Positions 1-64,000 of a stretch of DNA of 64,000 bases are shown piece after piece (position 1 is the first letter of the stretch; each line of letters opens with the position of its first letter). The DNA is taken from assembly GCF_032814565.1 (NCBI RefSeq), contig NZ_CP136521.1, forward strand, positions 62,001-126,000, given 5' to 3'. Source of the stretch: Hwangdonia lutea. GTDB taxonomy: Bacteria; Bacteroidota; Bacteroidia; Flavobacteriales; Flavobacteriaceae. Made by a program: the position numbers and the translations under genes. Under the pieces are notes generated by a model, which saw only the letters and a list, made by a program, of their open reading frames with translations, was not told the DNA's origin and searched no databases.

Positions 1-21
1 ACTTCGGCTGTTATACTTTGT

Positions 22-29
22 TATATTTG
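22..29 (+). promoter_or_regulatory. -7 promoter box for the deacetylase gene
   Basis: TATATTTG matches the Bacteroidota -7 consensus TAnnTTTG and lies 22 nt before the ATG at 52. The -33 TTG would fall at about the window edge, so the promoter cannot be fully checked. Confidence 0.5.
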
Positions 30-51
30 GTTTTTAGCTAACAAAATAATC

Positions 52-2577
52 ATGCGAAAAAACCTATTTTCTATATTTATAATATTTATTTCCTGCACGT
101 TTTTACATGCTCAAAAACCCAAAACCCCTTCCTCTTCAGAGATATACCAATCTATTCAAAAACTCAATTTTTTAGGCACTGTTTTATATGTAGCGGCACA
201 TCCGGATGATGAAAATACACGCCTTATTTCATACATGTCTAACCATGTAAAAGCGCGAACAGGCTATTTATCGTTAACACGTGGCGATGGCGGGCAAAAC
301 CTTATTGGTCCAGAACTTAGAGAACTTTTAGGCGTTATACGAACCCAGGAATTATTGGCAGCAAGACGAATTGATGGCGGCGAACAGTTTTTTACTAGAG
401 CCAACGATTTTGGGTACTCCAAAGACCCGGAAGAAACTTTATCCATTTGGGACAAAAACGAGGTTTTAAGCGATGTGGTTTTGGCTATTCGTCAATTTAA
501 ACCAGACATTATTATCAACAGATTTGATCACCGAACTCCGGGTACAACGCATGGGCATCACACCAGTTCTGCCCTACTCAGTATGGAGGCTTTTGATCTT
601 GCAAACGATAAATCTGCATTTTCTGATTTACTAAAAAACGCTAGCGTCTGGCAACCAAAGCGTTTGTTTTACAACACAAGTTGGTGGCGCTATGGCAGCA
701 GGGAAGCATTCGATAAAATTGATAAAAGTAATATGATTAGTGTTGATGTTGGCACCTACTATCCACTTAAGGGTTTATCGAATAACGAAGTTGCCGCTTT
801 GGCGAGTAGCCAGCATTTATGCCAAGGTTTTGGGCGTTTATCCCAACGGGGCTCGCAAGAAGAATATATCGAATTTTTAAAAGGCGAACCTTTAACCGAT
901 GATGAAAATATTTTTGCTGGTATCGACACATCGTGGAATCGTGTAAAAGGCGGAAAAGCCATTGGTGATATTTTATATAAGGTTGAAAAAAACTTCAATT
1001 TCATTAACCCATCGCAGCATATTCCGCAATTGCTTGAAGCCTATAAACTGCTTCAAAATATTGAAGACAAACATTGGAAAACTCAAAAATCAAAAGAGTT
1101 AAAAGCTATTATTGAAATGTGCGCAGGTTTGTATTTAGAGGTTTCTGCCAATACTAATTGGGCTACACCAAACGAAAAAATCAACTTAAATATTGAAGTG
1201 TTAAACCGCAGCAATCTTCCCATAAATTTGGTGAGTTTAAACAATTCAAACGATTTAAATATTTCAAAAAATATCGCTTTAAAAAGCAATGTGAAATACA
1301 ATTTTAATGAAGTTATAAAAATCAATTCAGATGAGAATCCTACAACGCCGTATTGGTTAAGTGAAAAAGGAACTTTGGGCATGTACAAAGTAACCGACAG
1401 CAAATTAATAGGCTTGCCCGAAACACCTCGAATTTATAATGTTGACTTTAATCTTATGATTAACAATATGCCTTTAACCATCACGAAACCAATAATCCAC
1501 CGGTATTCAAAACCTGAAAAAGGCGAATTATACAAACCTTTTGAAGTCATTCCTGAAGCCTCGGCTAAAATTTCGGAAAAAGTCATCATTTTGGACAATG
1601 ATAAACAACGTGATGTTACTGTGGTTGTAAAAGCGGGAAGAGACAATCTTGAGGGCTCAGTTGAAGTTTGTCACCCAACTGATTGGAGTATTTATCCTAA
1701 AAATCAAAAAGTTAGCATAAAGCATAAAGGCGAGGAACAAACTCTTGTTTTTACCATTATTCCCCCTAAAAACGAAAGCGAAGGCTACATTAGTCCAATA
1801 GTTACAATCAACAATAATTTATACACCAAAGAACTTATCGAAATAGCTTACGATCATATTCCTTTTCAAACCGTTTTGTTGCCTAGCGAAAGCAAAATTG
1901 TTCGCTTAAATATAAAAAAGAAAGGCGAAAACATTGGCTATATTCAAGGTGCCGGCGATGTGGTGCCCGAGAGTTTACAGCAAATCGGATACAATGTTTT
2001 AACCATAAAACCAGAAGATATTAATGCCGAAACCCTTAGTAGGTTTGATGCTATTGTAGTTGGTATTCGGGCATATAATGTACTGGACGACTTGCAATTT
2101 AAGCAACAACAATTATTCGATTTTGTTAAAAATGGCGGCAATATGATTGTACAGTACAACACCAGTCGCGGTATAAAAGTTGACCAATTGGCACCTTACG
2201 AATTACAATTATCAAGAGACCGCGTCACTAACGAAAATGCCGAAGTCCGATTTATAAATCCTGATCACCCCATCCTTAACTATCCCAATAAAATCACTCA
2301 AAAAGATTTTGAAGGCTGGACGCAAGAGCGCGGTTTATATTTTCCCGGTGAATGGTCAAACGAGTTTACGCCTATCCTTTCCATGAACGATAAAAATGAA
2401 ACGCCTAAAGAAGGTAGTTTATTAGTTGCCAAATACGGTAAAGGCCATTATATATACACGGGATTAAGCTTTTTTAGGGAATTCCCCGAAGGTGTTTCCG
2501 GTGCCTACCGATTATTTGCCAATATGCTTTCTATCGGTAAAGAAGATTTAAAATTAGAAGCTAAACTAAACGATTAA
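52..2577 (+). CDS. PIG-L/LmbE family deacetylase, exported
   Basis: An 841-aa protein with an N-terminal signal peptide (about residues 1-20). The zinc-binding AHPDDE motif of LmbE-type deacetylases is at residues 49-54, followed by RGDGGQN. This family removes acetyl groups from N-acetyl-sugar or related amide substrates. The middle part is beta-rich. Residues from about 630 look like a class I glutamine-amidotransferase/ThuA-type fold (IVVGIRAYN, then a hydrophobic strand and NGGNMIVQYNT). It heads a compact run with a micro-protein, a sodium:solute symporter and a Gfo/Idh/MocA oxidoreductase, which suggests uptake and breakdown of an amino-sugar-like compound. The substrate is not visible from sequence. 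The start gives a proper signal peptide. Confidence 0.88.
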   Translation: MRKNLFSIFIIFISCTFLHAQKPKTPSSSEIYQSIQKLNFLGTVLYVAAHPDDENTRLISYMSNHVKARTGYLSLTRGDGGQNLIGPELRELLGVIRTQELLAARRIDGGEQFFTRANDFGYSKDPEETLSIWDKNEVLSDVVLAIRQFKPDIIINRFDHRTPGTTHGHHTSSALLSMEAFDLANDKSAFSDLLKNASVWQPKRLFYNTSWWRYGSREAFDKIDKSNMISVDVGTYYPLKGLSNNEVAALASSQHLCQGFGRLSQRGSQEEYIEFLKGEPLTDDENIFAGIDTSWNRVKGGKAIGDILYKVEKNFNFINPSQHIPQLLEAYKLLQNIEDKHWKTQKSKELKAIIEMCAGLYLEVSANTNWATPNEKINLNIEVLNRSNLPINLVSLNNSNDLNISKNIALKSNVKYNFNEVIKINSDENPTTPYWLSEKGTLGMYKVTDSKLIGLPETPRIYNVDFNLMINNMPLTITKPIIHRYSKPEKGELYKPFEVIPEASAKISEKVIILDNDKQRDVTVVVKAGRDNLEGSVEVCHPTDWSIYPKNQKVSIKHKGEEQTLVFTIIPPKNESEGYISPIVTINNNLYTKELIEIAYDHIPFQTVLLPSESKIVRLNIKKKGENIGYIQGAGDVVPESLQQIGYNVLTIKPEDINAETLSRFDAIVVGIRAYNVLDDLQFKQQQLFDFVKNGGNMIVQYNTSRGIKVDQLAPYELQLSRDRVTNENAEVRFINPDHPILNYPNKITQKDFEGWTQERGLYFPGEWSNEFTPILSMNDKNETPKEGSLLVAKYGKGHYIYTGLSFFREFPEGVSGAYRLFANMLSIGKEDLKLEAKLND

Positions 2578-2579
2578 AT

Positions 2580-2690
2580 ATGACAGAAGACCAACCAGAA
2601 AAACAACCTTGGCTTAAACTTTATTCTATAGTTTTAATTGCCAATGCCATATATATTTTAGTGTTTTATTTAATCATGCAAGCGTTTTAA
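2580..2690 (+). CDS. 36-aa single-span membrane peptide
   Basis: A small ORF, ATG at 2580 and TAA at 2688-2690, fits exactly between the deacetylase stop (2577) and the symporter start (2692). The product has a charged N-terminus (MTEDQPEKQPWLK) and then one hydrophobic span of about 20 residues ending MQAF. The 2-nt and 1-nt gaps on either side imply translational coupling, as in a real operon gene. It may be a small accessory subunit of the downstream symporter, by analogy with small subunits of other SSS-type carriers. That role is inferred; I do not recognise the family. Confidence 0.6.
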   Translation: MTEDQPEKQPWLKLYSIVLIANAIYILVFYLIMQAF

Positions 2691-2691
2691 T

Positions 2692-4509
2692 ATGCAAACA
2701 TTAAATTGGATTGATTGGGTTGTTTTAGCTGTTACACTATGTACCATTGTAGGTTATGGCACATGGAAAACCAGAGGTAGAGAAAGTGCGCAAGACTATA
2801 TAAAAGGCGGAAATTCAACAAAATGGTGGACCATTGGTTTATCGGTAATGGCAACTCAAGCCAGTGCTATTACCTTTTTATCTACAACGGGTCAAGCGTT
2901 TTCAGATGGGATGGGCTTTGTGCAATTTTACTTTGGTTTGCCTATTGCCATGGTTATCATATGTTTGGTTTTTATTCCGCTTTACCATCGCTTAAAAGTT
3001 TACACCGCTTACGAGTTTTTAGAAAATAGATTTGATTTAAAAACCAGAAGCCTCACCGCTATTCTGTTTTTAATCCAACGGGGTTTAGCCGCTGGTATTA
3101 CCATTTTTGCACCCGCCATTATTTTGTCGGTAGTTTTAGGTTGGAACATCACCTATCTTAATATTGCCATTGGGGCTTTGGTTATTATTTATACGGTTTC
3201 CGGTGGCACAAAAGCGGTTACGGTTACCCAAAAACAGCAAATGTTTGTCATTTTTGCGGGTATGCTTGCGGCATTGTTCATCATTTTAAATTTAATTCCA
3301 GACGATGTTTCGTTCACCAAAGCACTCGATATTGCGGGAGCAAGCGGTCGCATGGAAGTTTTAGATTTCTCCTTCGATTTAGAAAACAGATACACTGTTT
3401 GGTCCGGATTAATTGGTGGAACTTTTTTAGCATTGGCGTATTTTGGAACAGACCAAAGTCAGGTGCAACGTTATCTTTCGGCTAAATCGATGAAAGAAAT
3501 GCAAATGGGATTAATATTTAATGGACTATTAAAAGTGCCGATGCAATTCTTCATTTTATTGGTGGGCGTTATGGTATTTGTATTTTATCAATTCAATCCG
3601 GCGCCTTTAAATTTTATAGATTCTTCAACTGAAAAAGTTTTAACTTCGGAATATGCGGAACAATATCAAAATCTTCAGCAAAGGCAAAATACACTTTTCA
3701 ATGAAAAGAAAGCGTTGAGTATTCAGCTTTCAAAACACGATGATGACAAATTACGACAAGATTTATTCGTTATGGATAGTATTGAAAAAACACATCGTTT
3801 AGAGTCGAAATATTTGATAAAACGCGCCATCGATACGGCTTATGCTAACAAGTACGACAAGCTAAATACCGAGTTACTAGCCCTGGATAACAAAAAAAAC
3901 AGCGCAGCCTACAAAGCGAAAAAAGAGGAATTAAGTACGTGGTATAAAGAATCTGCAAAAGACACCCAAACCAACGACAGGGATTATATGTTCATTACTT
4001 TTATCCTTAAATATTTACCGAAAGGGTTAATTGGCTTATTGTTGGCGGTTATACTTTCGGCAGCCATGTCATCAACCGCATCCGAAATAAATGCTTTGGC
4101 AACCATTACCTCCATCGATTTATACGGTAGAAATCTAAAAGAAGAAAAGGATGAAAAGCACATGGTTAAAATCACCAAACTTTTCACTTTACTTTGGGGA
4201 ATCGTGGCCATAATCATTGCATGTTTTGCAAATCTTGCCGAAAACTTAATACAACTTGTAAACATTATCGGGTCTATATTTTACGGCAATGTTTTGGGTA
4301 TTTTTCTACTCGCGTTTTTCTTTAAATTCATTAAAGCCAATGCCGTTTTTACGGCAGCATTAATAACACAGGCTATCGTTATAATTGGTTGGTGGCTCGA
4401 TTGGATGCCTTATTTATGGCTCAACTTATTTGGTTGTGTTTTAGTGGTTTTAGTTGCTGTTTCAATTCAACTTTTACAAAAGAACAATGAAAAAATCAAC
4501 ATCAAATAA
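2692..4509 (+). CDS. Sodium:solute symporter (SSS family)
   Basis: A 605-aa integral membrane protein with the SSS pattern: N-terminal span, WWTIGLSVMATQASAITFLS at about residues 45-64, then repeated hydrophobic segments. It imports a small organic solute with Na+, probably the compound handled by the neighbouring deacetylase and oxidoreductase. A hydrophilic, Lys/Glu-rich stretch at about residues 303-430 separates two membrane segments and is probably coiled-coil. This makes the protein longer than the roughly 500-550 aa usual for the family. The reading frame is open throughout, so the insert is not a frameshift artefact. The last 23 nt overlap the next gene. Confidence 0.88.
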   Translation: MQTLNWIDWVVLAVTLCTIVGYGTWKTRGRESAQDYIKGGNSTKWWTIGLSVMATQASAITFLSTTGQAFSDGMGFVQFYFGLPIAMVIICLVFIPLYHRLKVYTAYEFLENRFDLKTRSLTAILFLIQRGLAAGITIFAPAIILSVVLGWNITYLNIAIGALVIIYTVSGGTKAVTVTQKQQMFVIFAGMLAALFIILNLIPDDVSFTKALDIAGASGRMEVLDFSFDLENRYTVWSGLIGGTFLALAYFGTDQSQVQRYLSAKSMKEMQMGLIFNGLLKVPMQFFILLVGVMVFVFYQFNPAPLNFIDSSTEKVLTSEYAEQYQNLQQRQNTLFNEKKALSIQLSKHDDDKLRQDLFVMDSIEKTHRLESKYLIKRAIDTAYANKYDKLNTELLALDNKKNSAAYKAKKEELSTWYKESAKDTQTNDRDYMFITFILKYLPKGLIGLLLAVILSAAMSSTASEINALATITSIDLYGRNLKEEKDEKHMVKITKLFTLLWGIVAIIIACFANLAENLIQLVNIIGSIFYGNVLGIFLLAFFFKFIKANAVFTAALITQAIVIIGWWLDWMPYLWLNLFGCVLVVLVAVSIQLLQKNNEKINIK

Positions 4510-5476
4510 AACCATTAATTGGGGCATTATTGGCTTAGGCAATATTGCCAATAAATTTGCCCAGGATTTGTTAACTGTTGAAAACGCCAAACTTTACGGG
4601 GTGGCATCCCGATCGTTGGAAAAAGCAACCGAATTTGCCCATAAATACCAAGCCAATATAGCCTATGGCAGTTACGAAGCTTTAGCAAAAAACCCAAATA
4701 TTGATGCTATTTACATCGCGACGCCACACGTTTTTCACAAAGAAAATACACTATTGTGTCTAGAAAACGGAATTGCTGTTTTATGTGAAAAACCTTTAGC
4801 GATGCATGCCGAGGAAGTGGAACACATGATAGCGAAAGCCAAAGAGAAAAATGTACTTTTAATGGAGGCGCTTTGGACATATTTTTTACCGCATTATCAA
4901 TTTGTATTGAATGAACTAGCCAACAAAACGTATGGAAATATTTTAAAGTTAGAAGCCGATTTTGGCTTTAAATCCGAGCATGCTAAAACCTCCCGAGTTT
5001 GGAAAAAATCATTGGGCGGTGGCAGTTTATTGGATATTGGCATCTACCCTATTTTTGCGGCACTCTCTACTTTAGGAAAACCAAAAAACATAAAAGCAGA
5101 GGCAACTTTTACTGATACCCGAGTTGACTCTAGCTGTGACATGGTGTTTGATTACGATAAAAATGTTACAGCCATTTTAAAAAGCTCTTTTTTAGAAAAC
5201 ACACCCACCGAAGCCATTTTTTATTGCGAAAACGGAACGATTAAAATCAATTCTAGATTCCACGGTCCAACTACAGTTAGTATAACCGACATAAACGGCA
5301 AGGAAAAAACCATCGATTTTAATTATAAAACCATTGGGTATAATCACGAGATCGAGCACTTCAATAATTTATTAAGAGCCGAAAAAACGGAAAGCGACAT
5401 CATGACGTTTGATTTTAGCAAACAACTTATTGAAACTTTGGATGACGTTAGAAGGACAATTGGATTGCATTATTAA
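4487..5476 (+). CDS. Gfo/Idh/MocA family oxidoreductase
   Basis: NAD(P)-dependent sugar or polyol dehydrogenase family. The Rossmann motif GIIGLGNIA is at the N-terminus, and the EKP motif (LCEKPLA), whose Lys is catalytic in the family, follows the second half of the nucleotide-binding domain. The C-terminal domain begins near GGGSLLDIGIYP, typical of Gfo/Idh/MocA proteins. An upstream in-frame ATG at 4454 exists, but it would add 11 residues unlike the family. The ATG at 4487 gives MKKSTSNKTINWGIIG and overlaps the symporter end by 23 nt. The exact substrate is unknown. Confidence 0.88.
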   Translation: MKKSTSNKTINWGIIGLGNIANKFAQDLLTVENAKLYGVASRSLEKATEFAHKYQANIAYGSYEALAKNPNIDAIYIATPHVFHKENTLLCLENGIAVLCEKPLAMHAEEVEHMIAKAKEKNVLLMEALWTYFLPHYQFVLNELANKTYGNILKLEADFGFKSEHAKTSRVWKKSLGGGSLLDIGIYPIFAALSTLGKPKNIKAEATFTDTRVDSSCDMVFDYDKNVTAILKSSFLENTPTEAIFYCENGTIKINSRFHGPTTVSITDINGKEKTIDFNYKTIGYNHEIEHFNNLLRAEKTESDIMTFDFSKQLIETLDDVRRTIGLHY

Positions 5477-5543
5477 ATCTATGATTGTAAAATTTTTCTT
5501 ATTAGATTACTCGAGGACAACTACTAGAAATAGAAAAACAACT

Positions 5544-5630
5544 TTAGCAAATAAGCGCGTTAACGATTGAACGGTCTGTTTGAGCTCCCGACGCAGGAGG
5601 AGCGAGTAGTGAAAGCGTGTTAAAACGCCC
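5544..5630. repeat. Intergenic repeat family 1, divergent copy
   Basis: This 87-nt stretch begins TTAGCAAATAAGCGCGTTA and ends AAAACGCCC. Both ends match those of the copies at 13759-13858 and 26326-26423, while the centre differs. It lies between two genes and does not look coding. Confidence 0.6.
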
Positions 5631-5681
5631 AACTTCTCGATACAATTTCGATGAAAAAATCGAAATCACTCGAAGTGACTC
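5631..5681. repeat. Intergenic repeat family 2 (CTCGA-type), copy 1
   Basis: The stretch starts ACTTCTCGATAC, contains the palindromic core TTTCGATGAAAAAATCGAAA, and ends CACTCGAAGTGAC. Related words occur at 11427-11511. It sits directly after a family 1 repeat. Its function is unknown. Confidence 0.5.
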
Positions 5682-5692
5682 AATAACATAAA

Positions 5693-5727
5693 AAAGCGCA
5701 ACCTTAAACCGTTGCGCTTTGAAATTT
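5693..5727 (-). terminator. Rho-independent terminator of the DUF2911 gene
   Basis: AAAGCGCAAC (5693-5702) and GTTGCGCTTT (5711-5720) form a perfect 10-bp stem with an 8-nt loop. Read on the minus strand, the stem is followed by a T-run, so it ends the transcript from the gene at 5760-6605. Confidence 0.8.
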
Positions 5728-5759
5728 TCTTGAAAGTCAATAACTTTAATAAGTCTCAT

Positions 5760-6605
5760 TTACATGGCACCCCATTCGGCAAGTGAGTCTTTATTCATTT
5801 TTACATAATCGGCATTTCCAGCCTTTTGTGCCGCAGCCAAAGATTTTTTAGCCGCTGCGATAGCACCTGCCTTATCGCCTGCTTTGGCGTATATTAAAGA
5901 TTTTTGTCTCAACTGCCAAAAACGAGGGTTATCGGTCATGCTCATGGCTTTATCAATCCACTCTTTAGCCTTAGCAATATCTTTTCCTTCGCTTAAATAA
6001 TAGGTTGCAGCCGCATAATAATCGTTAAACCCTGGACCATTTAAGGTCTTTTCGATAGCCGCAGAAACAGCTTTATCCGTTGGCACTGTAAACGGAACGG
6101 CTACATAGGTTTTTTCCCAAATAAATTCTAAGGTTGCACTGCTATTGGTTATGTTATTAATATCCATAGTAAACGTTTCAACATTAAAAGGAATAGGGTG
6201 TACTTTAGCAGTTACCCTAGCAGCAACTTTACTTTCATCTAACTCAGCAGGTGCGCCGCCGCCTTTATAATCGGTGTAAAAAACAACATCCCAAGCATCT
6301 GCTTGAGGAATTGTAAAAATCGCATAAGATCCCGCTTTAAGCGCTTGTCCATCAACAGCAACATCTTCACTAAACGTAATTTTTGTTCTTGCATTGGCAC
6401 CCGTACGCCACACTTTTCCGTAAGGCACTAAATCGCCAAAAACGGTTCTTCCTTTAACGCCAGGGCGCGAATAGTCTAAGTTTACGGTCGTTAACCCAAC
6501 CATTTGCTCCACTTTTGATGATGGACTTGGTTGTGGTGTTTCAATTTGCGCGTTTACCGAATAAGACATGGTAAAAGCCAATAAAATCAATAGTAGTTTT
6601 TTCAT
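5760..6605 (-). CDS. DUF2911 domain protein, exported
   Basis: A 281-aa protein with a clear signal peptide (MKKLLLILLAFTMSYSVNA). Residues of about 25-170 match the DUF2911 pattern common in Bacteroidota (VNLDYSRPGVKGRTVFGDL, GKVWRTGANA, ITFSEDV, GSYAIFTIP). The C-terminal 90 residues are Ala/Lys-rich helices that resemble tetratricopeptide pairs (AKAKEWIDKAMSM, AGAIAAAKKSLAAA). It is probably periplasmic or outer-membrane associated. The biochemical role of the family is unknown. It is a single gene with its own terminator. Confidence 0.88.
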   Translation of the reverse strand: MKKLLLILLAFTMSYSVNAQIETPQPSPSSKVEQMVGLTTVNLDYSRPGVKGRTVFGDLVPYGKVWRTGANARTKITFSEDVAVDGQALKAGSYAIFTIPQADAWDVVFYTDYKGGGAPAELDESKVAARVTAKVHPIPFNVETFTMDINNITNSSATLEFIWEKTYVAVPFTVPTDKAVSAAIEKTLNGPGFNDYYAAATYYLSEGKDIAKAKEWIDKAMSMTDNPRFWQLRQKSLIYAKAGDKAGAIAAAKKSLAAAQKAGNADYVKMNKDSLAEWGAM

Positions 6606-6741
6606 TTTTAGTTTTTATTAGTTATTTAAATAGTCATTTGCAATCCTATAAAATTAAGCAATACAAACCTTTTTATTGTTAACAAAAGCTTAAAAAAATT
6701 TTACTTATCTAATCTTCAGCATCCAAAAAAATCAAAATTTT

Positions 6742-6785
6742 TGTTTAACATTTTAATGTTTTAATTAAACATTTTTATATATTTG
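6742..6785 (+). promoter_or_regulatory. Promoter with dyad operator, upstream of the DUF2867 gene
   Basis: TGTTTAA (6742-6748), 16 nt, TTAAACA (6765-6771), 6 nt, then the -7 box TATATTTG (6778-6785). The two heptamers are exact inverted repeats. The same parts recur with identical spacing at 8348-8391. The shorter dyad TGTTTTAATTAAACA (6757-6771) lies in the 19-nt region upstream of the -7 box, where MerR-type activators bind. A MerR-type regulator is an inference; none is encoded in the window. Confidence 0.65.
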
Positions 6786-6891
6786 TCGTCAATCATTTTA
6801 ATGAATTTAAAACTTTTAGGTAAAATAGCGATGTTTCGTATTAACATTTTACTAAACTCAAATTCATGGAATTGATATCAAAACAACACAA

Positions 6892-8316
6892 ATGAAAATT
6901 CTCGTTACAGGAGCAACCGGTTATATTGGAAAACGGCTTATACCATTGTTAATCAATGAAGGGCACCAAGTTATTTGTTGCGTAAGAGACAAACTTCGTA
7001 CCGACGAAAGTTATAAAAACGAAGCGCAAATAGAAATTGTTGAAGCCGATTTTTTAAAGCCTGAAACACTCAAAACCATTCCTAAAGATATTGATGTGGC
7101 TTATTATTTAATCCACTCGATGTCCAATTCTTCCAAAGATTTTGAATCGCTTGAAGAAAAATGTGCCAAAAATTTTAAAACCATTTTAGAAACCACGAAA
7201 GTAAAACAGGTGATTTATTTAAGTGGCATAACCAATGAAGAAGAACTCTCGAAACATTTGCGTTCTAGACAAAACGTTGAACAGGTTCTAGCATCAAACC
7301 ACTACGCCACAACCATTTTTAAGGCAGGAATAATTGTGGGTTCAGGAAGCTCGTCTTTTGAAATTATTCGAGATTTGGTTGAGAAACTTCCTTTTATGAT
7401 AGCTCCAAAATGGCTAAACACCAAAACCCAACCATTGGCGGTTCGCGATGTATTGGCTTTTTTAAGTAATGCTGTGGGACAAACGAAACTATACAACAAA
7501 ACCTACGATGTTTTTGGCCCTGAAATTTTAACTTATAAGCAGCTACTGCTTCAGTTTGCCGAAGTTCGAAATCTAAAACGATACATTTTAACGGTTCCGG
7601 TAATGACACCAAAGTTATCCTCGTATTGGTTGTATTTTGTCACATCAACCTCTTATAAATTAGCCACCTCGTTGGTAGACAGTATGGGGGTTCAAATTAT
7701 TGGAAAACCCAGTAATATCAATGAAATATTAAAGGTTAATCCTTTGACTTATAAGCAAGCGGTTTCACTGGCATTCGAAAAAATTGAGCAAAATAGTATC
7801 ATTTCCAGTTGGAAGGACTCCATGGTAAGCAGCGGCAGATTGCGGAACAATTTGCATAAATACGTTAATGTGCCCAAGTATGGCTGCTTTAAAGATTATA
7901 AAGAACGTCCCGTAAAGAATCCCGAAAAAACCATAGATAAAATTTGGGCCATTGGTGGTAAAAATGGGTGGTATTATGGCTCGTTTTTATGGCGCATTCG
8001 AGGTTATATTGATAAAGCTTTTGGTGGTATCGGGTTACGCAGGGGCCGTACAAACCCCACCGAAATACATGCGGGCGACGCCCTAGATTTTTGGCGGGTT
8101 ATTTTTGCTGATAAGCCTCAACAAAAATTATTGCTTTACGCCGAAATGCGATTACCCGGTGAAGCATGGTTGGAGTTTAAAATTGAAGACCATATTTTAA
8201 AACAAACCGCCACGTTTAGACCCCGTGGTATTTGGGGGCGATTGTATTGGTATAGCGTACTTCCGTTTCACGGATTTATTTTTAAAGGCATGATAAATAA
8301 GCTCTCTGAAGCATAA
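6892..8316 (+). CDS. NAD(P)-binding reductase with DUF2867 domain
   Basis: A 474-aa protein. Residues 1-~300 form an NmrA/atypical SDR domain (MKILVTGATGYIGKRL with the GxxGxxG nucleotide-binding motif). Residues of about 330-474 match DUF2867 in character (IWAIGGKNGWYYGSFLW, then RRGRTNP and LPGEAWLEFKI). Such proteins are often found with photolyase and carotenoid or light-response genes in marine bacteria, as here. The substrate is unknown. It is transcribed from the dyad-containing promoter at 6742-6785, with a leader of about 100 nt. Confidence 0.82.
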   Translation: MKILVTGATGYIGKRLIPLLINEGHQVICCVRDKLRTDESYKNEAQIEIVEADFLKPETLKTIPKDIDVAYYLIHSMSNSSKDFESLEEKCAKNFKTILETTKVKQVIYLSGITNEEELSKHLRSRQNVEQVLASNHYATTIFKAGIIVGSGSSSFEIIRDLVEKLPFMIAPKWLNTKTQPLAVRDVLAFLSNAVGQTKLYNKTYDVFGPEILTYKQLLLQFAEVRNLKRYILTVPVMTPKLSSYWLYFVTSTSYKLATSLVDSMGVQIIGKPSNINEILKVNPLTYKQAVSLAFEKIEQNSIISSWKDSMVSSGRLRNNLHKYVNVPKYGCFKDYKERPVKNPEKTIDKIWAIGGKNGWYYGSFLWRIRGYIDKAFGGIGLRRGRTNPTEIHAGDALDFWRVIFADKPQQKLLLYAEMRLPGEAWLEFKIEDHILKQTATFRPRGIWGRLYWYSVLPFHGFIFKGMINKLSEA

Positions 8317-8347
8317 TAAGTTTTTCTTATAGCTTAATAAATATTTC

Positions 8348-8391
8348 TGTTTAATTTTTAAAAAAATACGTTAAACGTTTTTTTATATTTG
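8348..8391 (+). promoter_or_regulatory. Promoter with dyad operator, upstream of the small-gene/photolyase run
   Basis: TGTTTAA (8348-8354), 16 nt, TTAAACG (8371-8377), 6 nt, TATATTTG (8384-8391). Spacing is identical to the element at 6742-6785, so the two transcripts are probably co-regulated. The leader to the ATG at 8463 is about 65 nt. Confidence 0.65.
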
Positions 8392-8462
8392 TAATATATC
8401 GTTAAAACTGGTTGAAATATGCCATACTATTTTAACAATTAAACAATTTAAAGACAAGAATT

Positions 8463-8687
8463 ATGGATTTAATCAATAGAGCACTAGAGTTTGAACAACG
8501 TAAAATGAGATCGCTATCAACGAGCGATAGAGTTAAAATTTCAAGAGAAGCAAAAGCGTTAATTTTAGACTTAAACCAAGTATATAAAATAAAGAAGGAC
8601 GAAAAAATCATGGACATCATGAAACGCTTAACGGCTATTAAACGAAAAGTAGAAAAGCGCTTAAAAGGAGCGCCATTAACCGCCTAA
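8463..8687 (+). CDS. Small basic helical protein, paralogue 1
   Basis: 74 aa, rich in Lys/Arg and predicted helical. It is a clear paralogue of the product of 8857-9072: both contain xALEFEQRK, SSREVK/SREAK, LILxLNxVYK, and end in MDxMKRLTxIKxKxEKRLKG. No enzyme motif, signal peptide or membrane span is visible, so it should be cytosolic. It is the first gene after the dyad promoter. I do not recognise a named family. Confidence 0.75.
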   Translation: MDLINRALEFEQRKMRSLSTSDRVKISREAKALILDLNQVYKIKKDEKIMDIMKRLTAIKRKVEKRLKGAPLTA

Positions 8688-8856
8688 TTTTTTAATCATT
8701 AATGATTTTAGAAACCGTTTTGAGTAAAAAATATTAAATTTTAGATAATATTTCTCTCTAAAAATCAGAAATGACTCAGATTTTATTATATTGTCGAATT
8801 GTGAAATTCTATCACAATTTCACACCTATATAATTCAAGATAAAAGATTAAAAAAT

Positions 8857-9072
8857 ATGGAGATTATTGATAAAGCTTTAGAGTTCGAGCAACGCAAACA
8901 CACTTTTAAAACTACCAGTGAGCGTATTGAATCGTCTAGAGAGGTTAAAGATTTAATATTAAGTTTAAACGCCGTTTATAAAGAAAATAAAGATCCTGAA
9001 ATAATGGATTTAATGAAACGCCTAACGGTTATTAAACAAAAAATCGAAAAAAGGCTCAAGGGCAGGCCATAA
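8857..9072 (+). CDS. Small basic helical protein, paralogue 2
   Basis: 71 aa from the ATG at 8857 (MEIIDKALEFEQRK). The frame is open upstream to a TTG at 8791, but similarity to paralogue 1 starts only at 8857, so the ATG is preferred. It ends MDLMKRLTVIKQKIEKRLKG, nearly the same as the preceding gene. The pair looks like an old tandem duplication. The next gene follows after 24 nt, which places it in the stress-gene run. Function unknown. Confidence 0.75.
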   Translation: MEIIDKALEFEQRKHTFKTTSERIESSREVKDLILSLNAVYKENKDPEIMDLMKRLTVIKQKIEKRLKGRP

Positions 9073-9096
9073 AACAAAAGATGCCCTGAAACCATT

Positions 9097-9780
9097 ATGA
9101 AAACAATTATTGTTATAGGTGGAAGTAAGGGCATTGGAAATGCCATTATAAACACATTAGTCAACTCCAGTAAAGTCGTAAACATTAGCAGAACCGCTCC
9201 AAACTTCGAGCATGCTAATTTAGCCCACCACACCTGCGACATCACAACAGATAATTTACCAGAAATTCAACATGCCGACGGCCTTATATATTGCCCCGGA
9301 AGCAACAATTTAAAACCCATTTCGCGCCTTAGCATTACCGATTTTAAAAACGATTTTGAAATCAATGTTTTGGGTGCCGTAAAATCCATTCAACATTTTT
9401 TACCCATCCTAAAAAAAGGCAACAAACCCGCTATTCTGCTTTTTAGTACTGTGGCGGCAAAATTGGGCATGCCGTTTCATGCGAGTATTGCCACCGCAAA
9501 ATCTGGGGTTGAAGGTTTGGTAAAATCGTTAGGCGCAGAACTCGCACCAACTATTCGCATTAACGCCATTGCGCCAACTGTCACTAATACGCAACTCGCC
9601 TCCAAACTATTGCGAAACGAAAAAATGGTTGATAATATTACGGAAAGACATCCGCTTAAAAAGTTTTTAAACCCTGAAGAGGTCGCAGATATGGCAGCTT
9701 TTTTAATGTCGGATAAAGCAGCTTCGTTGTCCGGACAGACTTTTCAAATGGATTGTGGTATTGTAAGTTTTAAAATATAG
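9097..9780 (+). CDS. SDR family oxidoreductase lacking the catalytic Tyr
   Basis: A 227-aa classical-length SDR. The cofactor motif GGSKGIG is at residues 8-14, Ser117 is in the active-site position, and Lys135 is present. The residue four before that Lys is Ile131 instead of the usual Tyr (HASIATAK where YxxxK is expected). The remainder is standard (RINAIAPTVTNT, then MSDKAASLSGQTFQMDCG). The frame is intact and the fold looks complete, so this is probably not decay. It may be a non-classical or binding-only member. It sits in the photolyase-type gene run. Confidence 0.85.
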   Translation: MKTIIVIGGSKGIGNAIINTLVNSSKVVNISRTAPNFEHANLAHHTCDITTDNLPEIQHADGLIYCPGSNNLKPISRLSITDFKNDFEINVLGAVKSIQHFLPILKKGNKPAILLFSTVAAKLGMPFHASIATAKSGVEGLVKSLGAELAPTIRINAIAPTVTNTQLASKLLRNEKMVDNITERHPLKKFLNPEEVADMAAFLMSDKAASLSGQTFQMDCGIVSFKI

Positions 9781-9782
9781 CT

Positions 9783-10325
9783 ATGAATCTACTTAAAGCC
9801 ATTAAATCAACTTTATTTTCAAATGAAAACAACCATAAAAAAATGAATATTAATTCTATTTATAATATTGAAATAAATGCTCTTGATGGCGAGCCCATAA
9901 ATCTTTCAAAATTTAAAGGCAAACACATACTTTTCGTAAATGTAGCTTCAGAATGTGGGTTTACACCGCAATACAAAACCTTGCAAGAACTGCACGAAAC
10001 ATACAAAAGCAACCTACAAGTTATCGGGGTACCTTGTAATCAGTTTGGGAATCAAGAACCCGGAAATGCCGAAAGTATAAAATCGTTTTGCGAAAAAAAT
10101 TACGGTGTTACTTTTTTAATCACTGAAAAAATCGATGTAAAAGGCAACAATCAGCATCCGTTATATTCTTGGTTAACTCAAAAAGTGAACAACGGCCGTT
10201 TAAATTCTTCTGTAAAATGGAATTTTCAAAAGTATTTAATCGATACCCAAGGTAATTTAGTGGATTACTATTTTTCCAACACGAATCCGTTGAGTTCAAA
10301 AATAACAAAACACCTAAAAATATAG
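9783..10325 (+). CDS. Glutathione peroxidase family (Cys type)
   Basis: 180 aa from 9783; a second ATG at 9843 gives a 160-aa form, which is the usual family length. The peroxidatic site VASECGFTPQY carries Cys, not selenocysteine. The partner residues Gln (PCNQFGNQEPG) and Trp/Asn (VKWNFQKYLID) are present. The family reduces hydroperoxides, usually with thioredoxin in bacteria. The gene starts 2 nt after the SDR stop and ends 2 nt before the next gene, so it is part of the operon. There is no clear signal peptide on the longer form. Confidence 0.88.
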   Translation: MNLLKAIKSTLFSNENNHKKMNINSIYNIEINALDGEPINLSKFKGKHILFVNVASECGFTPQYKTLQELHETYKSNLQVIGVPCNQFGNQEPGNAESIKSFCEKNYGVTFLITEKIDVKGNNQHPLYSWLTQKVNNGRLNSSVKWNFQKYLIDTQGNLVDYYFSNTNPLSSKITKHLKI

Positions 10326-10327
10326 CT

Positions 10328-10504
10328 ATGTTCGGATTATTTAAAAAGAAAACCGAAGTTGAAAAACTTCAAAAAACATTCAAAAAACTCATGAAAGAAT
10401 GGCACACGTTGTCAAGTTTAAATCGCGCTGAAAGTGATAAGAAATTTGAAGAAGCCGAAGCCATTGCCAAACAAATTGAAATTTTAAAAAATGAAACTGT
10501 TTAA
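10328..10504 (+). CDS. Lacal_2735 family small protein
   Basis: 58 aa, ATG at 10328 and TAA at 10502-10504. It begins MFGLFKKKTEVEKLQKTFKK and continues as one charged helix with a NRAESDKKFEEAEAI segment, the pattern of the flavobacterial Lacal_2735 family (function unknown). It starts 2 nt after the glutathione peroxidase stop and overlaps the tspO-like gene by 14 nt, so translation is probably coupled. Confidence 0.8.
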   Translation: MFGLFKKKTEVEKLQKTFKKLMKEWHTLSSLNRAESDKKFEEAEAIAKQIEILKNETV

Positions 10505-10952
10505 ATATATCAACCTCTTTTTAATTATCAATTTTGCGGCGTTGGCCATAGGGAGTTGGCTTATGGACAATGGCCCGCAAACCAGTTGGTACACCTCTTT
10601 AAACAAAGCACCTTGGACGCCACCCGGTTGGGTATTTGGAGCCGCCTGGACCACCATAATGGTTTGCTTTTCCATCTATATGGCGTTTCTTTATAAACTG
10701 TTGGCATCGCCAAAAGTCATTATACTTTTCAGTATTCAATTTGCTTTAAACGTTGTTTGGAATTACGTCTTTTTCAATCAGCATTTGGTTGCTTTAGGCT
10801 TAGCCGTTATTCTTGCATTAACTTTAGTAGTAGCCTTTTTTTTATTGTCATTCAGAAAAGAATTGAAATTAAAAAGTGTATTAATACTCCCCTATTTTAT
10901 ATGGCTTTGTATAGCCACCTCACTTAACGCTTACATTCTCTTTTACAATTAA
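10491..10952 (+). CDS. TspO/MBR family protein
   Basis: 153 aa with five predicted membrane spans and the family's Trp-rich loop (APWTPPGWVFGAAWT). TspO proteins bind tetrapyrroles and related ligands and are linked to light and oxidative stress in bacteria. The position between a glutathione peroxidase/Lacal_2735 pair and a photolyase supports that role here. The start overlaps the preceding gene by 14 nt. Confidence 0.9.
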   Translation: MKLFKYINLFLIINFAALAIGSWLMDNGPQTSWYTSLNKAPWTPPGWVFGAAWTTIMVCFSIYMAFLYKLLASPKVIILFSIQFALNVVWNYVFFNQHLVALGLAVILALTLVVAFFLLSFRKELKLKSVLILPYFIWLCIATSLNAYILFYN

Positions 10953-10956
10953 TTAG

Positions 10957-11418
10957 ATGAAAATTTACAGACTTCATAAAAAACAGAATTTACCCATTAG
11001 CGTAGACGAGGCATGGGAATTTCTGTCTAACCCAAAAAACCTAAAAACCATAACCCCCGATTATATGGGTTTTAACATACTTTCTGGGGCTGACAGACCC
11101 ATGTTTGCGGGCCAGATTATCCAATATATTGTCACCCCAGTTTTGGGCATAAAAACAAAGTGGGTTACTGAAATTACCCATAGCGTTAACAAAGAATATT
11201 TTGTTGACGAGCAACGTTTTGGGCCTTATGCTCTTTGGCACCATAAGCATTTTATAAAGGAAATTGAAGGCGGTATTGAAATGGAAGACATTATCGATTA
11301 TAAATTACCTTTCGGTATTCTTGGGCAACTGGTTCACCCTATTTTGGTAAAACCGAAATTAGAGGAAATTTTTAATTACAGAACAAAAAAGTTAGAAGCA
11401 TTATTTGGCAAATATTAA
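10957..11418 (+). CDS. SRPBCC family ligand-binding protein
   Basis: 153 aa with the START/Bet v1-like layout. It starts LHKKQNLPISVDEAWEFLSN, has a central GIKTKWVTEI strand, and ends in a long C-terminal helix. Homologues of this kind commonly stand next to photolyase genes. No catalytic residue can be assigned; it probably binds a hydrophobic ligand. It starts 4 nt after the tspO-like stop and belongs to the same transcript. Confidence 0.83.
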   Translation: MKIYRLHKKQNLPISVDEAWEFLSNPKNLKTITPDYMGFNILSGADRPMFAGQIIQYIVTPVLGIKTKWVTEITHSVNKEYFVDEQRFGPYALWHHKHFIKEIEGGIEMEDIIDYKLPFGILGQLVHPILVKPKLEEIFNYRTKKLEALFGKY

Positions 11419-11426
11419 TTTAATTT

Positions 11427-11511
11427 GTCAGTTCGAGTGTTCCGATTTTAAAATCGGGATGTATCGAGAACAATATATCGATGCGGTTTTTTTAAAATCA
11501 CTCGATGTGAT
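11427..11511. repeat. Intergenic repeat family 2 (CTCGA-type), copy 2
   Basis: It begins TGTCAGTTCGAGTG, holds the palindrome TCCGATTTTAAAATCGGGA, then TGTATCGAGAA, and ends AAATCACTCGATGTGA, so the ends are inverted relative to each other. It shares words with 5631-5681. It fills the only sizeable gap inside the stress-gene run, between the SRPBCC gene and the photolyase gene. Confidence 0.5.
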
Positions 11512-11523
11512 AATAGCATTAAA

Positions 11524-12828
11524 ATGAAAAAAACAATAAACATATTTTGGTTTCGCCGCGATTTAAGGCTGGATGACAACCACGGGTTCTATGAAGCTTT
11601 AAAAGGAAATCACCCCGTACTTCCCATTTTTATTTTCGACCCCGAAATATTAGAGAGCTTACCCAAAACCGATGCCCGCGTTACTTTTATTCACGACACA
11701 CTTCAGGCTTTAAACACCAAACTTAAAAATGAATACGAAAGCGGCATTGCTATGTATCACGGTAAACCGATTGAAATTTTTAAAAACCTTGTTGAAGATT
11801 ACAACATCGAAACGGTTTATACCAATCACGATTACGAACCCTATGCCAAAACTCGTGATACAGCCATAAAAGCCTTTTTAAATGATAATAACATCGATTT
11901 TAAAACCTATAAAGATCAGGTTGTTTTTGAAAAAAACGACGTTGTAAAAAGCGATGGTACACCCTATTTGGTTTACACCCCTTATATGAAACGTTGGAAA
12001 GCAACCTTTACAGATAACGACATAAAAGCTTTTGAGTCAGAAACGTTGTTGGACAATTTAGTTTCAAATGAAACACTACCAAAATTAAGTTTAGCCGATA
12101 TTGGTTTTGAGAAATCAAATCAGCGCATCGAACCCTATCAAGTCAATCCACAATTAATACAAACTTACGAAGACACACGCAACTTCCCCGCGCAAGATAG
12201 CACCTCGCGTTTAGGGCCGCATTTGCGTTTTGGTACGGTAAGCATCCGAAAAATGGTTAAAAAAGCCATAGCCGAAACCAACGAGGTGTTTTGGCAGGAA
12301 TTAATTTGGCGCGAGTTTTTTATGCAAATACTTTGGCATTTTCCGCAAACGCAAACCCAAAGTTTTAAACCCAAATACGACCGCATTGTGTGGCGTAATA
12401 ACGAAGCTGAATTTAAAGCGTGGTGCGCAGGCAAAACAGGTTATCCTTTTGTTGATGCGGGCATGCGGCAATTAAATAAAACAGGATTTATGCACAATCG
12501 CGTTCGTATGTTGGTGGGTAGTTTTTTATGCAAACACTTACTTATTGATTGGCGCTGGGGCGAGGCATATTTTGCCGAAAAACTTCACGACTACGACATG
12601 GCAAGCAATATTGGTAACTGGCAATGGGTTGCGGGCTGCGGTGTTGATGCCGCGCCCTATTTCCGGATTTTTAACCCAACCACCCAAATTAAAAAATTTG
12701 ATAAAAATTTGGAATACATCAAAACCTGGGTGCCCGATTTTCAAGAACTCACTTATCCCAAACCCATTGTAGAGCATAAATTTGCCCGGGAGCGTTGTTT
12801 AAAGGCTTATAAAAGTGCTTTGGATTAA
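11524..12828 (+). CDS. phrB: Deoxyribodipyrimidine photolyase / cryptochrome
   Basis: 434 aa. The N-terminal photolyase domain starts FWFRRDLRLDDNHGFY. The FAD-binding domain contains TSRLGPHLRFGTVSIR, WQELIWREFF, and the photolyase signature WRWGEAYFAEKLHDYDMASN followed by NWQWVAG. It repairs cyclobutane pyrimidine dimers using blue light; a signalling cryptochrome role cannot be excluded from sequence. It closes the stress-gene run. Its last 20 nt (AAAAGTGCTTTGGATTAA and flanks) are repeated 860 bp downstream, after the DUF6090 gene. Confidence 0.9.
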   Translation: MKKTINIFWFRRDLRLDDNHGFYEALKGNHPVLPIFIFDPEILESLPKTDARVTFIHDTLQALNTKLKNEYESGIAMYHGKPIEIFKNLVEDYNIETVYTNHDYEPYAKTRDTAIKAFLNDNNIDFKTYKDQVVFEKNDVVKSDGTPYLVYTPYMKRWKATFTDNDIKAFESETLLDNLVSNETLPKLSLADIGFEKSNQRIEPYQVNPQLIQTYEDTRNFPAQDSTSRLGPHLRFGTVSIRKMVKKAIAETNEVFWQELIWREFFMQILWHFPQTQTQSFKPKYDRIVWRNNEAEFKAWCAGKTGYPFVDAGMRQLNKTGFMHNRVRMLVGSFLCKHLLIDWRWGEAYFAEKLHDYDMASNIGNWQWVAGCGVDAAPYFRIFNPTTQIKKFDKNLEYIKTWVPDFQELTYPKPIVEHKFARERCLKAYKSALD

Positions 12829-12829
12829 G
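12809..12829 (+). repeat. 21-bp direct repeat, left copy (photolyase 3' end)
   Basis: ATAAAAGTGCTTTGGATTAA plus G covers the last codons and stop of the photolyase gene. An identical copy is at 13669-13689; the bases on either side differ. The pair brackets the DUF6090 unit. Confidence 0.9.
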
Positions 12830-12840
12830 TTTTGAAGCCC

Positions 12841-12871
12841 TTGATTTTCTAAGAAAAAAATGCTAGTTTCG
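12841..12871 (+). promoter_or_regulatory. Cassette-type promoter A (TTG-N20-TAGTTTCG)
   Basis: TTG at 12841-12843, a 20-nt spacer, and TAGTTTCG at 12864-12871. The layout is the same as at 15794-15824 and 25375-25405, including ATTTTCTAAGAAAA-like spacer sequence. It is followed by GAAATATAAATCATTAAAA (from about 12902), which matches the leader hairpin region of the other two units. Confidence 0.65.
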
Positions 12872-12973
12872 TTTACTTGTGCTTAACTTATTTAAGTACA
12901 GGAAATATAAATCATTAAAAACGAATTCGTATTCTTAAAAGCACCTTGCTCTATTTTCAGAAACGGCTAAACA

Positions 12974-13669
12974 ATGATAAAATTCTTTAGAAAAATTAGA
13001 CGAAATTTACTTACTGAAGGTAATACTGGAAAGTATCTAAAATATGCAATCGGTGAAATTGTTCTTGTAGTTATTGGAATTTTAATCGCATTAGGTATAA
13101 ATAACTGGAATGAAAGAAAAAAGGACAGAGATAAGGAAATTGTATACCTAAATCGTTTAACAACCAACTTGAATTCCGACATCAAACTGTATAATTTGAT
13201 CATCAAAAAAGATTCAGCACTTATAGAAAGCTTAAAAAAATTACAGTCTTTTAATTTCAATATAAGCGACAAAGAAAATAAAAGCACTGAAGCTTTAAAC
13301 GCTTTAATTACTGGTTATCATTTTACGCCTAATAAAACAACCATAGATAACATAGTTTCATCTGGAAATATCGAAATTATCAGGAGTAATTATCTTTTAG
13401 AAGATATTTTTCTTTATTATCGGACCACTGAAGATATTCAAAAAGGAATCGACGAAGCAATATCAAATTATAATAGAAGCATATTTGGACCTTGGCTTAT
13501 AAAGTTTGAAGCCAAAAGCACCAATGAGAAACAAAAGAATCAACTGCACAACTCTATAAATTTAAAACTTGATTTATTAAATAATCAAATGGAAATATAC
13601 AATAGCCAAAAAATATTTGCAGCTAGCCTAATAGATAAAATTAGTAATGAGCTTGAAATTAGCAGATGA
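12974..13669 (+). CDS. DUF6090 family membrane protein
   Basis: 231 aa. Residues 1-50 have the DUF6090 pattern: IRRNLLTEGNTGKYLKYAIG, then a single membrane span (EIVLVVIGILIALGINNWNE), then a soluble, mostly helical part. Function unknown. The gene stands alone between two copies of a 21-bp repeat derived from the photolyase 3' end, and has the cassette-type promoter. It is therefore an insertion relative to the photolyase operon. Its stop codon (13667-13669) touches the right repeat. Confidence 0.82.
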   Translation: MIKFFRKIRRNLLTEGNTGKYLKYAIGEIVLVVIGILIALGINNWNERKKDRDKEIVYLNRLTTNLNSDIKLYNLIIKKDSALIESLKKLQSFNFNISDKENKSTEALNALITGYHFTPNKTTIDNIVSSGNIEIIRSNYLLEDIFLYYRTTEDIQKGIDEAISNYNRSIFGPWLIKFEAKSTNEKQKNQLHNSINLKLDLLNNQMEIYNSQKIFAASLIDKISNELEISR

Positions 13670-13689
13670 TAAAAGTGCTTTGGATTAAG
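13669..13689 (+). repeat. 21-bp direct repeat, right copy
   Basis: Identical to 12809-12829. The sequence after it (CTAAAAAATACACC) is probably the original downstream neighbour of the photolyase gene. Confidence 0.9.
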
Positions 13690-13758
13690 CTAAAAAATAC
13701 ACCCTCTGTGAAAAGAACCTCTATAAAACAGAACGGTTATTAGTTTAAGAAACTTAGG

Positions 13759-13858
13759 CTAGCAAACAAGCCCGCGTTAGGGATTGCAGTGAAAATCCTT
13801 TTTGTGAGGCACGAGCAAAAAGATTGCAACGGAAAGCCCGACCCGCAGGGTAACGCCC
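13759..13858. repeat. Intergenic repeat family 1, copy 2
   Basis: This 100-nt element begins CTAGCAAACAAGCCCGCGTTAG and ends GTAACGCCC. Its central part includes ATCCTTTTTGTGAGGCACGA and GCAAAAAGAT, which can pair as a hairpin. It closely matches 26326-26423. Confidence 0.75.
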
Positions 13859-13945
13859 AAAACAAAACCAATTAAGTTAAAGTAAACAATGGCAAAATAG
13901 TTAACGAACAGTTTTTTTACACCATGTGATTATTTTCAAAAAAAA

Positions 13946-13983
13946 CAAAAAAGCTTCAAACATATTTTTGAGGCTTTTTTTAT
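13946..13983 (+). terminator. Terminator hairpin
   Basis: An AAGCTTCAAA / TTTGAGGCTT stem is followed by seven T's. An A-run on the other side would let it act in both directions. It probably ended the photolyase transcript before the DUF6090 unit was inserted. Confidence 0.7.
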
Positions 13984-14102
13984 GCGCTTATGTGTCGATA
14001 AAACATGTTATATTTATATGATAAAAATCAGAAAATATAGTATCTAAAAACCATATTTTTACCATGGTATTATAATTTTTTGATAATTTAAATTTACGCT
14101 TT

Positions 14103-15770
14103 ATGAACGATTTACAGATTGCAAAAACCATTACGTTGAAGCCCATTACATCCATTGCCGAAAAATTTGGGGTCGACCCAGAACACATTGACATGTATGG
14201 CAAGTATAAAGCTAAATTACCCTTACAAGCCCTTAACAAACAAAACGCGAATAACAGTAATTTAATACTGGTTTCGGCCATTTCGCCCACACCGGCAGGC
14301 GAAGGCAAAACAACCATTTCCATCGGGCTATCGGAAGGTTTAAATCGTTTAAATAAAAAAACCACAGTGGTTTTAAGAGAGCCCTCTTTGGGGCCCATTT
14401 TTGGCATTAAAGGCGGTGCTACGGGTGGCGGATACTCGCAAGTGCTGCCTATGGAAGATATCAATTTGCATTTTACGGGCGATTTTTCGGCCATCGAAAA
14501 GGCTCATAATTTACTATCGGCACTCATTGATAATAACATTCAAAGCAAATCAAACTCCTTATTGATAGACCCCAGAACCATCGGGTGGAAACGTGTTATC
14601 GATATGAACGATCGTGCGTTAAGGCACATTATTGTTGGTTTGGGCGGCACCACATCGGGCATACCTCGGGAAACGGGATTTGATATTACCGCAGCTTCTG
14701 AAATTATGGCCATTCTTTGTTTGGCTGAAAATTTAACCGACCTAAAAACACGTTTAGGCAACATTTTTATAGGCTACACCTTTAACAAAGAACCCATTTA
14801 TGCCAAAGATTTAAAAGCCGAAGGCGCGATGGCCACCCTATTAAAAGATGCCATAAAACCCAATTTAGTGCAAACCATTGAGGGCAATCCTGCCATTATT
14901 CACGGTGGGCCTTTTGCCAATATCGCCCAAGGCACCAACACCGTAATTGGAACGCTTATGGGCATGTCGCATTCCGATTATACGGTAACCGAAGCCGGTT
15001 TTGGTTTCGATTTAGGTGCCGAAAAATTCTTCGATATCAAATGCCAAAGTGCGGGACTTAAACCCAAAGCCGTAGTGCTTACCACCACCATTCGCGCGTT
15101 AAAATACCATGGCGGTGCCGATTTAAAATCCTTGACCACACCCAATCTCGATGCGCTTAAAAAAGGCTTGCCGAATTTGGAAAAACACTTGGAAAATATT
15201 TCAAAATTTAAGGTGTCGCCCGTTATAGCCATCAATAAATTTACCTCGGATAGCGATGCCGAAATACAATTGATTAAAGACTTTGCAGATACCAAAGGCG
15301 TAAAAGTGGCCTTGGCCGATGTTTGGGCCCAAGGTGGCGCAGGCGCTTTGGAGTTGGCGCAATGTGTTATTGATGTGGTAGAAGCCAAAACCTCAAACTT
15401 TACGCCGTTATATAGTTGGGAATCCAGCGTTACCGATAAAATAGAAACCATTGCTACCGAAATTTATGGTGCCGAACATGTGGATTACACCACAAAAGCC
15501 AAAGCCCATTTAAAGAAAATTGCCAATTTAGGTTTGGACCACTTACCCATTTGTATTGCCAAAACCCAAAAATCCCTGTCCGATAACCCCAAGTTATTAG
15601 GGCGCCCCAAAGATTTTATCATTACCGTTAGGGAAATTGAAATTGCCGCAGGTGCCGGTTTTTTAATCCCGATTACGGGCGATATAATGCGCATGCCCGG
15701 GTTACCGGCGCATCCGGCGTCTGAAAACATCGATATTAACGATGAGGGCGATATTACGGGCTTGTTTTAG
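14103..15770 (+). CDS. fhs: Formate--tetrahydrofolate ligase
   Basis: 555 aa, the family's full length. It makes 10-formyl-THF from formate, THF and ATP in one-carbon metabolism. The nucleotide-binding loop TPAGEGKTT is at residues 63-71. Other conserved blocks are REPSLGPIFGIKGGATGGGY (residues 98 onward), DPRTIGWKRV, GFDITAASEIMAI and the C-terminal PGLPAHPASENID. The gene is monocistronic by position, between a terminator and the cassette promoter at 15794. Confidence 0.95.
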   Translation: MNDLQIAKTITLKPITSIAEKFGVDPEHIDMYGKYKAKLPLQALNKQNANNSNLILVSAISPTPAGEGKTTISIGLSEGLNRLNKKTTVVLREPSLGPIFGIKGGATGGGYSQVLPMEDINLHFTGDFSAIEKAHNLLSALIDNNIQSKSNSLLIDPRTIGWKRVIDMNDRALRHIIVGLGGTTSGIPRETGFDITAASEIMAILCLAENLTDLKTRLGNIFIGYTFNKEPIYAKDLKAEGAMATLLKDAIKPNLVQTIEGNPAIIHGGPFANIAQGTNTVIGTLMGMSHSDYTVTEAGFGFDLGAEKFFDIKCQSAGLKPKAVVLTTTIRALKYHGGADLKSLTTPNLDALKKGLPNLEKHLENISKFKVSPVIAINKFTSDSDAEIQLIKDFADTKGVKVALADVWAQGGAGALELAQCVIDVVEAKTSNFTPLYSWESSVTDKIETIATEIYGAEHVDYTTKAKAHLKKIANLGLDHLPICIAKTQKSLSDNPKLLGRPKDFIITVREIEIAAGAGFLIPITGDIMRMPGLPAHPASENIDINDEGDITGLF

Positions 15771-15775
15771 GTAAA

Positions 15776-15795
15776 AATACGTAGTAGTACGTATT
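15776..15795. other. Perfect inverted repeat between fhs and cassette B
   Basis: AATACGTA and TACGTATT (8 bp each) with a GTAG loop. It starts 6 nt after the fhs stop and overlaps the TTG of the next promoter by two bases. There is no T-run, so a simple terminator is doubtful. Confidence 0.6.
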
Positions 15796-15824
15796 GATTT
15801 TCTTATAAAAAAAATTTAACTTCG
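15794..15824 (+). promoter_or_regulatory. Cassette-type promoter B (TTG-N20-TAACTTCG)
   Basis: TTG at 15794-15796, a 20-nt spacer, TAACTTCG at 15817-15824. It matches promoters A and C in spacing and in the TTCG variant of the -7 box. Confidence 0.7.
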
Positions 15825-15884
15825 CTTATCGGTAGATATAAATCATTAAAACCGATTTATATCTTAAAACGTTGTGTGTCATTA
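15823..15884 (+). repeat. Structured 5' end of cassette B
   Basis: Three parts. The outer arm CGCTTATCGGT (15823-15833) is complementary over 11 bp to 18729-18739. A hairpin at 15834-15864 has an 11-bp perfect stem (AGATATAAATC) and loop ATTAAAACC. The inner arm GTTGTGTGTCATTA (15871-15884) pairs in 12 of 14 positions with 18601-18614. Confidence 0.8.
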
Positions 15885-15903
15885 AAAACCAACCAAGAAA
15901 AGA

Positions 15904-18603
15904 ATGAACTACATATTTAACCAAATAGAAAAAAGAATTAATTTTTTAAAATCGGATTCTCAAGATTCGGAATTAAGAGTTTATTACCAATCTAAATTCG
16001 AATTTTCTTTAATCTATGTTTTGGCTTATTTATGGAATAAAAATTGGAGTTCTATAGATATTAATGAAAGAGAATATGTTGTAAACTGTATCCTAAAGCC
16101 ATCCATAGGAACTATCGTTTCAATTATCAGAAAATTAGATATAGAAAATGAATTTTTTGGCAATAAAAAATTAAAGAAGTTATCAAACTTCATAGATAAA
16201 TATCCAAACTTTAGAAATGAAAAAATTGGACACGGTTATTCATTTGATGATGACACCGAAGCATATCTTGAGTTCTTCGAAGAATTCTTTGATGAGTTAG
16301 AAACAAAAAATTTGAACATTATTTTTGATAACTGTGACATTATCAAGGTCACCAAAAAAGAAGAAAATTTATTTAAGGGTATTTCATATAAACCCGATGG
16401 CGTTACTTATTTGGCTTGGTCTTGTCCACAAGAGATATTTGATTTTGAAATTGGAGATATTTATCTCTACACTATAGAGAATAACTATATAAGAATTTCA
16501 CCTTTCATACTTATCGAAAGTGAATCAGAATTTTATTCTTTTTGTTCAATAGAAGAAAAACTAACAGGTCGCACAAAATATAATAGACTATTAAAAACAG
16601 CTCATTTAACGTCTGATGTTTTAGAATTTGAAAGGCTATCATTATCGACTGATAATAGCAAAAGAAAATCTGCTAACGGTACGGTAATTAACCTTTTTGA
16701 AAATAATTTCAAGAAGTATATAGACATAGGCATTACAAAAAATATAATTCAGTTTCTTTCTAAAAATCGTTCTTCAGTATTTGCTACTATATGGGGACAC
16801 GGAGGAGTTGGTAAAACTGCCTCTATTCAGAGAGTATGTGAAATACTTTGTAATCAAGAAAGAAAATTATTTGACTATATAATTTTTCTTTCAGCTAAAG
16901 ACAGATATTACAATTACTATCAAGGTAAAATAAATCCTATAAATGATGGTATATCATCACTAGAAGACATAATATCTACTGTTAATAGTATTATTTTCAA
17001 TAATGCAGATTTTGACATTGAACTTGTAAAAAACTACCAAGGAAAGTTATTAATCATAATTGATGATTTTGAAACTTTTACCAAAAATGAAAAGGACAGA
17101 ATTGTAACTTTCATTAAACAACTTGATATAAATCATCATAAGGTAGTTTTAACAACTCGAGCCGCAACTCTAATCACAGGTGAAGAAATTCAAACAAAGG
17201 AACTTGACGAAAATGAAACTATAATATTTTTAAAGGAAGCTGTATATAATGAAATACCTTCTTACAATACTAAACTATTAGATAAGGAATTAAAAAAAGC
17301 GGAAATTAAAAAGAAAATATTTCAAATAACTTCTGGTCGTCCATTGTTCATTTTACAGCTTGCAATATTCGCTGCCCAAAAAGGTTCTATTCTTGATGCT
17401 CTTAACACAGAAATTAAAACGACAAAAGAGGCTTTAAACTTTCTTTATGATAGAATTTATGATTATCTATCCACTGATGCCAAAAATATGTTTTTGGCTA
17501 TCAGTTTGCTTGTAGATGAAAATGACCTATCAGGCTTAACAAGTAATTTAAAGTTTATCTTGAGTATGGAGGATAAGGAAGATGAATTCCAAAATTCTCT
17601 TAATGAGCTAATAAAACTTAAAATAATTACAGTTCAAGACAAGGATTTTTTCAAAGTATATTCACCTGAAATCTATAAATTAATGAAGCTTTATTACTTA
17701 AATAAAGGTTCTGAATTTGATGGAAATATAACCAATAGATTTAATCTAATTAATACAGATAAAGGCTCTTCAACAGAAACGGCTTTATTAGAAAATGCAG
17801 ATGCTAGTAGACTTATAGAATCTGAAACAGAAATTGAAAATAGATATAGATATATTTTAAACAGGGAAAAAGCACCATATAGTATTAAAAAATTGGCTTT
17901 ATTAAATTTTGCCTCTTATTTAATTACTCATAAAAATAAATTTGATAAAGCTTTAAAGCTATACCAAGATTATTTTCAAATATTTAGAAAAGACTCTGAC
18001 TACAATAGGAATTATGCAACCTGTGCTTGGTCTGAAGGAAGTGATGAGTCAAGATATAAAGCAGTTCAAATTATTCAAGATTATTTTACAACTAAACCAA
18101 AAATAAATCAAGAAACATATTTGGAATTACTGGGAATATTAATGACTTACAAAAGTATACTCGTTGTATCTGAAAGGGATGAATTAAAAAGTAAGTTAAG
18201 ATTTAAAGAGATTACTAAAAGTCAATATGATATTCTTTATCGAGAACAAAGAGAAAGATTTAGAGATATTTTTAAATATCCTGGTGGTCATCTTTATAAG
18301 GTTATTAAAGAGATTGACCTTATGACCCTTTCTGCTAATTGTAGAAATTATGTTTTAGACGGTCTTACACACTTCATTGAAATTTGTATTCGCACAAATA
18401 AAAGAGAAGTTGGAAAGGAAGTGTGTCATAAAGTTATTTCCGAGATGCCTCAAAATTATCAAAATCCATTCATTTATAAACTAAATAAAATTGAATTTAT
18501 AGAAAGTCCAGAAAAATATGATAATGATATTCAAAAGGTTATGCAGAATAAAACAGTTGGAATATTAGGAGAAAAATTAAAAGAAGCTTTAAGTAAAAAA
18601 TAA
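15904..18603 (+). CDS. HEPN-STAND NTPase, probable defence protein
   Basis: 899 aa. The N-terminal ~130 residues are helical and contain R104-N105-x4-H110 followed by Gly, the RNxxxxH motif of HEPN ribonucleases. A STAND/NB-ARC-like ATPase follows: Walker A WGHGGVGKT (297-305), Walker B LLIIIDD (382-388), sensor VVLTTRA (414-420), and SGRP (477-480) as the GxP motif. The C-terminal ~400 residues are helical repeats, a likely sensor. HEPN effector, STAND switch and repeat sensor is the plan of Avs-like and other abortive anti-phage ATPases. The antiviral role is inferred. It is the sole gene of a structured cassette. Confidence 0.75.
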   Translation: MNYIFNQIEKRINFLKSDSQDSELRVYYQSKFEFSLIYVLAYLWNKNWSSIDINEREYVVNCILKPSIGTIVSIIRKLDIENEFFGNKKLKKLSNFIDKYPNFRNEKIGHGYSFDDDTEAYLEFFEEFFDELETKNLNIIFDNCDIIKVTKKEENLFKGISYKPDGVTYLAWSCPQEIFDFEIGDIYLYTIENNYIRISPFILIESESEFYSFCSIEEKLTGRTKYNRLLKTAHLTSDVLEFERLSLSTDNSKRKSANGTVINLFENNFKKYIDIGITKNIIQFLSKNRSSVFATIWGHGGVGKTASIQRVCEILCNQERKLFDYIIFLSAKDRYYNYYQGKINPINDGISSLEDIISTVNSIIFNNADFDIELVKNYQGKLLIIIDDFETFTKNEKDRIVTFIKQLDINHHKVVLTTRAATLITGEEIQTKELDENETIIFLKEAVYNEIPSYNTKLLDKELKKAEIKKKIFQITSGRPLFILQLAIFAAQKGSILDALNTEIKTTKEALNFLYDRIYDYLSTDAKNMFLAISLLVDENDLSGLTSNLKFILSMEDKEDEFQNSLNELIKLKIITVQDKDFFKVYSPEIYKLMKLYYLNKGSEFDGNITNRFNLINTDKGSSTETALLENADASRLIESETEIENRYRYILNREKAPYSIKKLALLNFASYLITHKNKFDKALKLYQDYFQIFRKDSDYNRNYATCAWSEGSDESRYKAVQIIQDYFTTKPKINQETYLELLGILMTYKSILVVSERDELKSKLRFKEITKSQYDILYREQRERFRDIFKYPGGHLYKVIKEIDLMTLSANCRNYVLDGLTHFIEICIRTNKREVGKEVCHKVISEMPQNYQNPFIYKLNKIEFIESPEKYDNDIQKVMQNKTVGILGEKLKEALSKK

Positions 18604-18739
18604 CGCCACACAACAATGGCTAAAAGTAATTGCTTGTTCTCGCCTACTTCTGAAAATCCTCGCGGATTTTCAGTTTGGTGTGTACTTGCAAAGTTAAATG
18701 CTAAACCACGCAACTACTCATAGCCGAGACCGATAAGCG
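18601..18739 (+). repeat. Structured 3' end of cassette B
   Basis: It starts at the stop codon. The inner arm TAACGCCACACAAC (18601-18614) pairs with 15871-15884. TTGCTTGTTCTCGCCTACTT (18630-18649) matches cassette C in 18 of 20 positions. A perfect hairpin CTGAAAATCC-TCGC-GGATTTTCAG spans 18650-18673. After the shared word CACGCAAC, the outer arm ACCGATAAGCG (18729-18739) pairs with 15823-15833. Confidence 0.8.
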
Positions 18740-18860
18740 TAACTCCAAAAATTAAAAATTACATAAAAAACGATACCGCAACAACTAGTTTCCTCTCAGT
18801 GGTTTTCAAATAGCATAAACATTCAAAACAAGCACAAAAAACATCAAAACGTAACCCCAA

Positions 18861-19289
18861 TTACTTATTGTTAATCAATTCAAAAATGTTCTTTTTCAAA
18901 GTTAAAAACACCTCCGACGATTTGTTTTTAGGGTTCGCATTGTCAAAATAGGTTTCTAAAAGCATTCTGCTGTAATTATTCTGTTCGGCAGTGCCCGAAA
19001 AATTGTAAAAGGCCATAGACCAATCGTCCCAAAGCATGTCTTTCGTCGGGGCTTCAATAAGCGTGGTGACATCAAAATGCCTGTTGTCGGCTTTTATGCT
19101 GTCGTACAAATCCAAAATAGCCGCTTTGGCGCCTTCAATAATTTGAATAAACTGATTGTTACTGTAAATAATGCAACCGGTAATGCCCTGCTTTTTATTG
19201 TGCTGTTTTGCTTTTAAGAGCATATAATCGATGTCCTTTTGAGAAAAATGAGATTCAGCAGTCGACCGGTAAATTACAGAATAATACAT
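18861..19289 (-). CDS. BLUF-domain blue-light sensor
   Basis: 142 aa from the ATG at 19289 (MYYSVIYRS). An upstream ATG at 19307 would overlap the AraC gene by 11 nt and add residues outside the domain. The BLUF flavin-switch residues are present: Tyr7, Asn31 (HNKKQGITG) and Gln49 (FIQIIEG), with the DDWSMAF motif near residue 93. The C-terminal tail is short, so it must signal through a partner. The gene lies 7 nt downstream of an AraC regulator and is probably co-transcribed with it. Confidence 0.88.
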   Translation of the reverse strand: MYYSVIYRSTAESHFSQKDIDYMLLKAKQHNKKQGITGCIIYSNNQFIQIIEGAKAAILDLYDSIKADNRHFDVTTLIEAPTKDMLWDDWSMAFYNFSGTAEQNNYSRMLLETYFDNANPKNKSSEVFLTLKKNIFELINNK

Positions 19290-19296
19290 ATGTTGT

Positions 19297-20331
19297 TTAA
19301 CTAGCAATGGCTTTATTTATTAACTGTGGATTGGTAACACATTGAGAGGGCAACACCCCAAAATATCTTTTAAATATCTTGGAAAAATAACTTCGGCTGC
19401 TAAAGCCTACACTGTATACCAATTCTGAAACATTAAAATCGGTTTCGTAAATAAGTTGTGCGGCTTTGTCTAATCGCTTTTCGGTTACATACACATTCAC
19501 ACTTTTATTAAATAGGTATTTAAAGCCTTTTTGCAGCTTATCTGGGGAAAGGCCAGAAATTTTTTGTAGGCGCGCCACGCTTAGGTTTTCGCTTAAATTA
19601 TTAGAAATAAAATTAACGGTGGCCAGGATTTGATCGATTTCAAACTGGCGGATGGGCGCATCTTTATACTTCCCTGTAACGCCTTTATCGTGCCTATCTA
19701 TTTGCGATGCCAGCGTATTAATAATGGCTGCTTCTTTAAACAATATTTCGGACGACGAATCGAAGGAATACTTTAAAACCTCACTGACGAAATTGGACGT
19801 TCGGAAACAAATCCTTCCCGAATAACGGTAATCTTCTTCTTTTAAATAGGTGTCGGATAAAATTCTAAACGCTAATTTACGCAAACCAAAATCATCTTTA
19901 CTTCCTATTTTATTAAAATCGGGTTTATACGAAATCAGGGTCATTTTTATAGGTGTGTGCGCCCCGAATTTAATGGTGCTCGACGATTTTTTATTCCGAC
20001 TTACAATAAAATTTTGCCTGAAATTAATTTGCTCGTAACTATATGCATTGAATTTATGGTATGCCGAACCCTCTAAACAAAAGATAAAATCGATACTTCG
20101 AAGCGGTGCTTTTTTGAAATGCCACTCTAAATCCTGTTTAAGTACAAAATCGAAAATATAAACTGAAATTTCCTTGGAAAGTTTGGTGGCTGTTATTAAG
20201 CCTTCGCCATAAGACGGATTTACATGAGTGCTGCAAAAACCCTCTGCCCTATTTATTTTCTCACCCAAGCACTGTGACAGATGGTTAATATCCTCAAAAC
20301 AGTCAACTCCAGATGATTTTATCGTATTCAT
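19297..20331 (-). CDS. AraC family transcriptional regulator
   Basis: 344 aa. The C-terminal ~100 residues carry the two AraC helix-turn-helix units (LSVARLQKISGLSPDKLQKG, and VSELVYSVGFSSRSYFSKIF followed by KRYFGVLPS). The N-terminal ~220 residues resemble a cupin-like sensing domain (FDFVLKQDLEWHF, IDFIFCLEGSAYHKFN). The linked BLUF gene downstream suggests a light-responsive pair in which the BLUF protein modulates this regulator. That is an inference from context. Target genes are unknown; the photolyase block in the same region is a candidate. Confidence 0.85.
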   Translation of the reverse strand: MNTIKSSGVDCFEDINHLSQCLGEKINRAEGFCSTHVNPSYGEGLITATKLSKEISVYIFDFVLKQDLEWHFKKAPLRSIDFIFCLEGSAYHKFNAYSYEQINFRQNFIVSRNKKSSSTIKFGAHTPIKMTLISYKPDFNKIGSKDDFGLRKLAFRILSDTYLKEEDYRYSGRICFRTSNFVSEVLKYSFDSSSEILFKEAAIINTLASQIDRHDKGVTGKYKDAPIRQFEIDQILATVNFISNNLSENLSVARLQKISGLSPDKLQKGFKYLFNKSVNVYVTEKRLDKAAQLIYETDFNVSELVYSVGFSSRSYFSKIFKRYFGVLPSQCVTNPQLINKAIAS

Positions 20332-20456
20332 AATGGTTAATTAATGCACTATTAATTTATTTACACTATGAGAGACTTTAGGGTTTTCTAAATATAGAAA
20401 AAAATAAGGAATTTTATTATTTATCCGAAATTAAGGATAATAAATGATGTAAATAA

Positions 20457-21767
20457 CTACTGTACCCGCTCAATATGCGCACCAATAGCGCGTAAACGCT
20501 CGTCGATGTTTTCGTAGCCACGGTCAATCTGCTCAATATTCATAATGGTTGACGTCCCTTTTGCCGATAAGGCAGCAATTAATAAGGACACGCCCGCACG
20601 AATATCTGGCGAAGTCATGGTGGTGGCTTTTAAGGTCGATTTAAAATCGTGACCAATAACGGTGGCACGATGCGGATCGCACAAAATGATTTTTGCGCCC
20701 ATATCAATCAACTTATCCACAAAAAACAAACGGCTTTCAAACATTTTTTGGTGTACCAAAACACTGCCTCGGGCTTGTGTGGCAACGACTAAAATAATAC
20801 TCAATAAATCTGGTGTAAACCCAGGCCACGGTGCATCGGAAATGGTTAAAATAGAACCATCGATAAAATTTTGAATTTCGTAACCATCGGTATGCGCCGG
20901 AATATGGATGTTATCGCCTTGTTTTTCAACGGTAATGCCCAATTTTCTAAACACGTTTGGAATTACGCCTAAATCGTCCCAACTAACATTGGTAATGGTG
21001 AGTTCGCTTTTGGTCATGGCCGCTAAACCAATCCAACTTCCAATTTCAATCATATCCGGAAGCATGGTATGTTCGGTGCCGCCTAAACTGTCAACACCAT
21101 CAATAATAAGCATGTTGGACCCTACGCCACTAATTTTTGCGCCCATGCGATTCAGCATTTTACACAATTGCTGTAAATAGGGTTCGCAGGCAGCATTGTA
21201 AACGGTGGTTTGTCCTTCGGCCAAAACGGCTGCCATTAAAATATTGGCGGTACCCGTAACCGATGCTTCTTCAAGCAACATGTAAGTGCCTTTTAGTTTA
21301 TCGGCTTCAACGCCATAAAACTGCTCTTCTTTGCTGTATCTGAATTTGGCACCGAGCTTAATTAGGCCTTCAAAATGGGTGTCTAAACGACGACGACCAA
21401 TTTTATCGCCACCGGGTTTTGGAATATAGCCTCTACCAAAGCGTGCCAACAATGGGCCCACAATCATTATAGAACCGCGAAGTCCTTTGCCGTCCTCTTT
21501 AAACTCTGGAGATTCTAAATATTGTAAATTAACGGTATCGGCTTGAAAGGTATAAGTACCTTTACTTAGCTTTTCGATTTTAACGCCTAATTTTTTTAAT
21601 AAACCAATAAGTTTATTAACATCGATAATATCTGGAATATTATGTATGGTAACGCGCTCTGGCGTTAACAGTACCGCACATAGAATTTGTAAGGCTTCGT
21701 TTTTTGCTCCCTGTGGCTGTATACTTCCTTTTAATTGGTGGCCACCTTCAATTTTAAATGTTCCCAT
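20457..21767 (-). CDS. murA: UDP-N-acetylglucosamine 1-carboxyvinyltransferase
   Basis: 436 aa, full length. It catalyses the first committed step of peptidoglycan synthesis, transferring enolpyruvate from PEP to UDP-GlcNAc. The N-terminal GAKNEALQI includes Lys22. In the active-site loop, PKPGGDKIGRRRLDTHF has Asp121 where E. coli has Cys115 (GGCTIG). This Cys-to-Asp change is known in other bacteria to leave activity but prevent covalent fosfomycin attack. It is 8 nt downstream of the DUF4290 gene and probably in one transcript. Confidence 0.95.
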   Translation of the reverse strand: MGTFKIEGGHQLKGSIQPQGAKNEALQILCAVLLTPERVTIHNIPDIIDVNKLIGLLKKLGVKIEKLSKGTYTFQADTVNLQYLESPEFKEDGKGLRGSIMIVGPLLARFGRGYIPKPGGDKIGRRRLDTHFEGLIKLGAKFRYSKEEQFYGVEADKLKGTYMLLEEASVTGTANILMAAVLAEGQTTVYNAACEPYLQQLCKMLNRMGAKISGVGSNMLIIDGVDSLGGTEHTMLPDMIEIGSWIGLAAMTKSELTITNVSWDDLGVIPNVFRKLGITVEKQGDNIHIPAHTDGYEIQNFIDGSILTISDAPWPGFTPDLLSIILVVATQARGSVLVHQKMFESRLFFVDKLIDMGAKIILCDPHRATVIGHDFKSTLKATTMTSPDIRAGVSLLIAALSAKGTSTIMNIEQIDRGYENIDERLRAIGAHIERVQ

Positions 21768-21775
21768 AAATGCGC

Positions 21776-22462
21776 TTAATAACGTTTTCTCTGGCGGTTA
21801 GAACTTTTTTTGTGTCCTTTTTTACCAGAATATTTGCTTTTGGAACGCATTAAACTCGAAGCATCCGAAAGGTCTTCTTCTGAATTTTTAAGGTTTATTT
21901 TCCCACCGGAAAGTTCGTAGAGATGGTCGTAAATTACGGCATCTTCAACGGTGTCTTTATTCCAATTTAAAAAACACTTTTTCATGTGGTTGGCAATGGT
22001 ATAAACCAAAGCTTCTTTAAGCTCGCCTGCTTCCCATGTATTGGCAACGTCAATCATGGTTTTAATATTGTTTCCGTAAAAACGGTATTTAGGAAAGTTT
22101 TGCGGGTATTTTAAAGGTTCTGGACCTTCCTCAAAAAGTTCTTTTGTAGGTTTAGGAAAGGGTGAATCGGCATCCAACTCAAAATTAGACATGATAAAAA
22201 GTTGGTCCCATAATTTATGCTGAAAATCTGGAACGTCTCTTAAATGTGGTTGCATATTTCCCATTACGGAAATTATGGCTTTGGCTAATTTATTGCGTTC
22301 TTCTTTGGTTTCCCTGGTTTTTGCGTGGTTAATCATTTTTTGCAAATGACGCCCATATTCGGGAATGATTAAATGCTCACGCTCTGTGTTGTACTCTAAT
22401 TCGTCTATCAAAATAAATGTGTAGATTTTATAATTTGGCAAGTAGTTGCTATGCCTGCGCAA
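21776..22462 (-). CDS. DUF4290 domain protein
   Basis: 228 aa. The core (IDELEYNTEREHLIIPEYGR, then HLQKMINHA and PHLRDVPDFQHKLWDQLFIMS) matches DUF4290, a Bacteroidota family of unknown function. The C-terminus is basic and low-complexity (KSKYSGKKGHKKSSNRQRKRY), suggesting nucleic-acid binding. Homology seems to begin at the IDELEYN segment, which follows a TTG at 22411. The true start may therefore be that TTG, with the ATG at 22462 an upstream extension. It sits directly upstream of murA. Confidence 0.85.
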   Translation of the reverse strand: MRRHSNYLPNYKIYTFILIDELEYNTEREHLIIPEYGRHLQKMINHAKTRETKEERNKLAKAIISVMGNMQPHLRDVPDFQHKLWDQLFIMSNFELDADSPFPKPTKELFEEGPEPLKYPQNFPKYRFYGNNIKTMIDVANTWEAGELKEALVYTIANHMKKCFLNWNKDTVEDAVIYDHLYELSGGKINLKNSEEDLSDASSLMRSKSKYSGKKGHKKSSNRQRKRY

Positions 22463-22470
22463 AATACAAA

Positions 22471-22512
22471 AAAAAATAAGAGACTGTTTAAAAATATCTC
22501 TCTTATTTTTAA
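22471..22512 (-). terminator. Terminator between the DUF493 and DUF4290 genes
   Basis: AAAAATAAGAGA and TCTCTTATTTTT form a long stem, and the minus-strand reading ends in a T-run. It should stop the DUF493 transcript. Confidence 0.7.
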
Positions 22513-22519
22513 ACCGTCT

Positions 22520-22813
22520 TTAAAGGCTTATAACGCCTTCTACTTTTTCAGCAACTTCTTTATATTTTTTAATAACGGCATCGGGGTTGTGCATACGCAA
22601 ATTAACCGATATGCTTGTGTATTTACCGTTTTTTGACGCCGTTGTTTTTATAACAGCGCCCATATTGTCAAAAATAGCTTCAACTTCAGCAATCTTTTTT
22701 AAATCTGATTTAACAATAAATTTATATAAATATGCGGTCGGCCAAAGCGCTGTATCTTGCAATTGGCTTTTCAATTTTTTGTAAAATTCTTCCGAATTTG
22801 TAGGTGTGCTCAT
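22520..22813 (-). CDS. DUF493 family protein
   Basis: 97 aa with the YbeD/DUF493 ferredoxin-like pattern (FYKKLKSQLQDTALWPTAYL, then YKFIVKS and KYTSISVNLRMHNPDAVIKK). The family is a small cytosolic regulatory-like fold of unknown role. A good -7 box, TATCTTTG, is on the minus strand at 22833-22840, 20 nt upstream of the ATG. It is followed by its own terminator and so is probably monocistronic. Confidence 0.87.
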   Translation of the reverse strand: MSTPTNSEEFYKKLKSQLQDTALWPTAYLYKFIVKSDLKKIAEVEAIFDNMGAVIKTTASKNGKYTSISVNLRMHNPDAVIKKYKEVAEKVEGVISL

Positions 22814-22904
22814 AATATTATTTAATAAGTTGCAAAGATACTGTTTATTTACATTTTTTTTATAAGCGTTAAATTCCGATTTTTACGGCATAAATCTTAC
22901 CCAT

Positions 22905-23444
22905 TTGAATACAAAAAGAATAGTTATTACCGGTGGTCCGGGTACAGGGAAATCCAGTATTATTAATGCATTGGCGGATAGAGGTTATTTGTGCTTTGAA
23001 GAAATTTCGCGTCAAGTTACTTTAGATGCCAAAAAAGAAGGTATCGACCAACTGTTTTTAACCAACCCCTTGTTGTTTAGCGAATTGCTTTTAAGAGGCA
23101 GGGAACAGCAATACAACGACACCAAAAACCTAAATACCGAGGTTGTGTTTTTAGATCGGGGTGTGCCCGATGTTTTGGCATACATGGATTTTATTGGCGA
23201 TTCGTATCCGCCCTATTTTACTGAAGTGTGCAAAGATTGTTATTACGACATGGTATTTATCTTAAAGCCTTGGCAGGAAATTTATGTGAGTGATAACGAG
23301 CGTTATGAAAGTTTTGAGGAAGCTTTACAAATTCACGAACATTTACAAAACACCTATCAATCGTTTCAATATAAATTGATTGACGTGCCTTTTGATATTG
23401 TGGAAAAAAGGGTCGACTTTATACTTAACACCCTTGGTATGTAA
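22905..23444 (+). CDS. AAA_28-type ATPase / nucleotide kinase-like protein
   Basis: 179 aa with the P-loop GGPGTGKSS near residues 10-18, FLDRGVPDVLAYMDF (a Walker B-like DRG) and a kinase-like C-terminal half. This resembles the NadR-type AAA_28 ATPases. The substrate is unknown. There is no in-frame ATG near the P-loop, so the start is a TTG at 22905 (NTKRIVITGGPG). The recQ gene follows 2 nt after the stop, so the two are translationally linked. Confidence 0.82.
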   Translation: MNTKRIVITGGPGTGKSSIINALADRGYLCFEEISRQVTLDAKKEGIDQLFLTNPLLFSELLLRGREQQYNDTKNLNTEVVFLDRGVPDVLAYMDFIGDSYPPYFTEVCKDCYYDMVFILKPWQEIYVSDNERYESFEEALQIHEHLQNTYQSFQYKLIDVPFDIVEKRVDFILNTLGM

Positions 23445-23446
23445 CT

Positions 23447-25351
23447 ATGGAACATCCCATAAACATATTGGAGCGCTATTGGAAATTCACTTCGTTTAAA
23501 CCCAACCAAGAGGCTATTATCAACGCGGTTTTAAATGGTGAAGACACCTTTGCACTGTTGCCCACGGGTGGCGGAAAATCGTTGTGTTTTCAAATTCCAG
23601 CCTTAGCAAAAAAGGGGATTTGTATTGTTATTTCGCCCTTAATTGCCCTTATGAAAGACCAAGTACAGCAACTTAACAACAAAGGCATTAAGGCCATGGC
23701 GCTAACAAGTGGGATTTCTTATAGCCAATTAGACACGCTTTTAGATAATTGCATTTACGGAAATTACAAGTTTTTATACCTCTCGCCCGAACGTTTACAG
23801 CAAGAATTGGTACAAGATAGAATCCGGTTAATGCATGTAAATTTAATTGCCGTTGACGAGGCGCATTGCATTTCGCAATGGGGAAGCGATTTTAGGCCCG
23901 CTTATAAAAACATTACCCTATTGCGCCAATTACAACCCAGTGTAAACGTTATCGCTTTAACGGCTTCGGCAAAACCAGAAGTGATTGAGGATATTACCAA
24001 AGAGCTCGATTTTATAAATCCCAAAATATTTAAACAGTCGTTTTACAGGCCCAATTTGGCGTACATGGTTTACCATGAAGAAGATAAATATTACCGCATC
24101 GAAACCATTCTAAAAAAGTATAAAGCGTCGTCTATTATTTACGTTAGAAACAGAAAACTAACTTTGGATTTGGCATCGTTTTTAACCTCGAAAAATATTG
24201 GGGCAACCTATTACCACGGTGGACTTTCCAATGATGAAAAGGATGCCCACATGGGCGATTGGGTAGCTAATCGCAAACAGGTAATGGTGGCTACAAATGC
24301 CTTTGGAATGGGCATTGATAAACCCGATGTTAAAACGGTAATCCATTTGAATTTGCCCGAAAGTATTGAAAGTTATTTTCAAGAGGCGGGTCGCGTTGGG
24401 AGAAATGGCGACAAGGCTTTTGCTGTAATTTTAAAAAATAATAGCGATGCTGTTTTGGTAAAAAACCAGTTTTTAAAAGTGTTGCCAGCAGTAGATTTTG
24501 TAAAACAGGTGTACCGAAAACTGTGCAGTTATTTCCAGATTTCTTATGGCGAAGGCGAATATGTAACCAACGATTTCGATTTTAATACCTTTTGCAAAAC
24601 CTATAATTTCAGCTCTATTTTATGCTATAATGCCCTGTTGATTTTAGACAGAAATAGTGTAATTACCTTATCGAAACAATTTAAAAACAAGGTAACGGTG
24701 CAATTTATTATTTCCAGTGGGGCGCTATTTAATTATCTGGAAACGCACCAGGAATTTAATATTATAGTAAAGTCGATACTGAGAATGTACGGTGGCATTT
24801 TCGACCACGTTACTAAAATTGATTTAAAGCGTATCGCTGAAAAGGCTTCGGTAACAGAATCTAAATTAATTGATGTTTTGCACGAGTTGGAAAGCCGTGA
24901 AATCATCACGCTTAATTTGGCAAAAACCGATGCGCAGATTACCTTTATACAACCGCGCGAAGATGATAAAACCATCAATCGCATCGCTTCTATTATCGAG
25001 CAACAAAACAAATTAAAACAGCAGCAAGTTAAAAGTATGCTCGATTATGTTGAAAACGATACGGTTTGCAAAAGCATGCAGCTCCTCGCCTATTTTGGTG
25101 AAAAAGACGTGAAACCTTGTGGCATTTGTTCGGTTTGTGTGGCAAACAAAAAAGAGAAAGCCCCTCAAGATTTAAAATCTTTGAAAAATAGTATTATTGA
25201 GTTATTAAAGACTGGTGAGTTATCATCACGTCAAATTCATACAACCATTGAAGCTTCAGAAAAAGACATTAAAACGGTTTTGAAATTGCTATTAGAGCAC
25301 AATATGATTACAATAACACCAACTAATACGTATACATTAATCCGTACATAA
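23447..25351 (+). CDS. recQ: ATP-dependent DNA helicase RecQ
   Basis: 634 aa superfamily 2 helicase. Motif I is LPTGGGKS (residues 38-45), motif II is DEAH within AVDEAHCISQWGSDFRP, and motif VI is QEAGRVGRNG. The RecQ-Ct zinc-binding Cys cluster (CKSMQLLAYFGEKDVKPCG, then CSVC) is near residues 530-560. It unwinds recombination and replication intermediates. The short C-terminal region (SSRQIHTTIEASEKDIKTVL) resembles a winged helix. It is transcribed with the upstream ATPase and is followed directly by cassette C. Confidence 0.93.
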   Translation: MEHPINILERYWKFTSFKPNQEAIINAVLNGEDTFALLPTGGGKSLCFQIPALAKKGICIVISPLIALMKDQVQQLNNKGIKAMALTSGISYSQLDTLLDNCIYGNYKFLYLSPERLQQELVQDRIRLMHVNLIAVDEAHCISQWGSDFRPAYKNITLLRQLQPSVNVIALTASAKPEVIEDITKELDFINPKIFKQSFYRPNLAYMVYHEEDKYYRIETILKKYKASSIIYVRNRKLTLDLASFLTSKNIGATYYHGGLSNDEKDAHMGDWVANRKQVMVATNAFGMGIDKPDVKTVIHLNLPESIESYFQEAGRVGRNGDKAFAVILKNNSDAVLVKNQFLKVLPAVDFVKQVYRKLCSYFQISYGEGEYVTNDFDFNTFCKTYNFSSILCYNALLILDRNSVITLSKQFKNKVTVQFIISSGALFNYLETHQEFNIIVKSILRMYGGIFDHVTKIDLKRIAEKASVTESKLIDVLHELESREIITLNLAKTDAQITFIQPREDDKTINRIASIIEQQNKLKQQQVKSMLDYVENDTVCKSMQLLAYFGEKDVKPCGICSVCVANKKEKAPQDLKSLKNSIIELLKTGELSSRQIHTTIEASEKDIKTVLKLLLEHNMITITPTNTYTLIRT

Positions 25352-25374
25352 AATGAGGTTATTTATTGTGATGC

Positions 25375-25405
25375 TTGACTATCTAAGAAAATTCAGCTAA
25401 TTTCG
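25375..25405 (+). promoter_or_regulatory. Cassette-type promoter C (TTG-N20-TAATTTCG)
   Basis: TTG at 25375-25377, a 20-nt spacer, TAATTTCG at 25398-25405; same design as promoters A and B. The outer arm of the cassette begins inside the -7 box. Confidence 0.7.
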
Positions 25406-25457
25406 TTTAACGGCGGATATAAAACATTAAAACGATTTTTATATCAGTTGAGCATTA
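25402..25457 (+). repeat. Structured 5' end of cassette C
   Basis: The outer arm TTCGTTTAACGG (25402-25413) is a perfect 12-bp complement of 26272-26283. A hairpin GATATAAAA / TTTTATATC (25416-25445) has the loop CATTAAAACGAT. The inner arm GTTGAGCATTA (25447-25457) pairs over 10 bp, with one bulged A, with 26142-26151. Confidence 0.8.
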
Positions 25458-25492
25458 GCATTAGCATTAGCATTAGCATTAGCATTAGCATT
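25451..25492 (+). repeat. Microsatellite (AGCATT)x7
   Basis: Seven perfect tandem copies of a hexamer end 8 nt before the ATG at 25500. The unit equals the end of the inner arm, so the array is an expansion of that arm. A change in copy number would alter the promoter-to-start distance but not a reading frame. Confidence 0.95.
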
Positions 25493-25499
25493 AATTTAA

Positions 25500-26144
25500 A
25501 TGAAAGAAATCCTGAAACCAATAATCCGTCCAATTTTCTTTGGATTTTTATTTTACTTGTTCATCCTTTTAGGATATAATGCTGATTTCATTTCTAATGA
25601 CTCAATTCGGACTTGGACTGCAATAATAGCTGGAATTTTATTCATGTATTTAATTGTTTATGCTGCAATTAATAAAAAAGAAAGTTTTGTAATTAACGCT
25701 ATCGGATTTTATATCACGCATATTTTATTTAGTATTGGAATGCCTATATTTCTAATCATTAATCAAGTTTTTTTCACTGACCATAATAAAAGCGAACCAA
25801 AGTCCTTAATAGAAAGAGATAAAATCGAATTTGTTTCTAGTCCAATAGATTGTAATAAAATAAAATATGGGACTTTCCTAAATGGAATTGATACTATTAT
25901 TCGATATTCGGAAAACAACAAAGATTATGAACTAGTTAAAGTTGTTGGATTTGAGGACAAACTCAATCGGATTAAATGGTTAGACAGTTGTTCTTATGTT
26001 AGGGTTATAAATAAAGGTTCAGTTACAAAACATATAAGATTAGGAAATATAAAAGACGGAGAACATCAAATGTATGAGAAACCTGCAATAGCACATAAAA
26101 TGTCGGAGGAAAACATAAAAACATTAACGGAATTAAAAAACTAA
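25500..26144 (+). CDS. Unknown membrane protein, cassette C passenger
   Basis: 214 aa. Three hydrophobic segments occupy about residues 13-33, 39-58 and 66-88. A soluble region of about 110 residues follows (from SEPKSLIERDK), rich in charged residues, with no motif I recognise. The gene is the only one in cassette C. It is preceded by a hexanucleotide array and its stop codon forms the start of the 3' structured end. Base use is more AT-rich than in recQ or fmt on either side, consistent with transfer. Function unknown. Confidence 0.7.
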   Translation: MKEILKPIIRPIFFGFLFYLFILLGYNADFISNDSIRTWTAIIAGILFMYLIVYAAINKKESFVINAIGFYITHILFSIGMPIFLIINQVFFTDHNKSEPKSLIERDKIEFVSSPIDCNKIKYGTFLNGIDTIIRYSENNKDYELVKVVGFEDKLNRIKWLDSCSYVRVINKGSVTKHIRLGNIKDGEHQMYEKPAIAHKMSEENIKTLTELKN

Positions 26145-26283
26145 TGCCAACAAAGCATCCTATAATTTATTGCTAGTTCTAGCCTACTTACGACAATCCC
26201 CGCGGATTTTCTATTAGGATTGTATTTGCTGAATCAGGTGCTTAAAACACGCAACGAAATCATACATAAAACCGTTAAACGAA
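26142..26283 (+). repeat. Structured 3' end of cassette C
   Basis: The inner arm TAATGCCAAC (26142-26151) starts at the stop codon. TTGCTAGTTCTAGCCTACTT (26170-26189) matches cassette B. The hairpin AATCC-CCGC-GGATT is at 26195-26208 and the shared word CACGCAAC follows. The outer arm CCGTTAAACGAA (26272-26283) is a perfect complement of 25402-25413. Confidence 0.8.
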
Positions 26284-26325
26284 CCTCTCCAAAAATAAAA
26301 TATGCTATTAAAAAAAAAACAGAAG

Positions 26326-26423
26326 TTAGCAAATACACGCGTTAGGGATAGCAATGGAAATCCTTTTTGTGAGGCACGAGCAAAAAGATTGTAATGGATA
26401 GCCCGACCCGCAGGGGAACGCCC
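26326..26423. repeat. Intergenic repeat family 1, copy 3
   Basis: This 98-nt element begins TTAGCAAATACACGCGTTAG and ends GGAACGCCC. It includes ATCCTTTTTGTGAGGCACGA and GCAAAAAGAT. It matches 13759-13858 closely and lies 42 nt beyond cassette C, just before fmt. Confidence 0.75.
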
Positions 26424-26438
26424 AAATTTTAAATATAA

Positions 26439-27392
26439 ATGAAAATGAAAGACTTAAGAATTGTTTTTATGGGCACGCCAGATTTTGCCGTGGCGACTTT
26501 AAAAACATTGGTAGAAAACAACTATACTATTGTTGGCGTTATTACGGCGCCCGACAGACCTGCTGGCCGTGGACGAAAACTCAACGAAAGTGCGGTAAAG
26601 CAATATGCAAATTCTGTGGGCTTAAACATTTTGCAGCCCACAAATTTAAAAAACGAGAATTTTTTAGATGAGCTGAAAGCCTTAAAAGCCAACCTAAACA
26701 TAGTTGTTGCTTTTAGGATGTTACCCAAAGCGGTGTGGCAAATGCCCGAATACGGCACCTTTAATTTACACGCTTCGTTACTGCCAAATTACCGCGGTGC
26801 CGCACCCATTAATTGGGCTATTATAAATGGAGAAACCAAAACCGGCGTTTCAACATTTTTTATTGATGAGAAAATTGATACCGGTGAAATGATTCTTCAG
26901 GAAGAAGTGGCGATTGATTCTAGTGAAAACGCTGGCAGTTTACACGACAAATTGATGGCAGTGGGCAGTCAACTGGTTTTAAAAACCGTTGATTTAATTG
27001 AAAAGGGCGATGTAAAAACGGTTCCTCAAGTGGATAACGATGCTATAAAAACAGCCCATAAACTAAATAAGGACAATTGTAAAATTGATTGGTTTGATAC
27101 TTTGGATAATATTTATAATCATATTCGTGGGTTGAGTCCGTATCCGGCTGCATGGTGTACTTTAATAAATGGTGAGGAAACCTTGGACATTAAAATTTAT
27201 AAAGCCGAAAAAGAAAAAACAGCCCATGCCTTAGAAATAGGAACTGTGGTTTCCAACAAAAAAGAAGTAAAAGTTGCTGTTACAGACGGTTACCTTATTA
27301 TAATGGAAATTAAGCTTCCGGGTAAGCGTACAATGGACATAAAATCGCTTTTAAACGGGTATGCTTTTCAGGGCGATGCTAAAGTGCTCTAA
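26439..27392 (+). CDS. fmt: Methionyl-tRNA formyltransferase
   Basis: 317 aa, family length. It formylates the initiator Met-tRNA using 10-formyl-THF. The N-terminal domain has FMGTPDFAVATL, APDRPAGRGRK and the catalytic-loop pattern NLHASLLPNYRGAAPINWAI (Asn, His, and Asp further on in FFIDEKIDTGEMI). The C-terminal OB-like domain follows. The start may be 26439 (MKMKDLRIVF) or 26445. The family 1 repeat ends 15 nt upstream, so that repeat probably lies in or next to the leader. Confidence 0.94.
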   Translation: MKMKDLRIVFMGTPDFAVATLKTLVENNYTIVGVITAPDRPAGRGRKLNESAVKQYANSVGLNILQPTNLKNENFLDELKALKANLNIVVAFRMLPKAVWQMPEYGTFNLHASLLPNYRGAAPINWAIINGETKTGVSTFFIDEKIDTGEMILQEEVAIDSSENAGSLHDKLMAVGSQLVLKTVDLIEKGDVKTVPQVDNDAIKTAHKLNKDNCKIDWFDTLDNIYNHIRGLSPYPAAWCTLINGEETLDIKIYKAEKEKTAHALEIGTVVSNKKEVKVAVTDGYLIIMEIKLPGKRTMDIKSLLNGYAFQGDAKVL

Positions 27393-27496
27393 ACCCTCAT
27401 TCTCACTCATATTTTAAAAACATCGACAAAACGCATTGTCTTTATTAACAAAAGTATTAAGTTATCAACAAAAGCGGGTATTTCCCTTGCTATTAC

Positions 27497-27526
27497 TTGC
27501 ATGGTAGTATAATCCGTATAAATTTG
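27497..27526 (+). promoter_or_regulatory. Promoter of the HU gene
   Basis: TTG at 27497-27499, a 19-nt spacer, and TAAATTTG at 27519-27526, a full match to the Bacteroidota -33/-7 layout. It lies 55 nt before the ATG. Confidence 0.8.
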
Positions 27527-27580
27527 TAAAGGATTTAACAAAAATGTTTAATCAATTTATTAATAATTAAATTTTATATT

Positions 27581-27853
27581 ATGAACAAAACAGATTTAAT
27601 CGATGCCATGGCAGAACACGCAGGAATTACTAAAGCAGCTGCAAAGAAAGCTTTAGAATGCGCAATTATTGAAATTGAAGGAGCTTTACAAAAAGGCAAC
27701 AGAGTTTCTTTAGTAGGATTCGGATCTTGGTCAGTTTCTAAAAGAGCTGCAAGAGAGGGAAGAAATCCTCAAACAGGAGAGACTATCAAAATAAAAGCTA
27801 AAAACGTTGTAAAGTTTAAAGCTGGATCTGATTTATCAAATGCAGTAAACTAA
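27581..27853 (+). CDS. HU family DNA-binding protein
   Basis: 90 aa, the standard HU/IHF length. The dimer part is MNKTDLIDAMAEHAGITKAA. The DNA-binding arm carries the family signature (VGFGSWSVSKRAAREGRNPQ, then TGETIKIKAKNVVKFKAG). It bends and compacts DNA in the nucleoid. A consensus promoter and a strong terminator bracket it, fitting a highly expressed monocistronic gene. Confidence 0.95.
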   Translation: MNKTDLIDAMAEHAGITKAAAKKALECAIIEIEGALQKGNRVSLVGFGSWSVSKRAAREGRNPQTGETIKIKAKNVVKFKAGSDLSNAVN

Positions 27854-27876
27854 TATTTAGCAAAATATATTCTCTA

Positions 27877-27905
27877 AATGCCTTCGTAATTGAAGGCATT
27901 TTTTG
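27877..27905 (+). terminator. Terminator of the HU gene
   Basis: AATGCCTTC / GAAGGCATT (27877-27885 and 27892-27900) is a perfect 9-bp stem followed by a run of T's. Confidence 0.9.
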
Positions 27906-27975
27906 TTGAATATGGTAAAACAGTTGCATTTTAAATAAAAAAATATTAGCTTTAATTGATAAATTCCTCGACAGT

Positions 27976-28536
27976 ATGATTACAACTAAACCCAAAAAAG
28001 GTGATTTGTTAATCGCAGAACCTGCAATAATAGGAGATGTTTCTTTTAATCGCTCCATAGTTTTATTGGCAGATCACTCGCATGAGGGCTCTATAGGTTT
28101 TATACTGAATAAGCCGTTAGAGTACACTATCAGTGATTTGGTACCGGATGTTGAGGCCGATTTTAAAGTTTACAATGGCGGTCCGGTAGAGCAAGACAAT
28201 CTATATTTTATTCATAAAGTCCCGAATTTAATTCCTGAGAGTATTGAGATTTCTTTGGGTATTTACTGGGGTGGCGATTTTAGTAAAGTAGCCGAACTTA
28301 TTGCAAGTGGCTCTATAAAAGAAGGCGATATTCGTTTTTTTCTTGGATATTCTGGTTGGGAAATCAATCAGTTGGATGAAGAATTAAAAGCCAATTCGTG
28401 GGTAGTTACCCATAATATTTACAAAGAGCATATTATTGAAAAAAATTACGAATCGTTTTGGAAGGAAAAAATGCTGGAGTTTGGTGGCGAATACAGCATT
28501 TGGTCCAATGCGCCCGAAAACCCAAATTACAATTGA
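27976..28536 (+). CDS. YqgE/AlgH family protein
   Basis: 186 aa with the family's opening (GDLLIAEPAIIGDVSFNRSI, VLLADH, then GSIGFILNKPL) and the later GGPVEQDNLYFIH and FLGYSGWEINQLDEEL blocks. It is a cytosolic protein of unclear function, once thought to be a regulator. The gene stands alone between the HU terminator and the convergent PabC-like gene. Confidence 0.9.
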   Translation: MITTKPKKGDLLIAEPAIIGDVSFNRSIVLLADHSHEGSIGFILNKPLEYTISDLVPDVEADFKVYNGGPVEQDNLYFIHKVPNLIPESIEISLGIYWGGDFSKVAELIASGSIKEGDIRFFLGYSGWEINQLDEELKANSWVVTHNIYKEHIIEKNYESFWKEKMLEFGGEYSIWSNAPENPNYN

Positions 28537-28611
28537 TGCCAAATTTTTAAAAACATCAAATTCCAAAAACTAAATCCCAAGTTCAACAAAACAACTCAAC
28601 TTTAGATAGTT

Positions 28612-29463
28612 TTAATTCGAGCTGCTCAATCTTATTTTTACATTCAATTTTTGCAATAGCATTTTAGACACTTCGTTTTTAAATGTTTTCTTTCTGTATT
28701 TTGTTACGGGCTGAATGCCTACGATAACATTGGTGATAAAAATCTCATCTGCTTTTTGAAGCTCAAATGGCGAAATGGAAGCTTCAACCAATTCGTATTC
28801 AGGCATCTTTTTTACAATATCAATAAGTTGTTTGCGCATAACGCCTTTTAAGCAACCATCGGCCATTGGCGGTGTTTTTATCACCTTATCTTTTACCACA
28901 AAAACATTTCCGTTTAATGCTTCAATAACATGTTTATTGGTGTTTAAAAGCAAACAGTTGTGCAAATTGTTTTCTTTCGCATAAATACTTCCCACCACAT
29001 TTATGGCTTTGTTGTTGGTTTTTAAAGTGGATAATAAAGTGGGTGACACATAATAATCCTTAAACAAATCGACTTCGTAAAAATCGTCTTTTAGCACATA
29101 AAAGTCATCTGGTACAGCTTGGGTTGTTATAATAAAATCAACTGAATTCTTGTTTGGCAAATACAAGCCACCTTGTTGCCGTTGCACCATTAATTTAACT
29201 CGAGCCGATGCTTGTTGCAATTGGTTGGCATCTAATGTTTTTTGAATTTGTTCTTCAAGAAATTCCATAGTAAAATTCATGGGGATTTCCATACGCATTA
29301 TACGCATTGACGCCATTAACCTAAAATAATGGTCTTCCCAAAAAAGCAGTTTCCCGTAGGATGTTTTAATGGTTTCAAAAAGGGCATCGCCGTAATTAAA
29401 ACCTCTGCTGTTTATAGATAATTTAGCGTCTGACTCTAGAATTTGCTCGTTAAAATTTATCAT
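28612..29463 (-). CDS. Aminotransferase class IV (PabC/IlvE-like)
   Basis: 283 aa fold-type IV PLP enzyme. It begins MINFNEQILESDAKLSINSR, then GFNYGDALFETIK, as in aminodeoxychorismate lyases. The Schiff-base Lys is probably in LSTLKTNNKAINV, and VIEALNGNVFVVKD carries the conserved Glu. Aminodeoxychorismate lyase (folate pathway) is the best guess, with D-amino-acid or branched-chain aminotransferase as alternatives. The ATG abuts the T-run of a hairpin, so the leader is almost entirely that hairpin. Confidence 0.82.
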   Translation of the reverse strand: MINFNEQILESDAKLSINSRGFNYGDALFETIKTSYGKLLFWEDHYFRLMASMRIMRMEIPMNFTMEFLEEQIQKTLDANQLQQASARVKLMVQRQQGGLYLPNKNSVDFIITTQAVPDDFYVLKDDFYEVDLFKDYYVSPTLLSTLKTNNKAINVVGSIYAKENNLHNCLLLNTNKHVIEALNGNVFVVKDKVIKTPPMADGCLKGVMRKQLIDIVKKMPEYELVEASISPFELQKADEIFITNVIVGIQPVTKYRKKTFKNEVSKMLLQKLNVKIRLSSSN

Positions 29464-29498
29464 AAAAAAATCCCACTTTCGTTTAAATTAAAGTGGGA
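29464..29498 (-). terminator. Hairpin between the START-like and PabC-like genes
   Basis: TCCCACTTT / AAAGTGGGA is a 9-bp stem with a seven-T run on the minus strand that ends directly at the PabC ATG. It should terminate the upstream START-like gene and may also shape the leader of the downstream gene. Confidence 0.75.
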
Positions 29499-29506
29499 CA
29501 AATATA
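29499..29506 (-). promoter_or_regulatory. -7 box upstream of the PabC-like gene
   Basis: TATATTTG on the minus strand (CAAATATA on the plus strand) matches TAnnTTTG. Initiation about 7 nt downstream would start the mRNA inside the hairpin at 29464-29498. No clear TTG at -33. Confidence 0.5.
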
Positions 29507-29527
29507 ATTGATTTATGTGTTATTTAA

Positions 29528-29917
29528 TTACGCCGAACCCAATACTTGTTTTAAATCTGCAATTTGATTTTCCCATAGCATTTTTGCTTCGTCAACTTCA
29601 TCTTCATCGGCAAAATCGGTTACCATGAGCGACACATCTTTGGTGATTTCATCAACTTGGATTCTAATTTCGAAATACGAGGTCGTATCATCCTCATCGT
29701 TAAGCCATCTGAATTTAATGCGCTCGCCACTTTTTTTGCTTAATAGTTTTGCTTTTTCTTCGCTATCATCCCAAATAAACGTAAATAATTCACCTCTGGA
29801 GTTTACATTATCTGAAAACCATTCAGATAAGCCCGATGGCGTAGAAATGTATTGATATAGTAATTGTGGTGATGCGTGTATTGGAAATTCAATTTCAAAT
29901 TTAATTTTCTCGTCCAT
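29528..29917 (-). CDS. START-like domain protein
   Basis: 129 aa from the ATG at 29917 (MDEKIKFEIEFPIHASPQLL). An upstream ATG at 29953 would add 12 residues outside the family pattern. The SRPBCC/AHSA1-type fold is suggested by YQYISTPSGLSEWFSDNV, FTFIWDDSEE, and a C-terminal helix. It is probably a cytosolic ligand-binding or chaperone-like protein of unknown target. It is followed by the hairpin at 29464-29498. Confidence 0.82.
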   Translation of the reverse strand: MDEKIKFEIEFPIHASPQLLYQYISTPSGLSEWFSDNVNSRGELFTFIWDDSEEKAKLLSKKSGERIKFRWLNDEDDTTSYFEIRIQVDEITKDVSLMVTDFADEDEVDEAKMLWENQIADLKQVLGSA

Positions 29918-30003
29918 AAGTGCTGTAAAATTTATGATGCTCAATATATACATTAATTGATTAGTTTAACAGTAATTTTAATAATATTTTACAGCATTAA
30001 AAG

Positions 30004-30034
30004 TTTGTTGAGAATAATATTGTTTTTATATTTG
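30004..30034 (+). promoter_or_regulatory. tRNA promoter
   Basis: TTTG at 30004-30007, a 19-nt spacer and TATATTTG at 30027-30034: a perfect Bacteroidota promoter 14 nt before the tRNA. Confidence 0.85.
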
Positions 30035-30048
30035 CAGCCTTAAATTAT

Positions 30049-30122
30049 GGCGAGGTAGCTCAGTTGGTTAGAGCGTCGGATTCATAACCCGGAGGTCGGG
30101 GGATCGTGCCCCCCTCTCGCTA
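30049..30122 (+). tRNA. tRNA-Met (anticodon CAT)
   Basis: 74 nt. The acceptor GGCGAGG pairs with TCTCGCT through two G-U pairs at the ends. The D arm is GCTC/GAGC, and the anticodon loop TTCATAA gives CAT. The T stem is GGGGG/CCCCC. Discriminator A; CCA is not fully encoded. The T loop is ATCGTGC, with A54 and T58 instead of the normal T54 and A58. The lack of initiator features points to elongator Met; tRNA-Ile (lysidine-modified CAT) is less likely. Confidence 0.88.
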
Positions 30123-30145
30123 CAATTCTAACATGTGCCCAAAAC

Positions 30146-30177
30146 AAACGGTTTAGTTCACTCTAAACCGTTTTTTT
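30146..30177 (+). terminator. tRNA terminator
   Basis: ACGGTTTAG / CTAAACCGT is a perfect 9-bp stem with a 6-nt loop followed by seven T's. The T-run ends directly at the ATG of the integrase remnant (30178). Confidence 0.88.
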
Positions 30178-30876
30178 ATGAATACTTTAAAGCAGTTCAT
30201 TATATTTGAACACGGAAATGAACACGATTTGGAACACGATTTGGCACACAAAAAAGATTTTTCTGATCCCAAAATTTATACGGCTAACGATGATTTATCA
30301 AAACGTTGGTATGTGTATTTTTCTTTTAGGAATCCCAAAACGGGAAAGATGACTAGGATGAAAAATATTTATGGTGGTGCAAATAAGTTTAAAACTAAGG
30401 AGGAGCGAATCGCTCTATTATCTCGATATCAAAGGAGGCTACTAAAACTCCTTAAAGAAGGATATAACCCTTACCAAAAAAATACCGCGCTTTTTAAATC
30501 CAAAATGGATAAAAAAAGTAAAAAAGAAGTTATTGAAGTTAAAGAAAAGCCCAAGCTGCCAGAAAAACAATCCACTCAGGAAATCCAAAACAAAGGGTCA
30601 AAAAATAATACTGAAGATTCTAGTTTAAACCTAAAAGAAGCTTTTGATTTTGTTTTAAAATTAAAAGAAAAAACCATTAGCCCAAGGACTTATAAAGATT
30701 ACTGTTATGCTTCAAGTTCCTTTATTAAATGGATTAACAAGAAGCATCCAGAAATCATTAAAATAAATCAAGTAGATAAAAAAGTGGCGATAGAATTTTT
30801 AAACTCCATTTTATTAAATTCAAGCTCGAGAAACCGTAACAACCTCAGACTTATATTAAGTAGTGACCGGTTCTAA
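30178..30876 (+). pseudogene. Truncated tyrosine integrase next to tRNA-Met
   Basis: A 232-aa product corresponding only to the N-terminal part of a Bacteroidota tyrosine recombinase: an arm-binding-like region (KRWYVYFSFRNPKTGKMTRM), a Lys-rich linker, then the SAM-like core-binding domain (LNLKEAFDFVLKLKEKTISP, followed by RTYKDYCYASSSFIKWI). It breaks off after RNRNNLRLILSS. The catalytic domain with the Arg, His and Tyr residues is absent, and I see no continuation in 30877-31117. It is probably the stub of an element once integrated at the tRNA. Confidence 0.75.
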
Positions 30877-31117
30877 AAAAAGCTACATCATTTTAAACAT
30901 TATGTTCAAAAAAGTCAAAGTCATCAGACGGTATTTAAAATCTTTCAAACAAGCAAAAGCATCCACACCCTAACACAGCTTGGTTTCATTAAAAACAATC
31001 AACGCAAAGCCTAATTATAGGTCGTATTCGCAACACTTCTCAAAGAAAAAGTTAACAAAAACAGCAAATAAACCTTAATTTACTATTTTTACCATCTAGC
31101 AAAAACAAAGTAAAAAT

Positions 31118-31936
31118 ATGTCTACAGCAAAAAAAGAATACAAGCGCATTACCGTAAAAACATTGGTTGATATGAAAGCCAATGGCGAAAAAATATCGAT
31201 GCTTACCGCATACGATTACACCATGGCAAAAATTGTTGATGGCGCCGGTATCGATGTTATTCTTGTTGGCGATTCAGCAAGTAATGTTATGGCGGGCCAC
31301 GAAACCACATTGCCCATTACTTTGGATCAAATGATATACCACGCATCGTCTGTGATTCGAGCCATAGAAAGGTGTTTAGTGGTTGTAGACCTACCTTTTG
31401 GAAGCTACCAAAGCGACCCCAAAGAGGCACTGCGTTCGGCCATTCGTATTATGAAGGAAAGCGGTGCACACTCGGTTAAAATGGAAGGCGGACGCGAAAT
31501 AAAAGATTCTATAAAACGTATCTTGAATGCCGGTATTCCGGTGATGGGACACTTGGGTTTAACACCACAATCTATATATAAATTCGGCACTTACACCGTT
31601 AGGGCGAAAGAAGAAGTTGAAGCCGAACAACTCATTGACGATGCCAAAATGCTAGAAAAAGTTGGATGTTTTGCCATTGTACTCGAAAAAATTCCTGCTA
31701 AACTTGCCAAAAAAGTTGCCGATAGTGTCAGCATTCCTATTATTGGAATTGGCGCCGGAGGCGGTGTTGACGGACAGGTATTGGTATTACACGACATGTT
31801 GGGAATGACCCATGAGTTCAACCCTCGTTTTTTACGTAGATATATGAATTTATATGAAGATATGACCTCCTCCATTTCGCAATATGTGGATGATGTTAAA
31901 TCGCGGGATTTTCCGAACGATTCGGAGCAGTATTAA
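31118..31936 (+). CDS. panB: 3-methyl-2-oxobutanoate hydroxymethyltransferase
   Basis: 272 aa, family length. It adds a hydroxymethyl group from methylene-THF to ketoisovalerate in pantothenate synthesis. The conserved blocks are present: [51 protein letters not shown] with the metal and substrate ligands, GHLGLTPQS, and [20 protein letters not shown]. The RluA-type gene follows on the same strand about 100 nt later. Confidence 0.95.
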
Positions 31937-32032
31937 GTTTCCGGTAGCAGTCGCAGTATCCAGTTTCGCTCAAACGCAACAACCTTGATTTTCAAATCAA
32001 TAAAAAATCTGTAATTAAATATTCGTGCATTA

Positions 32033-32734
32033 GTGGCTGAAAAAGTTCTATCCAACAAATCAAACCTCAATGTGCTTTACGAGGACAACCACATCATTAT
32101 TGTCAATAAACGTGTGGGCGATATTGTTCAGGGCGATAAAACGGGCGACAAACCCTTAAGCGATGTTGTAAAAGCCTATATTAAAGAGAAATACAACAAA
32201 CCAGGAAACGTGTATTTAGGCACCGTACATCGGTTGGACCGCCCCACTTCCGGTCTTGTTATATTTGCTAAAACAAGCAAGGTTTTACCGCGGCTCAACA
32301 AATTATTTGTGTCAAAAGATATTAGTAAAATCTATTGGGCTGTTGTAAAAAAGCAACCTCCAAAAAATGAAGACACACTTATTAATTGGCTAAAAAAGAA
32401 TCCGAAAAACAATAAATCGTATGCGCACAACAAAGAGGTTACCGATAGCAAAAAAGCGATTCTGCATTACAAAACCATAAAAAAACTCGATCATTATTTT
32501 TTATTGGAAATTCATTTAGAAACGGGCAGACATCACCAAATACGCAGTCAGTTATCAACTATAGGTTGCCCCATAAAAGGGGATTTAAAATACGGATTTA
32601 ACAGAAGCAATAAAGATGCTGGTATTCATTTGCATGCCAGGGAAATTCAGTTTATTCATCCGGTTTCTAAAAAACCAATTCATATTATCGCGCCACTACC
32701 CAAAGACCCCATTTGGGACGCTTGTTTACCTTAA
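32033..32734 (+). CDS. RluA family RNA pseudouridine synthase
   Basis: 233 aa. The RluA catalytic motif is in GTVHRLDRPTSGLVIFAKTS, where the Asp of HRLDR is the nucleophile, and LLEIHLETGRHHQIRSQLS is the second signature. There is no S4 domain, so it is the short form. The target uridine (rRNA or tRNA) is not determinable. The start is a GTG at 32033; no ATG lies between it and the first conserved block. Confidence 0.9.
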   Translation: MAEKVLSNKSNLNVLYEDNHIIIVNKRVGDIVQGDKTGDKPLSDVVKAYIKEKYNKPGNVYLGTVHRLDRPTSGLVIFAKTSKVLPRLNKLFVSKDISKIYWAVVKKQPPKNEDTLINWLKKNPKNNKSYAHNKEVTDSKKAILHYKTIKKLDHYFLLEIHLETGRHHQIRSQLSTIGCPIKGDLKYGFNRSNKDAGIHLHAREIQFIHPVSKKPIHIIAPLPKDPIWDACLP

Positions 32735-32756
32735 TTCTGTACCTTTATAAAAAAAC

Positions 32757-34139
32757 ATGTTGAATACCATTCCAGAAATAATTTCAAATCAAAAAACCTT
32801 TTTTAAAGCACAAAACACTAAAGATGTATCTTTTAGGATTAGTTTACTAAAAAAGTTAAAACAAGAGATTATAAGTCGCGAAAAAGACATTTTTAAAGCC
32901 TTGCACAGCGATTTTAAAAAACCATCATTTGAAGCCTTTTTAAGTGAAAACGGTTTAGTTATTGCCGAAATAAACCTCGCTATAAAAAACCTAAAAAGCT
33001 GGAGCAAGCCAGAGCGTGTTAAATCGTCGGTGCTTTTATTTCCATCTAAAGATTACATTTATAAATCGCCCTATGGCACAGTGCTCATTATTGGTCCTTG
33101 GAACTACCCCTTTCAACTAGCCATAAATCCGTTAATTATGGCCATAGCTGCTGGTAATACGGTGGTTTTAAAACCGAGTGAGCTCACACCAAACACATCG
33201 GAATTATTGGCGGAAATGGTAAAACATATTTTTCCAAAAGATATGGCTACGGTGGTTCAGGGTGGCGTTGAAATTTCAACCGAACTTTTAAAACAGCATT
33301 GGGATTATATTTTTTTTACGGGCAGCGTTTCGGTTGGAAAAATCGTGGCGAAAGCGGCAGCAAAACACTTAACACCCGTAACTTTGGAATTAGGCGGAAA
33401 ATCGCCCTGTATTGTTGACGACACGATTAATTTGAAGTTAACCGCCAAAAGACTGGTTTGGGGCAAGTTTTTTAATGGCGGACAAACCTGTATTGCTCCA
33501 GATTATTTGATTGTAAAATCTTCAATAAAAAATGATTTGATTGATGCTTTGAAGAATGAAATACTTAAAGCTTATGGTGATGCCCAAAACTCTGCCGATT
33601 ATCCAAAAATAATAAATCATAAAAATTTTATACGATTAACACAGCTTTTAAAAGATGTAAATATTGCTTTTGGTGGTGATTATAATGCGGAGGAATTATA
33701 CCTGGCCCCCACACTTATTGATGAACCCCCATTGGATAGCGAGGTTATGAAAGATGAGATTTTCGGACCCATTTTACCGATTCTTTCTTATGACACTGAG
33801 GACGATATAGCGTCTATCATACAGCATTTTAACAAGCCTTTGTCGCTCTACGTTTTTTCAAAGAACAAGCGATTTATTGAAGACACCATTGATAAATTCA
33901 GTTTTGGCGGTGGTGTTATTAATGACACTTTAATTCATTACGGCAATGCCAATCTGCCGTTTGGTGGCATTGGCGCTAGTGGTATTGGCGCTTACCATGG
34001 TAAATTTGGTTTCGATACGTTTACACATTTTAAAGCCATTGTAAAACGCGGCAATTGGTATGACCCACCGTTTAGATATGCACCGTACAGCAAACGTAAT
34101 TTTAAACTGATTAAAACCCTATTTAAGTGGTTTTCGTAA
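32757..34139 (+). CDS. Aldehyde dehydrogenase (class 3-like)
   Basis: 460 aa with the ALDH fold: cofactor-binding IGPWNYPFQLAINPLIMAIA and AGNTVVLKPSE, the general-base Glu in LELGGKSPCIVDD, and the catalytic Cys in FFNGGQTCIAPDYL. The length and a C-terminal hydrophobic end (KRNFKLIKTLFKWFS) resemble class 3 fatty-aldehyde dehydrogenases, which oxidise long or medium-chain aldehydes. The gene starts 22 nt after the RluA-type stop. Confidence 0.92.
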   Translation: MLNTIPEIISNQKTFFKAQNTKDVSFRISLLKKLKQEIISREKDIFKALHSDFKKPSFEAFLSENGLVIAEINLAIKNLKSWSKPERVKSSVLLFPSKDYIYKSPYGTVLIIGPWNYPFQLAINPLIMAIAAGNTVVLKPSELTPNTSELLAEMVKHIFPKDMATVVQGGVEISTELLKQHWDYIFFTGSVSVGKIVAKAAAKHLTPVTLELGGKSPCIVDDTINLKLTAKRLVWGKFFNGGQTCIAPDYLIVKSSIKNDLIDALKNEILKAYGDAQNSADYPKIINHKNFIRLTQLLKDVNIAFGGDYNAEELYLAPTLIDEPPLDSEVMKDEIFGPILPILSYDTEDDIASIIQHFNKPLSLYVFSKNKRFIEDTIDKFSFGGGVINDTLIHYGNANLPFGGIGASGIGAYHGKFGFDTFTHFKAIVKRGNWYDPPFRYAPYSKRNFKLIKTLFKWFS

Positions 34140-34147
34140 TTAAGAGA

Positions 34148-34969
34148 CTAAGAAGTCGGATATCTTAACGTCAGTGTAACGCCTTCGTTTGGTTTCGAAT
34201 ATAAATCCAATGTAGCATTAATTAAGGCTGCCCTACTTTGCATATTAATTAACCCCGAACCTTTTTCAACGGAATCCATATCAAAGCCTATACCGTCGTC
34301 TGAAGCTGTGATTATCATAAGTTTTGGTTGATATTCTAAAACTATTTTAAGGTTTTTGGCTTCGGAATATTTTACTGAATTGGATAAGAATTCTTGTAAA
34401 ATTCTAAAAATAATAATTTCGTGTTTTCTGTTTTCAAATTCTACTTTATCGCCTTTAATTACTAATTCGGCACTGGTGAATTTCAATCTTTTTAAACGAT
34501 CCAATTCATTGTTAATCGATTTTTCAAATCCAATGTTTAGTACGACTTCATTATTCAATGTTTTTGACAGCGAACGGACTTCCTTTAAACTTTCTTTAAG
34601 CGCATCCGAGGTGTCTTTAAACTTGTCTTTTACATCACTGTCGGTAAATTGCGTTTTTAAAATACTTAACTGCATGCTTGCAAAAGCCAAGAGTTGCCCC
34701 ACATTGTCGTGCAACTCCCAACCAATATTTTTAAGTGTTTGTTCTTGACTTTCGGTTTGCGCCAAGACTATTTCTTTTTCGAAGGCTTGCTGTTGTTTAA
34801 TTCGATCTAAAAGCAACTTGTTTTTTCGTTTTTGAAACACCACAAAAAACACCACTACCAAAGCTGTAATAATGATTAAAACCATAATCATATATACAAG
34901 CAAATAGCGTTCGGCCGGGGTAGAAGCTGGCTGTGAATGTGCTAAAAAAACGGTTAAATAGTTAATCAT
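34148..34969 (-). CDS. Sensor histidine kinase (HisKA_3 type)
   Basis: 273 aa. One membrane span lies at about residues 21-45, followed by a coiled-coil linker. The phospho-acceptor is His87 in GWELHDNVGQLLAF, the HisKA_3 pattern. The HATPase_c domain has EFLSNSVKYSEAKNL (N box), ASDDGIGFD (G1) and SGLINMQSRA (G2). There is no own sensor domain beyond the membrane span. It overlaps the upstream membrane-protein gene by 8 nt, so sensing may come from that partner. No response regulator gene is adjacent. Confidence 0.88.
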   Translation of the reverse strand: MINYLTVFLAHSQPASTPAERYLLVYMIMVLIIITALVVVFFVVFQKRKNKLLLDRIKQQQAFEKEIVLAQTESQEQTLKNIGWELHDNVGQLLAFASMQLSILKTQFTDSDVKDKFKDTSDALKESLKEVRSLSKTLNNEVVLNIGFEKSINNELDRLKRLKFTSAELVIKGDKVEFENRKHEIIIFRILQEFLSNSVKYSEAKNLKIVLEYQPKLMIITASDDGIGFDMDSVEKGSGLINMQSRAALINATLDLYSKPNEGVTLTLRYPTS

Positions 34970-35672
34970 TTTTAAGTTCTGGTTTACAATAAATTAGTGC
35001 AAAGGTAAAAGTGGAATACATAAATATATTAACAAATAAATAGATTTGCCATTTAAGAATTATAAAATTCCAATCTACACTTCTAAAATAAATATCATAA
35101 AATATTAAAGGGGTTGTAATTAACCACCAAACAAATATGGTGGTAGCAATATAGAAATTTATGGACTTATAAAAATTTAAAATCTTATCACTCATTAAAA
35201 CCTCTATAAAATAAAAAACAGCACACAAAAAAATAATTAAAGCACCAAAAATTCTTAGTGCTGTTAGGCTTCTTGTAAAATACGCCTCCCAATTAAAAAT
35301 GATGTATAAAACAGAGAAAAGTAAGAAGGAACAAGACGTTAATCGCAGAATTAATCTATGAGATTTAGCTTCTAAAACTCTTATAAAATAAAACGAAAAA
35401 AACATTATACTGCCTATACTCCAATAGATTGTGCCCCACCAATAATTCTTTTGAAATACGGTGCCTTTTAAAAAACTAAAGTAACCATCGTTGTCAATGT
35501 ATAGCGTATAAGTTGATATAAACTCTGCCAATACAACAAAAACCAAGAACCATATAAAATACTTAGCAGCTACAAACTTGTATTTTTTATATAAAACCAA
35601 ACCAGTTATAGCTGCTAATATTTCAAAACTATGTGTGAGTAATAAATAGTTTTGTCTAAAAAACTCTTCCAA
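34962..35672 (-). CDS. Multi-span membrane protein, partner of the histidine kinase
   Basis: 236 aa with about seven hydrophobic segments and Trp/Tyr-rich loops. No enzyme motif is visible. The 8-nt overlap with the kinase gene and the 13-nt gap to the gene upstream show a three-gene operon (36213 to 34148). A seven-span sensor feeding the kinase is a reasonable idea but is not demonstrated. I do not recognise a named family. Confidence 0.75.
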   Translation of the reverse strand: MEEFFRQNYLLLTHSFEILAAITGLVLYKKYKFVAAKYFIWFLVFVVLAEFISTYTLYIDNDGYFSFLKGTVFQKNYWWGTIYWSIGSIMFFSFYFIRVLEAKSHRLILRLTSCSFLLFSVLYIIFNWEAYFTRSLTALRIFGALIIFLCAVFYFIEVLMSDKILNFYKSINFYIATTIFVWWLITTPLIFYDIYFRSVDWNFIILKWQIYLFVNIFMYSTFTFALIYCKPELKND

Positions 35673-35685
35673 TATTCAATATTTA

Positions 35686-36213
35686 TTAATTAGGATATGG
35701 TGCCCCTGGCGGATAACCAGTGCCACCATCATTTAAAGGAGAACATTCTGGACAATCCTCTTCATCTTCTTGAAAAGTAAACGGATTCATACTAGCTCTA
35801 TCCGTACCTTTTTTTGCTGTTGGCACCATAAACATGGTGGTGTAATCTTTTTTGTCCTGTCCAGCGTTTTCGCCGTACACTCCTAAATATACTCGTATTC
35901 CCGTCATGTTATAACCCAAACTATCAGATTCGTGTTTTGCGAAAGCTATATAGTTTTGAATATCATCTAAAGACCACCAAGTTGAGCGGTTATCCACTTT
36001 TCTTCCTTGTCTACTTGCTGCCGAATCTGCGGCTGCCTTTCTGTAGGTTGTCCAATTATTATTTAAGGTTTTAGCTTGATCTGGTGTAATAACGCCTTTA
36101 GGTTTTACAATTTTAATAACATCTATGCCATCATCAATTTGTCTTGGGCAAAAATAATACGTCGCAAGTGCACCAATAATAAATCCTAAAATAATGTAGC
36201 TTAGTTTTTTCAT
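35686..36213 (-). CDS. Unknown protein with N-terminal membrane anchor
   Basis: 175 aa. The N-terminus (MKKLSYIILGFIIGALATYY) is a signal anchor or uncleaved signal. The rest is soluble, with the segment ITPDQAKTLNNNWTTYRKAA, and a Cys-x-x-Cys pair close to a Pro/Gly-rich tail (DCPECSPLNDGGTGYPPGAP). It is the first gene of the operon with the membrane protein and the histidine kinase, so it may be part of the same signalling unit outside the cytoplasm. Function unknown. Confidence 0.75.
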   Translation of the reverse strand: MKKLSYIILGFIIGALATYYFCPRQIDDGIDVIKIVKPKGVITPDQAKTLNNNWTTYRKAAADSAASRQGRKVDNRSTWWSLDDIQNYIAFAKHESDSLGYNMTGIRVYLGVYGENAGQDKKDYTTMFMVPTAKKGTDRASMNPFTFQEDEEDCPECSPLNDGGTGYPPGAPYPN

Positions 36214-36315
36214 GTGATAATTCAGTTTATAAGGTTAGTAATAGCTGGTCTAAAATAGTAAAAAGTTTTTATTGCAGTTAGCGTTATTTGTGTTTTAATG
36301 AAATCACGTTTCACA

Positions 36316-36942
36316 TTATTGTGGAAAACCAAGCATATCGCCCATGCCCACTGTAAACAACCAACTGCCGTAAATAGCATGCTCGATGGTTACCAAAAGG
36401 GTCGACTTTGTTTTATTATAAGTTATGGCGAATAATAAACCGCCTAAAAAAGTTAAGGCTATCACCAATGTATTCCTAAAGAAGATATGCCCCAAAGAAA
36501 AAATTACAGCATTTATAAAAATGAAAAGATTTTTATTTTTAAATAGACTGTGATAGCGTTTAAAATAAAATGTTCGGTAAACCAATTCTTGAGGGTACAC
36601 CGAAAAAATGCTGTAAATAAACAATATAAAAAGCCATAATTTTGGTTTGTTGATGAGCACCATAAATAGCGATTCTTTATTGGTAAGCCAAACAAAAAGC
36701 GTAGTAACACACACGATAACCAAAAACTTTATAAGCGTTTGCTTAATGAATAAGTGCCATTTTAAATTTTTTGCGATTCGGAATTTTTCATTTTCAACTT
36801 TCAATAACATAAAAATAATGTAGAAAAAACCCATTAACCCAATACTTAATTTCAGCCATAATGGATAGCTTAAAACTAAAGATAAGGGCATCAAAATAAA
36901 AATGATGAAAAACTCGAAACCTTTATATAAAACCGAATCCAT
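36316..36942 (-). CDS. CPBP family intramembrane metalloprotease
   Basis: 208 aa with about six to seven membrane spans. Motif 1 is QELVYRTFYFKRY (EExxxR-type, with Gln in the first Glu position), motif 2 is FSLGHIFF (FxxxH), and motif 3 is the His of IEHAIYGSW. CPBP/Abi proteins cleave or process membrane substrates. The first Glu of EExxxR is not conserved here, though the second is. The stop of the Lrp-family gene is directly upstream (36943), so the two are probably co-transcribed. Confidence 0.85.
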   Translation of the reverse strand: MDSVLYKGFEFFIIFILMPLSLVLSYPLWLKLSIGLMGFFYIIFMLLKVENEKFRIAKNLKWHLFIKQTLIKFLVIVCVTTLFVWLTNKESLFMVLINKPKLWLFILFIYSIFSVYPQELVYRTFYFKRYHSLFKNKNLFIFINAVIFSLGHIFFRNTLVIALTFLGGLLFAITYNKTKSTLLVTIEHAIYGSWLFTVGMGDMLGFPQ

Positions 36943-37401
36943 TTAAACCTTTATTGCGGTGGTATGCTTTACCTCGTTAATAACAAACATGCTATGTGTA
37001 CTGCCAATATGATTGATTGTGGTTAGTTTTTTTACCATAAACTCCCTGAACGCTGCCATATCTTTCACCAACACTTTGAGCAGGTAGTCGTAATCGCCAC
37101 TTAGGTGATAGCATTCCAAAACCTCAGTTAAGCGATTGACTTCCTTTTCAAAGCTAACCACAAAATCCTGACTGTGCTTTTCTAATTTTATATGGCAATA
37201 CGCCACAAAAGCCTTATCGGTTTTTTCTTTGTTGACTAAAGCTACATACTTATTGATAAACCCTTCCTTTTCCAGTTTTTTAATGCGTTCGTATACCGCC
37301 GTAACCGATAAGTTTAATTTATTTGAAAGCTCTTTATTGGTCTGTTTGCTATCCTTTTGTAAATAATACAGGAGTTTTTTATCAATTTCATCAAAAATCA
37401 T
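36943..37401 (-). CDS. Lrp/AsnC family transcriptional regulator
   Basis: 152 aa. The N-terminal winged helix-turn-helix (DSKQTNKELSNKLNLSVTAV, then YERIKKLEKEGFI) is followed by an RAM ligand-binding domain (ECYHLSGDYDYLLKVLVKDM). It is divergent from the PLP lyase gene at 37562, a layout typical of an Lrp regulator controlling the adjacent amino-acid catabolic gene. The ~160-nt intergenic region is very AT-rich and probably holds its operators, though no clean operator is visible. Confidence 0.9.
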   Translation of the reverse strand: MIFDEIDKKLLYYLQKDSKQTNKELSNKLNLSVTAVYERIKKLEKEGFINKYVALVNKEKTDKAFVAYCHIKLEKHSQDFVVSFEKEVNRLTEVLECYHLSGDYDYLLKVLVKDMAAFREFMVKKLTTINHIGSTHSMFVINEVKHTTAIKV

Positions 37402-37561
37402 AATCGAAAATTTTTCATAAAGATAAGATATAATGAAGAAATAATAATTTTTAAATCTAACATTTTAAATAATTATAGATTTATTTTCTAAAAAAAATCA
37501 TATATATTGTATTATAATCTAAATTGATGGAGTTTTGTAAAAACGACTAAAATCAATTATT

Positions 37562-38761
37562 ATGGCCTTTAAACCTGCAAATAGCATTCAAGATTTACAA
37601 TACTTTGGCGAATTTGGTGGTGTTAACCCTTCAATATCCGACTCTTCAACCTACACCTTTTTATCAGCAAAAACCATGTTTGATACTTTTGAAGGAAATG
37701 CTGATGGTTGTTATTTATATTCGCGCCACTCATCTCCTTCAAATTTGTATTTGGGCGAGGCTTTAGCCGCCATGGAAGGCACAGAAACCGCAAACGTTTC
37801 TGCTTCGGGCATGGGCGCCATCACTCCGGTTTTGTTGCAGCTTTGCGGAGCTGGCGACCACATTGTTTCAAGCAGAACGATTTACGGTGGCACATATGCC
37901 TTTCTTAAAAACTTTACGCCGCGTTTTAATATTGAAACCTCGTTTGTAGATATTACAAAGCTCGATGTTGTTGAAGCCGCCATTACAAAAAACACTAAAG
38001 TTTTGTATTGCGAATCGGTTAGCAATCCGCTTTTGGAGGTCGCAGATATAAAAGGATTGGCAGCTTTGGTACAAAAGCACGATTTAAAACTAGTAGTCGA
38101 TAATACGTTTTCGCCGTTATCCATTTCCCCGGCCATCTTAGGTGCCGATGTGGTAATACATAGTTTAACAAAATTTATTAACGGATCGAGCGATACGGTT
38201 GGCGGTGTGGTTTGCGGCACTCAAGATTTTATAAACGATTTACGCAACGTAAACAACGGCGCCTCTATGCTTTTGGGCTCTACGATGGATAGCTTGCGAG
38301 CCGCATCAATTCTAAAGAATTTAAGAACCTTACATATTCGTATGCAGCAACACAGTTTAAATGCGACTTTTTTAGCCGAAAAATTTGAAGCTGATGGCTT
38401 AAAAACGGTGTATCCCGGGTTAAAATCGCATCCCTCGCACCGTCTTTTCAAATCTATGATGAATGAAAAATACGGGTTTGGAGGCATGTTAACTATTGAT
38501 GTGGGTTCTTTAGAAAAAGCAAACGAACTTATGGAATTGATGCAAAACAGAAATTTAGGCTATTTGGCCGTGAGCCTTGGTTTTTACAAAACCTTGTTCT
38601 CTGCTCCGGGAAGCTCTACATCATCAGAAATCCCTGAATACGAACAAAAAGACATGGGCTTAAGCGATGGCTTAATTCGCTTCTCCATTGGGTTGGATGC
38701 CGATATTGAACGGACTTATAAAATGATGCGTGAGTGCATGAAAGAGTTAAACATTTTATAG
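37562..38761 (+). CDS. Cys/Met metabolism PLP-dependent enzyme (methionine gamma-lyase-like)
   Basis: 399 aa. The trans-sulfuration fold is clear: YSRHSSPSNLYLGEALAAME, SASGMGAITPVLL, VVDNTFSPLSISPAILGADV, and the PLP Lys in VIHSLTKFINGSSDTVGG. Methionine gamma-lyase is the likely activity (methionine to methanethiol, ammonia and 2-oxobutyrate), but cystathionine lyases are close relatives. It is divergent from an Lrp/AsnC regulator and is followed by an NhaC-type carrier. Confidence 0.88.
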   Translation: MAFKPANSIQDLQYFGEFGGVNPSISDSSTYTFLSAKTMFDTFEGNADGCYLYSRHSSPSNLYLGEALAAMEGTETANVSASGMGAITPVLLQLCGAGDHIVSSRTIYGGTYAFLKNFTPRFNIETSFVDITKLDVVEAAITKNTKVLYCESVSNPLLEVADIKGLAALVQKHDLKLVVDNTFSPLSISPAILGADVVIHSLTKFINGSSDTVGGVVCGTQDFINDLRNVNNGASMLLGSTMDSLRAASILKNLRTLHIRMQQHSLNATFLAEKFEADGLKTVYPGLKSHPSHRLFKSMMNEKYGFGGMLTIDVGSLEKANELMELMQNRNLGYLAVSLGFYKTLFSAPGSSTSSEIPEYEQKDMGLSDGLIRFSIGLDADIERTYKMMRECMKELNIL

Positions 38762-38885
38762 TTCACCTTATAGTTGGTCAAAAAAATTTTAATTTCTGAA
38801 TAAAATAAGCAAAACGATCTCAAAAGTATTTCCATTTGCATACATCTTATGAAAATCGTAACATTACGAGACCAAAAACGAGCAG

Positions 38886-40382
38886 ATGCAAGACGAAAAA
38901 AATATTTCAGAAATTAAAATTGAAAATCAAAAAATAATTGACAATACAGAATTAAACATTTGGGAAGCTTTAATCCCCGTCATCGCACTTGTGGGCATGC
39001 TCGCTTACAATATTTACATTTATGGCGACAATGCTTTGAGCGGCAGTAACCAATTTATCCTTTTAATGGGCGCTGCGATAGCCGCAATTGTGGGTTACAA
39101 AAATAAAGTACCCCATAAACGCATGATTGCCGAAGTTGCAGAAAATGTAAAGTCCACAACGGGTGCCATTTTAATTTTATTAATGGTGGGCGCTTTGGCC
39201 GGTACGTGGCTTATAAGCGGCATTATTCCAACCATGATTTATTACGGCCTGCAAATACTTAATCCCACTATTTTTCTGGCGGCTTGCGTTATTATTTGTT
39301 CCATTATTTCCATTGCAACGGGAAGTTCCTGGACTACATCTGCAACCGTAGGTATTGCTTTAGTTGGCATTGGCGAAACTTTGGGCATCTCTATGGGCAT
39401 GACTGCAGGTGCCGTACTTTCTGGGGCTTATTTTGGCGATAAACTATCACCACTTAGTGACACTACAAACTTAGCTCCCGCTATGGCAGGTGGCGAATTG
39501 TTTGCGCACATCAAATACATGACACTTACTACCGTACCCACCATAGTTATCACACTAATTATTTTTGTAATTATTGGTTTAAATTTAGACACCACCGGGG
39601 CACCAGTTATTCAAGATAAATTAGACGCCATGGATGCCGTATTTAATATTAGCCCTTGGTTATTTATTATTCCTGCTTTTGTGATTTTTTTAATCATAAA
39701 AAAGAAACCACCGCTTATCGCCCTTTTATTAGGCGCACTTTTAGGTGGTGCCGCAGCCATTATTGCACAACCCAATATTGTTGCCAATATTGCAGGAGCC
39801 GAATCCATGAACTTTCATGCTGCTTACAAAGGCGTAATGAATGCCTTAACCGTTGATACCGCTGTAACAACAAATAGCGAAGAGCTAAATGATCTATTTA
39901 CCTCAGGCGGAATGAAAGGGATGCTTGGTACCATTTGGCTTATAATTTGCGCCATGGTTTTTGGTGGCGTAATGGATGCCATTGGGGCTTTATCCAGAAT
40001 TACAAAATCGCTATTAAAAATGGCACATACAACATTTGGCTTGTTTGCCAGTACAGTGGCTAGTTGTTTGGCGCTGAATTTAACAGCATCCGATCAATAC
40101 CTTGCTATTGTTGTGCCCGGAAAAATGTTTAAACAAGCTTATGAAGACAAAGGCTTAGCGCCAGAAAACTTAAGCAGAACGCTTGAAGATTCCGGAACCG
40201 TAACCTCCGTTTTAATCCCGTGGAATACCTGTGGCGCCTATCATTCAAAAGTGCTTTTTGGTTACGCCGGAGCCACGGCTTATATTCCCTACGCGTTTTT
40301 TAGCATCTTAAGTCCGGTTATGACTTTACTTTTTGCCGCTTTTTCCATTAAAATCAAGCAATTGAAAGAGAATAATAAATAA
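38886..40382 (+). CDS. NhaC family Na+/H+ antiporter
   Basis: 498 aa with about 11-12 membrane spans. It shows the NhaC pattern (SSWTTSATVGIALVGIGETL, GAYFGDKLSPLSDTTNLAPA, and a late NLTASDQYLAIVVPGKMF). NhaC members exchange Na+ for H+, and some carry organic acids or amino acids. The position 124 nt after the PLP lyase suggests a substrate or ion-balance role linked to amino-acid use. The product of the first 30 residues is cytosolic and acidic. Confidence 0.9.
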   Translation: MQDEKNISEIKIENQKIIDNTELNIWEALIPVIALVGMLAYNIYIYGDNALSGSNQFILLMGAAIAAIVGYKNKVPHKRMIAEVAENVKSTTGAILILLMVGALAGTWLISGIIPTMIYYGLQILNPTIFLAACVIICSIISIATGSSWTTSATVGIALVGIGETLGISMGMTAGAVLSGAYFGDKLSPLSDTTNLAPAMAGGELFAHIKYMTLTTVPTIVITLIIFVIIGLNLDTTGAPVIQDKLDAMDAVFNISPWLFIIPAFVIFLIIKKKPPLIALLLGALLGGAAAIIAQPNIVANIAGAESMNFHAAYKGVMNALTVDTAVTTNSEELNDLFTSGGMKGMLGTIWLIICAMVFGGVMDAIGALSRITKSLLKMAHTTFGLFASTVASCLALNLTASDQYLAIVVPGKMFKQAYEDKGLAPENLSRTLEDSGTVTSVLIPWNTCGAYHSKVLFGYAGATAYIPYAFFSILSPVMTLLFAAFSIKIKQLKENNK

Positions 40383-40470
40383 CTATCAAAATTGTTTTTT
40401 ACCATAATTAAAATCTATCGATAGATAAATAATAAGAATTTTATTTCTGCATAAAATTGAAAGGGTATAG

Positions 40471-40478
40471 TATCTTTG
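40471..40478 (+). promoter_or_regulatory. -7 box of the peroxiredoxin operon
   Basis: TATCTTTG matches TAnnTTTG and lies 39 nt before the ATG at 40518. The -33 TTG is not clear. Confidence 0.55.
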
Positions 40479-40517
40479 TATTGAAAGAAATTATTAACAA
40501 TTAAATATAAAATTCAC

Positions 40518-41156
40518 ATGTCATTTGTAGGTAAAAAATTTCCAGACTTAAACGTAGACGCCATGAACGAAATGGGCGATACTTTTAAAGTAAACGTATT
40601 AGAAGAAGCAGTAAATAACAAGAAAAAAGTGGTATTGTTTTGGTACCCAAAAGATTTTACGTTTGTGTGTCCAACAGAGTTACACGCCTTTCAAGAAGCT
40701 TTACCAGAATTTGAAAAGCGCAACACCATAGTTATTGGCGCGTCTTGTGATACACCAGAAGTACATTTTGCTTGGTTAAACACAGCCAAAGACGATGGCG
40801 GTATTGAGGGTGTTACCTATCCTATTTTAGCGGATAGCAACAGAAATCTATCGAGCATCTTAGGTATTTTAGATATTACAAACGAAACTTACGACGAAGA
40901 AACCGGAACCGTTCAGGTTGAAGGCGACAACGTTACATACCGTGCTACTTACATCATCGACGAAGATGGTATCGTACAGCACGAAAGCATTAACAACATG
41001 CCTTTAGGCAGAAACGTTGGTGAATACCTTCGTTTGGTTGATGCCTTAACGCACGTTCAAGTAAAAGGCGAGGTTTGTCCAGCAAACTGGGAAGAAGGTA
41101 AAGATGCCATGCAAGCCAACGCTAAAGACACTGCTGCTTATTTAGCAACTCATTAA
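40518..41156 (+). CDS. 2-Cys peroxiredoxin (AhpC/Prx1 class)
   Basis: 212 aa. The peroxidatic Cys51 is in DFTFVCPTELHAF and the resolving Cys187 is in GEVCPANWEEGK, the typical 2-Cys arrangement. It reduces hydrogen peroxide and organic peroxides, probably recharged by the thioredoxin-like protein encoded 82 nt downstream. The C-terminal extension (MQANAKDTAAYLATH) is usual for the class. Confidence 0.94.
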   Translation: MSFVGKKFPDLNVDAMNEMGDTFKVNVLEEAVNNKKKVVLFWYPKDFTFVCPTELHAFQEALPEFEKRNTIVIGASCDTPEVHFAWLNTAKDDGGIEGVTYPILADSNRNLSSILGILDITNETYDEETGTVQVEGDNVTYRATYIIDEDGIVQHESINNMPLGRNVGEYLRLVDALTHVQVKGEVCPANWEEGKDAMQANAKDTAAYLATH

Positions 41157-41238
41157 AAACAAATTCAATATTAAAGTACCAAATTCCAAACAACAAAAAT
41201 TGGAATTTGGTACTAATAATTTAAAAATCAAAAACATT

Positions 41239-41547
41239 ATGGTACAAGAATTAGAACAAGATAATTTAGGAGACATCATTTCAAATAACGATACCGTAAT
41301 TGTACAATATTCTGCCTCTTGGTGCGGCAACTGTAGAATTATGAAACCTAAATTCAAGAAATTGGCTTCTGAGACCGAAAACGCTACATTTGTAATGGCC
41401 GACGCCGAAAAATTTCCAGAATCCAGAAAATTGGCAACCGTTGATAATTTACCAACGTTTGCAACCTTTAAAAACGGTAATTTTGTAAACCAAGTTCAAA
41501 CTAACAAATTTGACGTTTTAAAGGAATTAGTAAACGAAACAGTTTAA
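41239..41547 (+). CDS. Thioredoxin family protein
   Basis: 102 aa from the ATG at 41239 (MVQELEQDNLGDIIS). An upstream ATG at 41200 is in frame but adds 13 residues unlike the family. The redox site is WCGNC (residues 28-32), so the usual WCGPC Pro is Asn. The cis-Pro loop is NLPTFATFKNG. It is probably the reductant for the peroxiredoxin encoded just upstream. Confidence 0.9.
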   Translation: MVQELEQDNLGDIISNNDTVIVQYSASWCGNCRIMKPKFKKLASETENATFVMADAEKFPESRKLATVDNLPTFATFKNGNFVNQVQTNKFDVLKELVNETV

Positions 41548-41655
41548 GGTTTTCGCTTTCGCGGAAATATCAATCTCACTTCAATCATTAAAGATTTCCA
41601 CCCAAGTTTATCTTCACAGATAGCTGAACGGCGGAAACAGAAAACACAATAAAAA

Positions 41656-41913
41656 ATGAAACTACCAATAATAAAACACCTAACAGAATTCATTGAAGAA
41701 AACGATGAAGATTTTGTAATAGAAACTATTGAAACCTTAGAGGCTTTAACAGAAGTATCTTCATTAAAAGATGAAGAATTAGATGTTATTGGTGAGTTAA
41801 TTTCCAACATGTACGGCGCTATCGAAGTCAATAAATTAATAAAAGACGGTACGCCTAAAAAAGAGGCTTTAAATAGTTTTATGAAACGGGTATTAGGGTC
41901 CATCGATACTTAA
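41656..41913 (+). CDS. DUF6952 family protein
   Basis: 85 aa, acidic and helical (IKHLTEFIEENDEDFVIETI, then ELISNMYGAIEVNKLIKDG). This matches the small protein usually found after the peroxiredoxin-thioredoxin pair in Flavobacteriaceae. Function unknown. It is the last gene before a strong terminator at 41937-41975, which supports a three-gene operon. Confidence 0.82.
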   Translation: MKLPIIKHLTEFIEENDEDFVIETIETLEALTEVSSLKDEELDVIGELISNMYGAIEVNKLIKDGTPKKEALNSFMKRVLGSIDT

Positions 41914-41936
41914 ACGATTGCTTTTAAAATAAATAT

Positions 41937-41975
41937 AAAACGCTTTATCTCAATTTATGGATAAAGCGTTTTTTT
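41937..41975 (+). terminator. Terminator of the peroxiredoxin operon
   Basis: AACGCTTTATC and GATAAAGCGTT form an 11-bp stem with a loop of about 9 nt and a run of seven T's. Confidence 0.92.
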
Positions 41976-42055
41976 GTTAAAACAATTTTAAAAATGATAC
42001 CTGTAAAAACATTAAATATCCCTATTTTTAAGTTCTTAATCAATATATAAATAAA

Positions 42056-42562
42056 ATGGCAACAGTAACATTAAAAGGAGACCCAATAAACACATCTGGA
42101 AGTTTACCAGCAATAGGCACAAAAGCACCCGATTTTTTATTAACGGCTACAGATTTATCTACCCATAGTCTCAGTAATTATAAAGGAAGTAAACTGGTTT
42201 TAAACATTTTCCCGAGTATCGATACGGGCACTTGTGCACAATCTGTACGAACCTTCAATCAAGAAGCCAGCGAATTGGAAAACACTAAAGTACTTTGCAT
42301 TTCGCACGATTTACCATTCGCCCACGCACGCTTTTGTGGCGCCGAGGGTTTAAATGATGTCATCAGTTTATCGGATTACAAAGACGGAAGTTTCGGTAAA
42401 GATTACGGCTTAAACTTTATCGATGGCCCTTTAGAAACTTTACATTCACGCTGTGTGGTGGTTTTAGACGAAAATCACATCGTAAAATATACCGAACAAG
42501 TTAGCGAAACCGTTGATGAACCCAATTACAAAGCAGCATTGGAGGCCTTATTAGATGAGTAA
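42056..42562 (+). CDS. tpx: Thiol peroxidase
   Basis: 168 aa, atypical 2-Cys peroxiredoxin. Cys60 (SIDTGTCAQSVR) is peroxidatic and Cys94 (AHARFCGAEGL) is resolving; both have the Tpx spacing. It reduces peroxides in the cytosol or periplasm using thioredoxin. The stop region overlaps the dgkA-like gene by 8 nt, so the two are translationally coupled. Its function overlaps that of the neighbouring peroxiredoxin operon. Confidence 0.94.
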   Translation: MATVTLKGDPINTSGSLPAIGTKAPDFLLTATDLSTHSLSNYKGSKLVLNIFPSIDTGTCAQSVRTFNQEASELENTKVLCISHDLPFAHARFCGAEGLNDVISLSDYKDGSFGKDYGLNFIDGPLETLHSRCVVVLDENHIVKYTEQVSETVDEPNYKAALEALLDE

Positions 42563-42923
42563 AAAAGAGTCCTTTTTAGTCAACCGCTTAAAAAGTGTGG
42601 GTTATGCATTTAAGGGGGCTCTGCTACTTTTAAAAACAGAAGCCAGTATTAAAATTCAGTTTTTTATAGCTGTTTTAATGACTATTGCTGGCTTCTATTT
42701 TAATATTTCTTCAACCGAATGGATTGTACAATGCCTAGCCATCGCGATGGTTATGAGTATTGAAGGCATTAATACCGCCATTGAAGAAATTGCCGATTTT
42801 ATGCATCCAGAGCATCATATAAAAATCGGACTCATCAAAGATATCGCTGCTGGCGCGGTTTTTATTGCCAGCGTTTTTGCAATTATAATTGGGTTTGTAA
42901 TTTACCTTCCCAAGATTTTTTAA
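42555..42923 (+). CDS. dgkA: Diacylglycerol kinase family protein
   Basis: 122 aa with three membrane spans. The family motif lies in SIEGINTAIEEIADF (E-x-x-N-T-A-I-E), with the Glu residues that bind ATP-Mg. The N-terminal amphipathic helix (LKSVGYAFKGALLLLKTEAS) and KIGLIKDIAAGAV also match. It phosphorylates diacylglycerol or undecaprenol at the inner membrane. It overlaps the upstream tpx gene by 8 nt. Confidence 0.92.
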   Translation: MSKKESFLVNRLKSVGYAFKGALLLLKTEASIKIQFFIAVLMTIAGFYFNISSTEWIVQCLAIAMVMSIEGINTAIEEIADFMHPEHHIKIGLIKDIAAGAVFIASVFAIIIGFVIYLPKIF

Positions 42924-42959
42924 TATACGATAACCCTTAGGATAAACGTTAGTAATTTG

Positions 42960-42967
42960 TATTTTTG
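42960..42967 (+). promoter_or_regulatory. Possible -7 box of ftsK
   Basis: TATTTTTG fits TAnnTTTG, 68 nt before the ftsK ATG. The -33 element is weak (TTAG), so this is tentative. Confidence 0.4.
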
Positions 42968-43035
42968 CTCAATCGTTTTTAACGATGCAACCCTGGCTGC
43001 GTTTCAGGAACTCAAATTGATATTAAACACCATTA

Positions 43036-45417
43036 ATGGCGAAGAAAAAAACAAAGTCTAACAAAGCACCAAAACGAAAAATTAAAAAACCTGATTTTAA
43101 GTTATCTAGCCAGCAAAAACTGGTATTGGGTAGCTTTTTGGTTATTTTGGGCATACTGTTGTGCATTGCTTTTATTTCGTTTTTCTTTACGGGTGAAGCC
43201 GACCAAAGTAGCTTGTCAAATTTCACAAATCGAGAGTCAGAAACACAAAACTGGTTAAGCAAAAGTGGCGCTTGGTTAAGCGATTTATTTATACAACGTG
43301 GTTTTGGTGTCGCTTCTTTTATATTTTCTGGATTGCTATTTCTATCCGGGGTTTATGTGCTTATGGATATTGCCAAAGCAAAATTACGCAAGCATTGGTT
43401 TTGGGGCTTATTCATCATGATTTGGGTGGCGATTCTTTTTGGTTTTTTTGGCGATAAAAACGATATTCTTGGAGGCACAGTCGGTTTCGAAATAAATATG
43501 TTTCTACAAGATTATATCGGAAAAATAGGCACTTCACTCCTACTTTTATTCGGCTTAATCACCTATTTAGCCATTCGTTTTAAAGTTACATTCCAAAGTA
43601 TTTCAAAACTTTTCACATCGGCTAAAAAGGATTTAAAGGATGAGTTCTCAAAAGCCAATGACGAATTTTCTATTCCATTGGATAATAATTTATCCAAAGA
43701 AGCCGAAGCTATAAAAACCGCTTTTGACATTCCTTTGGAAAACAAAAAAGCTCCTGTAAAAAAAGAATCCAAACCAGAAGCCCCAACCCCTTTAGAAGTT
43801 AAAGTAACTGAAGAAGAACAAGAAGAAGATTTAGAAATGAAGGTTGAAACCGTGGCCGAAGAACAATCGGAAACCGATAATTTAGCCAATAAATTGGTTG
43901 AGGATTTTGGGCAGTTCGACCCTACTTTAGAGCTGAGCAATTATCAATTTCCGCCACTCGATCTTCTAAAAAAGTACGATACCGAGGGCATTACCATTAA
44001 TCAAGAAGAGCTTGAAGAAAATAAAAACAAAATTGTTGAAACCTTAAACAATTACAAAATTGGTATTGCCAGCATAAAAGCCACTATTGGGCCAACGGTT
44101 ACATTGTACGAAATTGTTCCCGAAGCCGGTGTGCGTATTTCAAAAATCAAGAATTTAGAAGACGATATTGCGTTGTCGCTCTCCGCACTCGGTATTCGTA
44201 TTATTGCCCCCATCCCTGGAAAGGGTACTATTGGTATTGAGGTGCCCAATAAAAATTCAACCATTGTGTCGATGCGCTCGGTTATTGCTTCAAAAAAGTT
44301 CCAAACATCCGAAATGCAACTACCCATCGCTTTGGGTAAAACCATTAGCAACGAAACCTTTGTGGTGGATCTTGCAAAAATGCCGCACTTACTTATGGCT
44401 GGTGCCACCGGACAAGGTAAATCGGTGGGGTTAAATGCGGTTTTAACATCGCTTTTATACAAAAAGCACCCTGCCGAAGTGAAGTTTATTTTGGTAGATC
44501 CTAAAAAAGTGGAACTGACGCTTTTTAATAAAATCGAACGTCATTATTTAGCTAAATTACCAGATAGCGAAGAAGCCATTATAACCGATAACACCAAAGT
44601 AATCAACACATTAAACTCGTTGTGTATCGAAATGGATAACCGCTACGAGTTGCTTAAAAACGCCATGTGCCGAAACATTGCCGAATACAATGCGAAGTTT
44701 AAGGCACGAAAATTAAATCCGAATGAAGGCCACCAGTTTTTGCCATATATTGTTTTGGTGGTTGACGAGTTTGCAGATTTAATAATGACGGCGGGCAAAG
44801 AGGTTGAAACCCCCATTGCACGTTTAGCACAATTGGCACGTGCCATTGGCATTCACTTAATTATTGCCACGCAGCGCCCTTCGGTAAACGTTATTACAGG
44901 TATTATTAAAGCCAATTTCCCAGCACGTATTGCGTTTAGGGTAACCAGTAAAATAGATTCGCGAACCATTTTAGATGGCTCTGGTGCCGATCAACTTATT
45001 GGTCGAGGCGATATGCTTTTCACACAGGGCAACGATGTTATTCGTGTACAATGTGCCTTTGTTGACACGCCGGAAGTGGAACGCATTACCGATTATATTG
45101 GCTCTCAGAAAGCCTACCCCGAAGCCTATCTTTTACCCGAATATGTTGGCGAAGAAAGTGGCACAAGTCTTGATATAGATATATCAGATCGTGATAAGCT
45201 GTTTAAAGATGCGGCTATAGTTATTGTTACGGCGCAACAAGGTTCAGCATCGTTATTGCAACGAAAATTAAAATTAGGATACAATAGAGCGGGCAGAATA
45301 ATTGATCAGTTGGAAGCCGCCGGTATTGTTGGCCCATTTGAAGGCAGCAAAGCCAGACAGGTTTTAATCCCTGATTTATTGGCGCTCGACCAGCATTTAG
45401 AAAACGAAAGCCCATAA
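43036..45417 (+). CDS. ftsK: DNA translocase FtsK
   Basis: 793 aa. The N-terminal ~180 residues have four membrane spans. An acidic, low-complexity linker (about 220-290) is followed by the alpha/beta motor (Walker A GATGQGKSVGLN, VDPKKVELTLF, Walker B VLVVDEFADLIM) and the C-terminal gamma winged helix (GSASLLQRKLKLGYNRAGRI, ending ARQVLIPDL) that reads polarity sequences. It pumps chromosomal DNA through the septum and activates dimer resolution. It begins a run with the LolA and LptF/G genes. Confidence 0.95.
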   Translation: MAKKKTKSNKAPKRKIKKPDFKLSSQQKLVLGSFLVILGILLCIAFISFFFTGEADQSSLSNFTNRESETQNWLSKSGAWLSDLFIQRGFGVASFIFSGLLFLSGVYVLMDIAKAKLRKHWFWGLFIMIWVAILFGFFGDKNDILGGTVGFEINMFLQDYIGKIGTSLLLLFGLITYLAIRFKVTFQSISKLFTSAKKDLKDEFSKANDEFSIPLDNNLSKEAEAIKTAFDIPLENKKAPVKKESKPEAPTPLEVKVTEEEQEEDLEMKVETVAEEQSETDNLANKLVEDFGQFDPTLELSNYQFPPLDLLKKYDTEGITINQEELEENKNKIVETLNNYKIGIASIKATIGPTVTLYEIVPEAGVRISKIKNLEDDIALSLSALGIRIIAPIPGKGTIGIEVPNKNSTIVSMRSVIASKKFQTSEMQLPIALGKTISNETFVVDLAKMPHLLMAGATGQGKSVGLNAVLTSLLYKKHPAEVKFILVDPKKVELTLFNKIERHYLAKLPDSEEAIITDNTKVINTLNSLCIEMDNRYELLKNAMCRNIAEYNAKFKARKLNPNEGHQFLPYIVLVVDEFADLIMTAGKEVETPIARLAQLARAIGIHLIIATQRPSVNVITGIIKANFPARIAFRVTSKIDSRTILDGSGADQLIGRGDMLFTQGNDVIRVQCAFVDTPEVERITDYIGSQKAYPEAYLLPEYVGEESGTSLDIDISDRDKLFKDAAIVIVTAQQGSASLLQRKLKLGYNRAGRIIDQLEAAGIVGPFEGSKARQVLIPDLLALDQHLENESP

Positions 45418-45496
45418 TGGGCATTTAATTACAATAAAACACCAATCTGATTTACTGAATGATTGGTTAAATAGATGTTCAAAAAAATCAAAACAA

Positions 45497-46132
45497 ATGA
45501 AAAGAATTTTTAGCATATTATTAATCACACTTTCAATAAGTGCCTTCTCCCAAAACAAAGGTAAAGCCTTATTACAGGAGGTTTCAGCTAAAGTAAAAAG
45601 CTACGATAATATTTCAATAGATTTCAAATATATCCTTGAAAACACGTCAGAGAACATCAAACAAGAAACCCGTGGCGATGTGGTGATGCAAGGTGAAAAA
45701 TACCGATTGAACATTTTAGGAATCACCCGCCTTTTCGACGGAAAAACAACGTACAGCATTAGTCCGGAAGATGAAGAAGTGACTATTTCATCTGATAATA
45801 CCGACGACGAAGACAACATCACACCCAGTAAAATGCTCTCGTTTTACGAAGATGGGTATACTTACAAAATGGATATTGAGCAAAATATTAAAGGCCGAAA
45901 AGTACAGTATGTTAAGTTAACACCAATTGATTCAAACTCTGAAATAAAACACATTCTTTTGGGTGTCGATAAGCAAACCAAGCATATTTATAATTTGATC
46001 CAAATCGGTAAAAACGGGACTAAAACAACACTTACTGTTAATTCTTTTAAAACAAACGAACCTTTATCAAAAAGCTTATTTACCTTTGATGCCAATAAAT
46101 ACAAAGATTATTACATCAATAAATTAGATTAG
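45497..46132 (+). CDS. lolA: LolA-like outer membrane lipoprotein carrier
   Basis: 211 aa with a signal peptide (MKRIFSILLITLSISAFSQ). The LolA-type domain (SIDFKYILENTSENIKQETR, GDVVMQGEKYRL) is predicted to be a half-barrel that ferries lipoproteins across the periplasm. It is located directly upstream of an LptF/G-type permease, so the two envelope-transport genes may be co-transcribed. The family is divergent in Bacteroidota, so the name is by family only. Confidence 0.88.
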   Translation: MKRIFSILLITLSISAFSQNKGKALLQEVSAKVKSYDNISIDFKYILENTSENIKQETRGDVVMQGEKYRLNILGITRLFDGKTTYSISPEDEEVTISSDNTDDEDNITPSKMLSFYEDGYTYKMDIEQNIKGRKVQYVKLTPIDSNSEIKHILLGVDKQTKHIYNLIQIGKNGTKTTLTVNSFKTNEPLSKSLFTFDANKYKDYYINKLD

Positions 46133-46141
46133 GTAACTTTT

Positions 46142-48127
46142 GTGAAAATTCTTGACCGTTACATACTAACCACATATCTTAAAACTTTTCTCAGCGTATT
46201 TGTAATTTTATTGCTGATTTTTGTTTTACAAACCATTTGGCTCTATATAAAAGAACTTGCCGGCAAAGATTTGGACATGATTGTAGTGTTTAAGTTTCTG
46301 GCGTATTTTATGCCCAAGCTTATTCCGCTAGTCATCCCACTTACCATACTTTTATCGTCCATTATGGTATTTGGTAGTTTTGCCGAAAATTATGAGTTTG
46401 CCGCCATGAAATCGACCGGGATTTCCCTGCAACGCGCCATGTCGGGACTCAGCATTTTTATTGTGGCTTTAGGCTTTACAACCTTTATGTTTTCCAATAA
46501 TGTGATTCCTTGGGCAGAATACAACTCACTCAATCTGCGTAAAAACATTGCCAAACTTAAGCCCGCAATGCTTTTAGCCGCAGGACAATTTAACGAGGTT
46601 GGAGATTACAATATAAAATTTGCGAGCAAAAGTGGTGATAAAGGACAATACCTTAACGATGTTGTTATTCATATAAAAGGTGCCGATAAACGCACCAATG
46701 CACAAATGATAAAATCAATTTCGGGAGAGTTAATAGGTAAAGAAACCTCGAATGTTTTAAAGCTGATTTTAACCGACGGCAATTACTATAACGACATTTA
46801 TCGAAAAAATCCGAAAGAAAGAAAAAAACAACCTTTTGCTAAAAGCACCTTTGAAAAATACACCATTAATATTGATTTATCGCAAATAAATGACAATGTT
46901 GATATTGATGATAAATCGTATTCAGACAAATACAACATGCTTAATTTAAGCGAATTAAACTACACTATTGATTCGCTGACAGAGAAACGAAACAAAACAC
47001 ACGAAACACTTTCTAAAAGCCTGTACCAGCGCACAAACATTACCCGATTAAAAAACACAAGTACCACCAATAAATCTAAAGTAAAACAAAAAAACGATTC
47101 TGTTTATAGCGGGGAAATATTGGATTTATTTGAAACAAAAAACAAATCACAACTTCTCGATTTAGCTTTAAGGAACACGAACAGTACCAAACAGATTATT
47201 GAATCGAAGCAGGTTGAACAAAAACTAGCAAAAAGTAATTACAACAAGCATATTGTCTCCTTTCACGAAAAACTGGCGCTTGGGTTTGCCTGCATTATCT
47301 TGTTTTTTGTTGGTGCGCCACTTGGTGCTTTAATTCGCAAAGGTGGTATTGGCTTGCCTATGGTTATTGCCATCGTCCTATTTTTAACCTATCATTTTAT
47401 AGGAATTTTTGCAACAAATAGTGCAAAAAGCGGTGATTTTAACCCAATACTAGCCAGTTGGTTTTCCACACTCGTTATGTTTCCGTTGGGTCTGTTTTTA
47501 ACCAAAAGAGCGACCGAAGATAAAGGCTTGTTTGAAATGGACAATATTATTGAGCCATTGAAAAAAGTGTTCAAAATCAAACCCAAAGGCAGTATTAACT
47601 ACAAGTTTCTTTCTAAATATTCAAACGAAGAATTAATTAACGTGGTGAAGCATTACGAAACCCTTGGGCATAGTGAAAACACACGTTACGAAGCCATTAA
47701 AACCCTAAATGCAAGACATGTTGATGTTGATGAATTAAGAAAACAAGGCGTATCAATCCATAAAACTTTTGACGCCTCAAAAACCATGTTCAACAATTAC
47801 AAAGCGCACTCAAAATTCGCTATCATTTTATACAGTATTGGCGTTATTTTATTGGTATTGTTCTTTGTTTTTAAAAACAATAAAATGCCCTCTTTACAGT
47901 CGGCATCTATTCAACTTAGTGCAGTTGCTTTGTTTCTGTTCATCATTTATTATTCAAAATCCATTCTCAATTTAAACCGTTTTTATTACCTTATCAATAA
48001 AAAAGTAAAGATGCCTCATATTATCCTTTTAATAATTGGCGTGCCTTTATATATGCTGGTTTATCCTTTTTTAAATGTAAAAATTAACGAGGACTTAAAA
48101 CAAAATTGTTTAGATAGTCTAAAATAA
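46142..48127 (+). CDS. LptF/LptG family permease
   Basis: 661 aa. It begins MKILDRYILTTYLKTFLSVF, typical of the family, and has N-terminal spans (FVILLLIFVLQTIWLYI), a large periplasmic part (about 140-370), two or three further spans (LALGFACIILFFVGAPLGAL), and an extra C-terminal block with about three spans (about 545-655). It is longer than proteobacterial LptF/G, as usual for Bacteroidota. It should export LPS with the LptB ATPase. The start is a GTG at 46142, 9 nt after the lolA stop. Confidence 0.88.
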   Translation: MKILDRYILTTYLKTFLSVFVILLLIFVLQTIWLYIKELAGKDLDMIVVFKFLAYFMPKLIPLVIPLTILLSSIMVFGSFAENYEFAAMKSTGISLQRAMSGLSIFIVALGFTTFMFSNNVIPWAEYNSLNLRKNIAKLKPAMLLAAGQFNEVGDYNIKFASKSGDKGQYLNDVVIHIKGADKRTNAQMIKSISGELIGKETSNVLKLILTDGNYYNDIYRKNPKERKKQPFAKSTFEKYTINIDLSQINDNVDIDDKSYSDKYNMLNLSELNYTIDSLTEKRNKTHETLSKSLYQRTNITRLKNTSTTNKSKVKQKNDSVYSGEILDLFETKNKSQLLDLALRNTNSTKQIIESKQVEQKLAKSNYNKHIVSFHEKLALGFACIILFFVGAPLGALIRKGGIGLPMVIAIVLFLTYHFIGIFATNSAKSGDFNPILASWFSTLVMFPLGLFLTKRATEDKGLFEMDNIIEPLKKVFKIKPKGSINYKFLSKYSNEELINVVKHYETLGHSENTRYEAIKTLNARHVDVDELRKQGVSIHKTFDASKTMFNNYKAHSKFAIILYSIGVILLVLFFVFKNNKMPSLQSASIQLSAVALFLFIIYYSKSILNLNRFYYLINKKVKMPHIILLIIGVPLYMLVYPFLNVKINEDLKQNCLDSLK

Positions 48128-48131
48128 GCAA

Positions 48132-48139
48132 TATCTTTG
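48132..48139 (+). promoter_or_regulatory. -7 box just upstream of ribB
   Basis: TATCTTTG matches TAnnTTTG. It is 4 nt before the ATG at 48144. A TSS about 7 nt downstream would exclude that ATG and favour the next one at 48159. Confidence 0.5.
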
Positions 48140-48158
48140 CACCATGATTTTAGAACCT

Positions 48159-49304
48159 ATGACCACAAATAAAACTTCGGAATTTAAACTGAACACCATA
48201 CACGAAGCTATAGACGATATAAGAAACGGCAAAGTTATTATTGTTGTTGATGACGAAAACCGTGAAAACGAAGGCGATTTTGTGGCCGCCGCCGATAAGG
48301 TTACGCCACAAATGATAAACTTTATGGCAACTCACGGCAGAGGGCTTATTTGTACACCACTTACCGAAAACAGATGCAAGGAGTTGGAGCTTAACATGAT
48401 GGTGCGGAATAACACAGACCCGATGGAAACGGCCTTTACAGTATCCGTAGATTTAAGAGGCAACGGTGTAACCACAGGGATTTCAGCAAGTGATAGAGCC
48501 AAAACGGTTAAAGCTTTAATAGACCCAAGCACAAAACCTTTTGAGTTGGGCAGACCTGGGCACATTTTCCCTTTAGTAGCCAAGGAAGGTGGCGTATTAC
48601 GACGTACGGGACACACCGAGGCAGCCATAGACTTTGCGCGTTTAGCTGGTTTAAAACCCGCTGGCGTTATTGTTGAAATAATGAATGAAGATGGTACCAT
48701 GGCACGCTTGCCAGAACTCATGGAGGTAGCCAAAAGGCTGGATTTAAAAATTGTATCGATTGAGGATTTAGTGGCATACAGAATGCAACATGATTCTTTA
48801 ATAGAGAAAAAAGAAGATTTTCAAATAGAAACGCGGTTTGGAAGTTTTCGATTAAGAGCCTACCAGCAAACCACAAATAATCAAGTGCATATCGCTCTAA
48901 CAAAAGGACAATGGAAAGATAACGAGCCTGTGCTTACCAGAATTAATTCCACCTTAATTAATAACGATATTCTCGGTACGCTAACCAACAATGTTGATAA
49001 GCAATTAGACAATATGTTTAAGCTGATAAACAAAAATGGCAAAGGCGCCATTCTGTTTATAAACCAAGAGTCGCAGTCTATGAATATTTTAAAGCGTTTG
49101 TCTTTTTTAAAGGAAAACCAAAAACCAAATAAAATTTCAAAAGCACCAAAAATTAATATGGATAACCGCGATTTTGGTATTGGTGCTCAAATTCTGCATG
49201 ACCTAAACATCCATAAATTAAACTTGATGTCCAACACCGAACAAACCAAACGTGTAGGTTTAATTGGTTATGGCTTAGAGATTGTAGATTACGTTAAATA
49301 CTAA
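48159..49304 (+). CDS. ribB: 3,4-dihydroxy-2-butanone-4-phosphate synthase with degenerate GCHII half
   Basis: 381 aa. The RibB half is complete: VVDDENRENEGDFVAAADKV, THGRGLICTPLTENRCKEL, TEAAIDFARLAGLKPAGVI, and EDGTMARLPEL. It makes the four-carbon unit of riboflavin. The C-terminal part (about 205-381) has the size and order of GTP cyclohydrolase II, but the Zn-binding Cys cluster (normally SECLTGD...CDCG) is replaced by TRINSTLINNDILGT without Cys, so this half should be inactive. A separate ribA is expected elsewhere. The ATG at 48144 is possible; 48159 is favoured by the -7 box at 48132. Confidence 0.88.
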   Translation: MTTNKTSEFKLNTIHEAIDDIRNGKVIIVVDDENRENEGDFVAAADKVTPQMINFMATHGRGLICTPLTENRCKELELNMMVRNNTDPMETAFTVSVDLRGNGVTTGISASDRAKTVKALIDPSTKPFELGRPGHIFPLVAKEGGVLRRTGHTEAAIDFARLAGLKPAGVIVEIMNEDGTMARLPELMEVAKRLDLKIVSIEDLVAYRMQHDSLIEKKEDFQIETRFGSFRLRAYQQTTNNQVHIALTKGQWKDNEPVLTRINSTLINNDILGTLTNNVDKQLDNMFKLINKNGKGAILFINQESQSMNILKRLSFLKENQKPNKISKAPKINMDNRDFGIGAQILHDLNIHKLNLMSNTEQTKRVGLIGYGLEIVDYVKY

Positions 49305-49367
49305 AAAGAAAGCCAATACCGTTAAGTTTTAAACTTCCTTTTCCTCAATTAATAGCTGCCTTAAAAA

Positions 49368-50483
49368 CTATTTTACCACTATTTTTTTAGATGCACTATT
49401 ATTTTTATTAAACACTTTTAATATATAAAGTCCAGACTTTAAACCTTCAATATTTAATGCTTTAGAGCTGTTTGAGGTCTGTAATATTTTTTCACCTAAA
49501 ACATTGTATAATTCCATTTTATCAACAGTTGTATTAGACGCTATATTTATAACATCTGAAGCTGGATTAGGGTATATTTTAAAGCTATCTTGTTCAAAAG
49601 AATTCGTGCTTAATGGTGCCGCAACCGAATAATCCATTTCTTCTTTATAATAGGGTTCCCACGCGTTGGACACCCAACTGTACCAAATATATTCAGTTTT
49701 ATTGTCGTTACCATCATAGACACTTAATTCCCTATCAGAGTTTACATAAACTGCCCCATTCCAAGTTTGTTGTATATACTCTATTTCTAGTGACCCTGAA
49801 TATGTGGTTGAATATCTTTCATATAAATCCCAACCGCTTCCATTGTAAGTTTCAACAATAAGTTCTGTACGCAAACCACCAACATAAGTCGCCGTATCAC
49901 GTTCATCCAAATCCCACATATTGGTTGTCGTATTCCAAACACTATTAATTATTTGTGTTGGCAATCCAGATGTATAGGTAACATCGAGCTTATCTTCATT
50001 TACCCAAGCAGATGTATCCCAATATTGATAGGTAAATTTAATAATATTCGATCCCGAATACTCATACAAAACCCTATACGCATTTTCATAGAGTTGGGTA
50101 ATGGCATTGTATGATTGATCTAATTCTTCAATTAAATTATTTGAACCGTCATAGGTAAAAGTAGTTTGACCTGTAGTTTCCCATTGCAGTGAAACGCTAT
50201 TCCATATTTGCCCTACATCTAAAATTATATCATTATTAGTATTATAGGTTTTAATATCTTGATAGGCTAACATCATCCCGGGCATGCTAAATCCCTGTAA
50301 AAGTGTTTCTTTAGTACCACCATTGGCATAGGTAAACTGCTCGGTTAGGTTATGCGTCCATTCTGATGCAAATGCATCCCATGCATAAATTCGTTTTTCA
50401 TCAACTTTATAAGTTTGCGAAAAACTAGTAAAACATATAAAAAAAGAAAAAATAAATGTTGAAAAGTGTAAAAGTCGTTTCAT
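49368..50483 (-). CDS. T9SS type A sorting domain protein, secreted
   Basis: 371 aa from the ATG at 50483, which gives a good signal peptide (MKRLLHFSTFIFSFFICFTS). The frame is open upstream to 50576, but that extension is hydrophobic and non-signal-like. The middle is made of imperfect repeats with Tyr/Trp-rich strands (TYDGSNNLIEE, TYVGGLRTELI, TYSGSLEIEYI) spaced about 30-35 aa apart. The last ~75 residues are a type IX secretion sorting domain (FKIYPNPASDVINI to KIVVK). It is a secreted or surface protein of unknown ligand. Confidence 0.88.
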   Translation of the reverse strand: MKRLLHFSTFIFSFFICFTSFSQTYKVDEKRIYAWDAFASEWTHNLTEQFTYANGGTKETLLQGFSMPGMMLAYQDIKTYNTNNDIILDVGQIWNSVSLQWETTGQTTFTYDGSNNLIEELDQSYNAITQLYENAYRVLYEYSGSNIIKFTYQYWDTSAWVNEDKLDVTYTSGLPTQIINSVWNTTTNMWDLDERDTATYVGGLRTELIVETYNGSGWDLYERYSTTYSGSLEIEYIQQTWNGAVYVNSDRELSVYDGNDNKTEYIWYSWVSNAWEPYYKEEMDYSVAAPLSTNSFEQDSFKIYPNPASDVINIASNTTVDKMELYNVLGEKILQTSNSSKALNIEGLKSGLYILKVFNKNNSASKKIVVK

Positions 50484-50708
50484 AATTAATAGCTTTAAGT
50501 GGTTTATAAAAATCCATCGAAATAAATTAAAAAACGTGAATATTATTAATTTAAATCTGTTCAACTCTAAATACAATCAAGTTTAAAACAACACTTAATT
50601 GTATTACAGTTTGCTATTAATCAATTGTGACACAGTAAATTGCACCAACTAAAGATATAAATAATTATTAAAATTTCTGTACTTATTTGTTTTCTATTTT
50701 CAAAGGAG

Positions 50709-52103
50709 TTAACTCACCCACTTCATCATTAAGGCACAGGCAAAAGCCGCATAAGTACCTAAAGCATAACCCAATACCGCCAACAACACCCCAACAGGCG
50801 CCAACGATGGGTGAAAAGCACCAGCAACCACGGGTGCAGAGGCAGCACCGCCAATATTGGCTTTAGAGCCTACTGCCAAAAAGAAATATGGTGCTTTAAT
50901 GATTTTGGCGACAGTGAATAGTAAACCTACGTGAATAATCATCCAAACAAAGCCAATGCCAAATAAACTGATGTTTTCCACAATGGCGTTTAAATTCATT
51001 TTCATGCCTATGGCCGCTACCAGAATGTAAATGAACACCGTTCCTATTTTACTGGCTCCAGCCCCTTCATAACTTTTAATCTTGGTAAACGACATAATAA
51101 CACCAACGGTTGTTGCTGTAATAATGAGCCAGAAAAATGAGCTTCCCAGTCCAAAATCAACTAAAACCGGTGCGTTTTCCTTTATCCAAACGCTTAGGTT
51201 ATCTCCCACAATATGCCCAATGGAAGTCACTCCAAAACCGATTCCTAAAAGAATCATAAAGTCGTTAAATGAAGGCACTCTAGCAGTCTCTAAACTAAAC
51301 TTTTCCATCTTGTTTTTCAAGGTGGTAATCGAAGAGTTATCAGCTTTAAAATATTTGTCTATTTTATCAGATTTAGCGACACCAAGTAATAAAAATATCA
51401 TCCAAACCTCAGCAACCAAAACGTCAACCACCGCCATAATACTAAATAAACTATCACCCACTTCCCATTGTTCTTTCATGGCTAATTGGTTGGCACCACC
51501 ACCAATCCAACTGCCCGCAACGGTTGAGAGGCCTTTCCACAATTCGGTGCCTTCTACAGAAACTAAAATATCTGGTGACACATACTTAAAAAACAGAATA
51601 GCGAGCGGTCCACCAATCATAACACCGATGGTCGCTGTTAAAAACATAATAAGGGCTTTGGAACCGAGTTTGAACACGCCTTTTAAATCGATACTCATGG
51701 TTAAAAGCACCAACGAAGCAGGCAGTAAAAATCGAGAAGCCACATAATACAAATTACTGCCACCCACGAATTGTGAATACTCCGACGGATTGATTTGATT
51801 AACCATCGCATATTCCTTTAAGGTATGCAAATTGGTAACGCCATCTAAATTACCGTAAATTGACTGTAAATGCTTTATGGTTGCCGAAACATCAATCCAT
51901 TTATCAGCTATCAATCCCACGGAACTTAATATGGATGGAATAAAATAACACAATAAAAGCGCAGGGACAATACTGTAAAACTTCTTAAAACGGGGTAAAC
52001 TCGATGAATAAAAGATGAGTGCCAGGGTTACGGCTAAAACACCAAAAATAATAGTGTCGTTTGAAAATAAAGGAATGTCGCTGCTTATTTCTGCTAAATT
52101 CAT
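50709..52103 (-). CDS. DUF819 family membrane protein
   Basis: 464 aa with about ten or more membrane spans. The DUF819 hallmarks are visible (GSWIGGGANQLAMKEQWEVG in the centre, VGSKANIGGAASAPVVAGAF near the C-terminus). These YjcL-like proteins resemble transporters, but the substrate is not known. The gene stands alone, followed downstream by a short AT-rich gap and the T9SS gene on the same strand. Confidence 0.87.
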   Translation of the reverse strand: MNLAEISSDIPLFSNDTIIFGVLAVTLALIFYSSSLPRFKKFYSIVPALLLCYFIPSILSSVGLIADKWIDVSATIKHLQSIYGNLDGVTNLHTLKEYAMVNQINPSEYSQFVGGSNLYYVASRFLLPASLVLLTMSIDLKGVFKLGSKALIMFLTATIGVMIGGPLAILFFKYVSPDILVSVEGTELWKGLSTVAGSWIGGGANQLAMKEQWEVGDSLFSIMAVVDVLVAEVWMIFLLLGVAKSDKIDKYFKADNSSITTLKNKMEKFSLETARVPSFNDFMILLGIGFGVTSIGHIVGDNLSVWIKENAPVLVDFGLGSSFFWLIITATTVGVIMSFTKIKSYEGAGASKIGTVFIYILVAAIGMKMNLNAIVENISLFGIGFVWMIIHVGLLFTVAKIIKAPYFFLAVGSKANIGGAASAPVVAGAFHPSLAPVGVLLAVLGYALGTYAAFACALMMKWVS

Positions 52104-52171
52104 AAAGCGTTGTTTAGTTAAAGGGTGTAAAAATATGTTTTTTGTTTGATAATCCTGATTTTAAAAGACGT

Positions 52172-52792
52172 TTAAAAAATCTCCAAACTGCCTTTACCTT
52201 CACGAAGAATTATAGGTTCGTCTTCAGATAAGTCTATAACCGTTGAAGCTTCATTATCGCCATAACCGCCATCAATTACCAAATCGACTAAGTTACTCCA
52301 TTTTTCCAATATTAATTCAGGATCGGTGGTGTATTCCAAAACTTCGTCCTCATCGTGAATAGAGGTCGATATAATGGGGTTGCCCAATCGTTTAACAATA
52401 TCTAAAGCAATGTTGTTATTAGGCACACGAATACCCACTGTTTTGCGCTTTTTAAAAGGATTTGGAAGTGATTTTCCTCCGGGAAGCACAAAGGTATATG
52501 GCCCCGGAAGCGCACGTTTTAAAATTTTAAAAGTTGTTGTATCTATTTGTTTTACATAATCGCTTAAGTTGCTTAAATCGTGGCAAACAAACGAAAAGTT
52601 TGCTTTTTCAAGTTTTACTTGTTTAATTCTCGCAACCCGTTCCAAAGCTTTTATATTGGTAATATCGCAGCCTAAACCGTACACGGTATCGGTGGGATAA
52701 ATTATTAGGCCGCCGCGTTTTAAAACAGCTACCACTTTTTCAATCGCTTTCGGATTGGGATTTTCTTCATATATTCTTATAAACTCAGCCAT
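52172..52792 (-). CDS. L-threonylcarbamoyladenylate synthase (Sua5/YrdC family)
   Basis: 206 aa with the YrdC fold: IYPTDTVYGLGCDITNIKAL, RIKQVKLEKANFSFVCHDLS (KxR-type binding site region), GPYTFVLPGG, and RKTVGIRVPNN. It makes threonylcarbamoyl-AMP for the t6A modification of tRNA. It is in the YciO/YrdC size range without the Sua5 C-terminal domain, so YciO-like function cannot be excluded. Confidence 0.88.
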   Translation of the reverse strand: MAEFIRIYEENPNPKAIEKVVAVLKRGGLIIYPTDTVYGLGCDITNIKALERVARIKQVKLEKANFSFVCHDLSNLSDYVKQIDTTTFKILKRALPGPYTFVLPGGKSLPNPFKKRKTVGIRVPNNNIALDIVKRLGNPIISTSIHDEDEVLEYTTDPELILEKWSNLVDLVIDGGYGDNEASTVIDLSEDEPIILREGKGSLEIF

Positions 52793-52839
52793 AATAACTA
52801 TCTTGTAATTGCGTTTACAAAATAAATATTATTTTTATA

Positions 52840-53703
52840 ATGAAGGCACTTAAATCTACTTTCTTAATTCTATTTATAACACTTGTTGCTTTGAGCTGTT
52901 CAAACGAGACAGCCACCGAAGACCCCATTGCAAGTTTAGACCCTTCCAAATATTATGAGGAATTAAATATTTCTTACGGTGAAGATGCCGATCAAAAATT
53001 CGATTTGTATCTGCCCGCCAACAGAACGGCGAATACCAAAGTGATGGTTTTGGTACACGGTGGCGGTTGGTCTGCCGGTGATAAAGCTGACATGAATCCT
53101 ATAAAAGATTTACTGCGTCAGGATTTACCCAACCTAGCTATTGTAAATATCAATTACCGATTGGCAGATGAAAACAACGCGCCTTATCCCATGCAAATGG
53201 ATGATATTACAACCATCATCAATCATTTAAAAGATAATAAAGTAAATTACACCATTTCTGAAACTATCGGATTTATTGGCACGAGTGCAGGTGCGCATTT
53301 ATCCTTACTTTGGAGTTACGCTTTTGATGCCAATAATAGTGTAAATATGGTATGCAGCATCGTAGGGCCTACAAACTTAACAGACCCCGCATATTTAAAT
53401 AATACAAATCCAGATTTACAGGAATTGTTGGATTTGTATGGCGAAAATGCATCAACGGATTTTTTAGAAGAAGCCAGTCCGTACCACCAAGCGACTGTTC
53501 TATCGCCGCCAACTATTTTGTTTTATGGCGGACAAGACCCATTAATTCCAACAACGCAGGGTACCGATATGCGCGATCAGTTACAAAGCTTGGGCGTTAC
53601 GCACGAGTTTACTTTATACCCAAATGCGGGACATGGTTGGGTTGGTTTAGAATTGATAGACACTTGGGTGAAACTTAAAGCTTTTATAATTAACCACTTG
53701 TAA
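52840..53703 (+). CDS. Alpha/beta hydrolase, lipoprotein
   Basis: 287 aa. A lipoprotein signal peptide ends LVALSC, with Cys as the lipidation site. The esterase/lipase core has the oxyanion motif VHGGGWSAGDK, the nucleophile elbow GTSAGAH, a C-terminal Asp (GGQDPLIP) and His (PNAGHGW). It resembles the hormone-sensitive lipase/carboxylesterase type, and it should act at the outer or inner membrane face on short esters. The natural substrate is unknown. Divergent from the YrdC-like gene. Confidence 0.88.
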   Translation: MKALKSTFLILFITLVALSCSNETATEDPIASLDPSKYYEELNISYGEDADQKFDLYLPANRTANTKVMVLVHGGGWSAGDKADMNPIKDLLRQDLPNLAIVNINYRLADENNAPYPMQMDDITTIINHLKDNKVNYTISETIGFIGTSAGAHLSLLWSYAFDANNSVNMVCSIVGPTNLTDPAYLNNTNPDLQELLDLYGENASTDFLEEASPYHQATVLSPPTILFYGGQDPLIPTTQGTDMRDQLQSLGVTHEFTLYPNAGHGWVGLELIDTWVKLKAFIINHL

Positions 53704-53836
53704 ACAACCTACCTTGAAGCCAGTTCACGAGCTTTAGTGGTAAAAACCAATAGATTTAGAACAAACTCCGGAATATTTTAATCTCGATTATCGAGTAAAA
53801 ATTGTAACATTTCGGTATTATATTAGTCTTAATAAT

Positions 53837-54802
53837 ATGCTAAGGCTTCTTTCCTTTATATTGATTTTTACTTTTAACAGCCATGTGGTTTTTGCAACTC
53901 ATGGCATCAAAAAATCTATTCTCTTTCCTAAAGCTGAAATTTTAAATGAATACACCACTAGAATTCCCTTTAAACTCGTCGATCATTTAATTGTCGTTGA
54001 AGCTGAATTATTAAACAAAAAAGGCAATTTTATTATCGATACAGGCTCTGAAACCTTAATATTAAACAGTGGCCATTTCCCGAATATGTACGCCAATAAC
54101 CGAAAATACAAAGAAGCTTCCGGTGTTTTGGAAGCCATCGATTACTCTTACGAAAAACAAGTTAAAGAGTTTGTATTGCAAAACTTTAGATTGGAAAACA
54201 AAAGTTCCGATGTTATCGATTTATCGCATATCGAGCACAGCAAAAAAATTAAACTGTTGGGTATTATTGGTTACAACATTTTAAAAGATTACGAAATTTT
54301 TGTCGATATGCACTTAAACCAAATCACGCTAACAAAAGTAGATGCCAAAGGAAACAAGTTAGACAAACACTTGTATTTGGAAAAAATTGTGGATAGCGTA
54401 AATTTCAAACTAAAAAAGCACACCATTGTTTTAAACAGCACAATTAATGATCAAAAACTAAAATTTGGATTGGATACCGCGGCGGAATTTAATCAAATAA
54501 GTAAAAGCGTTAATAAAAAAGTGCTAAAATATTTTATCCCCAAAAAGCGATTGACGTTAATTGGCGCGAGCAATAAAAACATTGAGGTTATGGCAGGAAA
54601 ATTGCATCGTGTTAAATTAAAGGAAACTATTTATTTTGGGCCTATGTTAACGGTTTTAACCAACTTAAATAAAATGAATGACGCTTTTGGCACCGATTTA
54701 GATGGTATTTTTGGTTATGAATTTTTTGCACAAAAAAGAACCATCATTAACTATCATAAAGAAAAATTATATTTTGTAGATTTCCCATTAAAAACCCAGT
54801 GA
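53837..54802 (+). CDS. Retropepsin-like aspartyl protease, exported
   Basis: 321 aa with a signal peptide (about residues 1-20). Two aspartyl-protease half sites are visible: FIIDTGSETLILNSG (Asp68) and LKFGLDTAAEFNQIS in the second half. DTG and DTA motifs are consistent with a two-domain pepsin-like enzyme in which both Asp are present. It should act in the periplasm or outside. It overlaps the next gene by 4 nt, so the two are coupled. Confidence 0.8.
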   Translation: MLRLLSFILIFTFNSHVVFATHGIKKSILFPKAEILNEYTTRIPFKLVDHLIVVEAELLNKKGNFIIDTGSETLILNSGHFPNMYANNRKYKEASGVLEAIDYSYEKQVKEFVLQNFRLENKSSDVIDLSHIEHSKKIKLLGIIGYNILKDYEIFVDMHLNQITLTKVDAKGNKLDKHLYLEKIVDSVNFKLKKHTIVLNSTINDQKLKFGLDTAAEFNQISKSVNKKVLKYFIPKKRLTLIGASNKNIEVMAGKLHRVKLKETIYFGPMLTVLTNLNKMNDAFGTDLDGIFGYEFFAQKRTIINYHKEKLYFVDFPLKTQ

Positions 54803-55767
54803 AACAATTAATAACACATATCGCTATTTTAGTTTTTGCTTTTATAAGCTTAAACACTTACGCTCAAAAAGATAGCCTTAAAGGCTACAGAATTGAGGGC
54901 GATACCATTGTGTTTTCTTTTGATAAAAATGATTACCAAAAAGCGACTCACGATTTTGGTGGCGATAAGCGTGATTTTGATGATTTGGACATTGAAAATG
55001 TGGTGGTTTCCGGAGAATTCAACAATTGGTCTAAAAACAAATGGTACATGACCAAAGTGGATAACGACCGCTACGAACTGAGAAAAAGCATTCACGATTT
55101 CACCGATGAATTTTCGTGGGAATTCAAATTCGTCATCAACAATGCCTATTGGGCAGAACCTTCGAAAAAATATGGGAATATTTCCAAAGCCGTAAAAGAT
55201 GGTCAGCGATTGCACGGGGTTTACAACCTAAAAATGTATGTGGCGCACCCCAACGAAAAAGGAAATGCGCACTTTAAACTAAAAGGATTTAAAGACGCCA
55301 AAAAAGTTATAGTGGCCGGTTCGTTTAATAAATGGAACGAAAATTTGTTTAAAATGAACAAGGTTGACGACGGTTGGGAACTCACCCTAAAAATAAAACC
55401 CGGCGTTTACGAATACCGTTTTATTGTGGATGGCCATTGGATGGAAGACCCCAATAATATTCATAAGGTGCGGAATGAATACAGTGAATACAATTCACTA
55501 ATCGATATAAAAGAATATACCGCCTTTAAACTAAGAGGCTTTACCGATGCCAAAAAAGTCGTGCTTTCGGGCTCTTTTAACAACTGGAACGAACACGAAT
55601 TAGTTATGGAGAAAAAAGATTACGGCTGGAAATACGTATTACCACTTTCAGGAGGAAAGCACCATTATAAGTTTATTGTGGACGGCAAATGGGTTTTAGA
55701 CCCCAATAATGCCGTAAAAGAATACGATGGTAATGGGCATGTTAATTCGGTTTGTATGATTAAGTGA
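54799..55767 (+). CDS. Protein with three CBM48-like (glycogen-binding) domains, exported
   Basis: 322 aa with a signal peptide (MKQLITHIAILVFAFISLNT). Three repeats of an AMPK-CBM48-like beta sandwich occur at about residues 45-145, 153-235 and 236-322. They are marked by VSGEFNNWSKNKW, VAGSFNKWNENLF and VLSGSFNNWNEHEL, each followed by a Tyr/Lys strand (EYRFIVDGHW, HHYKFIVDGKW) and a DPNN turn. There is no catalytic domain, so it is probably a glucan-binding or scaffold protein. Start overlaps the protease stop by 4 nt. Confidence 0.82.
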   Translation: MKQLITHIAILVFAFISLNTYAQKDSLKGYRIEGDTIVFSFDKNDYQKATHDFGGDKRDFDDLDIENVVVSGEFNNWSKNKWYMTKVDNDRYELRKSIHDFTDEFSWEFKFVINNAYWAEPSKKYGNISKAVKDGQRLHGVYNLKMYVAHPNEKGNAHFKLKGFKDAKKVIVAGSFNKWNENLFKMNKVDDGWELTLKIKPGVYEYRFIVDGHWMEDPNNIHKVRNEYSEYNSLIDIKEYTAFKLRGFTDAKKVVLSGSFNNWNEHELVMEKKDYGWKYVLPLSGGKHHYKFIVDGKWVLDPNNAVKEYDGNGHVNSVCMIK

Positions 55768-55825
55768 TGATTGTTTTACAATTGTTAAATTAATAGTGTT
55801 ATTTTAGGAGCATTATTATACCGAA

Positions 55826-55839
55826 GTTAGCATTAATTT
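55826..55839 (+). repeat. Inner arm of putative cassette D, 5' side
   Basis: GTTAGCATTAATTT is complementary in 13 of 14 positions to AAATTAATACTAAC at 56423-56436 on the other side of the gene. Its GCATTAATTT resembles the leader end of cassette C. Confidence 0.55.
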
Positions 55840-55844
55840 GAGAA

Positions 55845-56429
55845 ATGGAATTAAAACAAAGAAAATTATTCAATTCAAATAAGTTCCTAATAAGAGACAG
55901 TGGAGTGGAATGGTCATTAAGAGAAAAATTTAATTCTCAAAATACTTTCTTTGAGTTCGAGGAGTTAAACTTCAAAAAAGCTACTAAATACAAGAAATAC
56001 AATCTTGCCTTTATTATACTTTCAATATTAAGTATTATAGCTTTATTTTTGAGTTTAATTCCAAGTGACAATAAAGCGTTTGATTCGACAACGATTGTTG
56101 TTTTTTCCGTTCTATCACTAGTTTTTGTCGGACTTACTTTCATTTTGAGAACGGACAATATTTATATTCCAACTGACAGAGGAGTTCATATCGTTATGTA
56201 TAACGGACTTCCGACCAAAAAAAAGTTTTCGGCTTTTTTAAAAAACTTAAAAAGCGAGGCTAAACAAAGCATCATGGACAAATATTTCGGAGATGAAAAT
56301 ACTGACCAGCGAAAGTTATATTTATTCCTTAACGAAAGAGGACTTTTAGAAGAGAAGGAAAAAAGGACATTTGAGGAAAATTTAAAAACTAACCATAGGA
56401 CTGAAATAAAAGGATTTGGAAAAAATTAA
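55845..56429 (+). CDS. Unknown two-span membrane protein (putative cassette D)
   Basis: 194 aa. Two hydrophobic segments at about residues 53-70 and 83-103 (NLAFIILSILSIIALFLSLI, TIVVFSVLSLVFVGLTFIL) are flanked by charged soluble regions. No recognisable motif. The gene is isolated between the CBM48-like gene and the convergent uvrD gene. The short inverted arms around it match the inner arms of cassettes B and C in position, and its stop codon lies inside the right arm. Confidence 0.68.
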   Translation: MELKQRKLFNSNKFLIRDSGVEWSLREKFNSQNTFFEFEELNFKKATKYKKYNLAFIILSILSIIALFLSLIPSDNKAFDSTTIVVFSVLSLVFVGLTFILRTDNIYIPTDRGVHIVMYNGLPTKKKFSAFLKNLKSEAKQSIMDKYFGDENTDQRKLYLFLNERGLLEEKEKRTFEENLKTNHRTEIKGFGKN

Positions 56430-56436
56430 TACTAAC
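56423..56436 (+). repeat. Inner arm of putative cassette D, 3' side
   Basis: AAATTAATACTAAC includes the stop codon and pairs with 55826-55839. The following CAATTCATAGCTACAATTCT only weakly resembles the 3' ends of cassettes B and C, and no outer arm is seen before uvrD ends at 56475. Confidence 0.5.
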
Positions 56437-56474
56437 AATTCATAGCTACAATTCTCGCTAACCCATCGCACGTT

Positions 56475-58820
56475 CTAACCCACAACTTCCAACTTAGCAA
56501 AACGCAACAATAATTTTTTAACGCCACCGTGCTGAAAATTAATTTCGGCTTTTATATCGGCGCCTTTGCCTTCTATTTTCATAACTTCTCCTGTCCCAAA
56601 CCTGATGTGCTTTACAATATTACCAACCACCAATTTACTGTCAAATAGATTGGTGTTTCCGTCTGTTTTTGCAACAGGCTTTAAGTTTTTAGGCGTTGTT
56701 ACCTGGAATTTTTCTTGGGACCTTTTTGTACTTCCTTTTTTTAATACCGCCTTTTTTGCGGGTTTGTATCTAATTTTATTGGGGCTGACTTTGGAGTCTT
56801 CAACATCGCCAAAAATATCGGCATCGAGCATGGGGTTAAATCGGCGTTCTTCAATGGGCGTTACAATATCCAAATACTGCTCGTCTATTTCTTCAATAAA
56901 ACGACTGGGTTCAGAATCAATCAATTTCCCCCAACGGTAACGCGATAAGGCATAAGTTAAATACGCTTGTTTTTCAGCTCGTGTTAACGCCACATAAAAC
57001 AGGCGCCGCTCCTCTTCGAGTTCGCTACGGGTGTTCATGCTCATCGCACTCGGGAACAGATCTTCCTCTAAGCCCACAATAAACACATACGGAAACTCCA
57101 AACCTTTTGCCAAATGTATCGTCATGAGCGCCACGTGGTCGGCATCACCTTTATCGGCATCCAAATCGGTTGCCAAAGCAACATCTTCTAAAAACTCCGC
57201 TAAATTCCCCGTGGTATCGGCAATTTCTTTTTGGCCTTCAACAAAATCCTTCATACCGTTTAAAAGCTCCTCGATATTTTCCATTCGGGTAACACCTTCG
57301 GGCGTCCCGTCTTTATTGAATTCCCTTATTAAACCACTGGTTCTGGTAACGTGTTCGGCCAATTCAAAAACATCGGCGGTTTGGTTTAAAACCTGATAAC
57401 TTTCAATAAGCGTTACAAAATTCTGCAATTTTATTTTGGTGCCCGAATTCACTTTTACATCAGTTTTATCGATGTTTTTCATCACCTCAAAAATGGTTCG
57501 GTTATAGCCATTTGCCGAAACAATAAGCTTGTCCATCGTGGTTTGCCCAATACCGCGCGGTGGAAAATTAATAACCCGCTTTAAAGCCTCTTCATCCGCT
57601 GGATTAATAATGAGTCGCAAATACGAGAGCACATCTTTTATTTCCTTGCGTTGATAAAATGACAATCCGCCATAAATTCTATATTTAATATCGCGCTTTC
57701 GCAAGGCATCTTCAATGGCTCTTGACTGCGCGTTGGTACGGTATAAAATAGCAAAATCACTGTTTTTTAATTGGTGATTCATTTTGGTTTCAAAAATGGT
57801 ACTGGCCACATAACGCCCTTCATCACCATCGGTTAACAAGCGGTGCACTTTTATTTTATCCCCTTCATCATTAGCCGTCCAAACTATTTTCTCTAGCTTG
57901 GTTTGGTTTTTATCGATAATGGAATTTGCAGCATTGACAATGTTTTTTGTTGAGCGGTAATTTTGTTCCAGTCGAAAGACTTTTACATCATCGTAATCCT
58001 TTTGAAAGTTCAAAATATTATTAATATTCGCGCCACGGAAGGCATAAATACTTTGGGCATCATCACCAACCACACATATATTTTGAAACTTATCCGACAA
58101 GGCACGCACGATTAAATACTGCGAGTGGTTGGTATCTTGGTACTCATCCACCAAAATATACTTAAATCGGTTTTGATATTTTGCCAGAACTTCAGGGAAA
58201 CGCGTTAAAAGCTCGTTGGTTTTCAGGAGTAAATCATCAAAATCCATCGCGCCGGCTTTAAAACAACGCTCTACGTATTCTTTATAAATATCGCCCATTC
58301 GTGGACGACGCGCCATAGCATCGGCTTCTTTTAATTCTGGATTTTGAAAATAAGCACGCACCGTAATCAAACTATTTTTATACGACGAAATTCGTGAGCG
58401 CACCTGTTTGTATTTATAAATATCTTTATCAAGGCTCATTTCCTTGATAATCGAAGCTATCAACCTATCGGAATCCTGTGTGTCGTAAATCGTGAAATTG
58501 CTTGGGTAGCCCAATCTATCGGCTTCAATTCTCAATATTTTGGCAAATACCGAGTGAAAGGTGCCCATCCACAAATTCTTCGCTTCACTAGCACCAACAA
58601 TGGTAGCGATACGCTCTTTCATTTCTCGCGCCGCTTTATTGGTAAAGGTCAACGACAAAATATTAAAAGGGTCAATCCCTTTACTCATCATATAAGCAAT
58701 GCGATACGTGAGCACACGCGTTTTGCCAGAACCCGCACCAGCGATTACTATCATGGGGCCTTCAATTTGGATGGTGGGCTCTAATTGTGCGTCGTTTAAC
58801 TGACTTAAATACTTCTCCAA
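56475..58820 (-). CDS. UvrD/PcrA-type superfamily 1 DNA helicase
   Basis: 781 aa. Motif I is GAGSGKTRVLTYRIAY, motif II is ILVDEYQDTN, motif III is VVGDDAQSIYAFRGAN, motif IV is LEQNYRST, motif V/VI is TIHLAKGLEFPYVF and YVALTRAEKQAYL. The C-terminal tail (HIRFGTGEVMKIEGKGADIK) is the Tudor-like domain of PcrA/UvrD. It unwinds DNA 3'-5' in repair and replication restart. The TAA end lies close to putative cassette D. Confidence 0.94.
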   Translation of the reverse strand: MEKYLSQLNDAQLEPTIQIEGPMIVIAGAGSGKTRVLTYRIAYMMSKGIDPFNILSLTFTNKAAREMKERIATIVGASEAKNLWMGTFHSVFAKILRIEADRLGYPSNFTIYDTQDSDRLIASIIKEMSLDKDIYKYKQVRSRISSYKNSLITVRAYFQNPELKEADAMARRPRMGDIYKEYVERCFKAGAMDFDDLLLKTNELLTRFPEVLAKYQNRFKYILVDEYQDTNHSQYLIVRALSDKFQNICVVGDDAQSIYAFRGANINNILNFQKDYDDVKVFRLEQNYRSTKNIVNAANSIIDKNQTKLEKIVWTANDEGDKIKVHRLLTDGDEGRYVASTIFETKMNHQLKNSDFAILYRTNAQSRAIEDALRKRDIKYRIYGGLSFYQRKEIKDVLSYLRLIINPADEEALKRVINFPPRGIGQTTMDKLIVSANGYNRTIFEVMKNIDKTDVKVNSGTKIKLQNFVTLIESYQVLNQTADVFELAEHVTRTSGLIREFNKDGTPEGVTRMENIEELLNGMKDFVEGQKEIADTTGNLAEFLEDVALATDLDADKGDADHVALMTIHLAKGLEFPYVFIVGLEEDLFPSAMSMNTRSELEEERRLFYVALTRAEKQAYLTYALSRYRWGKLIDSEPSRFIEEIDEQYLDIVTPIEERRFNPMLDADIFGDVEDSKVSPNKIRYKPAKKAVLKKGSTKRSQEKFQVTTPKNLKPVAKTDGNTNLFDSKLVVGNIVKHIRFGTGEVMKIEGKGADIKAEINFQHGGVKKLLLRFAKLEVVG

Positions 58821-58973
58821 TTCATTTTCATTTTAAGCTGTGAAATTAACCATTGTTAAGCTTTTATCGAAGCCGAATTATCAATAATTATAAACAATTA
58901 ATACATATATCGGCTTTAATTAATTTTTGAATATCTTTAGGCTTGAATTTTAAAATTGCGACAGCTTTTAAAT

Positions 58974-60245
58974 ATGAAATATCTTTTTGTAATATCTATT
59001 TTCTTTGGGATTTTTAAATCTTTCGGTCAAACTAATTTAGAACAACAATTTATAGATATTGAAGCCAAAGTGATTGAATGGCGCAGGCATTTCCATGAAA
59101 ATCCTGAACTTTCAAACAGGGAATTTAAAACTGCAGAAACCATTGCAACCCATTTAAAAGGTTTAGGTTTAGAGGTAAAAACCGGTGTAGCATATACCGG
59201 TGTTGTAGCCATTTTAAAAGGAAACAAACCTGGAAAAGTCATAGCCCTACGAGCCGATATTGATGCGCTGCCCGTTACCGAAAGAAACGATTTACCCTTT
59301 AAATCTGAAGTAAAAACCACGTTTTTAAATACCGAAACCGGTGTGATGCATGCTTGCGGCCACGATACGCACACCGCCATTTTAATGGGTGTTGCCGAAA
59401 TACTTTCAAAAAACAAAGATAAAATTAACGGCACGGTAAAATTTATTTTTCAACCCGCCGAAGAAGGTCCGCCACCAGGTGAAGAAGGCGGTGCAAAACT
59501 GATGATTAAAGAGGGTGTTTTAGAAAACCCCAAAGTAGATGCTATTTTTGGGTTGCACATTCGCTCGAATTATGAGGTCGGTACCATTCATTATAAAAAA
59601 GGCGGCATTATGGCATCGGTTGAGCGGTTTGTGATTAACGTAAAAGGCAAACAGACTCATGGTGGCCGGCCGTGGCAAGGTGTTGACCCGATACTGATTT
59701 CGGCAAAAATTATTGATGGCCTGCAAACCATTATCAGTCGGGAAGCAAAACTGGTGGATGAAGCCGCTGTAATTACCGTTGGAAAAATTACGGCAGGAAC
59801 ACGTTTTAATATTATCCCTGAAACAGCAGAACTCATTGGAACTGTGCGAACTTTAGAACCAAAAATGAGAGAACACATTGAAAAACGCATGACCGAAATG
59901 GTAACCACTTTAGCCAAAGCCTATGGTGGCGAGGCTACTATCGATTTTCAGAATTTTACAGCCATTACTTATAACGATGCCGATTTGGTTGATAGAATGT
60001 TGCCCACACTGCAAAGAGTTGCCGGCACAGAAAATGTACGTTTACGAAAAGCAACAACTGGCGGCGAGGATTTTTCGTATTACCAAGAAATTGTTCCCGG
60101 TTTTTATTTCTTTTTAGGAGGCATGACACCCGGAAACGAAGAGGCATTTCCACACCATACACCCGATTTTAAAATTGATGAAAGTGGCTTACTTTTGGGT
60201 GTAAAAACATTAACAAATATTACCTTTGATTTTTTAAATAATTAA
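58974..60245 (+). CDS. M20 family amidohydrolase, exported
   Basis: 423 aa from the ATG at 58974, which gives a signal peptide (MKYLFVISIFFGIFKSFGQ). A TTG at 58956 is an unlikely alternative. The M20D/amidohydrolase motifs are present: ALRADIDALPV, HACGHDTHTAIL (metal ligands), FIFQPAEEGPPPGEEGG (Glu pair), then a lid domain with GKQTHGGRPW. It hydrolyses N-acyl or peptide-like amides, probably in the periplasm. Confidence 0.92.
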   Translation: MKYLFVISIFFGIFKSFGQTNLEQQFIDIEAKVIEWRRHFHENPELSNREFKTAETIATHLKGLGLEVKTGVAYTGVVAILKGNKPGKVIALRADIDALPVTERNDLPFKSEVKTTFLNTETGVMHACGHDTHTAILMGVAEILSKNKDKINGTVKFIFQPAEEGPPPGEEGGAKLMIKEGVLENPKVDAIFGLHIRSNYEVGTIHYKKGGIMASVERFVINVKGKQTHGGRPWQGVDPILISAKIIDGLQTIISREAKLVDEAAVITVGKITAGTRFNIIPETAELIGTVRTLEPKMREHIEKRMTEMVTTLAKAYGGEATIDFQNFTAITYNDADLVDRMLPTLQRVAGTENVRLRKATTGGEDFSYYQEIVPGFYFFLGGMTPGNEEAFPHHTPDFKIDESGLLLGVKTLTNITFDFLNN

Positions 60246-60273
60246 CCGAACACAAAAAACCACTCAATTTTTT

Positions 60274-60795
60274 ATGGACGCAGAACGCATTATTGACTTG
60301 TTTTTATTCGCTATTCCATCGTTAATCGTCGGACTTATTGCCTATTATTTTTTTAAAGAACACACTAAAAACGAAGATGGCCGCAGACGCTTTTTATTGA
60401 AAAAAGATTTGCAGGTATCTGCAATGCCTTTACGCCTACAAGCCTATGAAAGACTCGCTTTGTTTTTAGAACGAATATCGCCCAATAAGCTCATGGTAAG
60501 AGTACCTCCAATATCCTCTAACAAAGATGATTACGAACAATTACTTATACAAAACATTGAGCAAGAAATGGAACACAACATAGCACAACAAATTTACGTA
60601 AGCGAGAAATGCTGGAATATTGTTTCGGCTGCAAAAAATGCTACGATTCAATTGATACGAAAAGCGAGTTTGCTTGAAAAAACCGATTCCGCCAACAAAC
60701 TTAGGGAAGTTGTGTTAACCGAAATGATGGAGCGTCGCGCACCAAGCGATGCAGCTTTGTCTTTTATTAAAGAAGAGGTTTCAGATTTATGGTAA
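60274..60795 (+). CDS. DUF7935 family membrane-anchored protein
   Basis: 173 aa. One membrane span at about residues 6-26 (LFLFAIPSLIVGLIAYYFF) is followed by a soluble helical domain (MPLRLQAYERLALFLERISP, QNIEQEMEHNIAQQIYVSEK). It belongs to a Bacteroidota family of unknown function. The start is 28 nt after the M20 gene stop, so it may be co-transcribed. The last 9 nt overlap the convergent patatin gene. Confidence 0.8.
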   Translation: MDAERIIDLFLFAIPSLIVGLIAYYFFKEHTKNEDGRRRFLLKKDLQVSAMPLRLQAYERLALFLERISPNKLMVRVPPISSNKDDYEQLLIQNIEQEMEHNIAQQIYVSEKCWNIVSAAKNATIQLIRKASLLEKTDSANKLREVVLTEMMERRAPSDAALSFIKEEVSDLW

Positions 60796-61710
60796 GCTAT
60801 CTTGCATACGCAACTCGTTAGAGCGCGCTTCCTCTGCTTTTTGCTTGGCATAAAAATACCCTTGCTGCCACCAAGACCTCATTAATTTTTTGTTGAAAAT
60901 CAAAGAGTTTTCGGTAAGCTTTGATGGTGTATAATATAAATTAAGCTTTACGTCTTTATTTTTTGCTGCCAGCTTTCCTATCAGGATATCGCTGCGTTCC
61001 ACCTGATCCAACAGATGTCCAAATAAATTCAACATTAATGAAAACGGGTTTTTACCAAGCACTTTATTGTATGCCATACTTTCGGATTCTAAGATAATGG
61101 CATCAATCTCGGTAGCGCCTCTTAAAATAGCTTCACGAATGGGCACCACGCAACCAAAAGCCCCATCGGCATATTCAAATCCGTTCTTTTTTACCAAAGA
61201 CATAAATGGAATGTAATTGCACGAAATCCATATCCAATCACAAAACTCCTCATAATTAAAATCTTTTATCGATTTATATTCCACCCGGTTTTTAGAAAGA
61301 TTAGACACGGTAACCACCACATCGTCTTTGGTTTCCCGTATCAATTTAAATTCGTCGTAAGTAAAATGCTTTTTCAAATAGCGTCGCAACGCTTTGCTTT
61401 CTCCAAAAGTCCGTTTCATCTTAATAAACTGCCAAAGTGAATTTATAAAGTCTATTGACACAAATTCCCTGTCTCCCTTTTTTCGAAGTACAAATGGATT
61501 TACACTAAAAATATTGCTTTGATGCACATTGGTGAATACCTGGTGAATTTTATCAATCTTGCCAACCGCTAGGTGCGGAATTAATAAGCTACCGGTAGAT
61601 GTGCCTAAAAACATATCGTATTCCCTACCTTCTTCCTTAATTAAATATTCGGCAACACCGCCTGCGTAAGCGCCCTTACTGCCTCCTCCCGAAATAACTA
61701 ATGCCTTCAT
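60787..61710 (-). CDS. Patatin-like phospholipase, copy 1
   Basis: 307 aa. The patatin core is complete: oxyanion motif SGGGSKGAYAGG at the N-terminus, nucleophile GTSTGSL, and the catalytic Asp in YADGAFG. It should hydrolyse acyl groups from membrane lipids. It is about half identical by eye to the adjacent upstream gene, with the same motif order and the same conserved IWISCNYIPFMSL/IWVSCNYTPFMSL segment. It starts 2 nt after the upstream stop, so both copies are co-transcribed. Confidence 0.9.
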   Translation of the reverse strand: MKALVISGGGSKGAYAGGVAEYLIKEEGREYDMFLGTSTGSLLIPHLAVGKIDKIHQVFTNVHQSNIFSVNPFVLRKKGDREFVSIDFINSLWQFIKMKRTFGESKALRRYLKKHFTYDEFKLIRETKDDVVVTVSNLSKNRVEYKSIKDFNYEEFCDWIWISCNYIPFMSLVKKNGFEYADGAFGCVVPIREAILRGATEIDAIILESESMAYNKVLGKNPFSLMLNLFGHLLDQVERSDILIGKLAAKNKDVKLNLYYTPSKLTENSLIFNKKLMRSWWQQGYFYAKQKAEEARSNELRMQDSLP

Positions 61711-61712
61711 AT

Positions 61713-62615
61713 TTAGCTTTCTAATTGACTGAGTTCTTCATTTTTAAATTTGGCGAAATTATAACCATCTTGCCACCATTCCGTCATTTTTTCTTTATCA
61801 AATATCAACGAATTTGTTGTTAAAACCGTTGGTGCATAATAAAAATTTATTATCGCATTATTATGTGATGCAACAAACTTACCAATTTTTATATTTTGCG
61901 ACTCAATGCGATCGAGCATAAATCCAAACATATTTGTAATTAAAGAAAAAGGGTTTTTGGAGGGCATTCTATTTAATAGCGTAGTTTCTGTTTGTAAAAT
62001 AATGGCATCAACTTCTTTTGCACCGCGACGAATAGCTTCTTCAATAGGCACCATATTTCCCATACCGCCATCGGCATATTCGCAGCCATTTATTTTGTAT
62101 AAGCTCATAAATGGGGTGTAATTGCAAGATACCCAAATCCAATCTATAAACTCTAAGTAATCAAATTCTTTTAAAGCTTTGTATTCGACCTGATTAAGCG
62201 ATAAATTAGAAACCGTGACCACAATGTCCAAACCCGAATTTTTTAATTCCAAAAACTCATTTTTGGTCAAAGTTTCCTTAATCAACTCTCTTAAATTATA
62301 GCTTTCCCCAAAGGTTTTGCTTCCTCTAATAAAATTTAAAACCACGCTTAAATGCTTAATTCCAATGTTTTGGACGCCGTGTTTTTTCTTGATAACAAAA
62401 GGACAAACATTAAAAATACTATCGTTTGATACATTGGTGTAAACCCGTTTTATTTTATCTATTTTACTGAGTGCCAAATGAGAAACCAGCAAACTCCCGG
62501 TTGAAGTGCCAATAAACAATTGATACTGTCGTTTTAAATCTTCAATTAAATATTGAGCAACGCCACCTGCAAATGCGCCTTTACTACCACCACCTGAAAT
62601 GACCAATGCTCTCAT
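61713..62615 (-). CDS. Patatin-like phospholipase, copy 2
   Basis: 300 aa. SGGGSKGAFAGG, GTSTGSLLVSHLAL and YADGGMG give the oxyanion hole, the catalytic Ser and the Asp of patatins. It has no signal peptide or membrane span, so a cytosolic or membrane-peripheral place is likely. A tandem duplication with the following gene is clear from matching blocks along the full length. The upstream gap (62616-62810) holds GTTAGATTGAAACT and TCACACTTCGACTGTGCTCT but no gene. Confidence 0.9.
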   Translation of the reverse strand: MRALVISGGGSKGAFAGGVAQYLIEDLKRQYQLFIGTSTGSLLVSHLALSKIDKIKRVYTNVSNDSIFNVCPFVIKKKHGVQNIGIKHLSVVLNFIRGSKTFGESYNLRELIKETLTKNEFLELKNSGLDIVVTVSNLSLNQVEYKALKEFDYLEFIDWIWVSCNYTPFMSLYKINGCEYADGGMGNMVPIEEAIRRGAKEVDAIILQTETTLLNRMPSKNPFSLITNMFGFMLDRIESQNIKIGKFVASHNNAIINFYYAPTVLTTNSLIFDKEKMTEWWQDGYNFAKFKNEELSQLES

Positions 62616-62810
62616 TTAGAATTTTTAATGTAAATATAACAAGGATAAAGTAATTTCTGTAATAAGACGTTTCATTCTGGACGCAGTGCGAGGCTTTGTT
62701 AGATTGAAACTAAATCGGAATAAGATCAAATTGAACGGGTAGTCACACTTCGACTGTGCTCTATTAGACTCAAAAAGAAATGATTCGCAGTATCTGAACC
62801 TTATTTTAAT

Positions 62811-64000
62811 TTAATTTTTAATGGCCATATTTTCCAACAATGTTTTTGCAAACTTTGAAAATTGCCAATTGTGATGTTTGGTTGCTTGTTTTAAATGTTC
62901 TTGACAAACTTCGCCGCAGGATTGAACCCATGCTAAATAGCGAAATGCATTCATTCTGACTTCAAAACCGTATTTAGGACTTGTATAACCCAACAACTCA
63001 TTAAAGTATTGCTGACTGTTTTCGGGCTCATAACCATCGGTAATTAAAGCCAATGTCAGCCAAAGCGTTCTCACATTTTTATCATTAAAACCAATAATTC
63101 CTTTGGTTTTATTGAGGTATTTATTTCTGTCTTTTGGAAAATTATTCCATAAATTGAATAGTGCTATTTCTATGGTGATATAAGATTTATCATTTAAAAG
63201 CGATTCGTAGTCTTTTTTTAATTCAAAAGGAATTTCACGCATCGTACTAGCTATAGCTTGACGGACTTTCACACCCTTATTTAAAAATGTAGATTTTGAG
63301 ATTTTACCTCCTAATTGTTCTACTATTTTCTGGTTTAAAAACTCATCTTTTGAAACCATTAAAATTGTTTTGCAAGCTTCGGGGTAACCACCACAGTCGA
63401 TTGGATAATATCTGTCAAAAGGTACTGGATAGCCACTATGTGTTAAATTAGCTAAAATGATATTAGCAAAAAATCTTTTCTCAATTTCATCATAATTAAG
63501 ATTGCTACTTTTTAACCAAAAGTCAACAAACTCACTCAAATCTTCTCCACTGGCCTTTTCAGCTTCACCTATAAAATCATTGGTTTCCACATTCTTAAAC
63601 TTATACTTTTTCAAATAGTTTTTAACCCCTTTTTTAAAAGCCTTATCGCCTATGCGCTCCCTTAAAATATGCAAAACCCAAGCGCCTTTTTTATAAAAGG
63701 TCGTGCTACTCGATTTTGGGTTTAACAGCGATGTACTCTCGCCTCGCTTGTCCTGTTCCAATAATTCTTGGGCGTATTCGTACAATCTCCAATAGTAATA
63801 ATCGTCACCAAAAATATCGCGTTCCGCCAACAAAGCGTAATAGGTTGCAAACCCTTCTTGAAGCCAATGGTGCGTGCCAGATTTTGCCGTAACCAAATTG
63901 CCAAACCATTGGTGCGCCAACTCGTGCGCATTGACGTTTACATAGTTTTTATCGACAAACCCAATAGAATCAATCACAAAAGAATCTGCAAAAATGGTGG
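62811..64000 (-). CDS. M1 family aminopeptidase, C-terminal part (5' end outside window)
   Basis: The reading frame runs off the right end of the window. The first visible residues are TIFADSFVIDSIGFVD, the catalytic-site lead-in. The zinc motif HELAHQWFGN and the second Glu in LQEGFATYYALLAERDIFGD are present. The C-terminal helical domain has the M1 layout (about residues 170-388). It is a zinc metallopeptidase that removes N-terminal residues, or a related family member. An apparent ATG at 63977 is internal to the gene, not the start. Confidence 0.88.
   Translation of the reverse strand, partial: TIFADSFVIDSIGFVDKNYVNVNAHELAHQWFGNLVTAKSGTHHWLQEGFATYYALLAERDIFGDDYYYWRLYEYAQELLEQDKRGESTSLLNPKSSSTTFYKKGAWVLHILRERIGDKAFKKGVKNYLKKYKFKNVETNDFIGEAEKASGEDLSEFVDFWLKSSNLNYDEIEKRFFANIILANLTHSGYPVPFDRYYPIDCGGYPEACKTILMVSKDEFLNQKIVEQLGGKISKSTFLNKGVKVRQAIASTMREIPFELKKDYESLLNDKSYITIEIALFNLWNNFPKDRNKYLNKTKGIIGFNDKNVRTLWLTLALITDGYEPENSQQYFNELLGYTSPKYGFEVRMNAFRYLAWVQSCGEVCQEHLKQATKHHNWQFSKFAKTLLENMAIKN

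Follow-up and report, generated by a model that had tools for sequence, protein, structure and literature searches.

Integron cassettes are recognised by complementarity between a cassette's own ends, by co-oriented recombination sites and by bottom-strand folding of these sites, and the integron crossover takes place at a G^TTRRRY-like core. According to PMC9668308, recombination by integrons requires the additional domain of the integrase IntI. Bacteroidota with integrons have been reported (PMC8618304), and the Bacteroidetes/Chlorobi group is named among those with intI (PMC2426708); in the account of IntegronFinder 2, a complete integron in Bacteroidetes proper is named only for Salinibacter ruber, and CALIN are reported from two attC sites (PMC9024848). 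Cassette insertion outside the array, at attG sites that are divergent and broadly distributed, has also been described (PMC12901181 and PMC12444791, citing Loot et al. 2024). In PMC8565304, integrons appear in the references only. No description of Flavobacteriaceae integrons, of arrays linked to the recombinase called FlInt below, or of dispersed docking sites was found in the open-licence PMC literature.

The window, i.e., the whole analysed stretch of 64,000 nucleotides, belongs to the genome of Hwangdonia lutea (G000). The interval between recQ and fmt in the window was occupied by an element, here called C, with the following parts.

25375..25405, + strand: promoter-like stretch of the frame, with TTG (25375-25377), a 20-nt gap and TAATTTCG (25398-25405)
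25402..25413, + strand: left outer arm TTCGTTTAACGG, R''-like, complementary to 26272-26283, with matched changes in other frames
25416..25445, + strand: frame hairpin GATATAAAA...TTTTTATATC, pairs from RNAalifold
25452..25493, + strand: (GCATTA)7 tandem repeat between frame and gene, read from the sequence
25454..25455, no strand: left junction of frame and cassette, A^TT, placed against the empty orthologous frame of G006
25455..26274, + strand: insert of cassette C, 820 bp, against 0 bp in the orthologous G006 frame
25500..26144, + strand: passenger gene of cassette C, 214 aa, N-terminal half hydrophobic (by eye)
26141..26274, + strand: attC-type site of cassette C, core the same as in the arrays of relatives
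26272..26283, + strand: right outer arm, of which CCG is the cassette end and TTAAACGAA (26275-26283) is frame
26324..26412, + strand: Flavo-1 RNA (RF01705), the frame's neighbour, 54.7 bits against a gathering score of 42

Based on comparison with other genomes, element C was interpreted, with a probability of about 0.87, as one integron-type cassette in a single-slot chromosomal docking site (the frame), within a non-IntI integron system that has dispersed docking sites. In the proposed mechanism, a circular cassette would carry one gene (sometimes two or three) and an attC-type site of about 130 nt, the docking site would be laid out like a very short attC, and the two would recombine at (A/G)^TT. 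As a result, the outer arms would arise from the displacement of the frame's right half-arm beyond the cassette, and the inner arms would be the cassette's own ends. The promoter-like sequence would then read into the passenger, the transcript starting a few nt past TAACTTCG if the frame promoter is active.

As the preliminary description had stated, one gene without known family is flanked by the outer arms, TTCGTTTAACGG at 25402-25413 and its exact 12-bp inverted complement CCGTTAAACGAA at 26272-26283. In a first-order Markov simulation of the 926-bp region of C, any 12-bp pair arose in 49 of 1000 runs and a distant pair with at least four G/C in 3 of 1000; the region also has a longer AT-rich inverted pair of 13 bp. 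The length of the outer arms alone is weak evidence, being moderately unusual, and the case rests on the comparison with other genomes. The arms are regarded as real because they are found again, with changes on one side matched on the other, elsewhere in the genome and in further genera, e.g., TTCGCTTATCGG/CCGATAAGCG in element B of the window and TTCGTTTATCGG/CCGATAAACGAA at L196. Where the fifth arm position is C, the right side has TAAGCG (window B, L170 and L173), and TTAT is accompanied by ATAA (window B, L196, L170 and L173); one arm pair is broken in each of L144, L148 and L151. The inner pairing that had been proposed from 25447 (25447-25457) also exists, although its start has to be moved, since 25447 falls within the frame. 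The pairing is best read as TTAGCATTAG (25455-25464), the start of the cassette, against CTAATGCCAA(C) (26141-26151), with one mismatch; at the latter position the R'' of cassette C, CTAATGCCAAC, overlaps the stop codon of the passenger. The (GCATTA)7 repeat has apparently grown from the cassette's own start TTAGCATTAG, and its copy number could vary from strain to strain. The passenger protein gave no match in Pfam (E 0.001) or in PADLOC (0.01), the best Pfam signal being a sub-threshold Acyl_transf_3 (E 0.0086). Folded as a single strand, the 3' flank of the cassette was no more stable than its shuffles (z -0.38).

Elements C and B are single cassettes 7.5 kb apart, with one attC-type site each. 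The 3' flank that the preliminary description had noted in both was recovered by two-sequence alignment, with a mean column identity of 84% over 169 columns. A 27-nt core of this flank, searched with up to three mismatches, was found seven times in this genome and in 29 of 60 genomes including this one; the reversed pattern gave no match in the 60 genomes. In G014, which is one contig, 36 of 37 core matches formed two clusters on one strand, and a looser pattern gave 48 sites on that strand in the fetched stretches, typically about 40 nt past an ORF. CGTT stood at the expected distance past 47 of these 48 core matches, and the 8 nt beginning with its TT pair with the octamer (R'') that immediately precedes the following site. 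Pairing of this start 8-mer with the R'' of the same cassette was perfect in 17 of 45 intervals, among them 14 of the 16 that are shorter than 1.5 kb, compared to 50 of 1980 non-own pairings, both counts being raised by a few cassettes that are near-copies of each other. The long intervals often have more than one ORF and are taken to hold further cassettes whose sites escape the pattern. In array B of G014 (joined, reverse-complemented stretch, ~79250 and ~81380), a repeat GACCCGTCCTGAATAAAGGC... was seen directly past several cassette starts, and is probably an insertion sequence landing in cassettes.

The attC-type sites are about 130 nt long, with the outermost 8-10 nt of each side complementary, and occur in several sequence variants, which the frames of this genome share with the arrays linked to FlInt. 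When three distinct sites were folded in circular form, the outer boxes paired, and the bottom strand was more stable (-24.2 to -28.8 kcal/mol) than the top (-22.8 to -23.3 kcal/mol). Outside the family, 16 places on the 405-kb plasmid pPP2 of Persicobacter psychrovividus (Cytophagales; NZ_AP025294.1, L270) matched the attC of B, the best with 95.3% identity over 127 of 135 bases; in the pPP2 stretch that was read, the annotated genes are mostly hypothetical proteins, all on one strand. Since this plasmid belongs to another order, the cassettes are considered to travel. A plasmid of Flagellimonas marinaquae (NZ_CP092416.1, L271) has a single attC-type site, likewise matching that of B, behind a gene of the dihydrofolate reductase family. 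It lies 2 kb from a XerA-named gene with the annotation 'site-specific tyrosine recombinase/integron integrase', and its surroundings also include a Tn3 transposase and a gene annotated as erm(F). The attC of B had no match in phages. The exact attC core was present on two viral-labelled IMG/VR contigs (L268 and L269).

Array B of G014 opens with a tyrosine recombinase of 390 aa, encoded on the same strand as the cassettes, and FlInt is our own label for the family of this type. By our reading, FlInt matches of at least 170 bits were present in 31 of 36 same-family relatives, G018 having only a 141-bit partial match. By eye, an attI-like G^TT site lies past the FlInt stop codon in 23 of 29 loci and is absent at L070, L080, L083, L084, L086 and L088. 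When 25 FlInt loci were set by hand against the core matches listed, at least 10 had a core match within 25 kb on the same contig; among the matches listed, nine of those 10 loci had their cores downstream on the same strand, the exception being in G029. The G014 recombinase also matched, at less than 60% identity, 65 plasmid records, 50 of them from Acinetobacter and one annotated TnpF.

The best NCBIfam match of the G014 recombinase was the XerA-type family NF040815, whose NCBI product name is 'site-specific tyrosine recombinase/integron integrase'; it differs from that family in scoring slightly under the cut-off (214.1 bits against 220), in an extra N-terminal part of about 95 aa and in its linkage to cassette arrays. 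Against the integron integrase model TIGR02249 it scored 197 bits (cut-off 265). All 16 aligned FlInt proteins matched this model, and the genome matches, among those listed, were split around model positions ~180-238. A weak TIGR02249 match is uninformative, being present in 59 of the 60 genomes and in all 14 control genomes; no genome of the 60 passed the cut-off, and a classical IntI integron was dropped as a candidate. Across the phylum, true IntI over the cut-off was found in 84 of 296 genomes, none of the 84 labelled as the same family; G146, a genome with that label, gave a partial match of 141 bits. The distance from the box-I Arg to HxLRH was 89 aa in all 20 chosen FlInt, 131 aa in the 9 measurable ones among 11 IntI (a twelfth locus gave no protein) and 96 aa in the 9 measurable ones among 12 Xer proteins, and the IntI insert (..RKYPNA..W.WQ+VFP..) visible in the 11 IntI is absent from FlInt. 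Among solved structures, the profile matched XerC-like 4a8e and XerA 5hxy ahead of IntI4 2a3v. In the tree, FlInt fell on one side of a branch with support 87/89, and IntI and Xer were each separated at 100/100, with a long-branch warning. An integron-like recombinase subgroup has been reported whose insertion is 'not fully conserved' (PMC8138268), so FlInt-like proteins may already sit there. We infer that FlInt acts on folded single-stranded attC sites as IntI does, and that the frame promoter is active.

The frame is a palindromic stretch of about 60 nt, in which an inverted pair TTCGTTTAAC...GTTAAACGAA surrounds a short hairpin and promoter-like sequence lies directly upstream. Its left end is common to the solitary cassettes of G000, G006, G017 and G029, e.g., TTGACTTTGTCAGAAAAAAATGATAACTTCG, followed by the arm, the hairpin and (A/G)^TT, and the insertion point in the frames is A or G^TT. 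In the 12 aligned frames, TTG was found in 9 and TAnnTTC in all 12. The frame box TAnnTTCG is one base off the flavobacterial -7 box TAnnTTTG (PMC9723704). RNAalifold gave nine pairs for the hairpin; for five of them, one or more of the 12 sequences have both paired bases changed. The hairpin may also have a role in RNA. The frame model R1, built on these 12 stretches, gave 87 matches in 10 of 60 genomes, this one included (19 in G000, 18 in G006, 16 each in G017 and G029, 7 in G036, 4 in G034, 3 in G019, 2 in G032, and 1 each in G015 and G024). A strict frame pattern was found in 2 of 60 genomes, and at three loci in genome_contigs. R1 had no match in G014, which has the largest arrays, so frame and recombinase are not tightly linked.

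Altogether 64 of the 87 frames were examined (19 of 19 in G000, 14 of 18 in G006, 14 of 16 in G017, 10 of 16 in G029 and 7 elsewhere). Six were empty, five by script (L143, L149, L162, L168 and L058) and one by eye (L146), and a seventh beyond the 64, L112, was found in a public MAG; searching with exact arms had revealed a single empty place, because the arms vary. Of the 58 frames with an insert, 15 lacked a right-arm motif within the sequence covered, 3 had no insertion candidate and 40 were tested for complementarity between the cassette's own ends. The match was perfect in 11 of 40 compared to 57 of 2160 controls, and had 0-1 mismatch in 28 of 40 compared to 819 of 2160. When 0-1 mismatch was combined with a spacing of 120-140 nt, a range picked after seeing the data, the counts were 17 of 40 and 102 of 2160. 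The other 12 of the 40 frames have 2-3 mismatches (18 of 38 in a cruder first scoring), and some of the non-fitting frames are considered decayed or to hold several genes.

A third framed element was observed in the window at 12864-13690, with a left frame TAGTTTCGTTTA... at 12864, an ORF from 12974 and no recognisable attC site. It is bracketed by a 20-bp direct repeat TAAAAGTGCTTTGGATTAAG at 12810 and 13670, the first copy of which is the end of the upstream gene, and Flavo-1 (RF01705) lies shortly 3' of it at 13765-13847. Flavo-1 was also seen about 40-50 nt past the right arm in the C frame and in three G006 frames (L057, L058 and L162); most other frames scanned had none nearby. We know of no function for this RNA motif. 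At L097 (reverse strand, 0-4100) of G029, four frames stand in a row, each with a gene, and every attC-like site except the last is cut short by the upstream sequence of the next frame; the frames therefore seem to duplicate or recombine mutually.

No FlInt was found in this genome, where the best match to the G014 protein was Xer-like at 90.6 bits; the enzyme that filled the frames is therefore not seen here, and the cassettes are either stranded now or are moved from elsewhere. This leaves some room, at distinctly lower odds than the main reading, for cassettes that enter the frames through another enzyme of the host XerC/D type, or for inert relics copied between frames by homologous recombination. 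Such an account would suit a genome with Xer-type recombinases and no FlInt, of which G019, with three frames and likewise no FlInt, is a second case, and it would suit the neighbouring frames of G029 that look duplicated, with attC sites cut by the next frame. Against it, the attC variants in the frames of this genome are those of the FlInt-linked arrays, and the five other genomes with at least four frames (G006, G017, G029, G034 and G036) all have FlInt of at least 170 bits, although so do 31 of 36 same-family relatives. In the window, a short integrase-like ORF with, by eye, only an N-terminal part was seen at 30178-30876, right after a tRNA-Met, and is probably the remnant of another integrated element.

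The comparison of the recQ-fmt locus bears directly on how element C arose. A search for fmt in 40 genomes provided 30 loci, our own included, and recQ lay beside fmt in 26 relatives, with the frame only in G006 (Wocania arenilitoris). The family label of G006 is that of G000, and the Wocania lineage is Flavobacteriaceae. In G006, TTGACTTTCTAAAAAAATTCGGCTACCTTCGTTTAACGGCAGATATAAACAATATTGCAGACAGTTTATATCCGAAAATCA is directly followed by TTAAACGAACCTCTCCAAAAATAAAAATATTC, then by Flavo-1 and fmt, and the window has 820 bp between the two sequences. The empty frame keeps the promoter-like stretch, both arms and the hairpin, and a cassette gain at A^TT is read from this alignment. In 24 of the 25 other relatives, no more than about 215 nt separate the ends of the recQ and fmt protein matches, and there is no frame; in the remaining one, L214, the distance is 1212 nt with a partial recQ match.

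The second position shared between genera is that of element B, which lies between fhs and murA and has the following parts.

15821..15832, + strand: left outer arm TTCGCTTATCGG of the frame of cassette B
15872..18732, + strand: cassette B in the fhs-murA frame, with a STAND/NB-ARC ATPase, ORF 15904-18603
18606..18732, + strand: attC-type site of cassette B, matched best among plasmids by Persicobacter, at 95.3% identity
18730..18742, + strand: right outer arm CCGATAAGCGTAA of the frame of cassette B

The cassette B protein is a STAND ATPase of 899 aa, and the right junction of the cassette reads G^AT. In G017, where fhs and murA were identified from their translated ends, the fhs-murA frame holds a 212-aa ORF, methyltransferase-like by eye, in place of the STAND NTPase, and tblastx between the two inserts gave no similarity. 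The two loci are 79% identical over 1563 nt downstream and 73% over 192 nt across the left side, and two extra genes (18861-20331) between the right arm of B and murA in the window are absent in G017. An exchange of the passenger in this frame is read from the comparison. Other shared neighbourhoods (L143/L157, L168/L166, L196/L161 and L154/L179) have dissimilar or absent inserts and flanks that differ further; in three of these four pairs only the downstream side is common, and one of the three has short weak tblastx matches between the intervals. L143/L157 and L168/L166 are not clean pairs of empty and filled frames because their flanks differ for other reasons.

The preliminary description had held that conservation lies with the frame, in which passengers are exchanged. 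The empty G006 frame and the other gene in G017 bear this out, except that the structured 3' flank had been counted as part of the frame. This flank moves with the passenger as its attC-type site, and is placed outside the frame because it occurs in several sequence variants and by the dozen in arrays without any frame, as in G014 (37 attC pattern matches against no frame-model match). As read from these alignments, the frame comprises only the promoter-like stretch and, with it, the 5' hairpin and the outer arms.

The same comparisons weigh on the view, which we consider very improbable, that frame and passenger form one transposon- or MITE-like element that jumps as a whole and has the outer arms for its terminal inverted repeats. 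The perfect pairing of the arms close to the element ends, frames dispersed at 16-19 per genome in four genera, and the 24 of 25 other relatives in which recQ-fmt has no frame would all agree with such an element. Yet empty frames keep the promoter-like stretch, arms and hairpin intact, so that the moving ends are the inner arms, and one position, fhs-murA, holds two different passengers. Neither ORFs nor domain searches of C and B revealed a transposase gene, and the arms do not enclose the conserved upstream stretch. A transposon is defined by inverted repeats at its moving ends, with target duplication and a transposase, and here the outer arms stay behind in the empty site. Outer arms as transposon terminal repeats were therefore dropped; jumping of the whole element is contradicted for C by the empty G006 frame and could hold only as an account of how empty frames spread. 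It is barely credible that the arms are unrelated to mobility and form a structured leader and 3' end of an mRNA, as a regulatory or self-cleaving RNA, as inner-arm complementarity is cassette-specific, frames occur empty and exchanged, and only Flavo-1 and tRNA reached the Rfam gathering score in the window, even though the promoter-like -7 box adjoins the left arm, inside which a transcript would start, and the hairpin has changes on both sides; a group I/II intron or ribozyme was dropped on the same Rfam result and the cassette-specific arms.

Returning to the integron-type cassette in a docking site, the likeness to integrons comprises co-oriented cassettes, a G^TT crossover of the G^TTRRRY type at which the TT... 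start from CGTT matches R'', attC-type imperfect palindromes with complementary R''/R' outer boxes from the same cassette and bottom-strand folding (three distinct sites folded), an attI-like site beside a tyrosine recombinase, and toxin-antitoxin and defence-like cargo. The attI-like sites and the tandem co-oriented arrays were found in relatives only, whereas this genome has single cassettes (C and B) in dispersed frames and no recombinase. FlInt also differs from an IntI-clade integrase in having no additional domain, in scoring below the TIGR02249 cut-off and in being oriented with its cassettes. The FlInt system works like an integron but falls outside the strict definition, because its integrase lies outside IntI and has no additional domain. 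CALIN resemble the locus in having attC-type sites in a genome without integrase, but consist of at least two attC sites close together, and C and B are single cassettes. The nearest idea for the solitary cassettes is attG insertion, which shares with them a chromosomal position far from an array; compared to attG as described by the citing papers, the frames form a single family, conserved in structure and provided with promoter-like sequence, and two of them occupy positions that different genera have in common.

The cargo of the frames of this genome was also surveyed. L152 holds a HigB-like toxin with an HTH partner, L147 a Gp49-like/HTH pair, L153 a protein with a GmrSD N-terminal domain, L148 a trypsin-like protein and L150 a weakly polyketide-cyclase-like protein, and further frames of this genome hold proteins without family; PADLOC gave no match for the passengers of C and B. 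As far as the sequences tell, this cargo, to which the STAND ATPase of B belongs as well, is in line with a reservoir of defence-like genes.

On a wider scale, we lean slightly towards a second integron lineage in Flavobacteriaceae, with a non-IntI integrase that does without the domain regarded as necessary for attC recombination. In part of the family it would have about 16-19 promoter-bearing, attC-like single-slot sites per chromosome, some of them at loci common to several genera, at which every captured cassette would be expressed. If such a distributed platform is true, it would contrast with one attI followed by one long, mostly silent array. Unlike classical integrons, the frames are fixed promoter-bearing slots, so that one slot can be studied with and without its cassette in different genera. 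Should FlInt prove to be an active integrase, extensive arrays in a major marine family would have been overlooked, and the family would offer a natural test of the need for the IntI domain in single-strand recombination.
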